64,000 bases of DNA from Prochlorococcus sp. AG-409-A10 (GTDB lineage Bacteria > Cyanobacteriota > Cyanobacteriia > PCC-6307 > Cyanobiaceae): contig QCJG01000003.1 of NCBI GenBank assembly GCA_003216175.1, positions 124,001 through 188,000 of the forward strand. The letters are read 5' to 3'. Shown here in pieces: positions 1 to 64,000 of the stretch. The position numbers and the translations under genes are program-made. Position 1 is the first letter of the stretch, and each line of letters starts with the position of its first letter. The notes below the pieces were generated by a model. It had not been told where the DNA came from, did not search any database, and worked only from the letters and a program-made list of their open reading frames with translations.

Positions 1-169
1 CAGTCCAATTTAAGAGTTATTTGGGAAAGACTTGGTATATAACATTTAAAGCTGAATAAATTAATATCAGTGAATACACTCTCAAAAGCGAATAGAACTA
101 GCTTCAACTAAAATCGATAGTTATAAGTTCTATTCCCTAGGAAACTTAAAAATTCTCAACCCAAGATCA

Positions 170-1564
170 ATGTCCAATATGAAACGACTTGAGAAAGATA
201 GCCTAGGTTCTATTGATGTTCCAAAGGATGCGCTATGGGGAGCGCAGACTCAACGATCAATATTAAATTTCGCTATTGGAGATGAGGTCATACCCCTCGA
301 GATTATTCATGCAATTGCCCAAATAAAAGCCTCTGCTGCTCAAGTAAACAATCATCTAGGCCTAATAAATACAGAAACCACTCAATTCATTACCGAAGCA
401 AGTTTAGAAATTATTGAAGGGAAACATAATGATCAATTCCCTGTAAAAGTTTGGCAAACGGGCAGTGGTACTCAAACCAATATGAACGTCAATGAGGTGA
501 TTTGCAATATAGCTTCAAAACGTTTAAACAATCCGTTAGGTAGTCATGACCCAATACATCCCAATGATCATGTTAATTGCTCTCAATCAACAAACGATGT
601 TTTCCCAGCTGCGATCCAAATAGCCACAATAGTCACCTTAAAAGACACATTAATACCTGAATTAAAAAAACTCATTGATGTATTACATCAAAAAAGTAAA
701 GACTGGAAAGATATAATAAAAATAGGACGTACTCATCTTCAAGATGCCGTACCTCTAACTCTTGGACAAGAAGTCTCAGCTTGGGCTGCTCAATTAGAAA
801 CTGCTTTAGTACGTATTGAAATCAACCAAGAGGAACTTTATCAACTTCCTCTTGGAGGAACAGCAATTGGGACTGGGCTTAATACTCCTAAGAATTTCGA
901 TAATTTAATTGCGCTTGATATAGCTAGAAAAACAAATTTACCTTTTGAGACTGCAGCTAATAAATTTGCCATTATGGCTAGTCATGATGGTCTTATAAAT
1001 ATAATGTCTCAACTAAAATTATTAGCCGTAACTTTTCTCAAAATTGTGAATGATCTTCGACTTTTATCTTGTGGACCTAGAGCTGGGTTATCAGAGCTAC
1101 AACTACCAGCCAATGAACCTGGTAGCTCAATAATGCCAGGGAAGATTAATCCTACTCAATGCGAAGCGATGGCAATGGTGTGTACACAAATAATTGGTAT
1201 GGACACCTCGGTATCAATTGCAGGGAGTGGAGGACATCTACAAATGAATGTTTATAAACCACTCATTGGATACAACATTTTAAAAAGTATCAACCTTATT
1301 CAAAATGCATGTAAGAGTTGTAGACAACATATGATTGAAGGTATTCAACCCAATAAAGAGAAAATCAAAGAATATCTAGACAATTCTTTGATGTTGGTAA
1401 CTGCATTAGCACCATCAATCGGATACGAAAAAGCTAGTAATATTGCCCAATTAGCCCATGAAAAAAATCTAAGTCTAAGACAAGCATCCAGTCAATTAAA
1501 TTATATTGATAATGAAGAGTTTGATAACCTCACTAATCCGAAATCTATGATTGGAGGTGATTAA
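170..1564 (+). CDS. fumC: Class II fumarate hydratase
   Basis: Fumarase interconverts fumarate and malate in the cytosol; in cyanobacteria this belongs to the incomplete or branched TCA cycle and recycles fumarate from purine and arginine synthesis. The protein has 464 residues, the usual length for the iron-independent class II enzyme. The superfamily signature GSSIMPGKINPTQCEA lies near residues 318-333, and the substrate-loop motif GSGTQTNMNVNE lies near residue 98. The N-terminal substrate and subunit motif SQSTNDVFPAA is also present. Aspartase and argininosuccinate lyase are relatives, but the GSGTQ and STND motifs fit fumarase. The gene stands alone and faces the helicase gene convergently with about 20 bases between them. 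The start is an ATG; a second ATG four codons later is possible. Confidence 0.96.
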   Translation: MSNMKRLEKDSLGSIDVPKDALWGAQTQRSILNFAIGDEVIPLEIIHAIAQIKASAAQVNNHLGLINTETTQFITEASLEIIEGKHNDQFPVKVWQTGSGTQTNMNVNEVICNIASKRLNNPLGSHDPIHPNDHVNCSQSTNDVFPAAIQIATIVTLKDTLIPELKKLIDVLHQKSKDWKDIIKIGRTHLQDAVPLTLGQEVSAWAAQLETALVRIEINQEELYQLPLGGTAIGTGLNTPKNFDNLIALDIARKTNLPFETAANKFAIMASHDGLINIMSQLKLLAVTFLKIVNDLRLLSCGPRAGLSELQLPANEPGSSIMPGKINPTQCEAMAMVCTQIIGMDTSVSIAGSGGHLQMNVYKPLIGYNILKSINLIQNACKSCRQHMIEGIQPNKEKIKEYLDNSLMLVTALAPSIGYEKASNIAQLAHEKNLSLRQASSQLNYIDNEEFDNLTNPKSMIGGD

Positions 1565-1585
1565 AAAAATAAGGTTTTTTCTTTC

Positions 1586-4363
1586 TCAATTATGTCTTTC
1601 AGTTGCTGGGTTAATAAGTTCAAAATTTTTATCTTTTACTTGATTAATATCTTCAGCTTCACAAACTGGAAATCTATCCATTAGCTTCATTGCTGCCTTG
1701 GCATTATTTCTAAGTTGCCGACTAACAGGCTCGCAATAGGGAATCTGTGAAAGAAAATCATTTGTTCTTCTTAAAATTCTTACTACATCTCCCTCATCCA
1801 AAGAAGTATTTGAAATTAAATCCGTCCAAGTACTACCTCGAGCCCAGGCTTCTACTAAACCCATTAATTCTGAACCCCATAAGATTGGGACTTTCATACC
1901 AAATCGTTCTTGAACTCTAAACAATTCTCTTCGAATATTAGATAAATCATTAAATGCTTCATCTGCAACTGCACTTGGAATAAACCCTGACCATAAATCA
2001 GGACGATTTACTTCAGTAACAATTGACTGACTAACACCAGCTAATTCTACTGGTGTTAATTCATCAAGATGTCCACTCATCAAAACCAATCCCAACCATA
2101 ACTCATTTTCACCTCTTAAAGATCCAATACCTCTACCGATTTCAGTAGGATTTAAATCTTCCAAGCATCCGAAGTGATTTAGTACTTTAATTAGTGATAA
2201 GAAAGTTTCCCAGTGACGATTTGACCTGTCGTAGAGCATCTCCTCGCGTTCATGTATTTCAATACCTAGTTCGTCCATTCTTCGCCTATGCTTCTTTAAT
2301 TTTTTTTTATCGCCCCATCGATGAGCTGGCTGAATCAATAATTCATCATCCAGAGATTTAACTAATTTAGCTTGAGATAAAACTTCACTAGCAAGATCAT
2401 ATTGAGCCGTTCTCATATCATTTTTCTCAGCCAAATTTGAAATTATTGAAGCTAATTCATTACTTAGCAAATCACCATGATGTATTTCACCTAATCTACT
2501 TATTTCAGGAATTGTAAGATGTGATACGTCTAAGCAAGTTAAATCAGCATAAAGACTAACAACTTCCTTACAAGCAATAAGTATCCAAATGTTTTCATCT
2601 GTTAAGCATAACAATTGAGATTGTCTATCTCCTTTTGGTATTTTTTGCACAATGACTGCAGGTGTGATTTTCCCTCGCAACTGTGATGTCTTAAGACTTA
2701 TAAGGGTTCCATTATTTGCAAATTCTAAGGCTAAGATCAATTCATTAGATAAAGTTTCTGCTGATTGTTTTTGAAGAATTTTTAATAGTCTTCTTTCTTC
2801 CTTTAGATGACTTTTAATTTTCTCATATCTTTCAAAGTCTGACCATGGTATGTCTTCTGAAAAAGTTTGATACTTTTTAAACTCCTCTTTTAATCTGGAT
2901 AACTCTTCTTCTTCTTCAACTAAATCCAAGCTCGCCAAGTATCTACTAAAGCTTCTTTCTATCAATTCCTTTGATTTGTCTAAGTCATAACGCTCCAATA
3001 GATTCAGTACCATGCCATAGCTGGGTGTGAATTGACTAATCAGTGGATCTGCTGGGCTGGTAGCCAATTGACCTGCTTCTCGAACCCCTTCGAATCGAGT
3101 TTGGACAGTGACCACATAGCCTCTAGCGTCAAGACCTCTTCTTCCAGCTCTACCAGCCATTTGTAAGAATTCACTCCCCATTAATTGACGATGACCATTA
3201 TCTGATCTCTTGGACAAAGTAGATATAATTGTGCTTCTCGCCGGCATATTAATTCCTGCAGCTAAGGTTTCAGTTGCAAAAACAACCTTTATCAATCCTT
3301 CTTGAAATAATTCCTCAATCAACTCCTTCCAAGCAGGAAGAACTCCTGCATGATGAGATGCGATTCCATTAAACAAAGCTTTTATATGTAAATCTTCTCT
3401 CAAACCTTCTGAATTTAAAATTGTATATTTTTCAAATCGACCTTGAATTGATTTTCTTTCTTCTTGGTTCACTAAACAAATGCTAGCTATTGTTTTTACA
3501 GCCTTATCACAACCACGACGACTAAATATGAAATAAATAGCGGGTAACATATTTCTTTCTGCCAACTTCGATATGACAAAGCTCAGTGAAGGAGAGTCAG
3601 GTTGAGTAGGCTTGGATCCGCGTCCTCTCTTCTTATGTGATTTGGTTGGGCGCCAAATCTTACAGTTTGGATGTAATCCAGTTCCTTTTTCATTGAGTAA
3701 TGGATGAAGTCCTTTAGCACTACAAAAATTGAATTCCAGGGGAACTGGTCTTAAATCACTAGATATCAAATCTGTGGGTCCGTGAACTTGTTCAATCCAA
3801 TCAGTTAATTGACCTGCGTTAGCAACGGTTGCCGATAAAGCAACGAACTGAACGGATTTAGGACAATGAATAATTGATTCCTCCCATACTGTCCCCCTAT
3901 GAGCATCATTCATGTAATGACATTCATCAAGAACAACAGTTTCTATATCAAGTAGAGGGTCATCATTTCTATCTGCTGCTGCATAAAGCATATTCCTAAA
4001 AATTTCTGTAGTCATAACAAGAATCGAAGCCTCTCTATTCAGGCTTAAATCACCTGTTAAAAGACCCACATTGCTTGAACCAAATTGTTTCCTAAAGTCT
4101 CTTAGCTTTTGGTTAGATAAAGCTTTTAAGGGAGTTGTATAAAATACCTTATTTCCATGAGAAATCGCTCTATAAATTGCATACTCTCCTATTAAGGTTT
4201 TTCCTGATCCTGTAGGAGCACTAACAACTACAGAATGCCCTTGATTGAGTGAGTCAATTGCTTTAAGTTGAAACTCATCCAAGGAAAAAGGAAAGATTTC
4301 CTTTGGATTTAAATTGTTTTGGAGGATTTCGTTCTCAGACGTATCTCTTTCTGATGAAGTCAT
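1586..4363 (-). CDS. Ski2/Mtr4-like DEAD/DEAH-box RNA helicase
   Basis: This is a superfamily 2 ATP-dependent RNA helicase of the Ski2/Mtr4 type, 925 residues long. Motif I SAPTGSGKT is at residues 48-56, the DECH box at 146-149, the SAT motif at 177-179, and motif VI QMAGRAGRRG lies in the second RecA domain. The long C-terminal part resembles the DSHCT region of Ski2-type helicases. Eukaryotic relatives feed RNA to the exosome; cyanobacterial members are presumed to act in RNA processing or decay, but the substrate is not known. The ATG start is about 130 bases from bioF, which is transcribed the other way, so that gap must hold both promoters. The family call is firm; the exact role is inference. 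Confidence 0.93.
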   Translation of the reverse strand: MTSSERDTSENEILQNNLNPKEIFPFSLDEFQLKAIDSLNQGHSVVVSAPTGSGKTLIGEYAIYRAISHGNKVFYTTPLKALSNQKLRDFRKQFGSSNVGLLTGDLSLNREASILVMTTEIFRNMLYAAADRNDDPLLDIETVVLDECHYMNDAHRGTVWEESIIHCPKSVQFVALSATVANAGQLTDWIEQVHGPTDLISSDLRPVPLEFNFCSAKGLHPLLNEKGTGLHPNCKIWRPTKSHKKRGRGSKPTQPDSPSLSFVISKLAERNMLPAIYFIFSRRGCDKAVKTIASICLVNQEERKSIQGRFEKYTILNSEGLREDLHIKALFNGIASHHAGVLPAWKELIEELFQEGLIKVVFATETLAAGINMPARSTIISTLSKRSDNGHRQLMGSEFLQMAGRAGRRGLDARGYVVTVQTRFEGVREAGQLATSPADPLISQFTPSYGMVLNLLERYDLDKSKELIERSFSRYLASLDLVEEEEELSRLKEEFKKYQTFSEDIPWSDFERYEKIKSHLKEERRLLKILQKQSAETLSNELILALEFANNGTLISLKTSQLRGKITPAVIVQKIPKGDRQSQLLCLTDENIWILIACKEVVSLYADLTCLDVSHLTIPEISRLGEIHHGDLLSNELASIISNLAEKNDMRTAQYDLASEVLSQAKLVKSLDDELLIQPAHRWGDKKKLKKHRRRMDELGIEIHEREEMLYDRSNRHWETFLSLIKVLNHFGCLEDLNPTEIGRGIGSLRGENELWLGLVLMSGHLDELTPVELAGVSQSIVTEVNRPDLWSGFIPSAVADEAFNDLSNIRRELFRVQERFGMKVPILWGSELMGLVEAWARGSTWTDLISNTSLDEGDVVRILRRTNDFLSQIPYCEPVSRQLRNNAKAAMKLMDRFPVCEAEDINQVKDKNFELINPATERHN

Positions 4364-4492
4364 TGCTAAATCCTAGGGGAATATTCTATGAGCACATGAT
4401 TTTTGATGTGGATACATAATAAAATCAAGCAGCCTGAGAAAAAATGTTAAGCCAACACCCCAATCTTTAAATATAGAAAACAAAATAACAAT

Positions 4493-5635
4493 ATGCCTGC
4501 AATCCCTAACTCTAGAATTCGTAAACTGAGGACTTGGGTTCCAGGGAAAAGATCATCAGAATTAATTGGTTTAGATGAAAATCAGAATCAAATCACTTTA
4601 ATTGACCTAGCGAGTAATGATTATCTAGATCTGGCAAGACATCCATTATTAATTGAGGCTGCTAGACAAAGCTTAGAAACTGATGGAGTTGGTTCTGGAG
4701 GATCAAGGTTTATTACTGGTAGTAGAAATATTCATCAGAGACTTGAAACTAAGCTTGCCCAATGGCTTGATCGTGAGATTGTCCTAATTTACCCGAGTGG
4801 TTTCCAGGCTAATCTGGCTGCAGTTTTAGCACTTACTGATCGCAACACTCCTGTTATTTGTGATCGTCTGATACATCACTCTCTTCTTGTTGGAGTCAAA
4901 GCGAGTGGAGCAAAGCTCATTAGATTCAAGCACAACAATTTATCTGAACTAGAAAGACTTTTAAAAAAATCCAGACAAAGCAATCCTCAAAAACAACCTT
5001 TAGTAATTACTGAAAGTCTTTTTAGTATGGAGGGTACAACCGCACCCATAAAAGAAATTTCAAAGCTATGCATTAAGTATGATTCAAAGTTATTGGTAGA
5101 CGAAGCACATGCTTTTGGCGTTATGGGTCCAGAAGGAAGAGGAGAATCTTTTGGACTCAAAGAACCAATTTCAATTATCAGTGGGACCTTCGGTAAAGCC
5201 TTTGGAAGTGGGGGAGCATTTCTAGCAACAGACAAGATAACAGGAGAAAATTTAATACAAAACTGTGGGGCATTCCGCTATACAACTGCTTTAGCTCCTC
5301 CACTATGTGCAAGTGCTTTAGCCGCGTTAAGTCTAATTGAAAGCAACCCTAGCTGGGGTAGCGAACTGAAAGAGAAATCAATAGCTTTAAGAGACAGATT
5401 GTCTCAAATTGGGTGGCAACGGCCTATTGGGGAAGGTCCAATAATCTCCGTAATTCTGGGCACAGACGAATTAGCCATGGATTATCAGAAGAGTCTTGAA
5501 GCACAAGGCCTTCTAACTGTTGCTATCCGTCCACCAACTGTGCCTGAAGGTGAATCGAGACTCAGGTTAGTGATCAGGCGAAATACTCCCGTTCAGGCCT
5601 TCGAAAGACTTATCGAAGTTCTTAAAAACAAATGA
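4493..5635 (+). CDS. bioF: 8-amino-7-oxononanoate synthase
   Basis: BioF joins pimeloyl-ACP and L-alanine with loss of CO2, giving 8-amino-7-oxononanoate, the first step of biotin ring assembly. It is a fold-type I pyridoxal-phosphate enzyme of 380 residues. Visible motifs are LASNDYLDLARHP near the N-terminus, the cofactor-binding LLVDEAHAFGVMG, and the lysine motif SGTFGKAFGSGGA with the Schiff-base lysine near residue 235. It is the first gene of a tight biotin operon: its TGA overlaps the ATG of the next gene in an ATGA. The related enzyme 2-amino-3-ketobutyrate CoA ligase is the alternative, but the context of bioC, bioD and bioA settles the assignment. Confidence 0.96.
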   Translation: MPAIPNSRIRKLRTWVPGKRSSELIGLDENQNQITLIDLASNDYLDLARHPLLIEAARQSLETDGVGSGGSRFITGSRNIHQRLETKLAQWLDREIVLIYPSGFQANLAAVLALTDRNTPVICDRLIHHSLLVGVKASGAKLIRFKHNNLSELERLLKKSRQSNPQKQPLVITESLFSMEGTTAPIKEISKLCIKYDSKLLVDEAHAFGVMGPEGRGESFGLKEPISIISGTFGKAFGSGGAFLATDKITGENLIQNCGAFRYTTALAPPLCASALAALSLIESNPSWGSELKEKSIALRDRLSQIGWQRPIGEGPIISVILGTDELAMDYQKSLEAQGLLTVAIRPPTVPEGESRLRLVIRRNTPVQAFERLIEVLKNK

Positions 5636-6369
5636 AAGAAATAATTGCTATGCATGGATGGGCTGGAGATAGTCATCAATGGTCAAATTGGGAAAAGATA
5701 TTTAAGTGTTGTGATTGGGAATGGCAAACTGGGGAACGTGGATACAAAGATATAAGTCCACATATGCCCAAATGGAATCAAAACTCAAATCAAGTCAAAC
5801 ATAAAAGAGTTGCTATATGTCACTCTCTTGGTTCACATTTGATGGATAAAAAAGTTTTACACTCAGCCACTCACGTTGTATTAATCAATAGTTTTAGTCG
5901 TTTTATTCCGAGTGGGAAAGAGCATCGTCCTGTACAAATGGCCCTAAATAGAATGAAGGATGCAATTAATACACCTAATGAAAGATCTATGTTAAAAAAG
6001 TTCCATACGAAAGCACATAAACCGAATCACATAGATGTTGAGTCAATCGAATCAAATCTCCTTCACATATCAAATTCAGGAAGGTTGAGACTGAAAACTG
6101 ATTTAATAGGTCTTATTAATTCTGACTCTCTACCAATTGGCTTAAATAATTGTGCCAACGTACTTATTGTAAATAGTGAACAAGACTATATCTTGGCTAA
6201 TCAAACGAAAGCAAAGCTAGCTGAAGATTTAATAAACCACTTAGAGGTCGCACCCAAAATAATCAACCTTCAAGACGACGGGCATTCCATCACAAAAATT
6301 AAAAATATCAAAAAAGTCAAACACTGGCTAGAATTTGATCATGCACAAAACATGGTCCAGCCAAGTTAA
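5632..6369 (+). CDS. bioK: Pimeloyl-ACP methyl ester esterase, BioK type
   Basis: This 245-residue alpha/beta hydrolase sits between bioF and bioC, where other bacteria carry bioH or bioG. The expected reaction is removal of the methyl group from pimeloyl-ACP methyl ester, which ends pimelate-chain synthesis and hands the product to BioF. The N-terminal HGWAGDSHQW gives the oxyanion-hole segment, the nucleophile elbow reads CHSLGS with Ser65, and DDGHS near residue 222 supplies the probable catalytic histidine. Marine picocyanobacteria are known to use a distinct esterase called BioK, which matches size and location; sequence similarity to BioH is low. The start overlaps bioF by four bases and the end overlaps bioC by about 29 bases, so translational coupling is likely. 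Confidence 0.8.
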   Translation: MKEIIAMHGWAGDSHQWSNWEKIFKCCDWEWQTGERGYKDISPHMPKWNQNSNQVKHKRVAICHSLGSHLMDKKVLHSATHVVLINSFSRFIPSGKEHRPVQMALNRMKDAINTPNERSMLKKFHTKAHKPNHIDVESIESNLLHISNSGRLRLKTDLIGLINSDSLPIGLNNCANVLIVNSEQDYILANQTKAKLAEDLINHLEVAPKIINLQDDGHSITKIKNIKKVKHWLEFDHAQNMVQPS

Positions 6370-7096
6370 TAAAAACTTTAACGAAGCTGCATTAAGTTAT
6401 AACGAATCAGCATCAATTCAAAAAAGTACTGCTTTAAAACTTGCAAAAATATGTTCTCATCATTCAATTAAACATGGACTATGGGTTGATCTTGGTACTG
6501 GCACTGGACTACTCGCTAAATCATTAGAGGATCTACATCCAAATCAATATGTAGTGAGATTGGATAATTCTCAAAAGATGATTGATCAACATTCAGACAA
6601 GAGTGTTAAACAACTTTGGGATTTAAATAATGGGTTACCTAAGTGGTCTGAAAAACCAAATTTATTAGCTTCAAGTTTTGTTTTACATTGGCTTGATAAT
6701 CCACAAAAAAAACTTAAGGAATGGTTGAATTCTTTAAGTTTAGATGGATGGATTGCTTTAGCAATCCCAATCAAGGGAAGTTTTCCAGAATGGTATGAAG
6801 CTGCAGAAAAAGCAAATTTAACATGTACGGCTCTTGATTTACCATCATATGACTCACTAATTAGAGTCGTTCCGAAAAAAAGTATTTTATATAATAAAAT
6901 TGAAGTTATTAAACAAACAGCGAAGAAGGCGACTTCTTTATTAAAACCGATGATCAAGATCGGAGCACAAAGTAGTCAGAAGAAACAATTAAGTGTTTCA
7001 GATTGGCGACATCTATTGTCTTTGTGGCCAATTTCCAACAAGGATAAACAAGTAAGCCTTAGTTGGTCAATTCAGTTTTTATTAATAAAGCGATGA
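6341..7096 (+). CDS. bioC: Malonyl-ACP O-methyltransferase
   Basis: BioC methylates the free carboxyl of malonyl-ACP with S-adenosylmethionine so that the fatty-acid enzymes can extend it to pimeloyl-ACP methyl ester. The protein has about 251 residues. The SAM-binding motif I is WVDLGTGTGLLAK, and the acidic residue after motif II is seen in VVRLDNSQKM. The N-terminus VNKNFNEAALSYNESASIQ is typical of BioC. I chose the ATG at 6341; a TTG two codons upstream is also in frame. The gene overlaps the BioK gene by about 29 bases and its TGA overlaps the bioD ATG. The C-terminal part is divergent, so the call leans on both motifs and operon context. Confidence 0.9.
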   Translation: MHKTWSSQVNKNFNEAALSYNESASIQKSTALKLAKICSHHSIKHGLWVDLGTGTGLLAKSLEDLHPNQYVVRLDNSQKMIDQHSDKSVKQLWDLNNGLPKWSEKPNLLASSFVLHWLDNPQKKLKEWLNSLSLDGWIALAIPIKGSFPEWYEAAEKANLTCTALDLPSYDSLIRVVPKKSILYNKIEVIKQTAKKATSLLKPMIKIGAQSSQKKQLSVSDWRHLLSLWPISNKDKQVSLSWSIQFLLIKR

Positions 7097-7743
7097 GTGC
7101 TTTCAAAAAAAGAATTGTTATTTGTGGTACAGATACTGATGTAGGTAAAACTATAGTTAGTAGTTTTTTCATCCAGGGTCTTAAAGGTATCTACTGGAAA
7201 CCCATTCAAAGTGGAACAGAGGAAGGTACAGATACCAAAACTGTTTGCAATCTCTTAAATCTTGAACCCAACCGCTATCTTTCTGAACGATATAAATTCA
7301 AGGCTCCTGTCTCTCCACATTGGGCTGCCGAACAAGAGTCTGGTTTTATTGAACCAAACAATTTAAAATTACCTGACTTAGATGAATTAATAATAATCGA
7401 GACTGCAGGTGGATTAATGGTTCCTTTAAATCGGGATTGGCTACAAATAGACCAATTAAAGGTTTGGGGAGCACCAATAATTCTTGTAGCCAGAACCGGT
7501 CTTGGCACTCTCAATCACACCTTATTAAGTCTCGAAGCCTTGAAACATAGAAATTTAGATGTATTAGGAATAGTTTTAAACGGCCATCCACACAAAGACA
7601 ATCCGAAGACTTTAGAGCAATTTGGAAATACTAAAATTCTTGCAAGTCTTCCTATCTTTGACACAGTCAACGCAAAAGTACTTTCACAAGAATGGAATAA
7701 ACAGCAATTAGATCAAAAGCTAAAAAAATATATTCGAAATTAA
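7093..7743 (+). CDS. bioD: Dethiobiotin synthetase
   Basis: BioD closes the ureido ring of dethiobiotin from 7,8-diaminopelargonate, CO2 and ATP. The P-loop CGTDTDVGKT lies near the N-terminus, and ETAGGLMVPL is the conserved segment contacting substrate and magnesium. The ATG at 7093 overlaps the bioC stop codon as ATGA; an in-frame TTG at 7063 would add ten residues inside bioC and is less likely, because the family starts just before the P-loop. The protein has 216 residues. The order bioF-bioK-bioC-bioD-bioA on one strand implies a single transcript. Confidence 0.94.
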   Translation: MSAFKKRIVICGTDTDVGKTIVSSFFIQGLKGIYWKPIQSGTEEGTDTKTVCNLLNLEPNRYLSERYKFKAPVSPHWAAEQESGFIEPNNLKLPDLDELIIIETAGGLMVPLNRDWLQIDQLKVWGAPIILVARTGLGTLNHTLLSLEALKHRNLDVLGIVLNGHPHKDNPKTLEQFGNTKILASLPIFDTVNAKVLSQEWNKQQLDQKLKKYIRN

Positions 7744-7795
7744 AGTTTTATTTTTTTTCTTAATCAAAAGATTATTTTGACTTCAATCAAGTTAA

Positions 7796-9121
7796 ATGAA
7801 ACAAGAGGGAAAACTAAATTTGATGAATGAGAAAGAAAATTCAAATCAAAGTATTCAGAATCCTCATATATGGCCACCATTCACGCAACTTACATCCTCT
7901 AAGCCTCAATTATTGGTTGAAAAAGCCAAAGGGGCCCTTTTACTTCCTAAAAACAGAGCTCCAATAATCGATGGCATAAGTAGCTGGTGGGTTACTCTTC
8001 ATGGTCATGCAAATGAATATATTGCTAAGGCTATCGCAACTCAAGCAGAGCAATTAGAACAAATTATCTTTGCCGATTTCACTCATCCTCAAGCTGAGCT
8101 ATTAGCTAATCGACTAAGTAAATTAACAGGTCTAGAAAAATTGTTCTTTTCTGATAATGGCTCTACAGCAGTAGAAGTGGCTTTAAAAATGGCACGTCAA
8201 TGGTGGAAAAATAAAGGTGATAATAGATCTCAAATCATTGCATTCGAAGGTGCCTACCATGGAGATACTTTTGGAGCAATGGCAGTAGGCGAACGAAATA
8301 TATTTAGTGAGCCTTTTGATCAAATGCTATTTCCTGTTAGCAGAGTCCCTTGGCCTCAAACATGGTGGGGCGATGAAGATTTCGAAAGACGAGAAAAGGA
8401 GGTTTTCGAAACCCTTGATCAGCTCTTGAAGACACCAACTATTGCAGTGATTCTTGAGCCATTAGTTCAAGGGGCTGGAGGGATGCGAATGGTTCGTTCA
8501 GAATTCTTAGTAGAAGTCGAAAAAAGAATTCGCCAGGCTGATTCTTTACTTATTACAGATGAAGTCTTAACTGGCTTTGGAAGGTGTGGAGAACTATTCG
8601 CTTTTCAAAGAGCAGGATTAAAACCAGATCTTATATCACTCTCAAAAGGGTTAACCGGTGGATTCCTTCCAATGGGAGTTACTATGTCCAGCAAAAGGAT
8701 TTCTGAAGGTTTCCTTGGAGAAGATCCTAAGCAAACTTTCTGGCATGGTCATAGTTTCACTGCTAACCCCTTAGGCTGCGCAGCGGCCAATGCCAGCTTA
8801 GATCTTTTAGAAAACTCCCCTGAAAAATATTTAGATTTTGAGTCACGTCATCTACCTCATCTCCAAAAAATAGTTAAAGATCCAAGAATTGAATGTCCAA
8901 GAATTACAGGAACCATTGCTGCTTTTAATATTAAAGTGAAAGGTAAAAAAGGGTATTTAAGTTCCGTTGGGAAAATCATGAAAGAAAGTGCCTTCAGTGT
9001 TGGTGTTTTCATTAGACCATTAGGAGATGTAGTCTATCTAATGCCACCACTATGTATCACCGATGAAGAACTAGAAAAATGCTATTTTGGAATCCAAGAG
9101 GGCTTAAATTCTCTATCCTAG
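7796..9121 (+). CDS. bioA: Adenosylmethionine-8-amino-7-oxononanoate aminotransferase
   Basis: BioA transfers the amino group of S-adenosylmethionine to 8-amino-7-oxononanoate, giving 7,8-diaminopelargonate. It is a class III PLP aminotransferase of 441 residues. Diagnostic segments are HIWPPFTQL at the start, DGISSWWVTLHGH, the cofactor motif LLITDEVLTGFGR and the lysine motif SLSKGLTGGFLPMG (lysine near residue 284). The first ATG is at 7796. An ATG nine codons later, at 7823, has the purine-rich GAGGGA 12 bases upstream and may be the real start. It is the last gene of the biotin run, 52 bases after bioD. The final enzyme, BioB, is not in this window. Confidence 0.95.
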   Translation: MKQEGKLNLMNEKENSNQSIQNPHIWPPFTQLTSSKPQLLVEKAKGALLLPKNRAPIIDGISSWWVTLHGHANEYIAKAIATQAEQLEQIIFADFTHPQAELLANRLSKLTGLEKLFFSDNGSTAVEVALKMARQWWKNKGDNRSQIIAFEGAYHGDTFGAMAVGERNIFSEPFDQMLFPVSRVPWPQTWWGDEDFERREKEVFETLDQLLKTPTIAVILEPLVQGAGGMRMVRSEFLVEVEKRIRQADSLLITDEVLTGFGRCGELFAFQRAGLKPDLISLSKGLTGGFLPMGVTMSSKRISEGFLGEDPKQTFWHGHSFTANPLGCAAANASLDLLENSPEKYLDFESRHLPHLQKIVKDPRIECPRITGTIAAFNIKVKGKKGYLSSVGKIMKESAFSVGVFIRPLGDVVYLMPPLCITDEELEKCYFGIQEGLNSLS

Positions 9122-9180
9122 AATTTTGTCTTATCAAGGTTCTAAGCACTGATCTATATAATTATTTTCTGAAATTAAAT

Positions 9181-9621
9181 TTACATCAACCAACTTGGAA
9201 TGAAATTTAAGTTTCCCCCTCTTAAAAAAGCAATAAGCATTCCTAAAGCCAGGCTCAAGAAAATAGAGGTGATTAAAAGAAGAAGAGAGAACAGTTCTCC
9301 TCCTGATAATGGTCGCCTTACTCCTATCGATTTTGAAAATTGTAAAGGTTGTCTATTCTCTAAATAAGGTTCATTTTTCTGACTTATGAGATTATTCTCT
9401 TTTTCTATAAATAAGTCATAGTTTGCCCTTAAGACAGGATCACTTAATAAATCATAAGCCTCACAAACATTTTGAAATTGCCTTGTCGCTTCATCACTTG
9501 GCAAAGATGTCGTATCCGGATGAAGTTGCTTACTTAATTGACGAAAAGCTTTTCTAAGCTCTGCGTTATTGGCAGAGGTAGAAACACCAAGCAGTTCGTA
9601 ACAATTAGAGGAAGGGGTCAA
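9181..9621 (-). CDS. J-domain (DnaJ-like) membrane protein
   Basis: A 146-residue protein with an N-terminal J domain (about residues 5-67) containing the obligatory HPD in KQLHPDT, which stimulates Hsp70 ATPase. There is no Gly/Phe or zinc-finger region, so it is not DnaJ itself. The C-terminus (about residues 110-140) is one hydrophobic segment, which would anchor the domain to a membrane and recruit DnaK there. The start is a TTG, supported because the J domain begins only a few residues later. It is convergent with bioA. Its client is unknown. Confidence 0.85.
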   Translation of the reverse strand: MTPSSNCYELLGVSTSANNAELRKAFRQLSKQLHPDTTSLPSDEATRQFQNVCEAYDLLSDPVLRANYDLFIEKENNLISQKNEPYLENRQPLQFSKSIGVRRPLSGGELFSLLLLITSIFLSLALGMLIAFLRGGNLNFIPSWLM

Positions 9622-9699
9622 CTAAAGAAAATATGATCTAATAATGTATAGATTTTATATAAATATCTCAGGACTGACTATTTAAAAAAACAATTTAGA

Positions 9700-10446
9700 A
9701 TGTCTGCTGATAAAAACAACAAAAAAGCAAATTATCTCATGATATGGAATGAGCTTAAATGGGTGCCAAGTGAAAAACAATTAACTCAATTTATCCATTT
9801 ACAAGAGTTACTTAAAGAATGGAATAAGAAGAGCAACCTTACCCGTTTAGTTGATGGAGATGATTTCTGGACTGCACAAGTGTGTGACAGCTTGTTGCCG
9901 CTGCAAGAAGAACTTCAATACCCTGAACTTTCTCATAAATACATAGATGTTGGTTCTGGCTGTGGATTTCCTGGTATAGCCATAGCTATAGCAATGCCAA
10001 ATTCAAATATTACTCTTTTAGATTCTTCAAGTAAAAAAACGACTTTTCTAAAAGAAGTTTCTCAAGAGATTGGATTGCATTCTCGTATAACAGTCGTAAC
10101 TGAACGAGCTGAGACAGCAGGAAGGGATCCAAGTCTTCGAAGTAATTTTGACTATGCCATTGCAAGAGCAGTTGCTTCTGCAAATGTAGTAGCAGAATAT
10201 CTCGTGCCTTTTTTAAATTCGACAGGTCAAGCGCTTATATTTAAAGGAGGCTGGAGTGAAGAAGAGCAACAAATACTAAAAAAAGCTTTAACTGAACTAA
10301 ATGCAGAGATTCAACGAACAGATGAATTCTTACTCCCTAATAATCGAGGTATTAGGAATATTATTAGGATTAGTTCTATTAATAAATGTCCCAATCAATA
10401 TCCAAGATCTATTGGCAAACCCAAAAAACAGCCTTTAGGTTACTAA
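9700..10446 (+). CDS. rsmG: 16S rRNA (guanine-527-N7)-methyltransferase
   Basis: RsmG (GidB) methylates N7 of G527 in the 530 loop of 16S rRNA with S-adenosylmethionine; loss of it gives low-level streptomycin resistance in other bacteria. The 248-residue protein shows the family block KKSNLTRLVDGDDFW, the SAM-binding motif IDVGSGCGFPGIAIA, and ITLLDSSSKKTTFLKEV, all typical. Its last four bases overlap the convergent stop of the aldo/keto reductase gene. The call is firm. Confidence 0.95.
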   Translation: MSADKNNKKANYLMIWNELKWVPSEKQLTQFIHLQELLKEWNKKSNLTRLVDGDDFWTAQVCDSLLPLQEELQYPELSHKYIDVGSGCGFPGIAIAIAMPNSNITLLDSSSKKTTFLKEVSQEIGLHSRITVVTERAETAGRDPSLRSNFDYAIARAVASANVVAEYLVPFLNSTGQALIFKGGWSEEEQQILKKALTELNAEIQRTDEFLLPNNRGIRNIIRISSINKCPNQYPRSIGKPKKQPLGY

Positions 10447-11669
10447 ATTCCCCATAATCTATCTCTCCTTTCTCCCCCCAATCTGTCTTTCAATTTTCTA
10501 AGTATAAAAGGTATTTCAGAGCTCCACGGGCTATTAATCAAAACTTTTTTCAAGTCATCTTCGCTCACTTCACAATCCAAACAATCTGCGTTTGAGCCGG
10601 GGAACCAATGTCCTCCTCGACCTAAAAGACCATAACGATCTTTAGCAAAACTTTCCATATCCCAAGCCTCTAATAAATTATTTAGCCATAGCAAAATAGG
10701 TATATTAATCTCTCCTGGAGTTTGATCCCAACTGGGTAAACCTAGCTTCCAAGTAGTCAACCATGACTCTCCAAGCGACTTGAATGAGGCATTCAGTAAT
10801 CTTTTATCTATAGTATTTATTAAACCATGCATTGTATCCATTTTAGAGATCGCACTTAAATGAATATTTAGATCTTCAGGCGTTGAAGCTCCAACACTTA
10901 ATGTATGAATTCTTTTGTCACTCAGACAAAACAGATCATTAAATTCTATTGGATGCAAAGGGCTACATAAATCTAAAAGTTTCAACGACGGTGTATGTAA
11001 GTGACCTCCCTTATCAGTTGGACTTATAATAAAAACCCCCATATCATTAGCATTCGCTGCTTGTAAAGCTCTTTCGTTTTCCTGACGAATAAAATACCAA
11101 TGCAAATTAACATAATCAAAAAGTCCTGTTTCAATTGTTTGAATTATCAATTCAACGTTTGCATGAGTTGAGAAACCAACATGACCAACAAGACCATCTT
11201 TTTGCCAACGACGAACAACCTCTAGACATCCATTAGGACGAATAGTCATATCTAAGTGCTCAGGAAGATTAATACCATGAATAGCTAATAAATCAATTTT
11301 CTTGGAACCTAATCTACTCATACTTAACTCAAGTTCTTGCTCAAATATCGAAGGATCAATATTTGGTGGGATTTTCGTTTGTAATATTCTTTTTGGGTCA
11401 TCGATTTGCTCGAAGGCCCAGCCTATCTGACGTTCTGATGTTCCATAATGACGAGCAGTTTCTATATGATGCATACCTTTTTGACACGCATACTTGATAG
11501 TTTTTTGCAAAATCTCTTGTTCTTGATTATTAATCTCTTTAGGATCTAAATCCTTCCAGCTTTGTTGAAATCGCATCCCTCCAAGAGATAAGACAGGCAT
11601 CTGAATTTCTGTACGCCCAAATCTTCTTCTAGGTATTGAATTGTTTTTACTATCTTTAATTCTTGACAC
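10443..11669 (-). CDS. Aldo/keto reductase family oxidoreductase
   Basis: A 408-residue NADPH-dependent oxidoreductase of the aldo/keto reductase superfamily. The N-terminus FGRTEIQMPVLSLGGMRF is typical, and the barrel carries HIETARHYGTSERQIG (the Tyr region), LQTKIPP (the Lys) and DLLAIHG (the His). It has the layout of the predicted oxidoreductase group with a C-terminal ferredoxin-like extension, but only one CxxC, in DCLDCEVSEDD, remains in that tail, so a normal 4Fe-4S cluster looks unlikely. Translation appears to start at GTG. It lies 15 bases downstream of a ferredoxin gene on the same strand, which could be a redox partner by context only. The substrate is unknown. Confidence 0.82.
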   Translation of the reverse strand: MSRIKDSKNNSIPRRRFGRTEIQMPVLSLGGMRFQQSWKDLDPKEINNQEQEILQKTIKYACQKGMHHIETARHYGTSERQIGWAFEQIDDPKRILQTKIPPNIDPSIFEQELELSMSRLGSKKIDLLAIHGINLPEHLDMTIRPNGCLEVVRRWQKDGLVGHVGFSTHANVELIIQTIETGLFDYVNLHWYFIRQENERALQAANANDMGVFIISPTDKGGHLHTPSLKLLDLCSPLHPIEFNDLFCLSDKRIHTLSVGASTPEDLNIHLSAISKMDTMHGLINTIDKRLLNASFKSLGESWLTTWKLGLPSWDQTPGEINIPILLWLNNLLEAWDMESFAKDRYGLLGRGGHWFPGSNADCLDCEVSEDDLKKVLINSPWSSEIPFILRKLKDRLGGERRDRLWGI

Positions 11670-11684
11670 TTCTATATTTCACAA

Positions 11685-12104
11685 TCAAGTAACCGGTGGT
11701 AAACCTAAATTCCTAAAATGATGATTTTTTATAACTTCTTCCAGTTTAATTAAGTCTTCAAAAGAAACCCAATCTATACAATCAACAGGGCAGGTATCTA
11801 TGGCTTCTTGTATTAATTCATCACTATCTCCATCTTGTCTAAATGCTCTTGCTCTGCCTTGTTCAGGCTCCATTGCAAAAGTATTAGTAGCAACTGAACT
11901 GCAGTATGTACAGCCAATACATTTCCTCTCATCAACCCAAACGGCTTTTTCCCTTAACTTTCCTCCAAGGACTGGATCTCTACCATTAAGTTCGAAATCT
12001 TCATTATTAGCTGCTTTGAATGCAACGTTTGGATCATAAATATCATTTGAAGGCTGATATTCAATAGACCTAGTTTCAAAAGCAGCTCTAGGATCAAAAG
12101 TCAA
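11685..12104 (-). CDS. 4Fe-4S ferredoxin
   Basis: A 139-residue soluble ferredoxin. One 4Fe-4S site is formed by CIGCTYC (C-x2-C-x2-C) with the distal cysteine in DTCPVDCI. The N-terminal 50 residues are a cyanobacterial extension. The conserved order DUF2997, DUF1257, ferredoxin on one strand suggests co-transcription; the gap to the DUF1257 gene is only 15 bases. The start appears to be TTG. Its partner is not known; candidates by position are the aldo/keto reductase downstream or the DUF1257 pathway upstream. Confidence 0.88.
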   Translation of the reverse strand: MTFDPRAAFETRSIEYQPSNDIYDPNVAFKAANNEDFELNGRDPVLGGKLREKAVWVDERKCIGCTYCSSVATNTFAMEPEQGRARAFRQDGDSDELIQEAIDTCPVDCIDWVSFEDLIKLEEVIKNHHFRNLGLPPVT

Positions 12105-12119
12105 TTTTCAAAAACAATC

Positions 12120-12512
12120 TTAGGAATCCCAACGAGTAACTACTAATTCTATTGATCCATCTAAATTTTGCTTTTGCTCAGAAACTTGAAATCCTTCTTG
12201 AGAAGTTGAATCAAGAACAGTGTTTAGTGCATAACGTTGAGTAACCTGAGCTAAAAATCTTTCAATTGGTATTGATTGTTTCCAAAGATCAAGGTCAGTT
12301 ACAAGTTCATATGATTTTGAACCTTCATTCCAACGAAATCCAATGTCTGCTCCCTTACTCATCTCAACAGTCATTTGAGCTTTTACAGTTTGGCCTCTAT
12401 AACCTCTAACTAGGCTTTCCCCTTCGTTGGGGACATACCCTAAGTCTATTAGAGCCTGTTTAAGGAACTCTTTCTTACGAAGTTGAGTTTTAACTGTGCT
12501 GAAATGTGACAT
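12120..12512 (-). CDS. ycf35: DUF1257 (Ycf35-like) protein
   Basis: A 130-residue protein of the DUF1257/Ycf35 family, found in cyanobacteria and in some red-lineage chloroplast genomes. The N-terminus MSHFSTVKTQLRKKEFLKQAL is the family hallmark. Function has not been established to my knowledge. The gene abuts the DUF2997 gene (stop and start meet at 12512) and lies directly before the ferredoxin gene, so the three probably form one transcript and perhaps one pathway. Confidence 0.88.
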   Translation of the reverse strand: MSHFSTVKTQLRKKEFLKQALIDLGYVPNEGESLVRGYRGQTVKAQMTVEMSKGADIGFRWNEGSKSYELVTDLDLWKQSIPIERFLAQVTQRYALNTVLDSTSQEGFQVSEQKQNLDGSIELVVTRWDS

Positions 12513-12715
12513 CAGTGGATTTCTGCAGGAATAGTCTGTTTTTGAATGTTTTCGCGAAGAAAGGTATCAGAGGTTGGCTCTCTCCTTTCAACGGTGCCTA
12601 AGGCATCCTCAAGCTTCTCAGTTAAATCAATACATGCCTCACCAACAAGACCTTCAACGGTTTCTTCAACCCGTCCATCTTGTCGGATTTTAAAGCGCAA
12701 TGTGCGTTGTGGCAT
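12512..12715 (-). CDS. DUF2997 small protein
   Basis: A 67-residue protein matching DUF2997 (FKIRQDGRVEETVEGLVGEAC). It pairs with DUF1257 in many cyanobacteria and is its immediate upstream neighbour here, with a one-base overlap. It is acidic and soluble with no membrane segment. No function is known. The ATG start is preceded by about 90 bases of non-coding DNA, so the promoter of the DUF2997-DUF1257-ferredoxin unit is probably there. Confidence 0.85.
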   Translation of the reverse strand: MPQRTLRFKIRQDGRVEETVEGLVGEACIDLTEKLEDALGTVERREPTSDTFLRENIQKQTIPAEIH

Positions 12716-12805
12716 GAAATTGAAGCCCCTAAGTCACGCATGATATAGAAAAAAACTCTAGATACGTGAATTATTAATTACAACGAATTGTTTTTGTACC
12801 AAAAA

Positions 12806-13615
12806 TTAAACCAATTGACCATCATCAATTAATAATTTTAATTTTTTTTGTACCTCTGGATTATCCAATTGCTCCAAAGCTGTCCTTGCTTCATACCTGA
12901 CAGAAGGCTCTCTATCATTTAATAAAACAGAAATAAAAGTCTCTACTATTTGAATTTGGATTTCTGCACTCAAAAGTTCATAAAGGCGGCCTAGAGACCA
13001 AATACAGTTGCTTCGAACTATTGGTTCACCATCTACTTGCAAACTTTCAAGTAATTGATTCGCGGCTGGTTGAGAGCTCTCCACTGAATTTAGTCCAACC
13101 TCTGCTAGAGAGCTGGATGCCCACAATCTCACGGCAGCTACATCTTGTTTTAATGCATTAATCAGAGGTTCTAGAACTGGAGCGTCAGGGTAATTTCCGA
13201 GACTCCATGCAGTAGCTTTTCGTACATAAGCGTTACTATCAAACCTCAATAAATGCAATAGAAGATCTATTGCATTTGAACAAGGATTTCTACCTAACGC
13301 ATAGACAGCACTCATCCTGACTACAGGAGAAGGCTCGTCAAGTAAAGGCAATAAGAATGGAAGAGCTCTAGGGTCTCTATGTTCACAAAAGACCCTTAAG
13401 CCCTGAAGTTTCTCATTATTTCCGGATTGAAGCCATTTCAATGCAAGATCACATTCTTTTGATGAATTGACTAAATCTTCATCAGTTTTATCTAGTTCGA
13501 TTTCATCTAAAGGATCTCCAGCTAACTGGGCAGCTAGTTCTCTAGCCAAAAGATCAGGGTCTATGGCCAAATTAGCCAACCCTTCTTTACTTAATTTTTG
13601 ATTTTCATCATTCAT
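12806..13615 (-). CDS. HEAT-repeat protein
   Basis: A 269-residue alpha-solenoid protein. At least five HEAT units of about 31 residues can be read from roughly residue 75 to 265, with the recurring pattern P-x2-R-x3-A-x2-L (for example SPVVRMSAVYALGRNP, NAYVRKATAWSLGNYP and EPSVRYEARTALEQL). The pattern matches PBS-lyase-type HEAT repeats, which occur in phycobilin lyases and also in assembly factors. Because Prochlorococcus has little phycobiliprotein, a scaffold or assembly role is as likely as a lyase. It lies upstream of the DUF2997 unit on the same strand. Confidence 0.8.
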   Translation of the reverse strand: MNDENQKLSKEGLANLAIDPDLLARELAAQLAGDPLDEIELDKTDEDLVNSSKECDLALKWLQSGNNEKLQGLRVFCEHRDPRALPFLLPLLDEPSPVVRMSAVYALGRNPCSNAIDLLLHLLRFDSNAYVRKATAWSLGNYPDAPVLEPLINALKQDVAAVRLWASSSLAEVGLNSVESSQPAANQLLESLQVDGEPIVRSNCIWSLGRLYELLSAEIQIQIVETFISVLLNDREPSVRYEARTALEQLDNPEVQKKLKLLIDDGQLV

Positions 13616-13639
13616 AGCCCTGACTGAAGAAGAGCAAGC

Positions 13640-13765
13640 TTAATTAATTGGTGCTGGTGCAAGCATATCCCCAGGCAGCCATATCCGAGCGCTTACTGCA
13701 AACAAAGCGACACCAAAAAGCGCAACAATCAAAATAGGGAAAAGAGTTGTCCGTAAAAAACCCAA
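13640..13765 (-). CDS. Small single-pass membrane protein (41 aa)
   Basis: A 41-residue reading frame begins at a TTG (upstream in-frame TGA limits it) with GFLRTTLFPILIVALFGVA and ends GDMLAPAPIN. About 22 hydrophobic residues form one membrane span, followed by an Arg/Trp boundary and a proline-rich tail. This layout is like the tiny thylakoid proteins of cyanobacteria, but I do not recognise a named family. It fills most of the gap between the HEAT-repeat gene and the symporter gene and shares their strand. The start codon is uncertain. Confidence 0.55.
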   Translation of the reverse strand: MGFLRTTLFPILIVALFGVALFAVSARIWLPGDMLAPAPIN

Positions 13766-13830
13766 GGTTGCAAATGAATTAGAATTTCATTCTGCTTTAA
13801 ATTTTGACCATTTGGCTATGAAGGGTCAAC

Positions 13831-15582
13831 TTATTGAGTTATTAGTCTTGTTTTCTTCATTAAAAACACACAACTGACTGCAATTGAGATTGCAATCCAA
13901 CCACTCATTTCTTGATGTAATAAGAAAGCTCCAATACTGATTAAACCACCATAAAGAATTCCTGAGCCCAAAACGAAGCGCGAGCCAAGCAATAAAAAAG
14001 AGTCAATTGGATCAATATTCAATTTTTTCCTTATTTTTTTCCAACCAGGGCCAGGGGGATTTACCTTTATCACAAAGTTTTTGAGTGTCTCCTCTGACTC
14101 TGGTTCAGTAAAAAATAAAGTCAGCAACCAAATTACAGCTGTAAATGAAGTAGTAAATAAAAGTCTTTTCCCGAAATCTTCAATTATAAAGTATGGAGAA
14201 ACTGAGGTGATTAAGCCTATAATGAAACCACTCAGCATTGCCGAAAGTTCTGCTAAAGCATTAACTCGCCACCAAAACCACCTAAGGACAAGAACAGCAC
14301 CTGGTCCTGTACCTACTGCGATAACAAGCCTAAACATTGAGCCAATGCTGTTACTAAATAAAGCTGTAACGACTCCAATTAGAAGCAACAATATACTTGC
14401 AAACTGACCCACAATTATCATTTCTCTAGGGCCAGCCGATGGTCTCAAAAATCTTTTATATAGATCATGAGCAAGATAACTTGCCCCCCAATTAATTGAA
14501 GTACTAACTGTACTCATAAATGCAGCAACTAATGAAACCACGACTAATCCAAGTCCAACAGGTGGTAAATATGTAATAGCCAGGATTGGATAACTTAATT
14601 CCCAGTCAGTTTGATAAGGCAAGAGGACCAAACCAACCAATCCAACCAAAATCCAAAGCCAACTGCGAATAAGATAATTAACAATTAAAAATACAATTCC
14701 TGCCAAAGTTGCTTGCTTTTCATCCTTAGTAGCCAATAAACGTTGAATAAATTCCCCACCACCATCACTTCGTCTAAAACTCCACCACTGCAAAGAAATA
14801 AAAGCGAAAAAAGTAGTAATCGTTATTCCTGAACTATCCAACCAATTGAAACCACCATTATTTAATGTCCATGGAAATAAAGAAAGCAACTCAGGTCTAT
14901 CTAATGCATCTAACTTTATTAACAACTCCGTCATACCACCTGAAGCATCTAGTGCTACAGAGCAAACAGCGAAAGCGCCTAAAAGAGCTAATACCAGTTG
15001 TACAAAATCATTAACCACTACTGCCCAAAGCCCCCCTAATACAGTGTAAACAAGCAAAAGCAAAGCAACTAAAATCATTAGAAGTATGGTGTCAGTAAAG
15101 ATCCCAATGACAATATGTCCATCCACTACACCAAAGGATTCAGCCACTTTACGCAATGCTAAGAAAGCATAACCAATCCCAATACAATTGATTGGCACAG
15201 AAAGTAAAAAAGCTTTTATGCCTCTTAGATAAGCTGCTGGTTTTCCCCCATAACGTAATTCAGTGAAGGCTGCATCAGTCAATACTCCGCTACGCCTCCA
15301 AAGTGGAGCGAATACAACTGTCATAGCAACATGTGCAAGCCCAAAGCTCCACCACTCCCAATTCCCTGCCAAGCCTCTAGTCCCGATAATGCCGGCAACA
15401 TAAAGAGGTGTATCAATCGAAAACGTTGTAGCAGCCATGGACATTCCTGCAAGTAAACCAGTTAGACGACGACCAGCAACAAAATAATCTGTTTCATTTT
15501 GGTTTTTCAAAGAGATATAAATTCCTAAAACCAAGGAAAATAGTAAGTAAAAAAATAAAATAGACCAATCAATAAATGTCAT
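13831..15582 (-). CDS. Sodium:solute symporter (SSS family)
   Basis: A 583-residue inner-membrane transporter of the SSS/LeuT-fold family, with about 13 to 15 hydrophobic segments. The N-terminus LGIYISLKNQNETDYFVAGR followed by GMSMAATTFSIDTPLYVAG matches the first helices of SSS symporters (proline, pantothenate, sugar and others), where that loop contributes to sodium binding. AAFMSTVSTSINWGASYLAHD matches the conserved helix eight sodium-site segment (SSxxN-like, here STSIN). The substrate cannot be told from the sequence, and no neighbouring catabolic gene points to one. Confidence 0.88.
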   Translation of the reverse strand: MTFIDWSILFFYLLFSLVLGIYISLKNQNETDYFVAGRRLTGLLAGMSMAATTFSIDTPLYVAGIIGTRGLAGNWEWWSFGLAHVAMTVVFAPLWRRSGVLTDAAFTELRYGGKPAAYLRGIKAFLLSVPINCIGIGYAFLALRKVAESFGVVDGHIVIGIFTDTILLMILVALLLLVYTVLGGLWAVVVNDFVQLVLALLGAFAVCSVALDASGGMTELLIKLDALDRPELLSLFPWTLNNGGFNWLDSSGITITTFFAFISLQWWSFRRSDGGGEFIQRLLATKDEKQATLAGIVFLIVNYLIRSWLWILVGLVGLVLLPYQTDWELSYPILAITYLPPVGLGLVVVSLVAAFMSTVSTSINWGASYLAHDLYKRFLRPSAGPREMIIVGQFASILLLLIGVVTALFSNSIGSMFRLVIAVGTGPGAVLVLRWFWWRVNALAELSAMLSGFIIGLITSVSPYFIIEDFGKRLLFTTSFTAVIWLLTLFFTEPESEETLKNFVIKVNPPGPGWKKIRKKLNIDPIDSFLLLGSRFVLGSGILYGGLISIGAFLLHQEMSGWIAISIAVSCVFLMKKTRLITQ

Positions 15583-15612
15583 AAGAGGTGGTAAATCAAC
15601 TATTTCTCGTGC

Positions 15613-16871
<1,259 letters not shown>

Positions 16872-16907
16872 TTAGAAAGTTTAAAAGAGTATTGTAGAAA
16901 AATTCAC

Positions 16908-21026
<4,119 letters not shown>

Positions 21027-21058
21027 CTATTTAAGAAAAAGGGAATTTGTTCTAAGAA

Positions 21059-22966
21059 TTATGAGGTAACTGCTACAGCATCAATAATTGTATGATTAAT
21101 TACAACCCTGCCAACTGTAGTCAAGATATAACGGCTGATCAAATCACCATCTTCATCTAATCGATCACGTCGATACGTCCATTCTTCAATACGTGTACCA
21201 TCTTTCAAAGTCTCAGACTTACGTGGATCCTGAAGCTCATCGTCATCCTCAATTTCACCAGCGAATCTCACCCAAACCCAATCATGTAAATCTATTCTTT
21301 TATCTTCAAGAGCTTGTAAAACGTCTTCAAGTGATGCATATGTATGTGCATGATCTCCAAACTTAGGCTGATTTGCTTGAGGCTGAATTGCGGTTAGGTA
21401 GTAAGAACCTAAAACCATATCTTGAGACGGGGTAACAATTGGATCCCCAGTTGCAGGGGAAAGAATATTGTTGCTAGCTAGCATTAGCATCCTTGCCTCT
21501 GTTTGCGCCTCAATCGCTAAAGGCACATGAACAGCCATTTGATCTCCATCAAAATCAGCGTTAAAAGCTGGACATACCAATGGATGTAGCTGTATTGCTC
21601 GTCCAGCTACTAATTTAGGCTCAAAAGCTTGAATACCTAGTCGGTGCAAAGTAGGAGCACGATTGAGCAGAATAGGATGACCATCTATAACTTCCTGTAA
21701 TACCTGCATTACTTCATCATCTGCTTTCTGTATCAATTTCTTTGCTGCTTTGATGTTATTGACAATATTCTGGCGAATCAATCTATGAATTACAAAAGGC
21801 TGAAAAAGCTCTATTGCCATTTCCTTAGGCAATCCACATTGATGCATTTTCAGCTTGGGGCCAACTACTATTACAGAACGACCTGAATAATCAACTCGTT
21901 TTCCAAGCAGGTTTTGTCTAAACCTACCCTGCTTGCCCTCAATAATATCGCTTAACGATTTCAAGGGGCGATTATTTGCGCCAACAACAGTTCTTCCCCT
22001 TCTGCCATTATCAATTAGTGCATCTACAGCCTCCTGCAGCATTCTTTTTTCATTTCTAACTATTATCTCAGGAGCTAGTATTTCCTGTAGGCGAGCAAGT
22101 CGATTATTCCTATTGATTACTCTTCTATATAAGTCATTTAAATCTGAGGTAGCGAATCTACCCCCATCTAATTGCACCATAGGCCTCAAATCAGGAGGTA
22201 TCACGGGTATCGCATCTAGAACCATCCACTCTGGGCTAGCACTTGTAGCAATAAAATTATCTATTACCCTAAGTCTCTTGATAAGCTTAGCCCTCTTTTG
22301 ACCTTTGCTTGTTGCAATTTCTTCTCTCAATTGCTCAGCAACTTCTTTTAAATTCAGATCTTCAAGTAATTGCTTTAAGGCCTCAGCTCCTATCCCAACA
22401 ATGGGTTCATTTTCGATAGTTGAATCCTCAGCATAAATCTCGTCTTCAATCTCTAGCCATTCATCTTCTGTTAATAGCTGCTTATATTTTAGATCTTTGC
22501 TATCTCCTATATCTAAAACAACATAACAATTAAAGTAAACTATTTGCTCTACATCTCTAAGAGGCATGTCTAGCAAAATAGCGACATAGCTGGGAATACC
22601 TTTTAGATACCAAACATGGGATACAGGAGCTGCTAATTTAATAAATCCCATTCGATGTCTCCTTACCCGACTTTCTGTTACTTCAACCCCACATCTTTCA
22701 CAAACAATTCCACGATGTCTAACTCTCTTATATTTCCCACAATGACATTCCCAATCCTTGGATGGACCAAAAATCTTTTCACAAAATAAACCGTCCATCT
22801 CAGGCTTAAGTGTTCGATAGTTTATTGTTTCCGGTTTGGTTACCTCCCCTACAACCTGACCATTGGGCAAAGTTCTTTGCCCCCATTCCATTACTCTTTC
22901 AGGCGAAGCTAGTTTTATTTTGACATAATCAAAATGATTTTCCGTACGTAGATTGCTATTAGTCAT
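21059..22966 (-). CDS. rpoC1: RNA polymerase gamma subunit (beta' N-terminal part)
   Basis: The 635-residue N-terminal half of beta', called gamma in cyanobacteria. The catalytic magnesium motif NADFDGDQM is at residues 469-477, and the N-terminal zinc ribbon uses C74, C76, C89 and C92. The beta' clamp and rudder motifs ([16 protein letters not shown]) are intact. It lies about 42 bases downstream of rpoB on the same strand. The split beta' is a strong marker for cyanobacterial or plastid origin. Confidence 0.98.
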
Positions 22967-23008
22967 GAGAATTTTGTGTGTTTAGTTGATTTGTTCTGAT
23001 CTAGTCGT

Positions 23009-26000
23009 TTACTCCTCGTAGTCTTTACCTAATGATTCATAGGTAGGTCTACTTGGTGTGCTTCTCCGAGGATTGACATCTTGCATTAGATCAACTTCTT
23101 TTCCATCATCTGTATAGACTCCAATATCTAATCCCAATGACTGAAGTTCTCTCATTAAAACTTTGAAAGATTCGGGAGTTCCAGGCCTTGGAATTGGTTT
23201 GCCTTTTACAATCGAATTTAGAGCTTCGTTACGACCTTGCATGTCATCAGACTTTACAGTTAGAAGCTCTTGCAAAGTGTATGCTGCTCCATAAGCTTCC
23301 AGTGCCCACACCTCCATTTCTCCCAGTCTCTGTCCTCCTTGTTGTGCTTTTCCGCCTAGTGGTTGTTGAGTAACTAAAGAATATGGACCTGTAGATCGAG
23401 CATGAATTTTATCGTCTACTAGATGAACAAGTTTTAGGAAGTGGGCGTAGCCAACAGCAACAGGTTGATCAAAAGGTTCACCGGTTCGACCATCCTTAAG
23501 AAGTAACTTCCCAGGGTCCTCAGGGTTATATACCCATGATTTACCTGGTTGTTTTGCAGCCTCTTTTAAGTAAGCTTGAACAGTCTGATTAGACATTTCT
23601 GGTCCATACATCTCATCAAATGGGACAATTTTAACTCGACAATCCAAGTTTGAGGCCGCCCATCCCATGAGGAGCTCAAAAACTTGTCCTACATTCATTC
23701 TACTTGGAACTCCAAGCGGGTTAAGGCATATATCTACAGGTGTGCCATCAGGGAGGTAAGGCATATCCTCTCGTGGCAATATTCTACTTATAATCCCTTT
23801 ATTACCATGCCTACCTGCCATTTTATCGCCAACTTGGATTTTTCTGCGTTGCGCCACATAGACTCTCACAACCATATTTGCTCCAGGTGGTAGCTCATCA
23901 CCTTGTTCTCTTGTATAGATTCTGACATCAACTACTCTTCCTCTCTCAGTTGAGGGTACTCGAAGAGAATTATCTCTCACATCTCTAGCTTTTTCTCCAA
24001 AAATAGCCCTTAAGAGTTTTTCCTCAGGCGGTTGATCTGATTCTCCTTTAGGGGTTACTTTCCCAACAAGGATGTCTCCACTTTCAACGAAAGCCCCTAT
24101 TCGAATGATTCCCATTTCATCCAAATTCCCAAGATTTTCTTCTGATACATTTGGGATTTCTCTTGTTATTTCTTCAGGTCCTAGCTTTGTTTGACGAGCC
24201 TCAATTTCATATTTTTCTATATGAACTGAAGTATATAGATCATCTTTAACTAACCTTTCGCTAACAAGAATTGCATCTTCATAGTTGTAACCTTCCCATG
24301 GCATGTATGCAATTAATACATTTTGACCAAGAGCTATTTCCCCTCCCTCACATGCCGAACCATCAGCTAAGACTTGCCCCACTATTACAGGGTCACCATT
24401 AAAAACTATAGGCCTATGATTTAAACAAGTATCTTGATTAGATCTCTGATATTTTTGCAAGTAATGAGTGTGATCATTGCCTTCCTCATCAGTAACGACA
24501 ATTGCATTCGCATCAACATAAGTCACTGTTCCATTTACTTTTGAAATTGGAACCATGCCAGAATCTCTGGCGACTTGAGTCTCTAAACCAGTTCCGACAA
24601 GAGGTCTTTCCGGACGCAAAAGAGGAACTGCTTGTCTTTGCATATTGGAACCCATCAAAGCTCTATTAGCATCATCATGTTCCAAAAACGGAATTAAGGA
24701 TGCAGCCACCGAAATAACCTGAACAGGTGATAATTGGACATAATCAACTTGCTCCGGAGAAACAGTTTCAAAATCTTGTCGATACCTAACCGGAACAAGT
24801 TCTGCCAATATTTTTCCTTCTTCGTCTGTAGCCACGTCACCGGGAGCGACCCTACATTCATCTTCTAAATCTGCAGAAAGATAAATAGGATCACCTTCTT
24901 TAATTAATCGTCCGTTTTCCACCTTCCAAAAAGGTGTCTCAATAAAACCATATTCATTTACTCTTGCGTGAGTTGCTAAAGAATTAATCAGGCCTGCATT
25001 TGGTCCTTCAGGGGTTTCAATTGGACAAAGTCTTCCGTAATGAGATGGGTGAATATCTCTCACGGCGAAACCAGCTCTTTCACGAGTTAAACCTCCTGGG
25101 CCCAAAGCAGAGATACGTCTTTTATGAGTTAACTCAGCCAATGGATTGGTTTGATCCATAAATTGACTTAATTGACTTGAACCAAAAAATTCTTTTATTG
25201 CTGCAACCAAAGGTTTTGGATTTACCAATTGAGCGGGAGTAAGTGAATCTGTTTCCCCAACTGTCATCCTCTCTTTAATTATCCTTTCAAGTCTATTTAA
25301 GCCAACTCGAACTTGATTTTGTAAAAGCTCACCGACCGACCTAACTCTTCTATTACCTAGATGATCAATATCATCCAAAGTTGCTCCACCAATATCTAAT
25401 TCTAAATTGATTAAATAATCTAAAGTAGAAAGAACATCTTCATTTGTAAGTGTTCTTACGCTGTCAGGAATAGTTAAACGTAATTTCTTATTTATTTTAT
25501 ATCTACCAACTCTTCCTAAGTCATATCGTTTTGGATCAAAAAATCTTGTTTGGAGTAGTTGTTGACCACCACTTACTGAAGGGGGCTCGCCTGGCCTTAA
25601 TTTTTTATAGAGCTCTAACAAAGCTTGATCTTCGGAACTTATACCTTCTTCATTTGCCGCATCAATTGACTTTTTATAAAACTCAGGGTGACGTAATTTA
25701 TCTATCACATCATTATCTGATAAACCCATTGCTCTCATTAAGACATGAGCATTGATTTTTCGTGTTTTATCTACACGAACATGCAGCAAATCGTTTTTAT
25801 CAGTTTCGAACTTTAACCATGCTCCGCGATTAGGAATGACGCTTGCATTGTAAGTTCTTCTTCCATTCTTATCTTGTTCATCTTTAAAATAAACTCCTGG
25901 ACTTCGAACGATTTGATTAACAATTACTCTCTCAGCACCATTAATTATAAAAGTCCCACGTTCAGTCATTAAAGGTAATTCACCTATAAAAACTTCTTGT

Positions 26001-26296
26001 TCTTTAATCTCTCCGGTTTCTTTATTAACTAAGCGACAAGTCACATACATTTGAGAAGCAAAAGTTGCATCTCTTCTTTTTGCTTCTTCTACATCATGCC
26101 TAGGACGCTTAAGCCTATATTCTGATCCTATAAAATGTAGCTCAAGTTTACCGGTATAGTCTGTAATAGGAGAAAAATTGTCTAATTCTTCTATCAAGCC
26201 TTTATCCAAAAACCACTTAAAACTTGATCTTTGCACCTCAACCAGATCAGGCAGATATGTAGCTGCTTTGGCTACCTGAATCGCGCTTCTGCTCAT
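23009..26296 (-). CDS. rpoB: RNA polymerase beta subunit
   Basis: The 1095-residue beta subunit, shorter than the E. coli protein because it lacks that lineage's insertions. The rifampicin-pocket segment reads [20 protein letters not shown] and then [11 protein letters not shown], with the usual susceptible-type residues at the main positions. [15 protein letters not shown] and the C-terminal [19 protein letters not shown] are canonical. It heads the rpoB-rpoC1-rpoC2 unit, with a 251-base leader before it that separates it from tatD. Confidence 0.98.
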
Positions 26297-26547
26297 TCGA
26301 GAACCTGCGTTTATATGTAGAGGACGGGGTTAATGTCTTGTCCTTTAGGTCGAAAAATGATCTTTACTAAGAAAAAACAAAAAACAATCTTCTAAAGACT
26401 GAAATTTGAGATTGATTTTACTTAATCAACGAACAAACTGACACAAAGGTAGAACCTTAAAGGGTTAAGCGCAGATACCACGCCTAGGCAAGACAATGAA
26501 TAACTCTACACTCAAATCAGAAAATTAACTAGAGTAAATGTTGATAT
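26297..26547 (-). other. rpoB leader / intergenic region
   Basis: A gene-free stretch of 251 bases between tatD and rpoB. On the minus strand it holds a possible stem of five base pairs (AGGAC with GTCCT, around 26321-26344) close to the rpoB start. No reading frame of note, tRNA or protein-binding site was recognised. It probably contains the rpoB promoter, since tatD is housekeeping and the spacing is far larger than elsewhere in this run. Confidence 0.35.
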
Positions 26548-27339
26548 TTAAGGCAACGCAAACAATTCTCTTGCATTTTGAGTGGTTTTTTCAGCAATTT
26601 CAGAAAAGCTTACACCCCTAATCTCTGAAATTTTATTTACTACGTGCTTTACGAAAGAAGGTTCATTCCTTTTTCCTCTATGAGGAACTGGAGATAAAAA
26701 AGGACTATCGGTTTCTACTAGAAATCTACTTTGTGGAACTTCTTTAGCGCATTCATGAATATCAATAGCGTTTTTAAAAGTTACATTTCCACTAAAGCTT
26801 ATATAAAAACCAAGATCAAGGAACTCTCTCATCTCTTTGACATTGCCGCTCCAGCAATGCATAACACCTTGTGGACAACAACCATCTTTGGAGAGATTAG
26901 AAAATACTTCTAACATTTCTTTTGCAGCATCTCTGCAATGAACAATGACTGGCAAATTTAATTCAAAAGCCAACTTTAATTGCGGCATTAAAATTGAAAG
27001 CTGCTCACTCAAGTTCTCAGCTTTAAAAAGATCAAGTCCTAATTCCCCTATTGCTACAACTCGACTATCATCAAGAGCTGCTTTTTTCAAAACACTTACA
27101 GTTTCAGGTCCCCAATGATGCACATCCAATGGATGTACTCCTACTGAATATCTCATCTCCTGAAATTGATCAGCCATTGATTTAATAGCAGGTATTTCAG
27201 AGGGTTCTACACAAGCATGTAATAAAGCTTTAACGCCTTGAGATCTCCACCTTTCTGCAACCTTTTCTCTATCTTCATTAAAGTTAGAGAATACGATATG
27301 ACAGTGACTATCAATTATTGAACTTTTAGAATCGCTCAA
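26548..27339 (-). CDS. tatD: TatD-family metal-dependent deoxyribonuclease
   Basis: A 263-residue TIM-barrel metallohydrolase of the TatD family, which has 3'-5' exonuclease activity on DNA and RNA in characterised members. The metal ligands are seen in IDSHCHI (HxH), IGELGLD (Glu), PVIVHCRDA and MHCWSG (His) and LVETDSPFLSP (Asp). It lies between rpsT and rpoB on the same strand, an arrangement that joins translation, repair and transcription genes. The physiological substrate is not known. Confidence 0.93.
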   Translation of the reverse strand: MSDSKSSIIDSHCHIVFSNFNEDREKVAERWRSQGVKALLHACVEPSEIPAIKSMADQFQEMRYSVGVHPLDVHHWGPETVSVLKKAALDDSRVVAIGELGLDLFKAENLSEQLSILMPQLKLAFELNLPVIVHCRDAAKEMLEVFSNLSKDGCCPQGVMHCWSGNVKEMREFLDLGFYISFSGNVTFKNAIDIHECAKEVPQSRFLVETDSPFLSPVPHRGKRNEPSFVKHVVNKISEIRGVSFSEIAEKTTQNARELFALP

Positions 27340-27389
27340 GATGAAAAATAATAAAGTTATTTAAATATTAAATCTTATATTATTTATTC

Positions 27390-27692
<303 letters not shown>

Positions 27693-27803
27693 TTAGTGAT
27701 TTAGTCTTATGTTAATCCACACTACCCCAAGACCATGAAGAAGATCTACATAAATCAAAAATAAGGCATAAGATAATCAAATTGAACCAATAGCCAAAAG
27801 TTC

Positions 27804-29153
27804 ATGACGCAAATAATTAATAAAGATGAGGTTCAAGAAACCCCTTCAAAAAATTTGACCATAAAAACTGCAAAGAATTTTGATCAAGCTCATGCTGAGC
27901 TCAAGAGAATTACTGACAGGACATCTGGTACCGTCCAAGATAAGGCTATAAAGGTAGTGGACGATATTCTTAAAAACGTTGCTGAAAGAGGGGATGAGGC
28001 GCTTAAAGAATATACTTTTCGCTTTGATGGATTTCTAACGGAAAAATTTGAAGTCCCATCAGATTTAATATTGAAAGCTTGGGAAGAGACTCCTAAGGAG
28101 TTACAAGATTCACTCCTATTGGCAAAAGAAAGAATTGAAAAATTTCATAGTCTTCAGATACCAAAAAACATCATTTATACTGGACCCAATGGTGAATCAT
28201 TAGGACGAAGATGGAGCCCTGTTGAAAAAGCGGGAATATATGTTCCTGGAGGAAGAGCCGCCTATCCAAGCACCGTATTAATGAATTCTATTCCAGCCTA
28301 TGTTGCAGGAGTGAATCAAATCATCATGGTTTCTCCGACCAACTCTAAAGGGGAGTTAAACCAAACCGTATTAGCAGCAGCACATATTACAGGTATCAAC
28401 AAAGTTTTTCGTGTTGGAGGCGCTCAAGCAATTGGCGCTCTTGCTTGTGGAACTGAATCAATTCCTAAAGTAGATGTAATTACTGGGCCAGGAAATATTT
28501 ATGTAACTTTGGCAAAGAAAAAAGTTTATGGAAGGGTAGGAATTGATTCTTTAGCTGGTCCAAGTGAGATTCTAATAATCGCTGATCAATCAGCAAAATT
28601 AGAACACGTTGCATCAGATATGTTAGCTCAATCGGAACATGATCCTTTAGCTTCGGCAATACTCATCACTACTAATAAAAAATTAGCGGAAAAATTACCA
28701 TCAGAAATAGAACGTCAATTAATTAATCATCCAAGATTAAAAATATGCCAAGAATCAATAACTAAATGGGGTTTGATAGTCCTTTGTGATGATTTAGAAA
28801 CTTGTACAAAATTAAGTGATACTTTTGCCCCAGAGCATCTTGAATTACTTGTTGAAGACCCAAAAAAATTATCAACAAGCATCAAAAATGCTGGAGCAAT
28901 ATTTATGGGGCCATGGAGTCCAGAGGCTATTGGAGATTATCTTGGAGGACCTAATCACACTCTTCCCACATCAGGGACTGCAAGATTTGCTGGCGCTCTA
29001 GGGGTTGAAACTTTTATGAAAAATACTTCATTGATAGATTTTTCAAAAGAAGCTTTTAATGCGAATAAAAATGCAGTTGTGCATTTAGCCAATAGCGAAG
29101 GCTTACATAGTCATGCAGAATCAATAAGAATTAGAGATTCTAAATCTTCTTAA
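27804..29153 (+). CDS. hisD: Histidinol dehydrogenase
   Basis: HisD oxidises L-histidinol to L-histidine in two NAD-dependent steps, ending histidine synthesis, with one zinc ion. The protein is 449 residues. The signature runs through [22 protein letters not shown], with zinc ligands expected at the Gln and His in [10 protein letters not shown] and later at HLELLVED and GPNHTLPT. It is a single gene away from other his genes, as is normal in cyanobacteria. Its last 14 bases overlap the end of the convergent rpiA gene. Confidence 0.96.
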
Positions 29154-29850
29154 GTGATTCAACACCCACTACGTCATTTTCTACTTTTCCAACTAATACT
29201 TCATCTGTCAGATTTACAAAAAGTCCATTTTCTAGAACACCTGGAATGTTGTTAATTTGACTCTCCAATAGTTGGGGTTGGTCAATACCATTCCTGAAAG
29301 TTAAATCAAGTATCAAATTTCCCTGATCAGTAACTATAGGTCCAGCCTTTTTTTGAGCCATTCTTAGATTTCCTTCTCCTTCAAGAGTCTTTAATGTTCT
29401 TTGTACTTGTTTCCAAGCAGAAGGAAGAACCTCGACTGGTAATTTGAAATCAAGGTTCAATTTTTCAACAATTTTTGTTGAATCAACCACAACTATAAAT
29501 TTTTTAGCCAAAGCAGCAACAAGTTTTTCCTGTACGTGACAAGCTCCTCCTCCTTTAATTAGTTGAAATTTGGGATCAACTTCATCTGCACCATCAATCG
29601 CAAGATCTATTTCTGAAACTGAGGAAAGAGATTTAAGTGGTATTCCTAATTCAGAAGCAAGAACTTCACCCTGAAAAGACGTAGTCACTCCAACAACGTC
29701 TTTAATTTCTCCAGATTTTATTTTCAGCGCAAGAGCTTCAATCATCAAAGCAGCTGTAGAGCCAGAGCCAAGTCCTAGAATCATTCCGTTTTGAATTTGA
29801 TCCACAGCAGCTTGAGCAACTGCTTGTTTCATTTGATTTTGCAGATCCAT
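29140..29850 (-). CDS. rpiA: Ribose-5-phosphate isomerase A
   Basis: RpiA interconverts ribose 5-phosphate and ribulose 5-phosphate in the Calvin cycle and pentose phosphate pathway. The 236-residue protein carries the family motifs [19 protein letters not shown] and KGGGAC with the usual active-site Asp, Glu and Lys residues. It converges on hisD with a 14-base overlap. The ATG is about 40 bases downstream of the protease gene on the same strand, so the two may share a transcript. Confidence 0.96.
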
Positions 29851-29886
29851 TTAGTCGTACCTTTTCTGAAGACAGTAGCAAGATTT

Positions 29887-31044
<1,158 letters not shown>

Positions 31045-31137
31045 CTACGTAAAACAATAAAGTAGATCAATCAAAAATAATAAGAACTTGATTTTAGAGG
31101 TAACCGAAACCTTTATCTAGTAATATTTAATTGCCTG

Positions 31138-31212
31138 ACGGTACCTCTTTGAATAGGGGCGGGTCAAAACTTAAAACCGATCGGGCTTCCTGCCCGACAT
31201 CGACACTGCCTT
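31138..31212 (+). promoter_or_regulatory. Structured leader of the rimP-nusA-infB operon
   Basis: Before the rimP start lies a small hairpin with a perfect six-base-pair stem, TCGGGC (31181-31186) and GCCCGA (31192-31197), with loop TTCCT. A GGGGCGGG run 20 bases upstream could pair with the same 3' arm, giving two alternative folds. No T-run follows, so it is not a simple terminator. Autoregulation of nusA operons through the leader is known in other bacteria; here it is only a suggestion. Confidence 0.35.
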
Positions 31213-31683
31213 TTGTCTAATCAAACCGTTACACAATTGAAAGTTCTTACATCCAAGTCAGCAACTAATTATGGCTTTGATGTAATCGATTTTAAGATGT
31301 TCACTCATCTAAATCCCTTATCAATTCAAGTAAATATCCGACACAAAAATCCAGATAAGAAAGTAACTATTGATGACTGTTCCATCCTTAGTCAACGCAT
31401 AGATGAAGCTATTAAGGATTCTTCAATTATTGACCAACCTTACACTCTAGAAATTAGCAGCGAGGGAATTGGTGATTTCTTAACTGAGGAAAAAGATTTT
31501 CAAATTTTTAAAGGTTTTCCAATTGAAGTCACTTATCAGGATTTACAAAAAATTGAACAACAATCAAATGGTTTGCTTCTAAAAAGGACAGATAATGATT
31601 TACAAATAAATCAAAAGGGGAAAACTCACCGAATCCCAGTCGAAGACGTTATTCAAGTCCGACTCACGACACCTTCTGGTTAA
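31213..31683 (+). CDS. rimP: Ribosome maturation factor RimP
   Basis: RimP (YhbC) is needed for late maturation of the 30S subunit. This 156-residue protein shows the conserved N-domain end YTLEISSEGIGDFLTEEKDF, in which the usual SSPGLDRPL is altered to SSEGIGDFL, a divergence worth noting. The start appears to be TTG; there is no in-frame ATG close to the domain start. It heads the conserved rimP-nusA-ylxR-infB order. Confidence 0.9.
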   Translation: MSNQTVTQLKVLTSKSATNYGFDVIDFKMFTHLNPLSIQVNIRHKNPDKKVTIDDCSILSQRIDEAIKDSSIIDQPYTLEISSEGIGDFLTEEKDFQIFKGFPIEVTYQDLQKIEQQSNGLLLKRTDNDLQINQKGKTHRIPVEDVIQVRLTTPSG

Positions 31684-31738
31684 AATCTAGATATCTATTA
31701 TCTAACTCAATCCTTCTCATCTCTATATCCCATCATCG

Positions 31739-33232
31739 ATGGCTCTTGTTTTACTCCCAGGCTTAAATAACTTAATTGAAGACATTAGTGAGGAAAAAAA
31801 ACTTCCATCACAAGTTGTCGAAGCTGCTTTGAGAGAAGCACTTCTAAAAGGTTATGAACGATATCGAAGAACTCTTTATTTAGGTATCAGTGAAGATCCT
31901 TTTGAGGAAGATTATTTTAGTAACTTTGATGTTGGGCTAGATCTGGAAGAGGAAGGTTATAGAGTTTTGGCCAGTAAAATAATAGTTGAAGAGGTTGAGA
32001 GTGATGATCATCAAATATCAATATCTGAGGTAATGCAAGTTGCTGATGACGCTCAAGTGGGAGATACCGTTGTACTAGATGTGACTCCAGAGAGAGAAGA
32101 TTTTGGAAGAATGGCTGCAGCTACAACCAAGCAAGTTTTAGCTCAAAAGTTGAGAGATCAACAAAGAAGAATGATTCAAGAGGAATTTGCTGACTTAGAA
32201 GATCCAGTTCTAACTGCAAGAGTCATAAGATTTGAAAGACAATCAGTAATTATGGCAGTAAGTTCTGGTCTAGGCAGACCAGAAGTAGAAGCAGAGCTTC
32301 CAAGGCGAGATCAATTGCCAAATGATAATTATCGAGCAAACGCAACATTTAAAGTATTCCTTAAAGAAGTTAGTGAAATTCCTAGAAAAGGCCCTCAACT
32401 TTTTGTGAGCAGATCAAATGCTGGGCTAGTTGTCTATTTATTTGAAAATGAGGTTCCTGAAATTCAAGAAGGTTCCGTACGAATTGTGGCTGTTGCTCGT
32501 GAAGCAAATCCACCTTCAAGAGCAGTTGGTCCCAGAACAAAAGTAGCTGTTGACAGTATTGAGCGAGAGGTTGACCCTGTCGGAGCATGTATTGGTGCAA
32601 GAGGATCTCGCATTCAACAAGTAGTTAATGAACTTCGTGGAGAAAAAATAGATGTAATTCGCTGGTCTGCTGACCCTGTTCAATACATCTGTAATTCTTT
32701 AAGTCCTGCAAAAGTTGAAGTGGTAAGACTTGTTGATCCAGAAGGTCAGCATGCGCATGTACTAGTCCCGCCAGATCAACTTAGCCTCGCAATCGGCAGA
32801 GAAGGGCAAAATGTAAGACTTGCCGCAAGGCTTACGGGATGGAAAATAGATATCAAAAATTCTCAAGAATATGATCAAGCTACTGAAGATTCTGAGGTTG
32901 CAGAATTAATTTCTCAAAGGGAAGAAGAAGAATCTTTACAAAGAGAAGCTGAGCAGAGATTAGAGGCGGAACAGGCAGCCAGAGCGGAAGAAGATGCTCG
33001 ATTAAGAGAGCTTTACCCTTTACCAGAAGACGAAGAAGACTTTCAAGACGAACAATTAACAGCTATCGATACTGAGGAACCTGAAACTGAGGAAACTGAA
33101 ACTGAGGAAACTGAAACTGAGGAGACTGAAACTGAGGAAACTGAAACTGAGGCAAGTGATATTGAAGAAACAATCGAAAAGGTGGTTACTGGCGAAGATA
33201 AAGTGATTACAGAAGAGGAAGGAACCCGGTGA
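31739..33232 (+). CDS. nusA: Transcription termination/antitermination factor NusA
   Basis: NusA binds RNA polymerase and nascent RNA, controlling pausing, termination and antitermination. The 497-residue protein has the N-terminal polymerase-binding domain (about 1-120), an S1 domain (about 130-205) and two KH domains (about 225-370, with VGACIGARGSRI and AIGREGQNVRLA). After residue 385 there is a charged coiled region and then a run of five TEETE-like pentads and a Thr/Glu-rich tail in place of the acidic repeats of the E. coli protein. Its TGA overlaps the GTG start of ylxR by four bases. Confidence 0.96.
   Translation: MALVLLPGLNNLIEDISEEKKLPSQVVEAALREALLKGYERYRRTLYLGISEDPFEEDYFSNFDVGLDLEEEGYRVLASKIIVEEVESDDHQISISEVMQVADDAQVGDTVVLDVTPEREDFGRMAAATTKQVLAQKLRDQQRRMIQEEFADLEDPVLTARVIRFERQSVIMAVSSGLGRPEVEAELPRRDQLPNDNYRANATFKVFLKEVSEIPRKGPQLFVSRSNAGLVVYLFENEVPEIQEGSVRIVAVAREANPPSRAVGPRTKVAVDSIEREVDPVGACIGARGSRIQQVVNELRGEKIDVIRWSADPVQYICNSLSPAKVEVVRLVDPEGQHAHVLVPPDQLSLAIGREGQNVRLAARLTGWKIDIKNSQEYDQATEDSEVAELISQREEEESLQREAEQRLEAEQAARAEEDARLRELYPLPEDEEDFQDEQLTAIDTEEPETEETETEETETEETETEETETEASDIEETIEKVVTGEDKVITEEEGTR
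33071..33152 (+). repeat. 15-bp tandem repeat in nusA
   Basis: Five consecutive 15-base units of ACTGAGGAAACTGAA (first unit 33071-33085; first and fourth units differ by one base each) and a partial sixth encode Thr-Glu-Glu-Thr-Glu pentads in the NusA C-terminal tail. The near identity at DNA level means recent slippage, so copy number probably differs among strains. Confidence 0.9.
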
Positions 33233-33504
33233 GTCAAAGCCCCATTCTGCGTAGATGTGTAGCTTGCAAAAAACTTCTTGATCGCAAGTGTCTTTTAAAA
33301 GTTACTAGAGATTTTCAGAATGGAGTAGTTCTCTCAGCCGGGATGGGAAGATCAGCCTATCTCTGTCGAAATGAGTCATGTTTTGAAGAAGCCTTGAAGC
33401 GTAAACGATTACAAAAAGCTTTGAGATGTGATATTCACTCAAGCGTTTTCAATATGCTCCAAAAACAACTTAATACCTGCATTGATTCAGATACTGAGGC
33501 ATGA
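33229..33504 (+). CDS. ylxR: YlxR (DUF448) RNA-binding protein
   Basis: A 91-residue member of the YlxR/DUF448 family, which lies between nusA and infB in many bacteria and is thought to bind RNA; a link to RNase P has been proposed in Bacillus. The N-terminus has RRCVACKKL and the conserved block is GMGRSAYLCRNESCFEEALKRK. It starts at GTG within a GTGA overlap with nusA, so translation is probably coupled. Confidence 0.92.
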   Translation: MSQSPILRRCVACKKLLDRKCLLKVTRDFQNGVVLSAGMGRSAYLCRNESCFEEALKRKRLQKALRCDIHSSVFNMLQKQLNTCIDSDTEA

Positions 33505-33564
33505 TGTTCATTAAGAGAACTCATTCACCTCAAAAACCAAATCTAAATTTCAAGCACAACATTA

Positions 33565-36500
33565 ATGACCAGCAGCGGCAAAATCAGAATTTATGAATTG
33601 TCCAAGGACTTAAGCCTTGACAATAAAGATGTGCTAGACGCAGCTCGCAAACTTGCAATAGAAGCAAAGAGCCATAGCAGTTCTATAAGCAGTCTTGAGG
33701 CAAATCAAATAAAAGATTTTCTAAAAAAAAGCGATAATGTAAAAACAACCAGCAAACCTAGTAAGAAATTAGATAAAGAAATTCTTTCCGTTAAAAAAAA
33801 TCCTGTCAAAACTCAAAAGAATCATAAGCCTGAACTTCAGAAAATTACTCCTAAGCAATCAAAACTTTCGCAAGCAAATCTAAATGTCCCTTTAAAGCCA
33901 AGTAAAACCCTAGTTAAAGCCCAAGGATCATCTCCAACCAATAACCCAAAAACTTCAGAGAATAAATTTCCAGCACAACAACAAATAACCCCTCCTTCTA
34001 AACCAAACAAACCGCTGCCTCCCAAGCCAAGACAAGAAGTAAAACAATCTATTACCAAGCCTTTAAATCAAGCTGAGAAGAAAATTCCTGTCGAAAAACT
34101 AAAAATAGATAATAAATTAACAAATCAGCCAAAAAGTTCTGAATCAGCTAAAAAGCCAAAAATTCAACCACAACAAACTTATGGTCAGCAGCCTAAGAGA
34201 CCATTAGCACCACCAAGTAGACCAAAAATAAATATTCAAGATAAAAAACAATTACAACCTAATAACCAAAAGCCAAAATCAAAGATTAATCAAGGTGACA
34301 TTTATACTCAGAAAGTAGGTCCAGGAAGTTTTCAAAGAATCAAAAGTCAAAACAAACAGAATTCCCCTTCAAAAACACCTCAGCCTCCAACGAAAGGGAC
34401 TTCTCTTGAACTTGTAGGTGCGCCAATACGTAGAGAAAAACCTAAAAGTAAACCACAGACCAGCGAAGCAAGAAATAAACCATTGATGCCATCGAGACCT
34501 GGAGCACCAAAACCGCCAGTCTCTCTAAATCGTCAAGGACTGTCAAATAGACCTGGCCCAAATAACAGAGCAGGAGGACCAAGTCGTCCTGGGGCTCCAA
34601 ATCGACAAGGTCCTAATCGAGATGGAGTAGCCAATAAACCTATACAAAGTCAAAATCGTCCAGGGGCTAATAATCGAGCTGGAGGTCCTGTTCGTACTGG
34701 ATCTCCTAATCGAAGTGGAATGCAAAATAGGCCTGGAATGCCTACTAGGGTTGTTAGTGGACCTAACAACCATTCCAATAGTCGTCCAGGGGTTCCATCT
34801 GGCATGAGAAAACCAGTTGCACCTAGTGAGTTGATGCAACTTCAAAAGCCACAAGCGAGACCAAGTGCTCCTCAAAGAAAATCTGATTCTCCAACTAGTC
34901 CTAGGCCAAAAAGAGAAAACTCAACTGGAGCAAGGCCACCAGTCAATAGACCAACTCCAGCAGCTCCTAAGAAGCCAGCTCATAGGCCAGGTGGTACTGC
35001 CGCTGCACCAAGAAGAACTGGCAGGCCTGATTGGGACGACAGTGCAAAGCTAGATGCTTTAAGAAATAAATCGCCTCAAAAGCAACGTCAAAAAGTTCAC
35101 ATCATTGGAGAAAATGATGATGCTCTTACCGCAGAGACAAGTGGATTTGCAGGAGAACAACAAGCAGTAGTTCTATCAGCAAGCTTGGCTCGACCATCAA
35201 AGCCTAAATCTGGCAAGAGAAACAATGGGAAGCCTTTAACTGCACTTAAAAAACGTAAAAAAGAAACTACTCGTCAAAGGCAACGAAGACGAGCAATGGA
35301 ATTAAGAGCAGCTAGGGAAGCAAAACTAGTAAGACCTGAAATGATTGTTGTTCCAGAAGACAATCTCACAGTTCAAGAGCTTGCTGACATGTTGAGTGTT
35401 GAGAGTTCCGAGATCATTAAATCATTATTTTTCAAAGGAATTACTGCCACTGTCACTCAATCACTAGATTTAGCCACAATCGAGACAGTTGCTGAAGAAT
35501 TCGGCGTACCTGTTCTTCAAGATGATGTTGAAGAGGCTGCGAAGAAGACAGTTGAAATGATTGAAGAGGGGGATTTAAAACACTTAATGAGAAGGCCTCC
35601 AGTCGTTACTGTGATGGGGCACGTGGACCATGGAAAAACATCTTTACTAGACGCTATTAGAAAAGCGCGGGTTGCGGCAGGAGAAGCTGGAGGTATTACT
35701 CAACACATAGGTGCTTACCAAATCGAAACTGAACATGATGGCTCAACTAAGAAACTAACTTTTCTTGACACTCCAGGGCATGAAGCCTTCACAGCGATGA
35801 GAGCTAGAGGCACCAGGGTTACAGATGTAGCGATTTTAGTTGTAGCTGCAGATGACGGCGTTAGGCCTCAAACCCTTGAAGCTATTAGTCATGCAAGAGC
35901 AGCACAAGTTCCCATTGTCGTAGCAATTAATAAAATAGATAAAGAAGGATCTTCTCCCGACCGCGTAAAACAAGAATTATCAGAACAGGACTTATTGTCA
36001 GAAGAGTGGGGAGGAGACGTAGTAATGGTTCCCGTTAGCGCCATTAAAGGGGAAAACATAGATAAGCTATTAGAAATGGTTTTGCTAGTAACTGAAGTAG
36101 AAGATTTACAAGCGAACCCAGATAGATTAGCTAAAGGTACAGTTATAGAGGCACACTTAGATAAAGCGAAAGGGCCCGTTGCAACATTACTGGTTCAAAA
36201 CGGCACCCTCAAGTCGGGAGATGTAGTAGCAGCTGGTCCAGTACTTGGAAAAGTAAGGGCGATGGTAGATGAAAATGGCTCCAGAATTAAAGAGGCAGGT
36301 CCATCTTGTCCAGTAGAGGCTCTTGGATTCAGTGAAGTTCCAACAGCTGGTGATGAGTTCGAGGTTTACCCTGATGAAAAGACTGCAAGAGCAGTAGTTG
36401 GAGAACGAGCCACAGATGCACGGGCAGCAAGGCTTGCTCAGCAAATGGCTTCTAGACGAGTATCACTTTCTTCTATGTCTGGCCAAGCTAGTGAGGGTGA

Positions 36501-37119
36501 ACTCAAAGAATTAAATATCATTCTCAAAGCTGATGTTCAAGGAAGCTTAGAAGCAATACTTGGTTCTTTAGAGCAGCTTCCAAAAGACGAAGTCCAAGTG
36601 AGAGTATTGCTATCAGCTCCGGGTGAAATCACTGAGACTGATGTTGACTTAGCAGCAGCCTCTGGTGCAGTAATAGTTGGATTCAATACTTCAATGGCAT
36701 CTGGTGCAAAACGCGCAGCCGATGCGAATGGCGTTGACGTCAGAGATTACGAAGTTATATATAAGCTTTTAGAAGATATCCAATTAGCAATGGAGGGTCT
36801 TCTAGAACCAGAAATGATAGAAGAAGCTTTAGGCGTTGCCGAGGTTAGAGCAATATTCTCAATTGGCAAAAGTGCTGTTGCTGGTTGCTATGTAACAAAT
36901 GGAAAAATACAACGGAATTGCCGGGCCAGAGTCAAAAGAGGAAAGCAAATAGTTTTTGAAGGCGATCTAGATTCATTAAAAAGAAATAAAGATGATGTCA
37001 AGGATGTTTCAACAGGTTTCGAATGCGGAATAGGTTGTGATCGATTTGCAAACTGGGAAGAGGGGGATCAAATAGAAGCCTTTAAGCTCGTAACGCAAAG
37101 AAGAAAGTTAACCAATTAA
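33565..37119 (+). CDS. infB: Translation initiation factor IF-2
   Basis: IF-2 is the GTPase that brings fMet-tRNA to the 30S subunit and promotes subunit joining. At 1184 residues it is long for the family, because residues about 60-560 are a disordered, Lys/Pro-rich region with repeated RPG/NRPG motifs between an N-terminal IF2-N domain (residues 4-53) and a second one (about 600-660). The G domain starts at [12 protein letters not shown] (near residue 685), with DTPGHEAF and NKIDKEG following. Domains III and IV end the protein normally. It is the last gene of the rimP operon. Confidence 0.97.
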
Positions 37120-37177
37120 ACATCGCTATTAGTTTTTACTTAAGCCAAATTATATTGAATTAATTAAAGATAAAGAG

Positions 37178-37444
37178 CTAATCATCATCTTTTTTATTTC
37201 TATCTTTGAATAACAAAAATCCAAGAATTAAAAGTGCTAAGGTTTGGATCGCAAGATCATTAATAGATACTTTATCTCCCGCAATGATATTGGTAAACAT
37301 AATGAAAAATCCTAGTGCGGCTGACCCGAAGAGTGCTATCCAAACAGCTCTTCTCAATCCCCGATAAGGATTTTTAGACTCCTTCAATAATCGAGCTCTT
37401 AAATTAGGATCCAAATCGGATCCAGGCTTATTAGGATTATTCAA
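37178..37444 (-). CDS. DUF3493 small membrane protein
   Basis: An 88-residue protein with a soluble N-terminus (LDPNLRARLLKESKNPYRGLRR, the DUF3493 hallmark) and two hydrophobic spans (about residues 32-52 and 63-80). Plant relatives include a low-PSII-accumulation-type thylakoid protein, so a role in photosystem assembly is possible, but I only claim the family. It is convergent with infB. Confidence 0.78.
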   Translation of the reverse strand: MNNPNKPGSDLDPNLRARLLKESKNPYRGLRRAVWIALFGSAALGFFIMFTNIIAGDKVSINDLAIQTLALLILGFLLFKDRNKKDDD

Positions 37445-37478
37445 AAAATAAATCGAAAGATGATAATTTAATTCTAGT

Positions 37479-37550
37479 GCCGGTGTAGCTCAGGGGTAGA
37501 GCAACTGATTCGTAACCAGTAGGTCGGTGGTTCAATTCCACTCATCGGCA
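37479..37550 (+). tRNA. tRNA-Thr (anticodon CGT)
   Basis: The cloverleaf is complete: acceptor stem GCCGGTG with CATCGGC (one G-U pair), D arm GCTC/GAGC, anticodon loop TTCGTAA giving anticodon CGT (reads ACG), and T arm GGTGG with CCACT around TTCAATT. CCA is not encoded. The base pair next to the anticodon loop is an A·C mismatch (ACTGA against CCAGT), which is odd but tolerable. No other tRNA was found in the window. Confidence 0.93.
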
Positions 37551-37811
37551 TAAAGTTAGTGAATGAATTTTTAGAGAGAATTTGCCTGTTAGAAGGTAAT
37601 TTGCATAAAACTCTTTCTAGATATTTATTTTTTGATGAAAACCGTGACAACTGCTGAAATAACTATGACCTTTACCTTAGAAACTAACTGTGACTAATGA
37701 TTCAAAGAAAAGCGGCTATGTATTCCCATCACAACGAAAGTGATCTTGATATGTTAGGGTCTTAGCGCTCTAAATGTATGTCATCGGTTTTTACCCTTAC
37801 AAACAAAGGTT
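37551..37811. other. Intergenic region upstream of folE
   Basis: A stretch of 261 bases after tRNA-Thr. A 20-codon frame at 37635-37697 lacks any ribosome-binding site and looks like chance. No repeat, hairpin with T-run or recognised box was seen. It must hold the folE promoter. Confidence 0.3.
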
Positions 37812-38558
37812 ATGACTTCTACTGCTCCTAATGAGAATGTTAAGGATAATTTAAAAGATCAAATTTCTTGCAAATTAGTCTCAGAAATAATTCGCGAACG
37901 TATACAGGCAAATGGAGCTAGATTCCATGCAAATGATAATATTTCTGATTTTATTCAGCCAGGAGAATTAGAAACTCTTGAGAGAGAAGTTGCCACCAGA
38001 GTTAGAGATTTGTTAAAAACTTTATTGATTGATGTTGATAATGACCACAACACTCAAGAAACTGCAGAACGCGTTTCGAGAATGTATTTAAATGAAGTAT
38101 TTAAAGGTAGATATCACCCGCAACCTAAAGTTACTAATTTCCCTAACGATAGAAATTTAGATGAGATCTATACACTTGGGCCGATAACTGTTAGGTCTGC
38201 ATGTTCTCATCACTTTGTTCCAATTCTTGGAGATTGCTGGATAGGAATAAAACCTGGAGAAAAAGTTATAGGAATTTCAAAGTTTGCAAGAGTAGCTGAT
38301 TGGGTCTTTTCTAGGCCTCATATTCAAGAAGAAGCTGTAATGATTCTTGCTGATGAAATAGAACGTTTGTGCGAACCCAAAGGTCTAGCAATCCTTGTTA
38401 AAGCTCAACATTATTGTATGAAATGGCGAGGAGTAAAAGAGCCTGAAACTAGTATGATCAACTCAATTGTTAGGGGTGATTTTCGCCACGATGCGAGCTT
38501 GAAGCAGGAGTTCTTTGAACTAGTAAAACAGCAATCAAATTTTGGTAAAAATTACTAA
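37812..38558 (+). CDS. folE: GTP cyclohydrolase I
   Basis: FolE converts GTP to 7,8-dihydroneopterin triphosphate, the entry to folate (and in cyanobacteria to pterin) synthesis. The protein is 248 residues. Zinc ligands are seen in SACSHHFVPI (Cys, His) and later in KAQHYCMKWRG (Cys). IGISKFARVADWVF and RPHIQEE are family motifs. The N-terminal 45 residues are an extension. It stands alone. Confidence 0.96.
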   Translation: MTSTAPNENVKDNLKDQISCKLVSEIIRERIQANGARFHANDNISDFIQPGELETLEREVATRVRDLLKTLLIDVDNDHNTQETAERVSRMYLNEVFKGRYHPQPKVTNFPNDRNLDEIYTLGPITVRSACSHHFVPILGDCWIGIKPGEKVIGISKFARVADWVFSRPHIQEEAVMILADEIERLCEPKGLAILVKAQHYCMKWRGVKEPETSMINSIVRGDFRHDASLKQEFFELVKQQSNFGKNY

Positions 38559-38606
38559 CTCAACTTAAAGGTGGTTTTATTTACTTCCACTTTTGAAAAA
38601 TCTCTC

Positions 38607-39089
38607 CTAAAGAAATGAGGGATCTAAAAGTGATGGGCGATAAGAAAGCAAAAAAGGCCTTTGATTACTCTTAACTGCAACAATCACATCTTCACCTGTA
38701 TGCCATATAAATTGTTGCTGAGGATTCCCCTCTTCAAAATCAATATTTGTTTCAACTGGAGGACCAAAACGATAACGCAATCCTGCTAGGACCTCCGTCA
38801 TATTTGCGTTGTCAATTTCATAAGCAAGTTGTCTTAATCCAGCCTCCTTTTCAATTCGAACTCGCAGAGCCTCTACAGGTAAACCACTTATTTGAATATC
38901 TTTCACTTCGAACAGATTCTGTATTTGTTTTTCTTTGAAAGGAATTAAAGAGACACCAAGATGAGTCTCTACATTCGATAGATCCATTCCCCATTTCAAA
39001 CCTTCAACACATGCATCAACTGGTTGAGAACAAACTTGAATAAGAAAAGTAAAAACTATAATCAAAATATATTTAGAAGCGTTAGTCAT
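38607..39089 (-). CDS. Secreted hypothetical protein
   Basis: A 160-residue protein with a signal peptide (residues 1-26, ending near QPVDA). The mature part has no membrane span and no motif that I recognise; RYRFGPPV and the closing RPFLLSYRPSLLDPSFL are its most distinctive segments. It lies between folE and the porin and may mark the left edge of the metal locus, or be unrelated to it. Confidence 0.75.
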   Translation of the reverse strand: MTNASKYILIIVFTFLIQVCSQPVDACVEGLKWGMDLSNVETHLGVSLIPFKEKQIQNLFEVKDIQISGLPVEALRVRIEKEAGLRQLAYEIDNANMTEVLAGLRYRFGPPVETNIDFEEGNPQQQFIWHTGEDVIVAVKSNQRPFLLSYRPSLLDPSFL

Positions 39090-39241
39090 AGTTAAATTAA
39101 ACCTTTTTCAAGTTTGATAATAGATCTCTAGAAATAAATAGTCATTGGTTCCACTTATTAGAAAGGACATCTCTAAAAGTGAGATAATGACTTTAATATT
39201 AACTACGAAATTAGCTTAACCAAAAATAAAAAGCATTTGCA

Positions 39242-40441
39242 TCAGAACTTGAAAGTAGTTTTCACTAAAGCTCCATTAACGTCCTCTTTACCATCTTGTT
39301 CAATAACAAAAATAGCTGGAGTAACTGTAACGCTGTCGTTCACTGTGAAATCGTAAAAGGCCTCCCAAGCCAAAGGATCGTCGTAGCCACTATCATCTCT
39401 GTGTGTTTCGGCTGTTCCAATACCAAATCCAAGCTTATTTCCATCAATAAACGCATCATTCCATAGGAATCCAACAGACCAGGTATTTCCCTCCTCTACC
39501 TTATTCATTGCGGTATCAGGACTATCCTCGTTTTCAGGATTCTTCCAGCCAATACCAGCACTCAGGCTGTAGTCGTCTCCGAATTGATAACTACCACTAA
39601 TTCCATAAGAAGAATAATCATTAGCGTCAGGAGAATCATCAGTATTCCCGTTGTCAGCCTGCGTGTATGCAGCTGCAAGAGTAAATTTCTCATCAACCCA
39701 TGCCAACTGAGTTGTTATGTTGTCTTTGCCTTCATCAGCTAAGAAGCCAATCGAAGAATTTGATGCGTCTTCGGAAACGAAGAGTGCAGAAGCAACCAAC
39801 TTTTCATGTGACCAAGTAATTCCTGCGCCTGCCCCCATCTTCTTGGAATAAGTATCATTGGCTCCCGCCTGGTTTAGTACAAATAAAACTCCATCTCCTG
39901 GATAAGCACTGGGCCACACTCCAAGCAAATCATCTTGACGAAGTTTGGGGCCAAAAGTTACTTGAATATCTTCTCCAACAGGGAATTGGTAATAAGCCTT
40001 GTGAAGCTCTAACGAATCACTACTACTAAAAGCAGTATCTAATCTTGCCTCACCCATCATTCCGAAGGGTTCCATCATGCCAAAATTGCCTACGCGAACA
40101 GCAGTCTTAAGCATGTCTTGGCCAGTAAAACTGGTCATAAACATCAGCTTTGTATCGTAATGAAAAACTGTCCCATCCTTTTCCTCAGAAGTAGACATTC
40201 CACCCATTCCACCCATTCCACCCATTCCACCCATTCCAGAATCGCTAACTCCATCCACTCCACCCAAAACAAAAGTCGTTTTTCCCATAAACATTGTTGA
40301 TGGATATGAGTCTCCCATATTCATATGACCACTATGGTGATCATGATGACCTTTATGATCGCCACCTCCTGCTTCAACAGCCATTGGAGCCATTAAGCCT
40401 AACGCAGCAGGAATCAAGAGTAATCGCGAAAAGAATTTCAT
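39242..40441 (-). CDS. Outer-membrane porin with His/Met-rich N-terminus
   Basis: A beta-barrel porin of about 399 residues, of the type used by picocyanobacteria for outer-membrane diffusion. The signal peptide KFFSRLLLIPAALGLMAPMA is nearly the same as that of the porin at the right end of the window. Directly after cleavage comes a stretch with about eight histidines (GGGDHKGHHDHHSGHMNMGD), then strands ending in aromatic residues (C-terminal KTTFKF). A Met-Gly-Gly run, GMGGMGGMGGMGGM, lies near residue 70. There is no SLH domain. The position beside the zinc uptake genes and the metal-binding N-terminus suggest a channel for zinc or another divalent cation. I start it at the ATG at 40441; a GTG three codons earlier is in frame. 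Confidence 0.82.
   Translation of the reverse strand: MKFFSRLLLIPAALGLMAPMAVEAGGGDHKGHHDHHSGHMNMGDSYPSTMFMGKTTFVLGGVDGVSDSGMGGMGGMGGMGGMSTSEEKDGTVFHYDTKLMFMTSFTGQDMLKTAVRVGNFGMMEPFGMMGEARLDTAFSSSDSLELHKAYYQFPVGEDIQVTFGPKLRQDDLLGVWPSAYPGDGVLFVLNQAGANDTYSKKMGAGAGITWSHEKLVASALFVSEDASNSSIGFLADEGKDNITTQLAWVDEKFTLAAAYTQADNGNTDDSPDANDYSSYGISGSYQFGDDYSLSAGIGWKNPENEDSPDTAMNKVEEGNTWSVGFLWNDAFIDGNKLGFGIGTAETHRDDSGYDDPLAWEAFYDFTVNDSVTVTPAIFVIEQDGKEDVNGALVKTTFKF
40196..40238 (-). repeat. 9-bp tandem repeat in the porin gene
   Basis: Four perfect units of CATTCCACC on the plus strand, and a partial fifth, encode Gly-Gly-Met triplets in the porin. The identity of the units implies slippage and probable length variation. 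Confidence 0.9.
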
Positions 40442-40454
40442 AAACCTCACGGGG

Positions 40455-40469
40455 ACTAGTTTAACTAGT
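40455..40469. promoter_or_regulatory. 7-1-7 inverted repeat before the porin
   Basis: The sequence ACTAGTTTAACTAGT is a perfect 7-1-7 inverted repeat 14 bases upstream of the porin ATG. The symmetry and the size match a Fur-family operator, but the bases do not fit the Zur consensus. It could bind a dimeric regulator near or downstream of the transcription start. Confidence 0.4.
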
Positions 40470-40638
40470 AAACCTATATTTTAATCAATATAACCTCATG
40501 TACTAGCCAGAGCTATAATAGATGTGCTTTTAAATACAAAGATTACGTGCATTTTGCTAAAATATTTAAGGGTCTTTGCAGACAACGCTCTATATATTAA
40601 TTAACCTAAAACTAGATAAACTAGACAAACCTAGAAAA

Positions 40639-40878
40639 ATGAATAATCTCAAGCCTATTTTCACCGGCATCATCATTTCTATTTCGTTTTCACTGATGGG
40701 ATGCTCAGGTAATTCCCAAACAAACGGAACTCCTGCACTTTTTGAAACGAAAGGAGAAGCTGAAAAAGCAGCAAAAAATTTTAATTGCACTGGAGCTCAT
40801 AAAATGGGAGATAAATGGATGCCTTGCAAAAGTCATACAGATCATGAATCTCATGATGGGCATCACCATCATCACTAA
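40639..40878 (+). CDS. DUF3721 lipoprotein with poly-His tail
   Basis: A 79-residue protein. The first 22 residues form a lipoprotein signal peptide with the lipid-carrying Cys22 in LMGCSG. Residues 34-66 are a DUF3721 domain (ETKGEAEKAAKNFNCTGAHK), with C50, H54, C63 and H66 in a C-x3-H-x8-C-x2-H pattern. The end is HTDHESHDGHHHHH. All three features point to metal binding in the periplasm; the domain has no established function. I start it at the ATG at 40639, because an in-frame upstream start at 40576 would displace the signal peptide. The next gene, 12 bases downstream, has a second DUF3721 domain. Confidence 0.82.
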   Translation: MNNLKPIFTGIIISISFSLMGCSGNSQTNGTPALFETKGEAEKAAKNFNCTGAHKMGDKWMPCKSHTDHESHDGHHHHH

Positions 40879-40890
40879 TATTGTTAGATA

Positions 40891-41334
40891 ATGACAAATT
40901 CAAATAGTACTGATCAGAACAATTCCGAAAGTCCTTCTCATTGCGGAAGTAAACCAAAAAAAATTGCATTTGGGATAGCACCACTCGGATTTATATCCAT
41001 TGGAATTGTTCCCATGGGAATTGTTACCATTGGGATTGTTCCCATGGGTGTCGTTTCTATAGGCGTAGTAGCTATGGGAGTCGTTAATGCCTCAATAGTA
41101 GGAATGGGTATATTTTCTGCAGGAATAACAACTATGGGTCTAAAGGTATGGAGTCCGGAAAATAATGCTATTCAGGAGTCAATCAATCGTTCACATTCTC
41201 CTTCTTCAAAAAATATATATGCTTATCCAACAAAATCTCAGGCAGAAATCGAAGCCAAAAAGCTCGGTTGCGTTGGTGTCCACAAGATGGGTAAGTTATG
41301 GATGCCTTGTGCAACCCATATCAACCCTAACTAG
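40891..41334 (+). CDS. Gly-aliphatic pentad-repeat protein with DUF3721 domain
   Basis: A 147-residue protein. Residues 28-87 are twelve pentads of the form G-[IV]-x-x-[ILM] (GIVPM, GIVTI, GVVSI, GVVAM and so on), which is not the A(D/N)Lxx pentapeptide family and may build a hydrophobic beta-solenoid or lie in a membrane. The N-terminal 25 residues are polar with an SHCGSKPKK motif. Residues 109-143 are a DUF3721 domain with C127, H131, C140 and H143 in the same spacing as in the lipoprotein upstream. The two genes probably form one transcript. Function is unknown. Confidence 0.75.
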   Translation: MTNSNSTDQNNSESPSHCGSKPKKIAFGIAPLGFISIGIVPMGIVTIGIVPMGVVSIGVVAMGVVNASIVGMGIFSAGITTMGLKVWSPENNAIQESINRSHSPSSKNIYAYPTKSQAEIEAKKLGCVGVHKMGKLWMPCATHINPN

Positions 41335-41466
41335 TCTTGAATTGATTAATAATTTAAAGTTTGGATATAAAATTCTTGGCAATATATCTACAAACTTCTC
41401 AAATTCATCCCCTGTCTGTATAACTACTTAGGATTTAATTAACTATAGAAAGTGATCTTAATTAAT

Positions 41467-42084
41467 CTAAGAATATATATCATCAACAAGTATTGAGCCC
41501 TTTTCACAAATTTGTTGCTGTGAAGGAAACTTTTTATCGGAGCAACAACATTCTCCTCTATCTGAATTGTTGATCCAATTAATGATCCCTGTTCGGATTG
41601 GTTGAGGACATACTTGTCCTTCTTTAAGGTGATTAATTTCTTCGCTTGTTAAAGGATCAGCATGTTCAATAAAAAGAGACTCTTTAAGCCTGAAAGAACA
41701 TTTCTCATCCCATTGTTCAAAACAATTCATATGGTTTATAAAATCATTCCATGCTTCTTTCATTGATCTATATCCCTTCCTTTTTAACTCTTTGCTGAAA
41801 ATAGCTTTAATGAATTCATTAAAATTCTGCAATTCATGAGGTGTAAAATATGGTTTGACATGGCTTTCATCATCAGAAAAGTCAAGTTTCTTCTCTATTA
41901 ATTGGAGTCTTTGTTCTATTACTTGAAATCGAGAATCTATCGATTTAACAGGAAGGTTCTCTATTTGATTAACAAAACAATCAGAGACATAACAAACCAA
42001 TGATTTTCCCGAAATCCTTGCACTCTCTTTAATCTTTTCTAAAAGTTTTGGGTCAATACTTACATTGAGTTGCGTTCTCTTCAT
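41467..42084 (-). CDS. Ribbon-helix-helix protein with Cys-rich tail
   Basis: About 205 residues. The N-terminus KRTQLNVSIDPKLLEKIKES reads as a ribbon-helix-helix DNA-binding fold (one beta strand and two helices, about residues 1-45), followed by a helical stretch and then a domain rich in acidic and aromatic residues. The C-terminal 35 residues hold a GECCCSDKK cluster and a further Cys, a plausible metal or thiol sensor. I recognise no named family. An in-frame ATG at 42099 would add five residues. Lying between the DUF3721 genes and znuB, it is a candidate second regulator of the locus. Confidence 0.65.
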   Translation of the reverse strand: MKRTQLNVSIDPKLLEKIKESARISGKSLVCYVSDCFVNQIENLPVKSIDSRFQVIEQRLQLIEKKLDFSDDESHVKPYFTPHELQNFNEFIKAIFSKELKRKGYRSMKEAWNDFINHMNCFEQWDEKCSFRLKESLFIEHADPLTSEEINHLKEGQVCPQPIRTGIINWINNSDRGECCCSDKKFPSQQQICEKGSILVDDIYS

Positions 42085-42153
42085 GATTGAGGCCATCAAT
42101 AAAGGACGAATTAGAAATCATCTTTATATGACTTTATTCAAAATAAAATCAAA

Positions 42154-42168
42154 CCGTTATTATTTTCA
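42154..42168 (-). promoter_or_regulatory. Weak Zur-like box before the ribbon-helix-helix gene
   Basis: On the minus strand the sequence is TGAAAATAATAACGG. Its left half is identical to that of the znuA-znuC box (TGAAAAT), and 11 of the 14 arm bases agree overall. It lies about 70 bases upstream of the ribbon-helix-helix gene. The right half is poor, so this is a weak candidate. Confidence 0.3.
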
Positions 42169-42247
42169 GATTTCTTGATGTAATCCCATCTTTTTATAGT
42201 CTCTTAAAAAAAACCAACAAAAATCAAATGAAATTTTTGAATTAAAT

Positions 42248-43033
42248 CTACTTATTCATTGGGAGCAAGATCAATGAAATCACACAAAAAACACTAATCA
42301 AAGGTCCAGGAGGCAAATTCAAAGTCATAGCCAGCGAAAAACCTATAAGCGATAAAAGTAATCCAAATATGGAGGATCTAGCCATAGCAATCCATAAAGA
42401 ACCAGCTTTCTGTAACCCCAACAAAGTTGGAGTTGAAAGTAACGCAATTACAAGAATGACTCCCACTGCAGACATTGAGCTCACAATGACAAGTGCCGTA
42501 GTAAAACCGAGAGCCAAATTTAAAAAAGAGACATTAACTCCACTTGAAGCAGCTCCTTCTGGGTCTAGGCCAATATGAACAAGCTTGTCGTAACCAAAAA
42601 GCATCAAACAAATAAATACCGAGAAAGCGATCAAAGTTCTTAGCAGATCACTCAAATTTGCAGTTAATAAATCTCCAAATAAAACAGCCTCCAAATCAAT
42701 CCTGATTCCTAATAGAGGTATAAGCAAAACACCGAGCCCCATAGAACCAGCAAGAATTGTATTCATAACCGCTTCATAATTTTGATTTTTTTTATTCGTC
42801 AAACTTTCTGCTGCAATAGCTCCTACCAACCCGCTGATGACTCCACCAATAGAAGGATCTAAACCAAGCGCCATAGCCAAAGCAAGACCTGGCAGCACAC
42901 AATGCGAAATTAAATTAACTTGAAGAAGCCTTTTGTGAGTGATCAATACAGTTCCCATGGCAGGGCAAAGTATTCCTGAGAAGGAAGTTATTAAAAGAGG
43001 AATTGTCCACCAATTTGTATTGAAAAAAGACAT
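42248..43033 (-). CDS. znuB: Zinc ABC transporter permease
   Basis: A 261-residue permease of the ABC-3 family (manganese, zinc and iron chelate type), with about eight membrane spans. The segment ISHCVLPGLALAMALG is the conserved coupling region. It works with ZnuA and ZnuC. It lies on the same strand as znuC but is separated from it by the antisense zur gene, so it needs either its own promoter within zur or a long transcript from znuC. Zinc as the substrate is inferred from the neighbours; a manganese permease is the alternative. Confidence 0.9.
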   Translation of the reverse strand: MSFFNTNWWTIPLLITSFSGILCPAMGTVLITHKRLLQVNLISHCVLPGLALAMALGLDPSIGGVISGLVGAIAAESLTNKKNQNYEAVMNTILAGSMGLGVLLIPLLGIRIDLEAVLFGDLLTANLSDLLRTLIAFSVFICLMLFGYDKLVHIGLDPEGAASSGVNVSFLNLALGFTTALVIVSSMSAVGVILVIALLSTPTLLGLQKAGSLWIAMARSSIFGLLLSLIGFSLAMTLNLPPGPLISVFCVISLILLPMNK

Positions 43034-43050
43034 TAAGCTAATGATTCAGT

Positions 43051-43491
43051 ATGGTCAGTAAGAGAGATCAAGTTAAGATCTTGCTAATGAGTAAAAGAAA
43101 GCCTGAAATCACTAAACGACAACAACAACTGCTCAATGAACTCAAGAACTGTACTGATGAATTGAGTGGGCAAGAGCTGCATAGACAACTTCATAATGGT
43201 GAAAAGGCAATGGGACTGACCACGGTTTATCGAAACCTGCAAGTACTAGTAAAGCAAGGTTTGATTCGTTCCAGACATCTTCCCAACGGTGAGGTTCTTT
43301 ATGCGCCCGTTGAAAGAGATATTCATCATTTAACTTGCGTAAGCTGTGGAGAAACCACACGTTTGAAGGGATGTCCGGTCAAAACGATGGATCTGTCGAA
43401 AAACACTTCTAAAAACTTTGAGCTTTTGTTTCATACTCTTGAGTACTTTGGTCTCTGCCAAACTTGTTCTCAGCAATTGAATGCTGGATAA
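43051..43491 (+). CDS. zur: Fur-family regulator, probable Zur
   Basis: A 146-residue metal-dependent repressor of the Fur superfamily. The N-terminal winged helix holds GLTTVYRNLQVLVKQGLIR, the recognition helix. The C-terminal half has DIHHLTCVSCGE and GLCQTCS, the two CxxC pairs that bind the structural zinc. The location inside the znu genes identifies it as Zur rather than Fur or PerR. The gene starts 17 bases from the znuB start on the other strand; an ATG at 43087 is an alternative start that leaves more room for a promoter. Zur in marine cyanobacteria is known to control zinc import. Confidence 0.88.
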   Translation: MVSKRDQVKILLMSKRKPEITKRQQQLLNELKNCTDELSGQELHRQLHNGEKAMGLTTVYRNLQVLVKQGLIRSRHLPNGEVLYAPVERDIHHLTCVSCGETTRLKGCPVKTMDLSKNTSKNFELLFHTLEYFGLCQTCSQQLNAG

Positions 43492-43514
43492 GATTATTTG
43501 AATATGAATCAAAC

Positions 43515-44210
43515 CTATAACTTCCACCTCAAATAATTAATTGAACTAAGTTTTTCTTGAACTTCCTGAGGGCTACCAGAAGCCAAAATAATTTTATCTA
43601 AAGCAACAACCTTGTCATAGGCATTTAAAGATGTTCCCCAGTCATGACTACTAACAAAAACAGTGAACCCAGAATCGGCTAGCTGACGAATGATTAACAG
43701 GAAATCTTCTTTAGCCGGAGGATCAAAGGCGGAGCAAGGTTCATCAAGAAGAAAAATTTTGGCTGGATTCATTAATGTTTTTGCAAGTAATGCTCTTTGT
43801 TGCTGTCCACCAGACAAAGCATCAAGTCTCCTTTTTGCTAAATGAGATATTCCAACACGTTGAAGAGCCGCTTCTAATTCACAACAAGTCGATTTCGAAT
43901 GATTGACTCGACCTAAAGAAACTAATCCTTCAACAGTAATTGGGAAATTCCAATTCAGCTTCCCCCTTTGAGGCATTAAAGCCACTTGAGATCGATTATT
44001 TATCAATGGTTTCCCATCAACAGTAATTTCGCCTTGATCCGGCTTACTACTCCCTTGCAGCAAGCTTAATAAGGTGGACTTACCAGCACCATTCGGACCA
44101 ACAAGAGCAGTCAAAGTACCTTGCTCAAGCTTTAGAGAAACCTTGCTTAAAGCAGGTTTAATTTTACTTGAATAAGAATATGTCAAATTTTCAGCAATCA
44201 AGCTAGGCAT
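43515..44210 (-). CDS. znuC: Zinc ABC transporter ATP-binding protein
   Basis: A 231-residue ABC ATPase. Walker A is GPNGAGKST, the signature LSGGQQQR, and Walker B ends KIFLLDEPCSAFDP. It resembles the ATPases of the manganese/zinc family. I start it at the ATG at 44210 (MPSLIAENLTYSY), because the longer frame to 44246 has a non-homologous N-terminus and would leave the promoter and the Zur-like box too close. It is divergent from znuA and convergent with zur. Confidence 0.92.
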   Translation of the reverse strand: MPSLIAENLTYSYSSKIKPALSKVSLKLEQGTLTALVGPNGAGKSTLLSLLQGSSKPDQGEITVDGKPLINNRSQVALMPQRGKLNWNFPITVEGLVSLGRVNHSKSTCCELEAALQRVGISHLAKRRLDALSGGQQQRALLAKTLMNPAKIFLLDEPCSAFDPPAKEDFLLIIRQLADSGFTVFVSSHDWGTSLNAYDKVVALDKIILASGSPQEVQEKLSSINYLRWKL

Positions 44211-44260
44211 CAAATAGAGGATTTGCTGACAAGAAACATAATACACTTGCCAAGAGCTAA

Positions 44261-44275
44261 TGAAAATGATTATCG
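44261..44275 (+). promoter_or_regulatory. Zur-like box between znuC and znuA
   Basis: TGAAAATGATTATCG agrees with the 7-1-7 Zur consensus of cyanobacteria, TGATAATNATTATCA, at 12 of 14 arm positions. It lies 25 bases before the znuA ATG and about 50 bases before the znuC ATG, so one site could repress both genes. Confidence 0.72.
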
Positions 44276-44299
44276 TTTTAAATACGCTTTATTTTTTTA

Positions 44300-45841
44300 A
44301 TGTCGGATTTTTCAAATCAGTCCAAAAAGGCTAACCCCATAATCAATAAAACATTTCTCAAAAGTTCTCTTGTTGCTGGAACATTTTTATTTTCTGGAAT
44401 CAATCAGACAGCGCAGGCAAATACAAAATCAATTGTTGCTGTAGAGCCATTGGTTTGCGATATTGTCTCTGCGATTGCACCACCCTCAACGCCCGTAACC
44501 TGCTTAATTGACAGAAAGCAAGATGTTCATGATGTCAAGATCACTCCAAGGCAAGCTCAAACACTAAAAAGTGCGAATCAAGTATTTACTCTTGGTTCAG
44601 AGATGACTCCTGCAATTAAAAAATGGTTAGATAATCCCTTAACTGTTGCCATTGGTGTAAGTGCAATAGAAATAGACGATCATGACGACCACGATGATCA
44701 TGGCGATCATTCAGCTGCCAAGCATGACGATCATGACGACCACGATGATCATGGCGATCATTCAGCTGCTAAGCATGATGATCATGACGACCACGATGAT
44801 CATGGCGATGCCCATGGAGAGGGGGCTTTTGAATGGGCTGGTGTTTTTGATCTTTCAGCAGGAGTCTACAAATGGTCTTTTGCCAAAGTTGATGGAGACT
44901 ATGCTGATCCTGCCATGAAAATGGTTATTCTTAAGTCTGGTGATATTGAAGCATCAGAAGAGCTTGCTAAAGAATTATTAGGATCCAAAAATTCAGAAGT
45001 TAAGCGCAATAACGACAAACTTGTTGCACAGGGAAAAGCATATGTTCTTACATTTAATGAAAAAAAAGACATCACAACATTTACTGTAGAAATCAAAAAA
45101 GCTGGTAAATATTCTTTCTTTACTGAGCATATGCCTTTTGAGTTTGAAGCCGACGAACATTTCTTTAAGGATGTTTCAGGCGACGATATTGAACCTATAG
45201 CTCAAGTCCCAGATGAAGGTGATCATCATCATCACCATGATCATGGTGGCTTAGATCCTCATGTCTGGCATGATCCACATAACATCATCAAGATGGGAAA
45301 TGTCATTTCTAAAAATATCAATAAGAAAATTTCCTTCTTTGATAGAGAAACAAAAAAAGTTTTAAAAGAAAGAACTCAATCTGTGAATTCTATTTTGGAA
45401 GATCTCGACTTATGGACTCAAAAACAAGTTGCCACGATTCCTAGCAATCAAAGGACTATCGTTTCTAAGCATAAAGCGATGGAATATTATGGAGATGCAT
45501 TTAGCTTGAAGACCCTTAGCCTACTAGATTTTCTTGGTGATTCATCCAGCCTTAGGCCTCAAACTATTTCAACAGTATTAGCGGAGCTTAAAAAAGAAAA
45601 CGTGAAAGTTTTATTCGCTGAGCAAAAGCCTCCTTCTAAGCTATTGAAAAACCTCAGCAGACAAACTTCCACTCCTATCGCATCAAATCAAATCTATGTT
45701 GACGGTCTAATGCCAACAGGGAATACTGTTTCAGTTGCTGTACACAACACATGCACAATTGTTAATTCACTTGGTGGAGAATGTGATGAGAAAGAGGGCG
45801 ATGAACTTGAGGGGAAATGGAATTCTTTAATTAAGCCTTAA
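44300..45841 (+). CDS. znuA: Zinc-binding periplasmic protein ZnuA with an extra domain
   Basis: The substrate-binding part of the zinc ABC transporter, 513 residues, far longer than the usual 310-330. A signal segment (about 19-40) precedes the first lobe, whose first ligand is probably H77 in QDVHDVKITP. A His/Asp-rich stretch at 126-172 is built from 17-residue repeats. Residues 177-290 are an inserted domain beginning FEWAGVFDL and ending FFTEHMPFEFE, also found in the CobW GTPase at 46224. A second His run (309-316) leads into DPHVWHDP with two more ligands, and SKHKAMEYYGDAF starts the second lobe. The insert and the His repeats replace the normal short His loop. Confidence 0.9.
   Translation: MSDFSNQSKKANPIINKTFLKSSLVAGTFLFSGINQTAQANTKSIVAVEPLVCDIVSAIAPPSTPVTCLIDRKQDVHDVKITPRQAQTLKSANQVFTLGSEMTPAIKKWLDNPLTVAIGVSAIEIDDHDDHDDHGDHSAAKHDDHDDHDDHGDHSAAKHDDHDDHDDHGDAHGEGAFEWAGVFDLSAGVYKWSFAKVDGDYADPAMKMVILKSGDIEASEELAKELLGSKNSEVKRNNDKLVAQGKAYVLTFNEKKDITTFTVEIKKAGKYSFFTEHMPFEFEADEHFFKDVSGDDIEPIAQVPDEGDHHHHHDHGGLDPHVWHDPHNIIKMGNVISKNINKKISFFDRETKKVLKERTQSVNSILEDLDLWTQKQVATIPSNQRTIVSKHKAMEYYGDAFSLKTLSLLDFLGDSSSLRPQTISTVLAELKKENVKVLFAEQKPPSKLLKNLSRQTSTPIASNQIYVDGLMPTGNTVSVAVHNTCTIVNSLGGECDEKEGDELEGKWNSLIKP
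44675..44809 (+). repeat. 51-bp tandem repeat encoding His/Asp motifs in znuA
   Basis: Two complete 51-base units (44675-44725 and 44726-44776) and a 33-base partial unit (44777-44809) encode DDHDDHDDHGDHSAAKH. The units differ by at most one or two silent bases, so the duplication is recent. The array lengthens the metal-binding loop of ZnuA. Confidence 0.92.
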
Positions 45842-45855
45842 CTTTTTCACATAAG

Positions 45856-45888
45856 ATCCTGACTACATTTTAAAAATGTAGTCAGGAT
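45856..45888 (+). other. 13-bp perfect hairpin after znuA
   Basis: ATCCTGACTACAT (45856-45868) pairs perfectly with ATGTAGTCAGGAT (45876-45888) across a seven-base loop. There is no T-run on either strand, so it is not a standard terminator. It ends eight bases before the next start codon, in a place where it could limit read-through, protect the znuA messenger, or hide the ribosome site of the next gene. Confidence 0.75.
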
Positions 45889-45896
45889 TATAAAAA

Positions 45897-46214
45897 ATGT
45901 TTCCAACTAAAGGATATAAAGCTTATAAACAACACTGGGAAGATCAGGCAGGTTTCATGGATAAACCACCATGGGATAAAGATAAGATCTTAAAACTTAC
46001 TATCTTAACTGATTTTGATGACAATCTAAAAGAACTTAAATTTTCAAATCATTCGCTTAAGAAAGAGAATGGCAAACTTACTTTAAGACTAAAAGTTCCT
46101 TACAATTATTATGAGCTTGATGACTTTGAATTAAAATCACTTGAATTGTTGGGTATCCAAAAAAATTGGCTAACTGATATTTCTCTTGATAGCTCGCATT
46201 GTTCACATCGTTAA
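45897..46214 (+). CDS. Hypothetical protein in the zinc locus
   Basis: A 105-residue soluble protein that I do not recognise. It starts FPTKGYKAYKQHWEDQAGFM after the Met and ends in a short DSSHCSHR with one Cys and two His. It has no signal peptide or membrane span, so it should be cytosolic. It sits between znuA and the CobW GTPase, nine bases before the latter, so co-translation and a related function are likely. It lacks a clear ribosome-binding site and follows a hairpin. Confidence 0.65.
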   Translation: MFPTKGYKAYKQHWEDQAGFMDKPPWDKDKILKLTILTDFDDNLKELKFSNHSLKKENGKLTLRLKVPYNYYELDDFELKSLELLGIQKNWLTDISLDSSHCSHR

Positions 46215-46223
46215 TCAAAGGAA

Positions 46224-47606
46224 ATGAGCAACACGCAAAAAGTACCGGTTACAATATTGACTGGCTTTCTAGGATCTGGCAAAACAACCCTACTCAATCG
46301 AATCCTGAGCGAAGAGCACGGTAAAAAAATAGCTGTTATTGAGAATGAATATGGTGAAGTTGGCATTGATCAGGGATTAGTAATCAATGCTGACGAAGAG
46401 GTCTTCGAGATGTCTAATGGTTGCATCTGCTGCACCGTACGTGGAGATTTAATTCGTGTACTTGGGAACCTCATGAAGAGGCGAGACAAATTCGACTATG
46501 TATTAGTTGAAACTACTGGTCTTGCTGATCCTGGTCCAGTAGCTCAGACGTTCTTTATGGACGATGAAATCCGTGATGAGTTTTCACTCGATGGCATAGT
46601 CACACTTGTGGACGCAGCCCACATAGAACAACAACTGGGTCGAAGTGATGAAAGTTCGGAGCAAGTTGCCTTCGCTGACGTCCTTGTTCTAAATAAAACT
46701 GATCTAGTTTCAGATGAATCACTCGACAACTTAGAGTCACGGCTACGCGATATGAATCGTATGGCTCGTGTAATACGCAGTAAACAGGCAGACGTCTCAA
46801 TTGATACTGTGCTAAATCTAAGTGCTTTTGATCTAGATCAAGTACTTCAGCGTCGTCCAACTTTTCTTGAACCAGAATATCCATTTGAATGGACAGGTGT
46901 ATTTTCACTTGAAGAAGGTCGCTATGAACTTACGCTCGAAGAAGGGCCAGACCCCACAATGTCTCTCGTCCTGTTATCAGACCAAGGTAAAGACGAGACA
47001 GCTTTCATTACAGGCGCTGAATCATGCGTGAGGCTCTACGCAGAACAAGAACAACCTATGAATCCAGGGGATATAATTCCAGTCGGCAAGCATATGAGCC
47101 TTCAACTTCAATCCGAAGGGACTAAGTCCTTCTTCATAGATGTTGATAAGGCAAGGGATATAAGTCTATTCACTCAACATACAGCCGAAGAATTTAATAT
47201 GAAATTAACGAAAGTAAATACTCCTTCTACAGACGCGATAGATAATGATCAGAATATCTCTACAATTTCTCCAATAGCTGAGAGAACTTGGGTGGCTGAG
47301 CACGAGCACGACGATGAAGTGGGTTCATTTGCTATCGAACGAGTAGGCGATGTAGATCCTGAAAAACTCAATAGGTGGTTAAGTCGACTGCTATCAGAAA
47401 AAGGGGTGGATATCTTTCGTACAAAAGGGTTTATTAGTTATGCGGGAGAATCTAGGCGAATAGTTTTTCAAGGTGTACACATGCTCTTCACAGCTCAACC
47501 TGATAAAGAATGGGGCAATGAACCTCGCCGCAACCAACTCGTCTTTATCGGTAGAAATCTTGATGAAGCAGAAATGAGTAGAGAGTTTGACAAATGTCTG
47601 GTATAG
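46224..47606 (+). CDS. CobW/COG0523 GTPase with an inserted domain, probable zinc chaperone
   Basis: A 460-residue P-loop GTPase of the COG0523 family. Walker A is GFLGSGKT (14-21), the metal-binding CxCC motif is C67-C70 in NGCICCTV, and NKTD (157-160) gives guanine specificity. The CobW_C domain is at about 364-460. Between the two lies an insert at 221-330 (FEWTGVF to FTQHTAEEF) that is homologous to the insert in ZnuA. Low-zinc-induced COG0523 proteins deliver zinc to enzymes, and the position favours zinc over cobalt or nickel here. It overlaps the WD40 gene by 13 bases. Confidence 0.9.
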   Translation: MSNTQKVPVTILTGFLGSGKTTLLNRILSEEHGKKIAVIENEYGEVGIDQGLVINADEEVFEMSNGCICCTVRGDLIRVLGNLMKRRDKFDYVLVETTGLADPGPVAQTFFMDDEIRDEFSLDGIVTLVDAAHIEQQLGRSDESSEQVAFADVLVLNKTDLVSDESLDNLESRLRDMNRMARVIRSKQADVSIDTVLNLSAFDLDQVLQRRPTFLEPEYPFEWTGVFSLEEGRYELTLEEGPDPTMSLVLLSDQGKDETAFITGAESCVRLYAEQEQPMNPGDIIPVGKHMSLQLQSEGTKSFFIDVDKARDISLFTQHTAEEFNMKLTKVNTPSTDAIDNDQNISTISPIAERTWVAEHEHDDEVGSFAIERVGDVDPEKLNRWLSRLLSEKGVDIFRTKGFISYAGESRRIVFQGVHMLFTAQPDKEWGNEPRRNQLVFIGRNLDEAEMSREFDKCLV

Positions 47607-48667
47607 AAGCATTTAGTCCAAAGGGAATGCTTCATGAAGGTTGGTCTGCGCAAGTTGAAGACTATGCGATTGTCTGCGGCTGGGCACTACATGGTAAAAC
47701 CTTTTTAGTAGGTGATGTTGCTGGAGGGCTCTACGCATTTGAGGGGAAATCTGGAAAGCTCATTTGGCAATTCAAAGACATACATAGAGGTGGCTTACTA
47801 GCAATGTCTATTCATCCAGATGGAAATACTTTCGCAACTGCTGGCCAGGATGGACATGTGTCTATATGGGAAAGCAAAGAGGGTAAGTCAACTAAAAATT
47901 TGGAACTTGGGAAAGGATGGGTTGAACACATTAAGTGGTCACCAGACGGAAAATTTTTAGCAGTAGTTTTTACTAAATACGTCTATGTTTTTGATGAAAA
48001 CGGTCAAGAACATTGGCGATCAGAGGAGCATCCCAGTACTGTCAGCGCGATTTCTTGGTCTAATTCCAATGAGTTAGCGACAGCATGCTACGGCCAAGTA
48101 ACTTTTTTTGATGTAGTAAGCGACAAGATCAATCAAAAGTTGGAGTGGCGAGGCTCACTAGTATCTATGGTTCTTAGTCCAGATGGAGACATAGTGGCAT
48201 GCGGAAGTCAGGATAATTCTGTTCATTTCTGGCGCCGTTCAACTGATCAAGATTCGGAGATGACAGGCTACCCAGGTAAACCAAGCCACCTAGCTTTTGA
48301 TCAAACCGGCACAGTCCTTGCTACTGGGGGTAGTGATCGAGTGACGGTTTGGAGTTTTCAAGGCGATGGCCCTGAGGGCACTGTGCCAGGAGAGTTAATG
48401 CTTCATACGGAACCCATTTCATGCCTTGCTTTCTCACATAGCGGGATGCTTTTAGCTTCTGGCGCAAGAGATGGTTCAGTTTTTTCTTGGTTTCTCCAAA
48501 AAGATGGTCAGGGTGATCCTGTTGGTGGTGCATTTGCAGGTGACCTTGTAAGCCAAATCGCTTGGCATCCTGAGGACACTGCCTTAGCTGCAATAAATGC
48601 AAACGGAGGAATTACGGTTTGGGAATTTAAGGTTCGGACAAAAACGGCACCTCAAGGATTCGGATAA
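47594..48667 (+). CDS. WD40-repeat protein
   Basis: A 357-residue beta-propeller made of about seven WD40 repeats, read from recurring GH/GD-type turns and closing motifs such as GHVSIWE, NSVHFWRR, DRVTVWSF, GSVFSWFL and GGITVWEF. It has no signal peptide. The 13-base overlap with the CobW gene implies a functional pair; WD40 proteins next to COG0523 GTPases recur in marine cyanobacteria to my recollection. A scaffold for the GTPase and its clients is a reasonable guess. Confidence 0.88.
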   Translation: MSGIEAFSPKGMLHEGWSAQVEDYAIVCGWALHGKTFLVGDVAGGLYAFEGKSGKLIWQFKDIHRGGLLAMSIHPDGNTFATAGQDGHVSIWESKEGKSTKNLELGKGWVEHIKWSPDGKFLAVVFTKYVYVFDENGQEHWRSEEHPSTVSAISWSNSNELATACYGQVTFFDVVSDKINQKLEWRGSLVSMVLSPDGDIVACGSQDNSVHFWRRSTDQDSEMTGYPGKPSHLAFDQTGTVLATGGSDRVTVWSFQGDGPEGTVPGELMLHTEPISCLAFSHSGMLLASGARDGSVFSWFLQKDGQGDPVGGAFAGDLVSQIAWHPEDTALAAINANGGITVWEFKVRTKTAPQGFG

Positions 48668-48812
48668 GGTCAAAATTTCTTATTTTCAATAGATACTCGA
48701 GAGCTGCTCGATTGCTAATGCCTAGAACATTAAAACTCAACAAGAGGAGTTTTTACTGATGTATAAATATTCCACATAACTTATATATGGTTATATCCCA
48801 CCAGAGGACTCA

Positions 48813-48956
48813 ATGAAAAAAACAATTCTTTGGCTTCAAGAATTACTCATTTCAATGGGTAATGCTCTATTTCATCCATATCAAGATAACTCACCTCCAA
48901 GTTTTGAGGCACAGCCGTTCAGAGATGACCCATATAAAAACCGAGGAATTGCGTAA
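48813..48956 (+). CDS. Small hypothetical protein (47 aa)
   Basis: A 47-residue frame with a good ribosome-binding site, AGAGGA, eight bases upstream. The first 20 residues are an amphipathic or weakly hydrophobic helix (KKTILWLQELLISMGNALF), followed by a Pro/Asp-rich polar tail ending DDPYKNRGIA. A terminator follows 30 bases after the stop. I do not recognise it. Confidence 0.6.
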   Translation: MKKTILWLQELLISMGNALFHPYQDNSPPSFEAQPFRDDPYKNRGIA

Positions 48957-48985
48957 GGCAATGTCTAAATTATTTTTTAATTTCT

Positions 48986-49015
48986 AAGAGAGGTCCAAGT
49001 ACCCTCTTTTTTTTT
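48986..49015 (+). terminator. Rho-independent terminator
   Basis: A stem AGAGG/CCTCT (extendable by AAG against TTT with one G-U pair) with loop TCCAAGTAC is followed by a run of nine T. It closes the 47-residue gene and supports that gene as real. Confidence 0.75.
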
Positions 49016-49083
49016 AGCTATTTACGAGAAGCATAAGTAAAGACCGAACCATAAAGGATTAAAGAATGTGCTTTAATAGTCCC

Positions 49084-49239
49084 ATGAATACATCGATTAA
49101 GAAGAAGTTAAGCAGTATCAATCCTGGCGTTAACTTGAAAAAAACCGACAACAAAAAACCCACTTGGAATTTTGAAGTAGAAGGCAGCGGTCAAAGAAAG
49201 AGATATTTAAGATCTCTAAAAGACAAGACTGCCGCTTAA
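49084..49239 (+). CDS. Small basic hypothetical protein (51 aa)
   Basis: A 51-residue, Lys-rich frame starting at ATG (MNTSIKKKLSSINPG) and ending RYLRSLKDKTAA. It has no Cys and no membrane span, and could bind nucleic acid. No ribosome-binding site is obvious. No known family recognised. Confidence 0.45.
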   Translation: MNTSIKKKLSSINPGVNLKKTDNKKPTWNFEVEGSGQRKRYLRSLKDKTAA

Positions 49240-49332
49240 TTTATAGCCTTTTTACTACAAAAACTTCAACTAAATTAAACACAGCTGCTATCCAAGCACG
49301 AAAGAGGAAGTCCATCTCAAATTTTTATTAAA

Positions 49333-50016
49333 TTGGTACTTTTAAGCGATTTAAAGTATCAAGAGATAAAAAACCTAAAAAATTCTATGAATTTAATCGC
49401 TAGTTATAGAAATAAAGGTTTTGAATCTGTTGCAGATGGTGTTATGTCATTTTTTGACCGTCGAAAAGATTTGCAGCGAAATGGTATTGCCTTCAGTGAT
49501 GGATCAACAAATGATTCAGAGCCTGCAAAAATTTCGACTGATATCAGCCTTGTAGCAATAGATCATTCTGACCCAGAAGCATTTGCACTATCTGAGGTAA
49601 TTTTAAGAGGAGTCGATGCTGGACTTCAAAAATATCTTCAAGATCGTCCTCTCTTTAGCGAATGTTGTCCAGAGAAATCCTTATTTGTTAATCCAATTTT
49701 CAACTTACAACGTTATGCTCCTGGAGAAGGTTTTAAGAAATGGCACTGTGATTGGACTATTAGCGAAGAAGCAACCGAACCAGTTCACAGAGTCTTAGCA
49801 TGGATTCTTTATTGCAATGATGTCGACTCAGGAGGGACAGAATTTCATTGGCAGGAATATCATGAGACAGCTGAACGAGGAAAACTAGTTATTTTTCCCG
49901 CTGGTCTTACACATATACATAGAGGCCGAGTTAACAAAACTCATCCAAAAACAATTGCCACTGGATGGATTAATGCTGGTTCAAGAGATTCATATATCGC
50001 TAGACTGGCTAGTTAG
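49333..50016 (+). CDS. 2-oxoglutarate/Fe(II)-dependent oxygenase
   Basis: A 227-residue protein of the prolyl-4-hydroxylase-like superfamily. The iron triad is H and D in KWHCDWT and H in GLTHIHRGR, and the 2-oxoglutarate arginine follows in the same strand. The substrate is unknown; in picocyanobacteria such enzymes are common in accessory regions. The start is uncertain: TTG at 49333 gives the full frame, while ATG at 49387 would shorten it by 18 residues. Confidence 0.8.
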   Translation: MVLLSDLKYQEIKNLKNSMNLIASYRNKGFESVADGVMSFFDRRKDLQRNGIAFSDGSTNDSEPAKISTDISLVAIDHSDPEAFALSEVILRGVDAGLQKYLQDRPLFSECCPEKSLFVNPIFNLQRYAPGEGFKKWHCDWTISEEATEPVHRVLAWILYCNDVDSGGTEFHWQEYHETAERGKLVIFPAGLTHIHRGRVNKTHPKTIATGWINAGSRDSYIARLAS

Positions 50017-50243
50017 TTAATTAATTTTTTTGTTCATTCAATAAGCTCTCATTGGGATTATTCAATCTGATTCCCTCTAATCCTTTAATGAATAAGTAGT
50101 TCAAATCTAGATTGATAATAATTTTTGAAGGAACATCAACAAATTGGGAATGTATTGTGTAGTATCAAACGACGTTCAGCTCAATTTGAGTCGCAGTTAG
50201 ATTCAAGCCATGGAACGGGGACTTGAACAATGAAATTATTCCA

Positions 50244-50384
50244 ATGGCTGAGCTAACTTACAGAGGACTTAAGTACACTCAAACTAAATCCACTAAGGGT
50301 TCACAAGAAGTGCACTTGCAATATTCTGGTCATGAAATTATGAGTAAAAGAATCTACGAAGCAATGAAAGCTGAAATGGGTTAA
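50244..50384 (+). CDS. DUF4278-like small protein
   Basis: A 46-residue protein starting AELTYRGLKYTQTK, which matches the start of the cyanobacterial DUF4278 family. It is polar and basic. A seven-codon frame and a short nine-codon frame (at 50231) precede it and overlap it. No function is known. Confidence 0.6.
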   Translation: MAELTYRGLKYTQTKSTKGSQEVHLQYSGHEIMSKRIYEAMKAEMG

Positions 50385-50514
50385 TAAATAAGTTAAGACA
50401 AGCTTACTTTTTTAATTATTTACTTTAAAAATAACATTATATAAATAAATTGAATCAATAACTACAGATTTAATTTATTTAATGCTTTAAAAATTAATTC
50501 TTTTAAAATTCAAT

Positions 50515-50724
50515 ATGCAATACGAGCCAGGAACAGTAGATTGTCATGTGTTTTTAGAATGCAAAGAGCAAATAGAGAAAATGCTACTTAGATTACACAA
50601 AGTAGAAAATACTGAACATATTTGCGACCAACTTCAATCTATTTACCAACAAATAGAAGGTATGCACGAGCTAAAAAAAATTAAACGCAAAAAAATTCTA
50701 TCTAATCAGGAATTAATTAAATAA
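50515..50724 (+). CDS. Small hypothetical protein (69 aa)
   Basis: A 69-residue, probably helical protein with cysteines at positions 10, 16 and 37 (DCHVFLECKEQ and EHICDQL) and a Lys-rich end. No family recognised. It stands in AT-rich DNA between the DUF4278 gene and the Yfr2-like RNA. Confidence 0.5.
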   Translation: MQYEPGTVDCHVFLECKEQIEKMLLRLHKVENTEHICDQLQSIYQQIEGMHELKKIKRKKILSNQELIK

Positions 50725-50814
50725 ATCTATAACTTCAAATGATTATTGATAGATTTTTTATTTTGTATCAATTAAGTCTTAACTTATTTAACTAAATTAT
50801 CTATAACTATTGTA

Positions 50815-50886
50815 TCAGAAAACCCGTTCCAAAGTTTTCTGTAGGGAGGTCACCACCACTGGGAAGGGTTTTGACCTCCCTCCCCC
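50815..50886 (+). ncRNA. Candidate Yfr2-like small RNA
   Basis: Two hairpins in a row: AGAAAAC/GTTTTCT (about 50817-50840) with a loop holding CCGTTCC, and a ten-pair perfect stem AGGGAGGTCA (50843-50852) with TGACCTCCCT (50872-50881) and a 19-base loop rich in CCACCACTGGGAAGGG. It is GC-rich in AT-rich DNA and lies between genes. This layout agrees, from memory, with the Yfr2-5 family of marine cyanobacteria. The strand is a judgement; no clear -10 was fixed. Confidence 0.5.
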
Positions 50887-50924
50887 AATCTGGAATCATA
50901 AGAATATTGAAACTAATAAATATT

Positions 50925-51131
50925 CTAATTAAATCCTAGTTTTATGGTTCCCCAAAGATCAAATGCTCCAAATAAAAAAGCTATAAAAACCAAGTCCCAT
51001 GCCTTCTGCTTAATAGCCCAGGGAGCAAAAAAGACCTCACCGATCCCATGGATAGCGGCCCCAACACCTAGATGATCTAAAACCAAAAGACCATGAGATA
51101 ATAAAAATAATCCGCTAGCAAAGTATCTCAA
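50925..51131 (-). CDS. Small two-span membrane protein (68 aa)
   Basis: A 68-residue protein with two hydrophobic spans (about residues 5-25 and 46-63), linked by a loop with AAIHGIGEVFFAPWAIKQK. No family recognised. It lies on the strand opposite to most of this patch. Confidence 0.6.
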   Translation of the reverse strand: MRYFASGLFLLSHGLLVLDHLGVGAAIHGIGEVFFAPWAIKQKAWDLVFIAFLFGAFDLWGTIKLGFN

Positions 51132-51145
51132 AAATGTATCGTAAG

Positions 51146-51262
51146 TTATGAATTTAATTTTTTTTTATTCGAAAAAGTTATCGCTGATGCAGGGATAGAT
51201 TGAAAGGCTTTAACCATTTCTTCAACAAAAAGTTTTTCATTTTTAGAGCCTGATTTAGTCAT
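51146..51262 (-). CDS. Possible small protein (38 aa)
   Basis: A 38-residue frame (MTKSGSKNEKLFVEEMVKAF and so on) with a TATATAAAAT-like -10 upstream but no ribosome-binding site. Composition looks protein-like. Weak. Confidence 0.3.
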   Translation of the reverse strand: MTKSGSKNEKLFVEEMVKAFQSIPASAITFSNKKKLNS

Positions 51263-51483
51263 GGCTTAGTAATATTTTATATAGCAGAACTTATTAATAT
51301 TTTTACTAATCTTATGTATCATTAATTTCTTTGTTAGCCAAATAACACAAAACATATTAATGCTTTTCATTATATTTAAATACTTTAATATCACGAAAAA
51401 GATGAATTATTCGCGAAAAATGAATTAATTAATACAGTTAGAAAGATATATTCTAGTAATGTTTGGAACAAATAAAATTCGAG

Positions 51484-51993
51484 ATGAAACTTAATTTTTT
51501 ACCGGTTAATATATTTAGAGAAACTCCTGAAGTAACTTTTTTAGATGCCAGCGTTGAAGGTTCTAATGGCAGTGATGTTGTTATCCATAGAGGCGGAGCA
51601 ACTTCACCTCCTGATTTAAATGGCTTTGAGCAATATTATGTACACCATCATCAAACAGATAACAATCTTGTACTTGAGGGAGATAGAACGTTCACATTAT
51701 TAAATCCTTTTTGGGATGAACCTCATCACATAATTTATCTCCATAGATTCATGGGTGCACTTGAAATACCTATCGGCACATTTCATAGATCAATGTCTGG
51801 ACAGAATGGAAGTATTGTTATCAACCAGGCAATTAGATATAAACAATTCGAAGCAAAAACAGAATTTAATCCTATAAGTATTGAAAATAGAATTGATCTT
51901 CAACATGCAAAATCTACAGAGCCTATTATCTGGTTATGGAAAGATGGAGAAGTCAAGAGAATAAACAATTCTCTATTTCTAAAAGTGGCTTAA
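51484..51993 (+). CDS. Hypothetical protein
   Basis: About 169 residues with no signal peptide. YYVHHHQTDNNLVLEGDRTF and GTFHRSMSG suggest a cupin-like beta fold with several histidines that could hold a metal, but no named family was recognised. I chose the ATG at 51484; an in-frame TTG at 51463 would add seven residues. Confidence 0.65.
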   Translation: MKLNFLPVNIFRETPEVTFLDASVEGSNGSDVVIHRGGATSPPDLNGFEQYYVHHHQTDNNLVLEGDRTFTLLNPFWDEPHHIIYLHRFMGALEIPIGTFHRSMSGQNGSIVINQAIRYKQFEAKTEFNPISIENRIDLQHAKSTEPIIWLWKDGEVKRINNSLFLKVA

Positions 51994-52053
51994 CTGAATT
52001 AGGTTCTAATAAAGGCAAATTAATTTCATATATAGTATCTAAAAAATATTTAT

Positions 52054-52149
52054 TTAAAATACTAATTCTAGGAATAAAATAAATAATATACCTGACATTG
52101 CAATCCTTCCATGAACTATCTCAGTCTTACTTAGTCTTTCGAAAGACAT
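52054..52149 (-). CDS. hli: Short high-light-inducible protein (31 aa)
   Basis: A 31-residue frame whose sequence ERLSKTEIVHGRIAMSGILF contains the chlorophyll-binding motif E-x2-HGR-x-AM of the LHC/Hlip family, followed by a hydrophobic end with LFLELVF. An in-frame stop lies just before the ATG, so it cannot be longer. It lies inside an otherwise gene-free stretch of 345 bases. It is shorter than the usual Hli of 35 residues or more but keeps the full binding motif. Confidence 0.75.
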   Translation of the reverse strand: MSFERLSKTEIVHGRIAMSGILFILFLELVF

Positions 52150-52264
52150 TTACTAAAAACAAGTTGCTTGTAAAATAACCAACTAAATAAAGAGAGCAAG
52201 TATCAAAAAATGCTTTTTAATGTTAATTAAATTATTCAATTTTATTTGTAAAAAGAAACAACTA

Positions 52265-52296
52265 CTGTCGGAAAGATAATGTATCTCTTACGACAG
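52265..52296 (-). terminator. Possible terminator of the urt operon
   Basis: CTGTCG (52265-52270) pairs with CGACAG (52291-52296), and the inner bases extend the stem (AGAT with ATCT) with one mismatch and a bulge. On the minus strand it is followed by a T-rich tract (GTTGTTTCTTTTTAC). It lies about 185 bases past the urtE stop, beyond the antisense zinc-ribbon gene. Confidence 0.4.
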
Positions 52297-52338
52297 ACTA
52301 ATAATAGTATAATAATATAAAAAAAGATTCAGCAAGAA

Positions 52339-52485
52339 ATGAGTCCACTCTTTAAATGCCTTGGCTGTGGACAAAATATCGAAAGATCAACAAAGACTTT
52401 TTGGAAAAAGAAAGGTCATATTCTTTGCTCTACTTGCCAAGACAAAATAGAGCAAGAAACTGCTTTGACTCAAAAATATACTTAA
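52339..52485 (+). CDS. Small zinc-ribbon protein (48 aa)
   Basis: A 48-residue protein with two CxxC pairs, CLGC (7-10) and CSTC (30-33), separated by a basic stretch with KTFWKKKGH. This is a classic four-Cys zinc ribbon. Its TAA shares four bases with the stop of the convergent urtE gene. Function unknown; DNA or RNA binding is possible. Confidence 0.65.
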   Translation: MSPLFKCLGCGQNIERSTKTFWKKKGHILCSTCQDKIEQETALTQKYT

Positions 52486-53189
52486 ACACTAAGGAATTTC
52501 TCAACAACAGCTTTACTTAATTCACTAGTTAGGCCATTTGCCACTATTCCTCCACGTTGCATTGCATAATAACGATCTGCTTGCCTCACAAAATGCAGAT
52601 GTTGCTCGACCAATAAAACTCCAACACCAGTCTCACTAATTATCCTTTTAACTGCTGACTCAATATCTTGAACGATATTAGGTTGTATTCCTTCAGTTGG
52701 TTCATCAAGTAAAAGCAACTTTGGTTTTCCAAGTAATGCTCGCGCAATGGCTAGTTGTTGCTGTTGTCCACCGCTTAAGTCACCCCCTTTACGAGCTAGA
52801 AATTGTTTTAAGACTGGGAATAGTTCATAGACAAATTCATCAATCTTTTTGTGCTTTGCTAAACCTCCAGGCAAAGCTTCCAATCCTAGTTGAAGATTTT
52901 CTTCAACAGTTAGATACGGTATTATTTCGCGTCCTTGGGGAACATAAGCAATTCCGGAACGAGCCCTTTGATGAGGTTTCTTTCTATTGAATAAATCTCC
53001 ATTAAAAATAATCTCACCACGCCGTGGAGTTAACAAACCTATTAAAGATTTAAGCAAAGTTGTTTTACCGACTCCATTTCGACCTATAAGACAAATCATC
53101 TCACCTTGATTGATATTCATATCAACATCTCTGAGAATATGACTCTCGCCATAGTAAGTATTCAAGCCTTTTATCTGAAGCATAGTCAT
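52482..53189 (-). CDS. urtE: Urea ABC transporter ATP-binding protein UrtE
   Basis: A 235-residue ABC ATPase of the branched-chain-amino-acid (LivF) type. Walker A is GRNGVGKTT, the signature LSGGQQQQ, and Walker B LLLLDEPTEG. As the last gene of urtABCDE it pairs with UrtD to energise high-affinity urea uptake. It follows urtD with a one-base overlap. The assignment as urea rather than amino-acid transport rests on gene order next to urease. Confidence 0.93.
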   Translation of the reverse strand: MTMLQIKGLNTYYGESHILRDVDMNINQGEMICLIGRNGVGKTTLLKSLIGLLTPRRGEIIFNGDLFNRKKPHQRARSGIAYVPQGREIIPYLTVEENLQLGLEALPGGLAKHKKIDEFVYELFPVLKQFLARKGGDLSGGQQQQLAIARALLGKPKLLLLDEPTEGIQPNIVQDIESAVKRIISETGVGVLLVEQHLHFVRQADRYYAMQRGGIVANGLTSELSKAVVEKFLSV

Positions 53190-53941
53190 TATTCTTCCTC
53201 CTCAGACTGTCCTAGATAAACCTCTATTACTAAAGGATCTTTTTGTATTTCGCTCATAGAGCCTTCCTTCAAGACATGTCCTTGGTGTAAAACACTCACA
53301 GGGCAGTCAAGTCTACGAATAAATTCCATATCATGATCAATGACTAAAACGGTATGATCACCTGCTAGAGATTTAAGAAGATCAGCAGTTAAATCTGTTT
53401 CTTCATCAGTTAAGCCAGCCACAGGCTCATCAACAAGTAACAGGTCAGGGTCTTGTCCTACTAGCATAGCAATCTCAAGCCATTGTTTTTGACCATGAGA
53501 GAGCGCTCCAGCACTGATATTTGCTTTTAATTGCAGATTGACAATGCTCATCAAATGTTGAATTTGATCTAAGTGCTTAACCGTTAAATTATCAATTAAT
53601 AATGAAAAAGGGGTTTTAGGTCTACTCACTGCTAGAGCTAGGTTTTCTTGTACAGATAAATTTTCAAAAATCCTTGGACTTTGAAACTTTCTCCCAACCC
53701 CTTTACGCGCTATACGAAACTCTTTTTGACCAATCAAAGATTCTTCTTTGAAAATTACATCACCTTTTGTAGGTACTACTTTTCCAGTGATTACATCTAA
53801 AAATGTAGTTTTACCTGCACCATTTGGCCCAATAACTGCTCTGAGATCACCTTGATTCAAAACCAGATCAAGGTCTCTAAGAGCAAGAAAGCCTTCAAAA
53901 CTAACTGAAATTTTTTTCAGCTCTAGTAATGGAGTAGTCAT
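53189..53941 (-). CDS. urtD: Urea ABC transporter ATP-binding protein UrtD
   Basis: A 250-residue ABC ATPase of the LivG type. Walker A is GPNGAGKTT, the signature LSHGQKQW (LSHGQ instead of LSGGQ, as usual in UrtD), and Walker B LLLVDEPVAG. Its start overlaps the end of urtC by four bases and its end meets urtE. Confidence 0.93.
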   Translation of the reverse strand: MTTPLLELKKISVSFEGFLALRDLDLVLNQGDLRAVIGPNGAGKTTFLDVITGKVVPTKGDVIFKEESLIGQKEFRIARKGVGRKFQSPRIFENLSVQENLALAVSRPKTPFSLLIDNLTVKHLDQIQHLMSIVNLQLKANISAGALSHGQKQWLEIAMLVGQDPDLLLVDEPVAGLTDEETDLTADLLKSLAGDHTVLVIDHDMEFIRRLDCPVSVLHQGHVLKEGSMSEIQKDPLVIEVYLGQSEEEE

Positions 53942-55065
53942 GATTTCACCTCACCTTGTTCATTAACTTCAAGACTTGGAAAAGTCTCTAGTTTTTTATT
54001 AAGCCCAATCAAGAAAAGTAATTTCCTTAGACCGTCTTTTCTAATCCAGCCTAAAACACCTTCTGGGAGCGCTGTTACAACAAGAATAAATAATCCACCC
54101 TGGATAAACATCCAACTTGCTGGCAAGGCTTCACTTACCAGACTTTTTGCATAATTAATAAAAACAGCTCCAAGGATTGCTCCTAATAAAGTTCCTCTAC
54201 CGCCCACTGCAACCCAAATAACCATTTCTATAGAGAAAGGGACAGTCATAAACTGAGGAGAAACTATTCCAGATTGAACTGTATATAAAGCCCCTGAAAT
54301 TCCAGCTAATCCTCCTGCTATTGAAAAAATTATTGTTTTAAAAATTACTGGATTATATCCAGTGAAACGAACACGAGCTTCATCATCTCTAATTCCAATA
54401 AGGATATTTCCGAATCTATCTCGAACAATCCAACGCGCAAAAAACCATGCAAGTATTACTAAAACAGCTGATACCCAAAAGAACCATCTTTGCATTATTT
54501 CTGAACCTACCATTTGTCCAAAAAGTTGAGTGACGTCTGTTTTTAAACCATTTGTTCCATTAATCAATTTCTGTTGACCATTAAAAAAATTGAAAAATAC
54601 TAAAAGAGCCGCTTGTGTAAGGATTGAAAAATAAACACCTTTAATTCTATTTCTAAAAACTAAATACCCAAGAATACAAGCAACTATTGCTGGTAGTAAC
54701 CAAATAGAAATAAGAGTAAAAATTGAACTTTTAAAAGGTTCCCAGAAAAATGGTAGTTTTTCGACTCCATATAAACCAAAAAATTCAGGGATACCATTTG
54801 GGAATTCTCCTGCACTATTCAATTGGAGAAACATCGCAGCACAATATCCACCAAGTGCAAAGAAAATTCCTTGACCTAAACTCAACATTCCTGTGAATCC
54901 CCAAATCAAATCAACACCAAGAGCCACTATTGCAAGTGATAAATATCTTCCTAATAGATTTAATCTAAAAACAGGAAGCACTGAGGGTGCCGCAATAATT
55001 AGGGCAATAATTAAAACCCAAATAGTTAAGTTAATCCAACTTTTTTTTGTAGAAAAAATACTCAT
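53938..55065 (-). CDS. urtC: Urea ABC transporter permease UrtC
   Basis: A 375-residue inner-membrane permease of the LivM type, with about ten membrane spans. The segment GLAGISGALYTVQSG and the coupling-loop region EMVIWVAVGGRGTLLGA are typical. It forms the translocation path with UrtB. It is three bases from urtB and overlaps urtD by four. Confidence 0.93.
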   Translation of the reverse strand: MSIFSTKKSWINLTIWVLIIALIIAAPSVLPVFRLNLLGRYLSLAIVALGVDLIWGFTGMLSLGQGIFFALGGYCAAMFLQLNSAGEFPNGIPEFFGLYGVEKLPFFWEPFKSSIFTLISIWLLPAIVACILGYLVFRNRIKGVYFSILTQAALLVFFNFFNGQQKLINGTNGLKTDVTQLFGQMVGSEIMQRWFFWVSAVLVILAWFFARWIVRDRFGNILIGIRDDEARVRFTGYNPVIFKTIIFSIAGGLAGISGALYTVQSGIVSPQFMTVPFSIEMVIWVAVGGRGTLLGAILGAVFINYAKSLVSEALPASWMFIQGGLFILVVTALPEGVLGWIRKDGLRKLLFLIGLNKKLETFPSLEVNEQGEVKS

Positions 55066-55068
55066 AAA

Positions 55069-56226
55069 TCAAGACTCCACCATTCTTCCTTTTTGAGGAA
55101 ACATCCCAGTTGGTCTAAATTGAAGGAATATGACTATTAGAGCAAATATCATTACTCTAGCCATGCTTGTTGTCGCAAAAAAATCTATTGTTGAAAAAAG
55201 AGGGGATGGCATCTCTGGCCAAATGGTAAGTAGTCTTCCTGCTCCTATCAAATCTGTCATTATTCCAATAGAGAAAGAAGCAAGAATTGTTCCTAATAAA
55301 TTGCCCACACCTCCAAGAACGACAACCATAAAACATCCCACGATATAGTTTCCACCAACATTTGGGCCTACTGATCCAAGGAGTGAAACCGCAACTCCTG
55401 CTACTCCAGCCAAACCAGATCCAATTCCAAAAGTAATAATATCTACTGTTTCTGTTGATATACCTAAACAATCACTCATAGGTCTATTTTGAGTTACTGC
55501 TCTAATTCTTAATCCCCAAGCTGTTTTATCAAGAAAGAAAATTACTACTAAAACAGATATTAAGGTAATAAGGATTATTAAAAGTCGAGTTTTAGGAAAA
55601 GTAACTCCAACAAAATCAACTCCACCTCTCATCCAAGAAGGAGCTGTTACATCAACATTCCTTGCACTAGCGCGACTAAGTTTGCTTACTAAAGAAGATA
55701 AAACACCTCCAGTTGCGACACCTAATAAAGCTGAGAAACCCCAGGTAGATGCCCTTATTAGTTTACCTTTTGCACCATGAAGTATGTCATCAGAAATAAA
55801 TAGCGGTGAAAACAAGCCAAAGAAAAGCGCGATTACCATTCCACTGCCATAGGCCAGGGGCACACTTCTAACAAATTGTTGAAGTATGAGGCTAACTCCC
55901 CATGTCGCTAAAAGAGTTTCGAGTGGACTCCCATAGAGACGTCTAATAACTGTTCTTTCTAAAAGAATGCCGACTGTTCCACTAACTAAAAAAGCAACCC
56001 CAATAGCAACAATGACATACGAATCATAAAAAGGTTTTAAAAAAGAAACTTGTTTGAAAATTAATTGGGTTATGTATGTTGAATATGCTCCAAGCATCAT
56101 CAATTCACCATGAGCAAGATTGATGACACCCATTAATCCAAAGACGATTGCTAGTCCCAGTGCTGCGACCAGCAAAACTGAGCCAATAGCAACTCCATTA
56201 AATAGGCTTTCAAGAATAAGTTGCAC
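55069..56226 (-). CDS. urtB: Urea ABC transporter permease UrtB
   Basis: A 385-residue permease of the LivH type, with about nine spans. LGLAIVFGLMGVINLAHGEL is the N-terminal hallmark, and GGVGNLLGT lies near the C-terminus. A loop of about 60 residues in the middle (after residue 150) is longer than in LivH, as in cyanobacterial UrtB. A UUCG hairpin lies between it and urtA. Confidence 0.93.
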   Translation of the reverse strand: MQLILESLFNGVAIGSVLLVAALGLAIVFGLMGVINLAHGELMMLGAYSTYITQLIFKQVSFLKPFYDSYVIVAIGVAFLVSGTVGILLERTVIRRLYGSPLETLLATWGVSLILQQFVRSVPLAYGSGMVIALFFGLFSPLFISDDILHGAKGKLIRASTWGFSALLGVATGGVLSSLVSKLSRASARNVDVTAPSWMRGGVDFVGVTFPKTRLLIILITLISVLVVIFFLDKTAWGLRIRAVTQNRPMSDCLGISTETVDIITFGIGSGLAGVAGVAVSLLGSVGPNVGGNYIVGCFMVVVLGGVGNLLGTILASFSIGIMTDLIGAGRLLTIWPEMPSPLFSTIDFFATTSMARVMIFALIVIFLQFRPTGMFPQKGRMVES

Positions 56227-56251
56227 TAGCTTGATTGATATTTTAAAGAAT

Positions 56252-56271
56252 AAGGAGCCCGAAGGCTCCTT
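56252..56271 (-). other. UUCG-capped hairpin between urtA and urtB
   Basis: AAGGAGCC pairs perfectly with GGCTCCTT over a four-base loop that on the transcribed (minus) strand reads TTCG, closed by C-G, one of the most stable RNA loops. It sits in the 75 bases between urtA and urtB. The following bases are only mildly T-rich, so it probably acts as a partial terminator or 3' protector of the urtA message. Confidence 0.8.
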
Positions 56272-56301
56272 GTTAGAATCTATTTATAAGTCAAAAATAA
56301 A

Positions 56302-57579
56302 TTATAATCTGTATTTTTCACCTTTCTTAGGATCAGTCCAATCACAAGCATAACCTTTTGAACTTGGATGTTTTTGGTTCCATGCTTGTGGTTCTACTAC
56401 TCCTGTTTCTTCGAGAATTGTAAAACCACCCTCTGAGTTGATTTCACCGATCCTCACTGTTTGAGATAGATGATGATTAGGCATCACTTCTACAGGTCCT
56501 TGTGGAGCATCGAATGTCTGACCAACCAAAGCTTCTCTAACAGCATTGTCATCAAATGTACCGGCATCTTCTACTGCCTGCTTCCATAGATAAACCATGT
56601 TATAAGCAGATTCTTGAGGATCAGCTACAACACGATCATTACCCCATCTCTTCTTAAAGCTCTTAGCAAATTTCTTAGACGCTGGAGTATCGATAGACAT
56701 CATGTAGTTCCAAGCACCGTAATGGCCCTCAAGGAACTCAGGTCCAATTGTACTAATCTCTTCTTCCGCAATGGAGTAATTCATTACGTAATAACCATTG
56801 GAAGGAGTAATTCCTGCGTCCTGGATTTGCTTAAAGAACGCAACGTTTTGATCACCATTTAAGGTGTTAATGATTATTCCGCCATCAGGAAGAGCAACTT
56901 TTATCTTAGAGATAATAGGTGCTACTTCTGTGTTACCCAAAGGGAGGTAATCTTCTCCAACAACTTTACCGCCAAGTTGTTTAACTTGAGCTTTAGTAAT
57001 TGTATTAGAGGTCCTTGGGAAAACGTAATCAGAACCAACTAAGAAGAAATCTCCTCCAGCAGCTGGTGAGCGCTTGTACATGAAATCTGTAGCAGGCTCG
57101 GATTGCTGATTAGGGGTCGCCCCGGTATAGAAAATATTATTAGAGCACTCTTGAGCTTCATATTGAATGGGGTAATAAAGGAATGCATCTTTAGATTCAT
57201 AAACCGGAAGCATTGCCTTACGACTTGCAGATGTCCAGCCACCAAACACAACTGGTACTCCATCCTGGTCGATTAACTTCTTAGATTTCTCAGCAAAGGT
57301 AGGCCAATCTGAGGCACCATCTTCAACGATGTACTCAATTTTGTAGCTTTTACCATCAACTGTTACACCTCCAGCTGCATTGATTTCCTCAATAGCCATT
57401 TTCTCAGTATCAACAAGAGTTGATTCTGAGATTGCCATTGTCCCTGATAGAGAATGGAGAATACCAACGGTTACTGTGTCATCAAAGTTGCCTGAGGAAT
57501 CTGATCCACCACAAGCAGTAACAGTTACTGCTAAAGAAGCAGTAGCTAAACCTGCAAAAATACGCTTTGAAAGCTTCAT
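56302..57579 (-). CDS. urtA: Urea ABC transporter substrate-binding protein UrtA
   Basis: A 425-residue periplasmic lipoprotein. The lipobox is VTAC in LAVTVTACGG, with Cys23 the likely lipid site. The mature protein starts TVGILHSLSGTMAISEST, as in UrtA and related amide/urea-binding proteins (AmiC/LivK fold). The gene leads the urtABCDE operon and has an NtcA-type promoter upstream. Gene order and the neighbouring urease make urea the substrate. Confidence 0.94.
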   Translation of the reverse strand: MKLSKRIFAGLATASLAVTVTACGGSDSSGNFDDTVTVGILHSLSGTMAISESTLVDTEKMAIEEINAAGGVTVDGKSYKIEYIVEDGASDWPTFAEKSKKLIDQDGVPVVFGGWTSASRKAMLPVYESKDAFLYYPIQYEAQECSNNIFYTGATPNQQSEPATDFMYKRSPAAGGDFFLVGSDYVFPRTSNTITKAQVKQLGGKVVGEDYLPLGNTEVAPIISKIKVALPDGGIIINTLNGDQNVAFFKQIQDAGITPSNGYYVMNYSIAEEEISTIGPEFLEGHYGAWNYMMSIDTPASKKFAKSFKKRWGNDRVVADPQESAYNMVYLWKQAVEDAGTFDDNAVREALVGQTFDAPQGPVEVMPNHHLSQTVRIGEINSEGGFTILEETGVVEPQAWNQKHPSSKGYACDWTDPKKGEKYRL

Positions 57580-57624
57580 GAATTACTAACTAAATAGTTG
57601 ATTGCCCACCTTGGGGGTCAACGG

Positions 57625-57667
57625 AAGGTATCCAACTGAACACCCATCTTTTTGTAGCAAATGTAAC
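57625..57667 (-). promoter_or_regulatory. NtcA-type promoter of urtA
   Basis: On the minus strand GTTACATTTGCTAC (57654-57667) fits the NtcA consensus GTA-N8-TAC with one mismatch and keeps the GT-N10-AC core. A -10 element TACCTT (57625-57630, TAN3T) lies at the spacing expected of a class II activated promoter, giving a predicted start near 57618, about 40 bases before urtA. Urea transport is known to be NtcA-controlled in cyanobacteria. Confidence 0.7.
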
Positions 57668-57723
57668 CTTTTTTACTATTTCTGTGAACGAAAATAATTT
57701 TCCGTATCACTCAATACATTTCT

Positions 57724-58329
57724 TCAGAAGTTTTGTATTTGATTATACAAAAAAGCTTCGATGATGTTAAGTCCCTCTCCTGTCTTGGTATTTGTAAAGC
57801 ACCATGGTAGATCTCCCCTCATCAACACCGTGTCTCTCTCCATCACTTTCAAACTTGCACCTACCATTTCAGCAAGATCAATCTTATTAATCACTAATAA
57901 ATCTGAACGTGTTATCCCAGGTCCTCCTTTCCTTGGAATCTTATCTCCAGCTGCAACATCAATAATATAAATACATAAATCTACTAACTCAGGACTAAAG
58001 CTTGCAGCAAGATTATCACCACCACTTTCAACAAACACTAAATCTAAATCTGTAAATTTATGTTCTAACTCTTCAACAGCAATTCGGTTAATAGAGCAAT
58101 CTTCTCTTATAGCTGTATGCGGGCATCCTCCAGTTTCAACTCCTTTGATACGTTCAGGTGCTAAAGCCTTTGAATTAGTTAAAAACTTTGCATCTTCTTG
58201 AGTGTAGATATCATTTGTTACTACTGCGATCTCAAAATGATCTTTCAGATTTTCACATAGTCTCTGAATAATAGCCGTTTTACCAGATCCTACTGGACCA
58301 GCTATGCCAACTCTCAATTTACTTTCCAT
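57724..58329 (-). CDS. ureG: Urease accessory GTPase UreG
   Basis: UreG hydrolyses GTP to drive nickel insertion into urease. The 201-residue protein has Walker A GPVGSGKT (11-18), the nickel-binding CPH motif (C69-P70-H71) in [13 protein letters not shown], and ESGGDN. There is no His-rich N-terminus. Its ATG overlaps the ureF stop in TAATG. Confidence 0.96.
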
Positions 58330-59000
58330 TAGCTTCTAAATAATCTTGAATAAAGTTCTACATGCGATTGTTGGGCCATAATCGCGCCTACATCGCTAAT
58401 CCAAATTTCTTTGGGATTCTGTTGCAATAAGAAACTTGCTTGAGACTTAATAAGCAATAGTGATTTCTTTTGAAGCTGTTGAGCTTTTGTGGGCCCTAAT
58501 GACAATAGTCTTAATGCTGCACTCAATTGATTAGCAACCCAACTATATAAAAATCCTTCCACTAAATCAATTTGAGGTATATCCCAGCCAACTCCAGCCC
58601 AAGCCCATGCAATCGGCCATATAAATTTCTTTTCATTATCAGGAAGAGGATGATCAAGATCAATGAGAAGCTGTAATAGAGATTCACCCATTTGAATTTG
58701 TTGAGATCTAACATCTGGAGAATCTCTTAGTGAACTAAGCCAAGAATTCCACTCATTAATAATTAACTTATATTTAACGTCTTTATAATCCCTCCAATTA
58801 ACTAAATCTCTCATTATGTGAGTAATTGAGCTTGCCTCAATTGTTATCTGGCCTCTAGATAGTTCGCTTTCAATCCAATTAAAAAGTGTTTTCTCGTCAT
58901 ATACTTTTTTATTTTGAACCAGCCACTCCAATCCTTCTGAGTAACTGAAAGCTCCAACTGGTAGTGATGGACTGATTAATTGTAAGAACTCAAGTTTCAT
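58329..59000 (-). CDS. ureF: Urease accessory protein UreF
   Basis: UreF, 223 residues and all-helical, forms the UreDFG activation complex and promotes the GTP-dependent step. [20 protein letters not shown] near the N-terminus is the family signature. It lies 21 bases after ureE and overlaps ureG. Confidence 0.94.
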
Positions 59001-59021
59001 GAACGAAGTTAATCAAACCTT

Positions 59022-59462
59022 CTACTCATAAGCACCAATCTCTGGAGAGAAAGGTCTTTTAAAATTTTCTATTAAAAATCCTTGTCTTTCTAACATCTTT
59101 TGCATAACTACATCATTGAGTAAATATAACTCTTTATCGTGCAACTCAATCTCAACATGCCTATTACCTAAATGATAAGCAGCTTTCAACAATTTTAATC
59201 TATTTTCTGAGCTAATTCTTATTACATCTTCTTTAGCCGCCTCTATGGTAACAAACACTTGTGAATTCTCACTTTTTAACACCTCTCCAGGCATCAATCT
59301 ACCTCCTCCTCTAGGCAAATTTAAAATGACATCAATTCCATCCAATGTTGATCTCTTGCCCCGAAGCTGTGTCCTCTCTTTTGCTGACAAGGGAAGTAAA
59401 AGAAAATGTTCTAGCACTTGAGCAGTAATTCTCTCGGTGAGATAGATTAATTCGTGTGACAA
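59022..59462 (-). CDS. ureE: Urease nickel metallochaperone UreE
   Basis: UreE delivers nickel to the urease activation complex. The 146-residue protein has RGKRSTLDGIDVILNLPRGG and AYHLGNRHVEIEL, which holds the conserved His for nickel. The C-terminus lacks the His-rich tail seen in Klebsiella. The start appears to be TTG. It is divergent from ureD with 103 bases between. Confidence 0.92.
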   Translation of the reverse strand: MSHELIYLTERITAQVLEHFLLLPLSAKERTQLRGKRSTLDGIDVILNLPRGGGRLMPGEVLKSENSQVFVTIEAAKEDVIRISSENRLKLLKAAYHLGNRHVEIELHDKELYLLNDVVMQKMLERQGFLIENFKRPFSPEIGAYE

Positions 59463-59565
59463 GCTTCAATTTTTTGTAGATCTAAATTTTAAAGGTTATA
59501 TCTACCCGATAAGACATTTATTTTTTTTCTCAATACTAAATGAGCCAAATCGATACAACCATACA

Positions 59566-60489
59566 ATGACCTCTCAATGGCATGGAACTTGTGATCTAAG
59601 GCTTTTCAAAAAGCCAAGTCCTAAGGACATCGATAGTCTCAAAACAATTCATCAAGCAAAATGCACTGCTCCATTGAAATTAATGAGAGTATTCAATGAT
59701 AAAAAAGATGGAAGATGTGAAATACCAATTCTCCATAGTGCTGGAGGCATCGTTGGCGGTGACCAACTAACAATAAATGTAAACGCTGAAGAAAATAGCA
59801 GTGCTATATGTTCTTCTGTAGCAGCTCAAAAAGTTTATGGCAGCAGAGGAAGGTCAAAATTAAATCCGCAAGGGAGATGGGCCAATCAAAGATGTTTTTT
59901 TCAGATTAAAAAAAATGCTGACTTTGAGTGGATCCCGCAAGAATTAATTATTTATCAGGGAGGTCTTTTTGAACAAAATATGACCGTTAATCTTGATCCC
60001 TCATCAAGCTTTTTATGTGTTGATTTGGTTCGCTTAGGACGAACTGCGGCTGGAGAACAACTTGGAAGTGGAGTATGGAGATCATCTTTGGAAATCTTCA
60101 GGGAAAATCCTCAAGGTAAACATTATGAATTTAGTGATCGATTAGAGCTATCTGGAGAAGCTCTAAACTCAATTCATGGTTTAGAACACCGACCAGTATT
60201 TGGATCTTTAACTTGGATAACACCTAAAGGAATAAACCAAAAAGATTTATCTAATTTATTAGTAAAATGCCGACAACAAAGAGATGGACTTGAGGGGTTT
60301 ATGACTTGCAGTCTTCTTGAAAATGGAATATCAGCGAGGTATACAGGCTCTTCAACTCAATCAGCTCGGTTTTGGTTTTATAGAATTTGGAGTATTACTA
60401 GAGTTCTCAGGAAATTAAGCATGCCTGAATATATGAGGATTTGGCCAATGCAAGAGGATCCATCAACAGATACAAAATGTCCATCATGA
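59566..60489 (+). CDS. ureD: Urease accessory protein UreD
   Basis: UreD (UreH), 307 residues, binds apo-urease and recruits UreF and UreG. ILHSAGGIVGGDQLTI and AAQKVYGSRG are family motifs. It is the first gene of ureDABC. No NtcA box was found in the gap to ureE. Confidence 0.93.
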   Translation: MTSQWHGTCDLRLFKKPSPKDIDSLKTIHQAKCTAPLKLMRVFNDKKDGRCEIPILHSAGGIVGGDQLTINVNAEENSSAICSSVAAQKVYGSRGRSKLNPQGRWANQRCFFQIKKNADFEWIPQELIIYQGGLFEQNMTVNLDPSSSFLCVDLVRLGRTAAGEQLGSGVWRSSLEIFRENPQGKHYEFSDRLELSGEALNSIHGLEHRPVFGSLTWITPKGINQKDLSNLLVKCRQQRDGLEGFMTCSLLENGISARYTGSSTQSARFWFYRIWSITRVLRKLSMPEYMRIWPMQEDPSTDTKCPS

Positions 60490-60538
60490 ACTTTTAAGGA
60501 TCTTTTTGCTAGTAAAGTGAATTTCTAACTATTTAAAA

Positions 60539-60841
60539 ATGTACTTAAGCCCTCAAGAAAAAGACAAATTACTTGTAGTAACAGCTGCTCTTTTGGCAGA
60601 GCGAAGATTAAATAGAGGTTTAAAATTAAATCATCCTGAAGCCGTTGCTTGGCTTAGCTTTCAAGTACTTGAAGGTGCTAGAGATGGAAAGAGTGTCTCA
60701 ACCTTAATGAATGAAGGAACCACATGGTTAACAAAAGAACAAGTAATGGAAGGTGTGCCCGAACTCATTCATGAAGTTCAAGTAGAAGCTGTTTTCCCAG
60801 ATGGAACGAAGCTGGTAACACTTCACAATCCAATTAGCTAA
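60539..60841 (+). CDS. ureA: Urease gamma subunit
   Basis: The 100-residue gamma subunit of urease. [20 protein letters not shown] and [11 protein letters not shown] are diagnostic. It starts 49 bases after ureD and is followed by ureB eight bases later. Normal length. Confidence 0.97.
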
Positions 60842-60849
60842 CTAAAATT

Positions 60850-61170
60850 ATGTCTTATTTATTTCCTGGAGAACTTATTCCCGAAGATGGTTTTATTGAA
60901 CTCAATAAAGGGAGAGAAGTCACGACTTTAAAAGTCGCTAACGTTTCTGATCGTCCAATTCAAATTGGCTCTCATTACCATTTCTTTGAATCAAACAAAG
61001 GTTTAGAATTTGATCGTCAACAATCTCTCGGCAAAAGGCTAGACATCCCCGCTGGTACTGCTATCAGATTTGAGCCAGGTGACCAAAGAGAAGTTAGGCT
61101 TGTGCCCTATGCAGGAAAACGAAAAGTTTTTGGATTCAACGGACTTATAAACGATTCACTTCAAAAATAA
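60850..61170 (+). CDS. ureB: Urease beta subunit
   Basis: The 106-residue beta subunit. [19 protein letters not shown] and SHYHFFESN are diagnostic. It ends one base before the ureC start. Subunits are separate, as in most bacteria. Confidence 0.97.
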
Positions 61171-61171
61171 A

Positions 61172-62881
61172 ATGCCTTTCAAAATTTCTCGCCAAGCTTA
61201 TGCAGAGACTTATGGCCCTACAAAAGGGGATCGCATTAGACTTGCTGATACAAACTTAATCCTTGAAGTAGAAGAAGATCATACTCACTATGGAGACGAA
61301 GTTAAATTTGGTGGGGGCAAGGTTATTCGTGATGGGATGGGACAATCACAACAAAGTAGAGATAATGGCGTAGTAGATACAGTTATCACAAATGCACTAA
61401 TTTTGGATTGGTGGGGAATTGTTAAAGCTGATATTGGCATTAAAGACGGGAAAATCTCAGGTATCGGAAAAGCTGGCAATCCTGATACTCAAGAAGGTGT
61501 CAACATTATCGTAGGAGCCAGTACAGAAGCAATAGCAGGAGAAGGAAGCATTATTACGGCAGGAGCTATTGATAGTCATATTCATTTTATCTGTCCACAA
61601 CAAATAGAAACTGCTTTAGCGAGTGGAGTAACCACAATGCTCGGAGGAGGGACAGGTCCAGCAACTGGTACTAATGCAACAACATGTACCCCAGGAGCAT
61701 TTCACATCTCAAGAATGCTTCAATCAGCAGAGGCATTTCCTGTTAATCTGGGATTCTTTGGCAAAGGCAATGCAACTAACAAAGCAGCATTAGAGGAACA
61801 AGTAACAGCAGGTGCTTGTGGATTAAAGCTTCATGAAGACTGGGGAACGACACCTGCCTGTATAGATTCATGTCTAAGTGTTGCAGATCAACTAGACGTA
61901 CAAGTTTGTATTCATACAGATACCCTTAACGAAGCTGGTTTTGTTGAAGATACTATTCGTGCAATAAAAGGAAGAACAATTCATACCTTTCATACAGAAG
62001 GGGCTGGAGGTGGTCACGCTCCCGACATTATCAAAATTTGCGGAGAATCGAATGTGATCCCCAGCAGTACAAATCCTACTAGACCTTTCACTCTAAATAC
62101 TCTTGAAGAACATTTAGATATGTTGATGGTTTGTCATCATTTGGATCCCAAAATTCCAGAAGATGTCGCATTCGCTGAGTCAAGAATACGTCGTGAAACT
62201 ATTGCCGCTGAAGATATACTCCACGATTTAGGAGCCTTTTCTATTATTGCTAGTGACTCCCAGGCCATGGGTAGAGTTGGGGAGGTTATTAGTCGAACTT
62301 TTCAAACTGCTCATAAAATGAAAGTTCAAAGAGGGGCTTTACCAGAAGATAATCAAAGGAATGATAATCATCGCCTGAAAAGATATATCTCAAAGGTAAC
62401 TATTAATCCAGCGATAGCTCATGGAATCAGTGGTCATGTTGGGTCGGTAGAAGTTGGCAAACTAGCAGACTTAGTACTTTGGAAGCCTGGCTTTTTTGGA
62501 ATTAAACCTGACTTAGTTGTCAAAGGTGGTTCTATCGCATGGGCTCAAATGGGAGATGCAAATGCCTCCATCCCTACTCCACAACCAGTCCATGGTCGTC
62601 CGATGTTTTCTTCCTTTGGAAAAGCGATGAATCCTACATGCCTGACTTTCTTAAGCGAGAGTGCAATAGAAGCTGGTGTCCCTAAACGACTCAAATTGGA
62701 CCGCTCTTATGCCCCCGTTAAAGACACAAGAAAAATATCTAAACAATCAATGAAACTAAATGATGCAAGACCCAAAATCGAAGTAGACCCTCAAACATAT
62801 GAAGTTTTTGCAAACGGTGATCTTTTGACTTGCGAACCAGCGGAATCACTACCACTTGCGCAAAGATATCTATTACTTTAA
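61172..62881 (+). CDS. ureC: Urease alpha (catalytic) subunit
   Basis: The 569-residue subunit that hydrolyses urea to ammonia and carbamate. The nickel ligands are H136 and H138 (DSHIHF), the carbamylated K219 (LKLHEDWG), H248, H274 and D362 (ASDSQAMGR). C321-H322 in the mobile flap (MVCHHLDPK) is intact. All catalytic residues are present, so the enzyme should work if nickel is supplied. Confidence 0.98.
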
Positions 62882-62904
62882 TTGATACTAAATTTCAAAA
62901 GATC

Positions 62905-63132
62905 TTATGCTACGAGTGAATCTTCAGTATTAGAAGCCGTTATTCTGAGACGTTGTTCTAAATTTGGTCCATAAGACTCTATCCCCCAAATTTCCAGCTG
63001 CGAACCCTCTGGTGCCATAGATGAGAATACTTCTTGGGGGAAAATAGCTCGTTCTAGAAAAAATCTATCCGGTCCAATACACTTAAGTACGACCATACTA
63101 GACGTGATATTTCTATAGGAGAAATCGACCAT
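62905..63132 (-). CDS. DUF1830 small protein
   Basis: A 75-residue soluble protein matching DUF1830 of cyanobacteria (CIGPDRFFLERAIFPQEVF, then LEIWGIESYG). It is convergent with ureC with 23 bases between. Function unknown. Confidence 0.7.
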   Translation of the reverse strand: MVDFSYRNITSSMVVLKCIGPDRFFLERAIFPQEVFSSMAPEGSQLEIWGIESYGPNLEQRLRITASNTEDSLVA

Positions 63133-63275
63133 GATTTACAATTATTTGTTGAAATTAAAACAAATAAATAAATAAATATTTGTAATTTTTTATACAAAAG
63201 ACATAGGTAAAAATATAAAATTTTTCTTAATATGTCCAAAATTGCGCCTCCTAAAAGATTAATTAGTTATAAAAA

Positions 63276-63460
63276 ATGAAAAATTCAATGATCTCCACAA
63301 AAATAAAAGTAAAAAATATACTTGATCGATTACAACCAATCAATTAGTTACCCTAGAAGAGAGAATTTTCCTTAATAAGTTATCAAGCATTTCTCCCCTT
63401 ATAGCTTCATTGGTTCAATCTACGTTAGGCGCAGAGGCTAATTATATAGACAATGAATAA
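63276..63460 (+). pseudogene. Possible frameshifted small gene
   Basis: A frame from ATG 63276 encodes MKNSMISTKIKVKNILDRLQ before a stop at 63345-63347. The neighbouring frame then continues as VTLEERIFLNKLSSISPLIA to a stop at 63460, with protein-like composition and no start of its own. One base gained or lost near 63335-63345 would join them into a protein of about 60 residues. A perfect 12-pair inverted repeat follows the stop. It could also be a chance open frame. Confidence 0.4.
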
Positions 63461-63466
63461 TTATTA

Positions 63467-63495
63467 ATCTAATAGAAATTAATTTTCTATTAGAT
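63467..63495 (+). other. 12-bp inverted repeat
   Basis: ATCTAATAGAAA (63467-63478) and TTTCTATTAGAT (63484-63495) are perfectly complementary with a five-base loop. No T-run follows. It lies seven bases after the end of the candidate frameshifted gene and may be its terminator remnant. Confidence 0.6.
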
Positions 63496-63672
63496 AGTTC
63501 AAAATCAATTAAAACTATACTTAATCCTAAAATATTTACTACTAGATCTCAGGCGATTAACTAAATATTTTTTATTTTTTATAAAATATAAAATTCAACT
63601 AAAATCCAATACGAACATAAGTTTAGAATCATACAATAATGTAGTAGAAGATACAAAATAATTCCGTATTAT
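63496..63672. other. AT-rich intergenic region
   Basis: Part of a 610-base stretch without an intact gene. It is very AT-rich, and I see no further reading frame, tRNA or clear structure here before the NtcA box. Confidence 0.4.
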
Positions 63673-63713
63673 GTATAAATTAATACTCCAAAATAATGTA
63701 CAAAAAATAAATT
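63673..63713 (+). promoter_or_regulatory. Perfect NtcA promoter of the terminal porin
   Basis: GTATAAATTAATAC (63673-63686) is an exact GTA-N8-TAC box. A TAN3T -10 element, TAAATT, is at 63708-63713, 21 bases further on, which puts the predicted transcript start near 63720 and the box centre near -41, the class II arrangement. The porin ATG is at 63744. Confidence 0.75.
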
Positions 63714-63743
63714 TATATTGCAATTAATTTGTGTGAGGACACA

Positions 63744-64000
63744 ATGAAGTTTTTTCAGCGTTTGCTGGTAGCCCCTGCTGCATTGGGCCTAATGGCTCCT
63801 GTAGCAGCTAACGCAGACACTGCATTTTCATCAACTACAACTCTTGGTGGAAGTGCTTTTTTTACTGTTGGTTCAGTTGCAGATGGCGGAGCAGCTGATG
63901 CAGAAGAAGAGCTTTATATGCAGTACAAGTATGTACTTAGCATGAAATCTAGCTTCAGCGGTGAAGACTTACTTATTACTGGTATTAAAGCTGGTAACGC
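63744..64000 (+). CDS. Outer-membrane porin (partial, runs off the window)
   Basis: The first 85 codons of a porin. The signal peptide KFFQRLLVAPAALGLMAPVA ends at ANA. The mature part begins DTAFSSTTTLGGSAFFTVG, and MQYKYVLSMKSSFSGEDLL aligns with FHYDTKLMFMTSFTGQDML of the porin at 39242. The His/Met-rich N-terminus of that paralogue is absent here. TGAGGA is a good ribosome-binding site. It lies in reach of the urea genes and has an NtcA box, so it is probably nitrogen-regulated. Confidence 0.85.
   Translation, partial: MKFFQRLLVAPAALGLMAPVAANADTAFSSTTTLGGSAFFTVGSVADGGAADAEEELYMQYKYVLSMKSSFSGEDLLITGIKAGN

Follow-up and report, generated by a model that had tools for sequence, protein, structure and literature searches.

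Prokaryotic members of COG0523 subfamily 5 have WD40 and znu genes as neighbours, and the subfamily also contains most of the eukaryotic members of the family, according to the part of Haas et al. 2009 (PMC2770081) available to us. Zinc substrate-binding proteins (SBPs) of the ZnuA type (PF01297), such as Synechocystis ZnuA, have a His-rich loop. The window analysed here, 64,000 nucleotides of Prochlorococcus sp. AG-409-A10 DNA, encodes one protein of each kind, and each carries an additional domain (Table 1). The ZnuA shares the His-rich loop of its family and has a DPHVWHDP lobe and, as read from its sequence, a signal-peptide-like start; its PF01297 lobes match, and alignment with the ZnuA of G008, from the same genus, places the loop ahead of the second lobe. 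What sets it apart is a folded domain, some 110 residues long, that sits inside the loop; haloarchaeal SBPs have a comparable insertion.

The GTPase shares with subfamily 5 the CobW and CobW_C domains, the GCICC motif and, as described in the available part of PMC2770081, the WD40 and znu neighbours. By this neighbourhood it fits the subfamily. It differs in that another domain separates its GTPase domain from its C-terminal one; we found no mention of such an insert for subfamily 5 in that part of the article. GCICC occurs in all 202 ORFs labelled as GTPases, a label itself set by P-loop or CxCC patterns. The WD40 gene follows the GTPase gene at 57 of 57 picocyanobacterial loci and at 25 of 27 others. 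In the latter set, L105 and L116 represent a single Aphanocapsa locus and the L115 locus is broken; L257, which matched a different GTPase gene, was left out, and only L100 and L113 lack the WD40 gene. By comparison, znuA lies upstream of the GTPase gene at 51 of 57 picocyanobacterial loci and at only 1 of 26 others.

Table 1. Features of the locus, in window coordinates.
Feature	Coordinates	Strand	Basis
znuB-like permease gene	42248..43033	-	ORF; name by sequence reading
Fur-family regulator gene (Zur-like)	43051..43491	+	ORF; name by sequence reading
znuC-like ATPase gene	43515..44246	-	ORF; name by sequence reading
Near-palindrome AAAATGATTATCGTTTT between znuC and znuA, possible Zur operator	44263..44279	.	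Place and symmetry
znuA, zinc ABC transporter substrate-binding protein, 513 aa, host of copy 1	44300..45841	+	ORF; Pfam PF01297 E=5.6e-44
His/Asp-rich loop segment preceding the domain, ~aa 126-173	44675..44818	+	Sequence; loop also in domain-less G008
Domain copy 1, ZnuA aa ~176-288; conserved tail to ~aa 304	44825..45163	+	BLASTP, profile, shuffles, AlphaFold2
Invariant Glu178 codon	44831..44833	+	75/75 rows
Asp203 codon	44906..44908	+	74/75 rows
HxxxE motif, invariant His277 and Glu281	45128..45142	+	75/75 rows each
Second His-rich segment DEGDHHHHHDHGG, directly upstream of the DPHVWHDPHN motif of the ZnuA lobe	45212..45250	+	Sequence
105-aa ORF between znuA and GTPase gene; counterpart at same place in G008	45897..46214	+	ORF
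COG0523/CobW-family GTPase, 460 aa, host of copy 2	46224..47606	+	Pfam cobW 1.4e-61 (aa 8-184), CobW_C 1.3e-25 (aa 367-459)
Domain copy 2, GTPase aa ~218-329	46875..47210	+	BLASTP, profile, AlphaFold2
Invariant Glu222 codon	46887..46889	+	Conservation table
Asp243 codon	46950..46952	+	74/75 rows
HxxxE motif, invariant His319 and Glu323	47178..47192	+	Conservation table
EHEHDDE motif, linker from domain to CobW_C	47298..47318	+	Sequence
WD40-repeat protein, overlaps GTPase gene end	47594..48667	+	ORF, Pfam

Homology of the two inserts

A sequence-only reading of the window had proposed that ZnuA and the neighbouring CobW GTPase have a domain in common. Both ORFs and both inserts lie where that reading placed them, and BLASTP, shuffling and profile comparison agree on their relationship. 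Aligned directly by BLASTP, the two proteins matched with E=7e-8 (40.4 bits, 24% identity) over ZnuA residues 174–345 and GTPase residues 218–387, that is, over the inserts plus residues past them. Against its own genome, the GTPase insert had a single other match at E≤10, the ZnuA insert (E=9.4e-6, 31% identity). By Smith-Waterman alignment the inserts scored 94, against a mean of 27 (s.d. 4.4) for shuffled sequences, and none of 5000 shuffles equalled that score. As a control, the two proteins with both inserts removed scored 38 against each other, where the shuffled mean was 37.5 and 219 of 500 shuffles did as well; the control being at shuffle level, the similarity between the two proteins resides in the inserts. 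Profile-profile comparison of 28 GTPase rows with 21 ZnuA rows gave a significant match (E=2.5e-13, probability 98%, 104 columns), and the G048 GTPase is an intermediate, matching the ZnuA insert at E=9.9e-10 and the GTPase insert at 3.7e-25. The two inserts are homologous; they are copies of a single undescribed domain.

That the resemblance reflects chance or convergence between unlike folds is extremely improbable: the identities are low and the ZnuA model, made from its own rows, is of modest confidence (pLDDT 68), but the shuffles and the insert-less control rule out chance similarity, and the profile match, the identical order of motifs, strands and helix, and the intermediates that match both inserts all argue against it.

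Predicted fold and conserved residues

By AlphaFold2, the GTPase copy is confidently predicted to be a globular fold (pLDDT 92.7, pTM 0.85); the model of the ZnuA copy is of modest confidence (pLDDT 68.2). The predicted folds, obtained from separate alignments, are compatible, with strands and helix in the same order, and describe a compact β-sandwich, jelly-roll-like, with one helix.

The earlier reading recognised no named family in the inserts, and the database searches bear this out. No Pfam-A family covers the insert: the lowest E was 0.038, and no family matched more than 1 of 14 rows. An NCBIfam scan likewise yielded no family covering it. Searching the PDB by sequence gave no convincing relative of the domain; a profile match to interleukin-12 beta was dismissed at E 0.42. 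Foldseek found no PDB match at E≤0.001 for either model, that of ZnuA being of modest confidence; the best E values were 0.030 and 0.018, with TM at or below about 0.45 among the matches listed (50 per model). Through these weak matches the domain resembles the jelly-roll-like sandwiches of PA14/Epa1, C1q/TNF, GOLD and CBM35, but it has neither a structural match at E≤0.001 nor a convincing sequence relation to the PA14, C1q/TNF, GOLD or CBM families. A cupredoxin fold was rejected, with 1 of 14 rows matching Pfam Copper-bind (E=0.06) and no entry so named among the Foldseek matches listed (50 per model).

The conserved signature of the domain is E-W-x-G ... D-P-x-M ... H-x-x-x-E. All 75 rows keep its Glu, Gly, His and Glu, and 74 keep its Asp, in a set of which part was collected with patterns containing the FEW and FTxH motifs, a bias toward conservation of those motifs, and the remainder by profile or BLAST. 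The same 75 rows, used for the conservation table and the tree, comprise 72 left after thinning 220 at 0.88 similarity, plus L254–L256, and exclude the frame-broken Haloarcula copy (L202). Three of the invariant side chains (Glu, His, Glu) are possible ligands and would favour metal or ligand binding. Invariant residues may also serve folding or another ligand.

Hosts and possible functions

Further copies of the domain are found in other picocyanobacteria, in Bacteria of several phyla and in haloarchaea. A pattern scan detected at least 542 stretches. The ORF tallies are 202 GTPase, 119 ZnuA and 11 other, with the provisos that overlapping loci count a gene repeatedly, that 16 of the 119 ZnuA ORFs are partial matches only, and that the 11 include a GTPase fragment (L222). 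The hosts are of four kinds; apart from two of the three stand-alone copies, either their family or their gene neighbourhood ties them to metals.

The domain marks a GTPase subfamily present in Cyanobacteria, Chloroflexota, Acidobacteriota, Gemmatimonadota and Pseudomonadota. Behind it, 150 of 152 distinct domain-bearing GTPases with enough tail have a motif of the HxH[DN][DENA] type; the two exceptions read HEHDS and HRHSD. Among bacteria, domain-bearing ZnuA was seen solely in picocyanobacteria. In haloarchaeal zinc-binding proteins (PF01297 in the two scanned) the domain lies within a His-rich loop, and their genes adjoin ABC genes; in Halorubrum and Haloarcula halophila they also stand beside genes for CobW-type GTP-binding proteins. 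Secreted haloarchaeal proteins have the domain flanked by His stretches, and the stand-alone copies consist of a secretion-type start, the domain, His stretches and little more. An Alicyclobacillus membrane protein carries it in a His-flanked loop between hydrophobic segments 2 and 3, its gene adjoining cation-transporter and metal-regulator genes.

The insert had been called abnormal for both host families. This holds for ZnuA: in six other picocyanobacterial genomes, ZnuA-like ORFs of 298–359 aa match outside the insert only, and G008 has a ZnuA that lacks the domain and keeps the His/Asp-rich loop. It fails for the GTPase, where the insert is not odd because the whole of a widespread subfamily has it. 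Since YjiA, a solved COG0523 protein, matches the GTPase only outside the insert, and ZnuA-like proteins without the domain exist, the domain is not essential to either family, an observation that does not favour a metal module. The same reading's idea of a zinc-homeostasis module survives in part. Its link to metal homeostasis is upheld by the four host kinds; the module is neither restricted to picocyanobacteria nor clearly limited to zinc, because one stand-alone copy lies directly behind urease genes, and urease is a nickel enzyme.

In the extracytoplasmic hosts, the domain lies inside or adjoins His-rich stretches. Within 60 aa on each side of it, His makes up 15.4% of residues in 83 picocyanobacterial ZnuA copies, 15.8% in three haloarchaeal SBPs and 8.3–14.4% in L197–L200 (one protein each), against 0–2.4% elsewhere in these proteins. 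From the host range and the conserved residues, we give an about even chance to the domain being a portable module for binding or handing off metal (Zn, perhaps Ni or Co). It would provide a first-row-metal site that aids uptake or transfer, with the invariant Glu, His and Glu and the nearly invariant Asp as the putative site; both the identity of the metal and the direction of transfer are presumed here. In ZnuA, the domain would trap scarce extracytoplasmic zinc and transfer it via the His-rich loop into the binding cleft; in the GTPase, it would load or release metal beside the HxHD linker in the course of the GTP cycle.

Other observations sit less easily with a metal module. Taken as a whole, the flanks of the GTPase copies lack the richness in His (1.9%, with 1.6% elsewhere), and in this host the domain is far less constrained (dN/dS 0.183) than the C-terminal part that follows it (0.018). 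Two stand-alone copies, L199 and L200, have no metal-related gene name in their displayed surroundings.

A rather improbable alternative is that the domain is a protein-docking β-sandwich with no metal site of its own, whose partner would be the WD40 protein or a client enzyme for the GTPase, and the permease or a cell-surface protein for ZnuA. Because a WD40 gene follows the GTPase gene so regularly, a fixed partner may exist; β-sandwich domains frequently bind proteins, and the variability of the GTPase copy relative to its C-terminal neighbour would suit such a role. Against this, the stand-alone haloarchaeal copies are hardly more than the domain with its secretion-type start and His stretches, the hosts, some cytosolic and some extracytoplasmic, are not known to share a partner, and what is invariant is Glu, Gly, His and Glu rather than a hydrophobic patch. 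Docking to membrane partners in particular fits the cytosolic and stand-alone copies less well.

We also doubt that metal is imported as a complex, with the domain binding a metal chelate or other small ligand such as a metallophore, citrate, histidine or, like PA14- or CBM-like sandwiches, a sugar. The weak Foldseek matches do include PA14, CBM35, CBM61 and other ligand-binding sandwiches, and such ligands would be accessible to the extracytoplasmic copies, but no fold match reached E≤0.001 and a free chelate is harder to reconcile with the cytosolic GTPase copy.

Ancestry, selection and neighbouring genes

Within the genus, the domain is under purifying selection: median dN/dS is 0.151 for the ZnuA copy and 0.183 for the GTPase copy (29 comparisons each, after relatives with identical protein or below 70% identity were dropped), with a control on the ZnuA C-lobe limited to one usable comparison. 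In the 75-row tree, the ZnuA copy clusters with extracytoplasmic copies, apart from the neighbouring GTPase (96/91; long branches). Both results tell against the ZnuA copy being a recent in-genome duplicate of the neighbouring GTPase insert with no conserved role, as does its identity of 24–34% to each of 12 alignment rows, GTPase and extracytoplasmic alike (the second Prochlorococcus ZnuA row left aside). The two genes are 0.4 kb apart and bacterial ZnuA with the domain is picocyanobacterial only, as such a duplication would have it; we nevertheless consider it very unlikely.

A phage or virus origin was set aside: one scan of viral_contigs gave 15 pattern matches, none confirmed, and a phage collection searched with the ZnuA insert held no relative. 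Two frames were discounted, a 969-aa frame in G397 whose partial match (E=7.5e-4) was taken as chance, and an 873-aa ZnuA frame in G216 with two domain copies, because a run of N separates them. The idea that the motif might occur in diatom zinc-response proteins is not supported by the available part of PMC9010474, which describes ZCRP-B as NikA-like.

Returning to the metal-module reading, its broadest form is tentative, and we put it somewhat below even: an undescribed domain of ancient origin would handle metal on either side of the membrane in Bacteria and Archaea, would have been inserted repeatedly into those parts of metallochaperone GTPases, uptake proteins, permeases and secreted proteins that gather metal, and would help open-ocean cyanobacteria to scavenge extremely scarce zinc. 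If so, a missing component of bacterial and archaeal metal homeostasis gains a name, a profile of the domain rows would annotate hundreds of proteins left blank in Pfam-A and NCBIfam, and the stand-alone haloarchaeal proteins and one membrane protein would be flagged as likely metal proteins. The Prochlorococcus relatives, with the domain in ZnuA, without it (G008) or with two tandem copies, amount to a natural experiment on how zinc is scavenged in the open ocean.

Of the remaining features, the 105-aa ORF matches nothing in Pfam convincingly (lowest E 0.63). A scan with the pattern of AAAATGATTATCGTTTT itself gave 10 matches where 5.1 were expected by chance, and 6 of 100 shuffles gave as many; being near chance, it adds no evidence for a Zur operator. 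The element differs from its own other strand by 2 mismatches, and its place and symmetry make it a possible operator.

Homology and predicted fold of the two inserts

A sequence-only reading of the window had claimed an unnamed domain common to ZnuA and the neighbouring CobW GTPase, and the shared domain proved to be real. By BLASTP, the two proteins matched at E=7e-8, and the GTPase insert, searched against its own genome (1.58 Mb in 29 contigs, 90% complete), returned the ZnuA insert as the only other match, at E=9.4e-6. The inserts aligned with a Smith-Waterman score of 94, equalled by none of 5000 shuffles (shuffled mean 27, sd 4.4), whereas the two proteins stripped of their inserts, as a control, scored 38, with shuffles averaging 37.5 and 219 of 500 scoring as high. 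The profile-profile comparison proposed with the claim was significant (98%, E=2.5e-13 over 104 columns). Judged by these comparisons, the ZnuA and GTPase inserts are homologous.

Genes in the window around the shared domain, with the counterparts of its conserved residues in each host
Feature	Positions	Counterparts of conserved residues	Remark
znuA	44300-45841	E178, D203, H277, E281	
105-aa ORF	45897-46214		between znuA and the GTPase gene
CobW/COG0523 GTPase gene	46224-47606	E222, D243, H319, E323	
WD40 gene	47594-48667		overlaps the GTPase gene

Profile scans with Pfam covered the lobes of ZnuA and placed cobW at aa 8-184 and CobW_C at aa 367-459 of the GTPase, with no family over either insert; the NCBIfam match of ZnuA to ZrgA stops at aa 174, on the His-rich loop. 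A Pfam scan of 14 diverse inserts gave a best E of 0.038, with every listed family in one row only, and a search of the PDB by sequence with the domain profile gave nothing convincing (best E 0.42). The 105-aa ORF is likewise without a convincing Pfam family, and has a counterpart in the same place in genome G008 (locus L063).

From 28 GTPase rows, AlphaFold2 produced a confident model of the GTPase insert (pLDDT 92.7, pTM 0.85), with strands at 6-13, 16-22 and 29-36, a helix at 42-57, and strands at 61-63, 74-78, 85-91, 95-101 and 111-114. The ZnuA insert, modelled from 21 ZnuA rows only, gave a modest result (pLDDT 68.2, pTM 0.67, 19 residues below 50), with strands at 6-13, 16-23 and 36-40, a helix at 44-56, and strands at 75-78, 86-93, 97-103 and 117-119. 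In the comparison of predicted structures that the sequence-only reading had also proposed, the order of elements agrees except for one short strand. In Foldseek, neither model had a PDB match at E<=0.001; among the weak hits listed are sandwiches of jelly-roll-like type, such as C1q, TNF, PA14, GOLD and CBM domains. As far as Pfam, NCBIfam, the PDB profile search and Foldseek reach, the domain is indeed unnamed. In the literature searched we found no account of a jelly roll in COG0523 proteins or of an inserted domain in the ZnuA His-rich loop, although the ZnuA insert may have been noted before, and none joining COG0523 and ZnuA with haloarchaea.

Hosts and gene neighbourhoods

Within the genus, the GTPase carries the domain in 33 of the 37 genomes searched (own genome counted), and the four without any match are 51-84% complete. 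Of 388 genomes sampled across the class, 35 matched at E<=0.01; this count includes G397, whose weak, partial match (C84:45643-45852, E=7.5e-4) lies inside a 969-aa repeat-rich frame and is probably due to chance. At E<=1e-4, matches were found in 16/247, 19/251, 8/64 and 2/398 genomes of the phyla of the Acidobacteriota, Chloroflexota, Gemmatimonadota and Gammaproteobacteria loci, respectively, each count including a centre genome known beforehand to match. A scan of named genomes confirmed at least 542 stretches, the best 80 of which include Aphanocapsa lilacina, a Bryobacteraceae bacterium, Chloroflexota, Gammaproteobacteria, Gemmatimonadota and a Rickettsiales record. In each of the 17 non-cyanobacterial entries among these best 80, the host is a GTPase and the insert separates the same two domains; contig ends truncate some of them. 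Plasmid-borne copies occur in Pantoea and Paraburkholderia, that of Pantoea soli apparently broken.

A WD40 gene comes after the GTPase gene at all 57 picocyanobacterial loci and at 25 of 27 others with enough sequence, making GTPase-WD40 a conserved gene pair. Upstream, znuA is found no more than 1.5 kb away at 51/57 picocyanobacterial versus 1/26 other loci. Prokaryotic COG0523 subfamily 5 adjoins WD40-repeat genes and znuABC (Haas et al. 2009, PMC2770081), and the window GTPase fits this subfamily because its neighbours are alike; the portion of that account available mentions no inserted domain.

Searches with the ZnuA insert located the domain in ZnuA of 30 of the 37 genus genomes; four others gave no match and three (G006, G008, G017) a GTPase match only. 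The ZnuA loop of G008 consists of His/Asp repeats alone, and in alignment with it the window domain sits planted in the His/Asp loop; in G006 and G017, znuA may simply be missing, since the GTPase gene lies near a contig end. With whole ZnuA as query against eight family genomes, G008, G209, G256, G321, G309, G174 and G236 matched outside the insert only, and G154 gave no match. Five ZnuA ORFs hold two full domain copies with no N-run between them; tandem examples in Prochlorococcus relatives are L096:4712-6556 (genome G113), L146:3415-5262 and L190:3367-5271. The available part of PMC8786288 deals with the His-rich loop that zinc-binding proteins carry, and reports a picocyanobacterial ZnuA cluster as near-absent from Prochlorococcus; its clustering may have sorted the divergent, insert-bearing Prochlorococcus ZnuA elsewhere.

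The domain extends further than claimed, beyond the two hosts first named, to other phyla, haloarchaea and Alicyclobacillus. By tblastn, the ZnuA insert matched 8 of 72,556 plasmid records, four of which (two Haloarcula, one Halorientalis, one Halorubrum) encode zinc substrate-binding proteins with the domain inside a His-rich loop, His stretches on either side; PF01297 was found in both proteins scanned. In Halorubrum and Haloarcula halophila, two GTP-binding proteins are encoded a few genes upstream; one of them was scanned and contains both cobW and CobW_C. The Haloarcula halophila plasmid also carries, besides the intact gene, a frame-broken second one (L202:3467-4183; record 361759-362475) with the same upstream genes. 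Stand-alone proteins in Natrinema, Halomontanus and Halosolutus comprise the domain plus His stretches and, as read from the sequence, a twin-arginine-like start and a lipobox-like Cys. The Natrinema versiforme gene (L198:3887-4438) lies directly behind genes annotated as urease alpha/gamma, ureG, ureD, ureE and ureF, and its secreted-type, His-flanked product is possibly a nickel protein. The Alicyclobacillus curvatus host (303 aa) has five hydrophobic segments, the second and third of which enclose the domain, and its gene adjoins cation-transporter and metal-regulator genes; profile scans gave no convincing Pfam and no NCBIfam match, and its H-x4-DH motif is reminiscent of nickel/cobalt permeases.

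Origin of the ZnuA copy

A recent copying of the insert from the adjoining GTPase gene into znuA is unlikely, the ZnuA insert being only 24-34% identical to 12 rows of the shared-domain alignment, the second Prochlorococcus ZnuA row excepted. In a tree built from 75 rows over 119 columns, a branch (96/91) separates the 13 picocyanobacterial ZnuA copies, which group together (100/99), 7 haloarchaeal copies and the one Alicyclobacillus copy from all 54 GTPase copies, and the ZnuA stem measures 2.21 changes per column. The program warned that the columns are few, that the bootstraps had not settled and that long branches meet, so the placement of the ZnuA copies with the haloarchaeal and Alicyclobacillus ones, apart from the GTPases, is tentative.

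Conserved residues and putative metal role

Four positions are identical in 75/75 rows, namely the Glu of E-W, a Gly, and both the His and the Glu of H-x3-E; the Asp of D-P-x-M is identical in 74/75. The unvarying Glu, His and Glu are candidate ligands for an ion of the Zn, Ni or Co type, because they do not vary between cytosol and outside or between bacteria and archaea. The flanking 60 residues on each side of the domain are 8-16% His in extracytoplasmic hosts, versus 0-2.4% elsewhere; the GTPase flanks are not enriched in His (1.9% versus 1.6% elsewhere), but an HxH[DN] motif follows the domain by 17-45 aa in 150/152 GTPases. A metal module is the best, if unproven, reading of the domain's putative role. 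Both copies are under purifying selection within the genus, with median dN/dS of 0.151 for the ZnuA and 0.183 for the GTPase copy (29 comparisons each); the GTPase C-terminal part is far more constrained, at 0.018 (27 comparisons).
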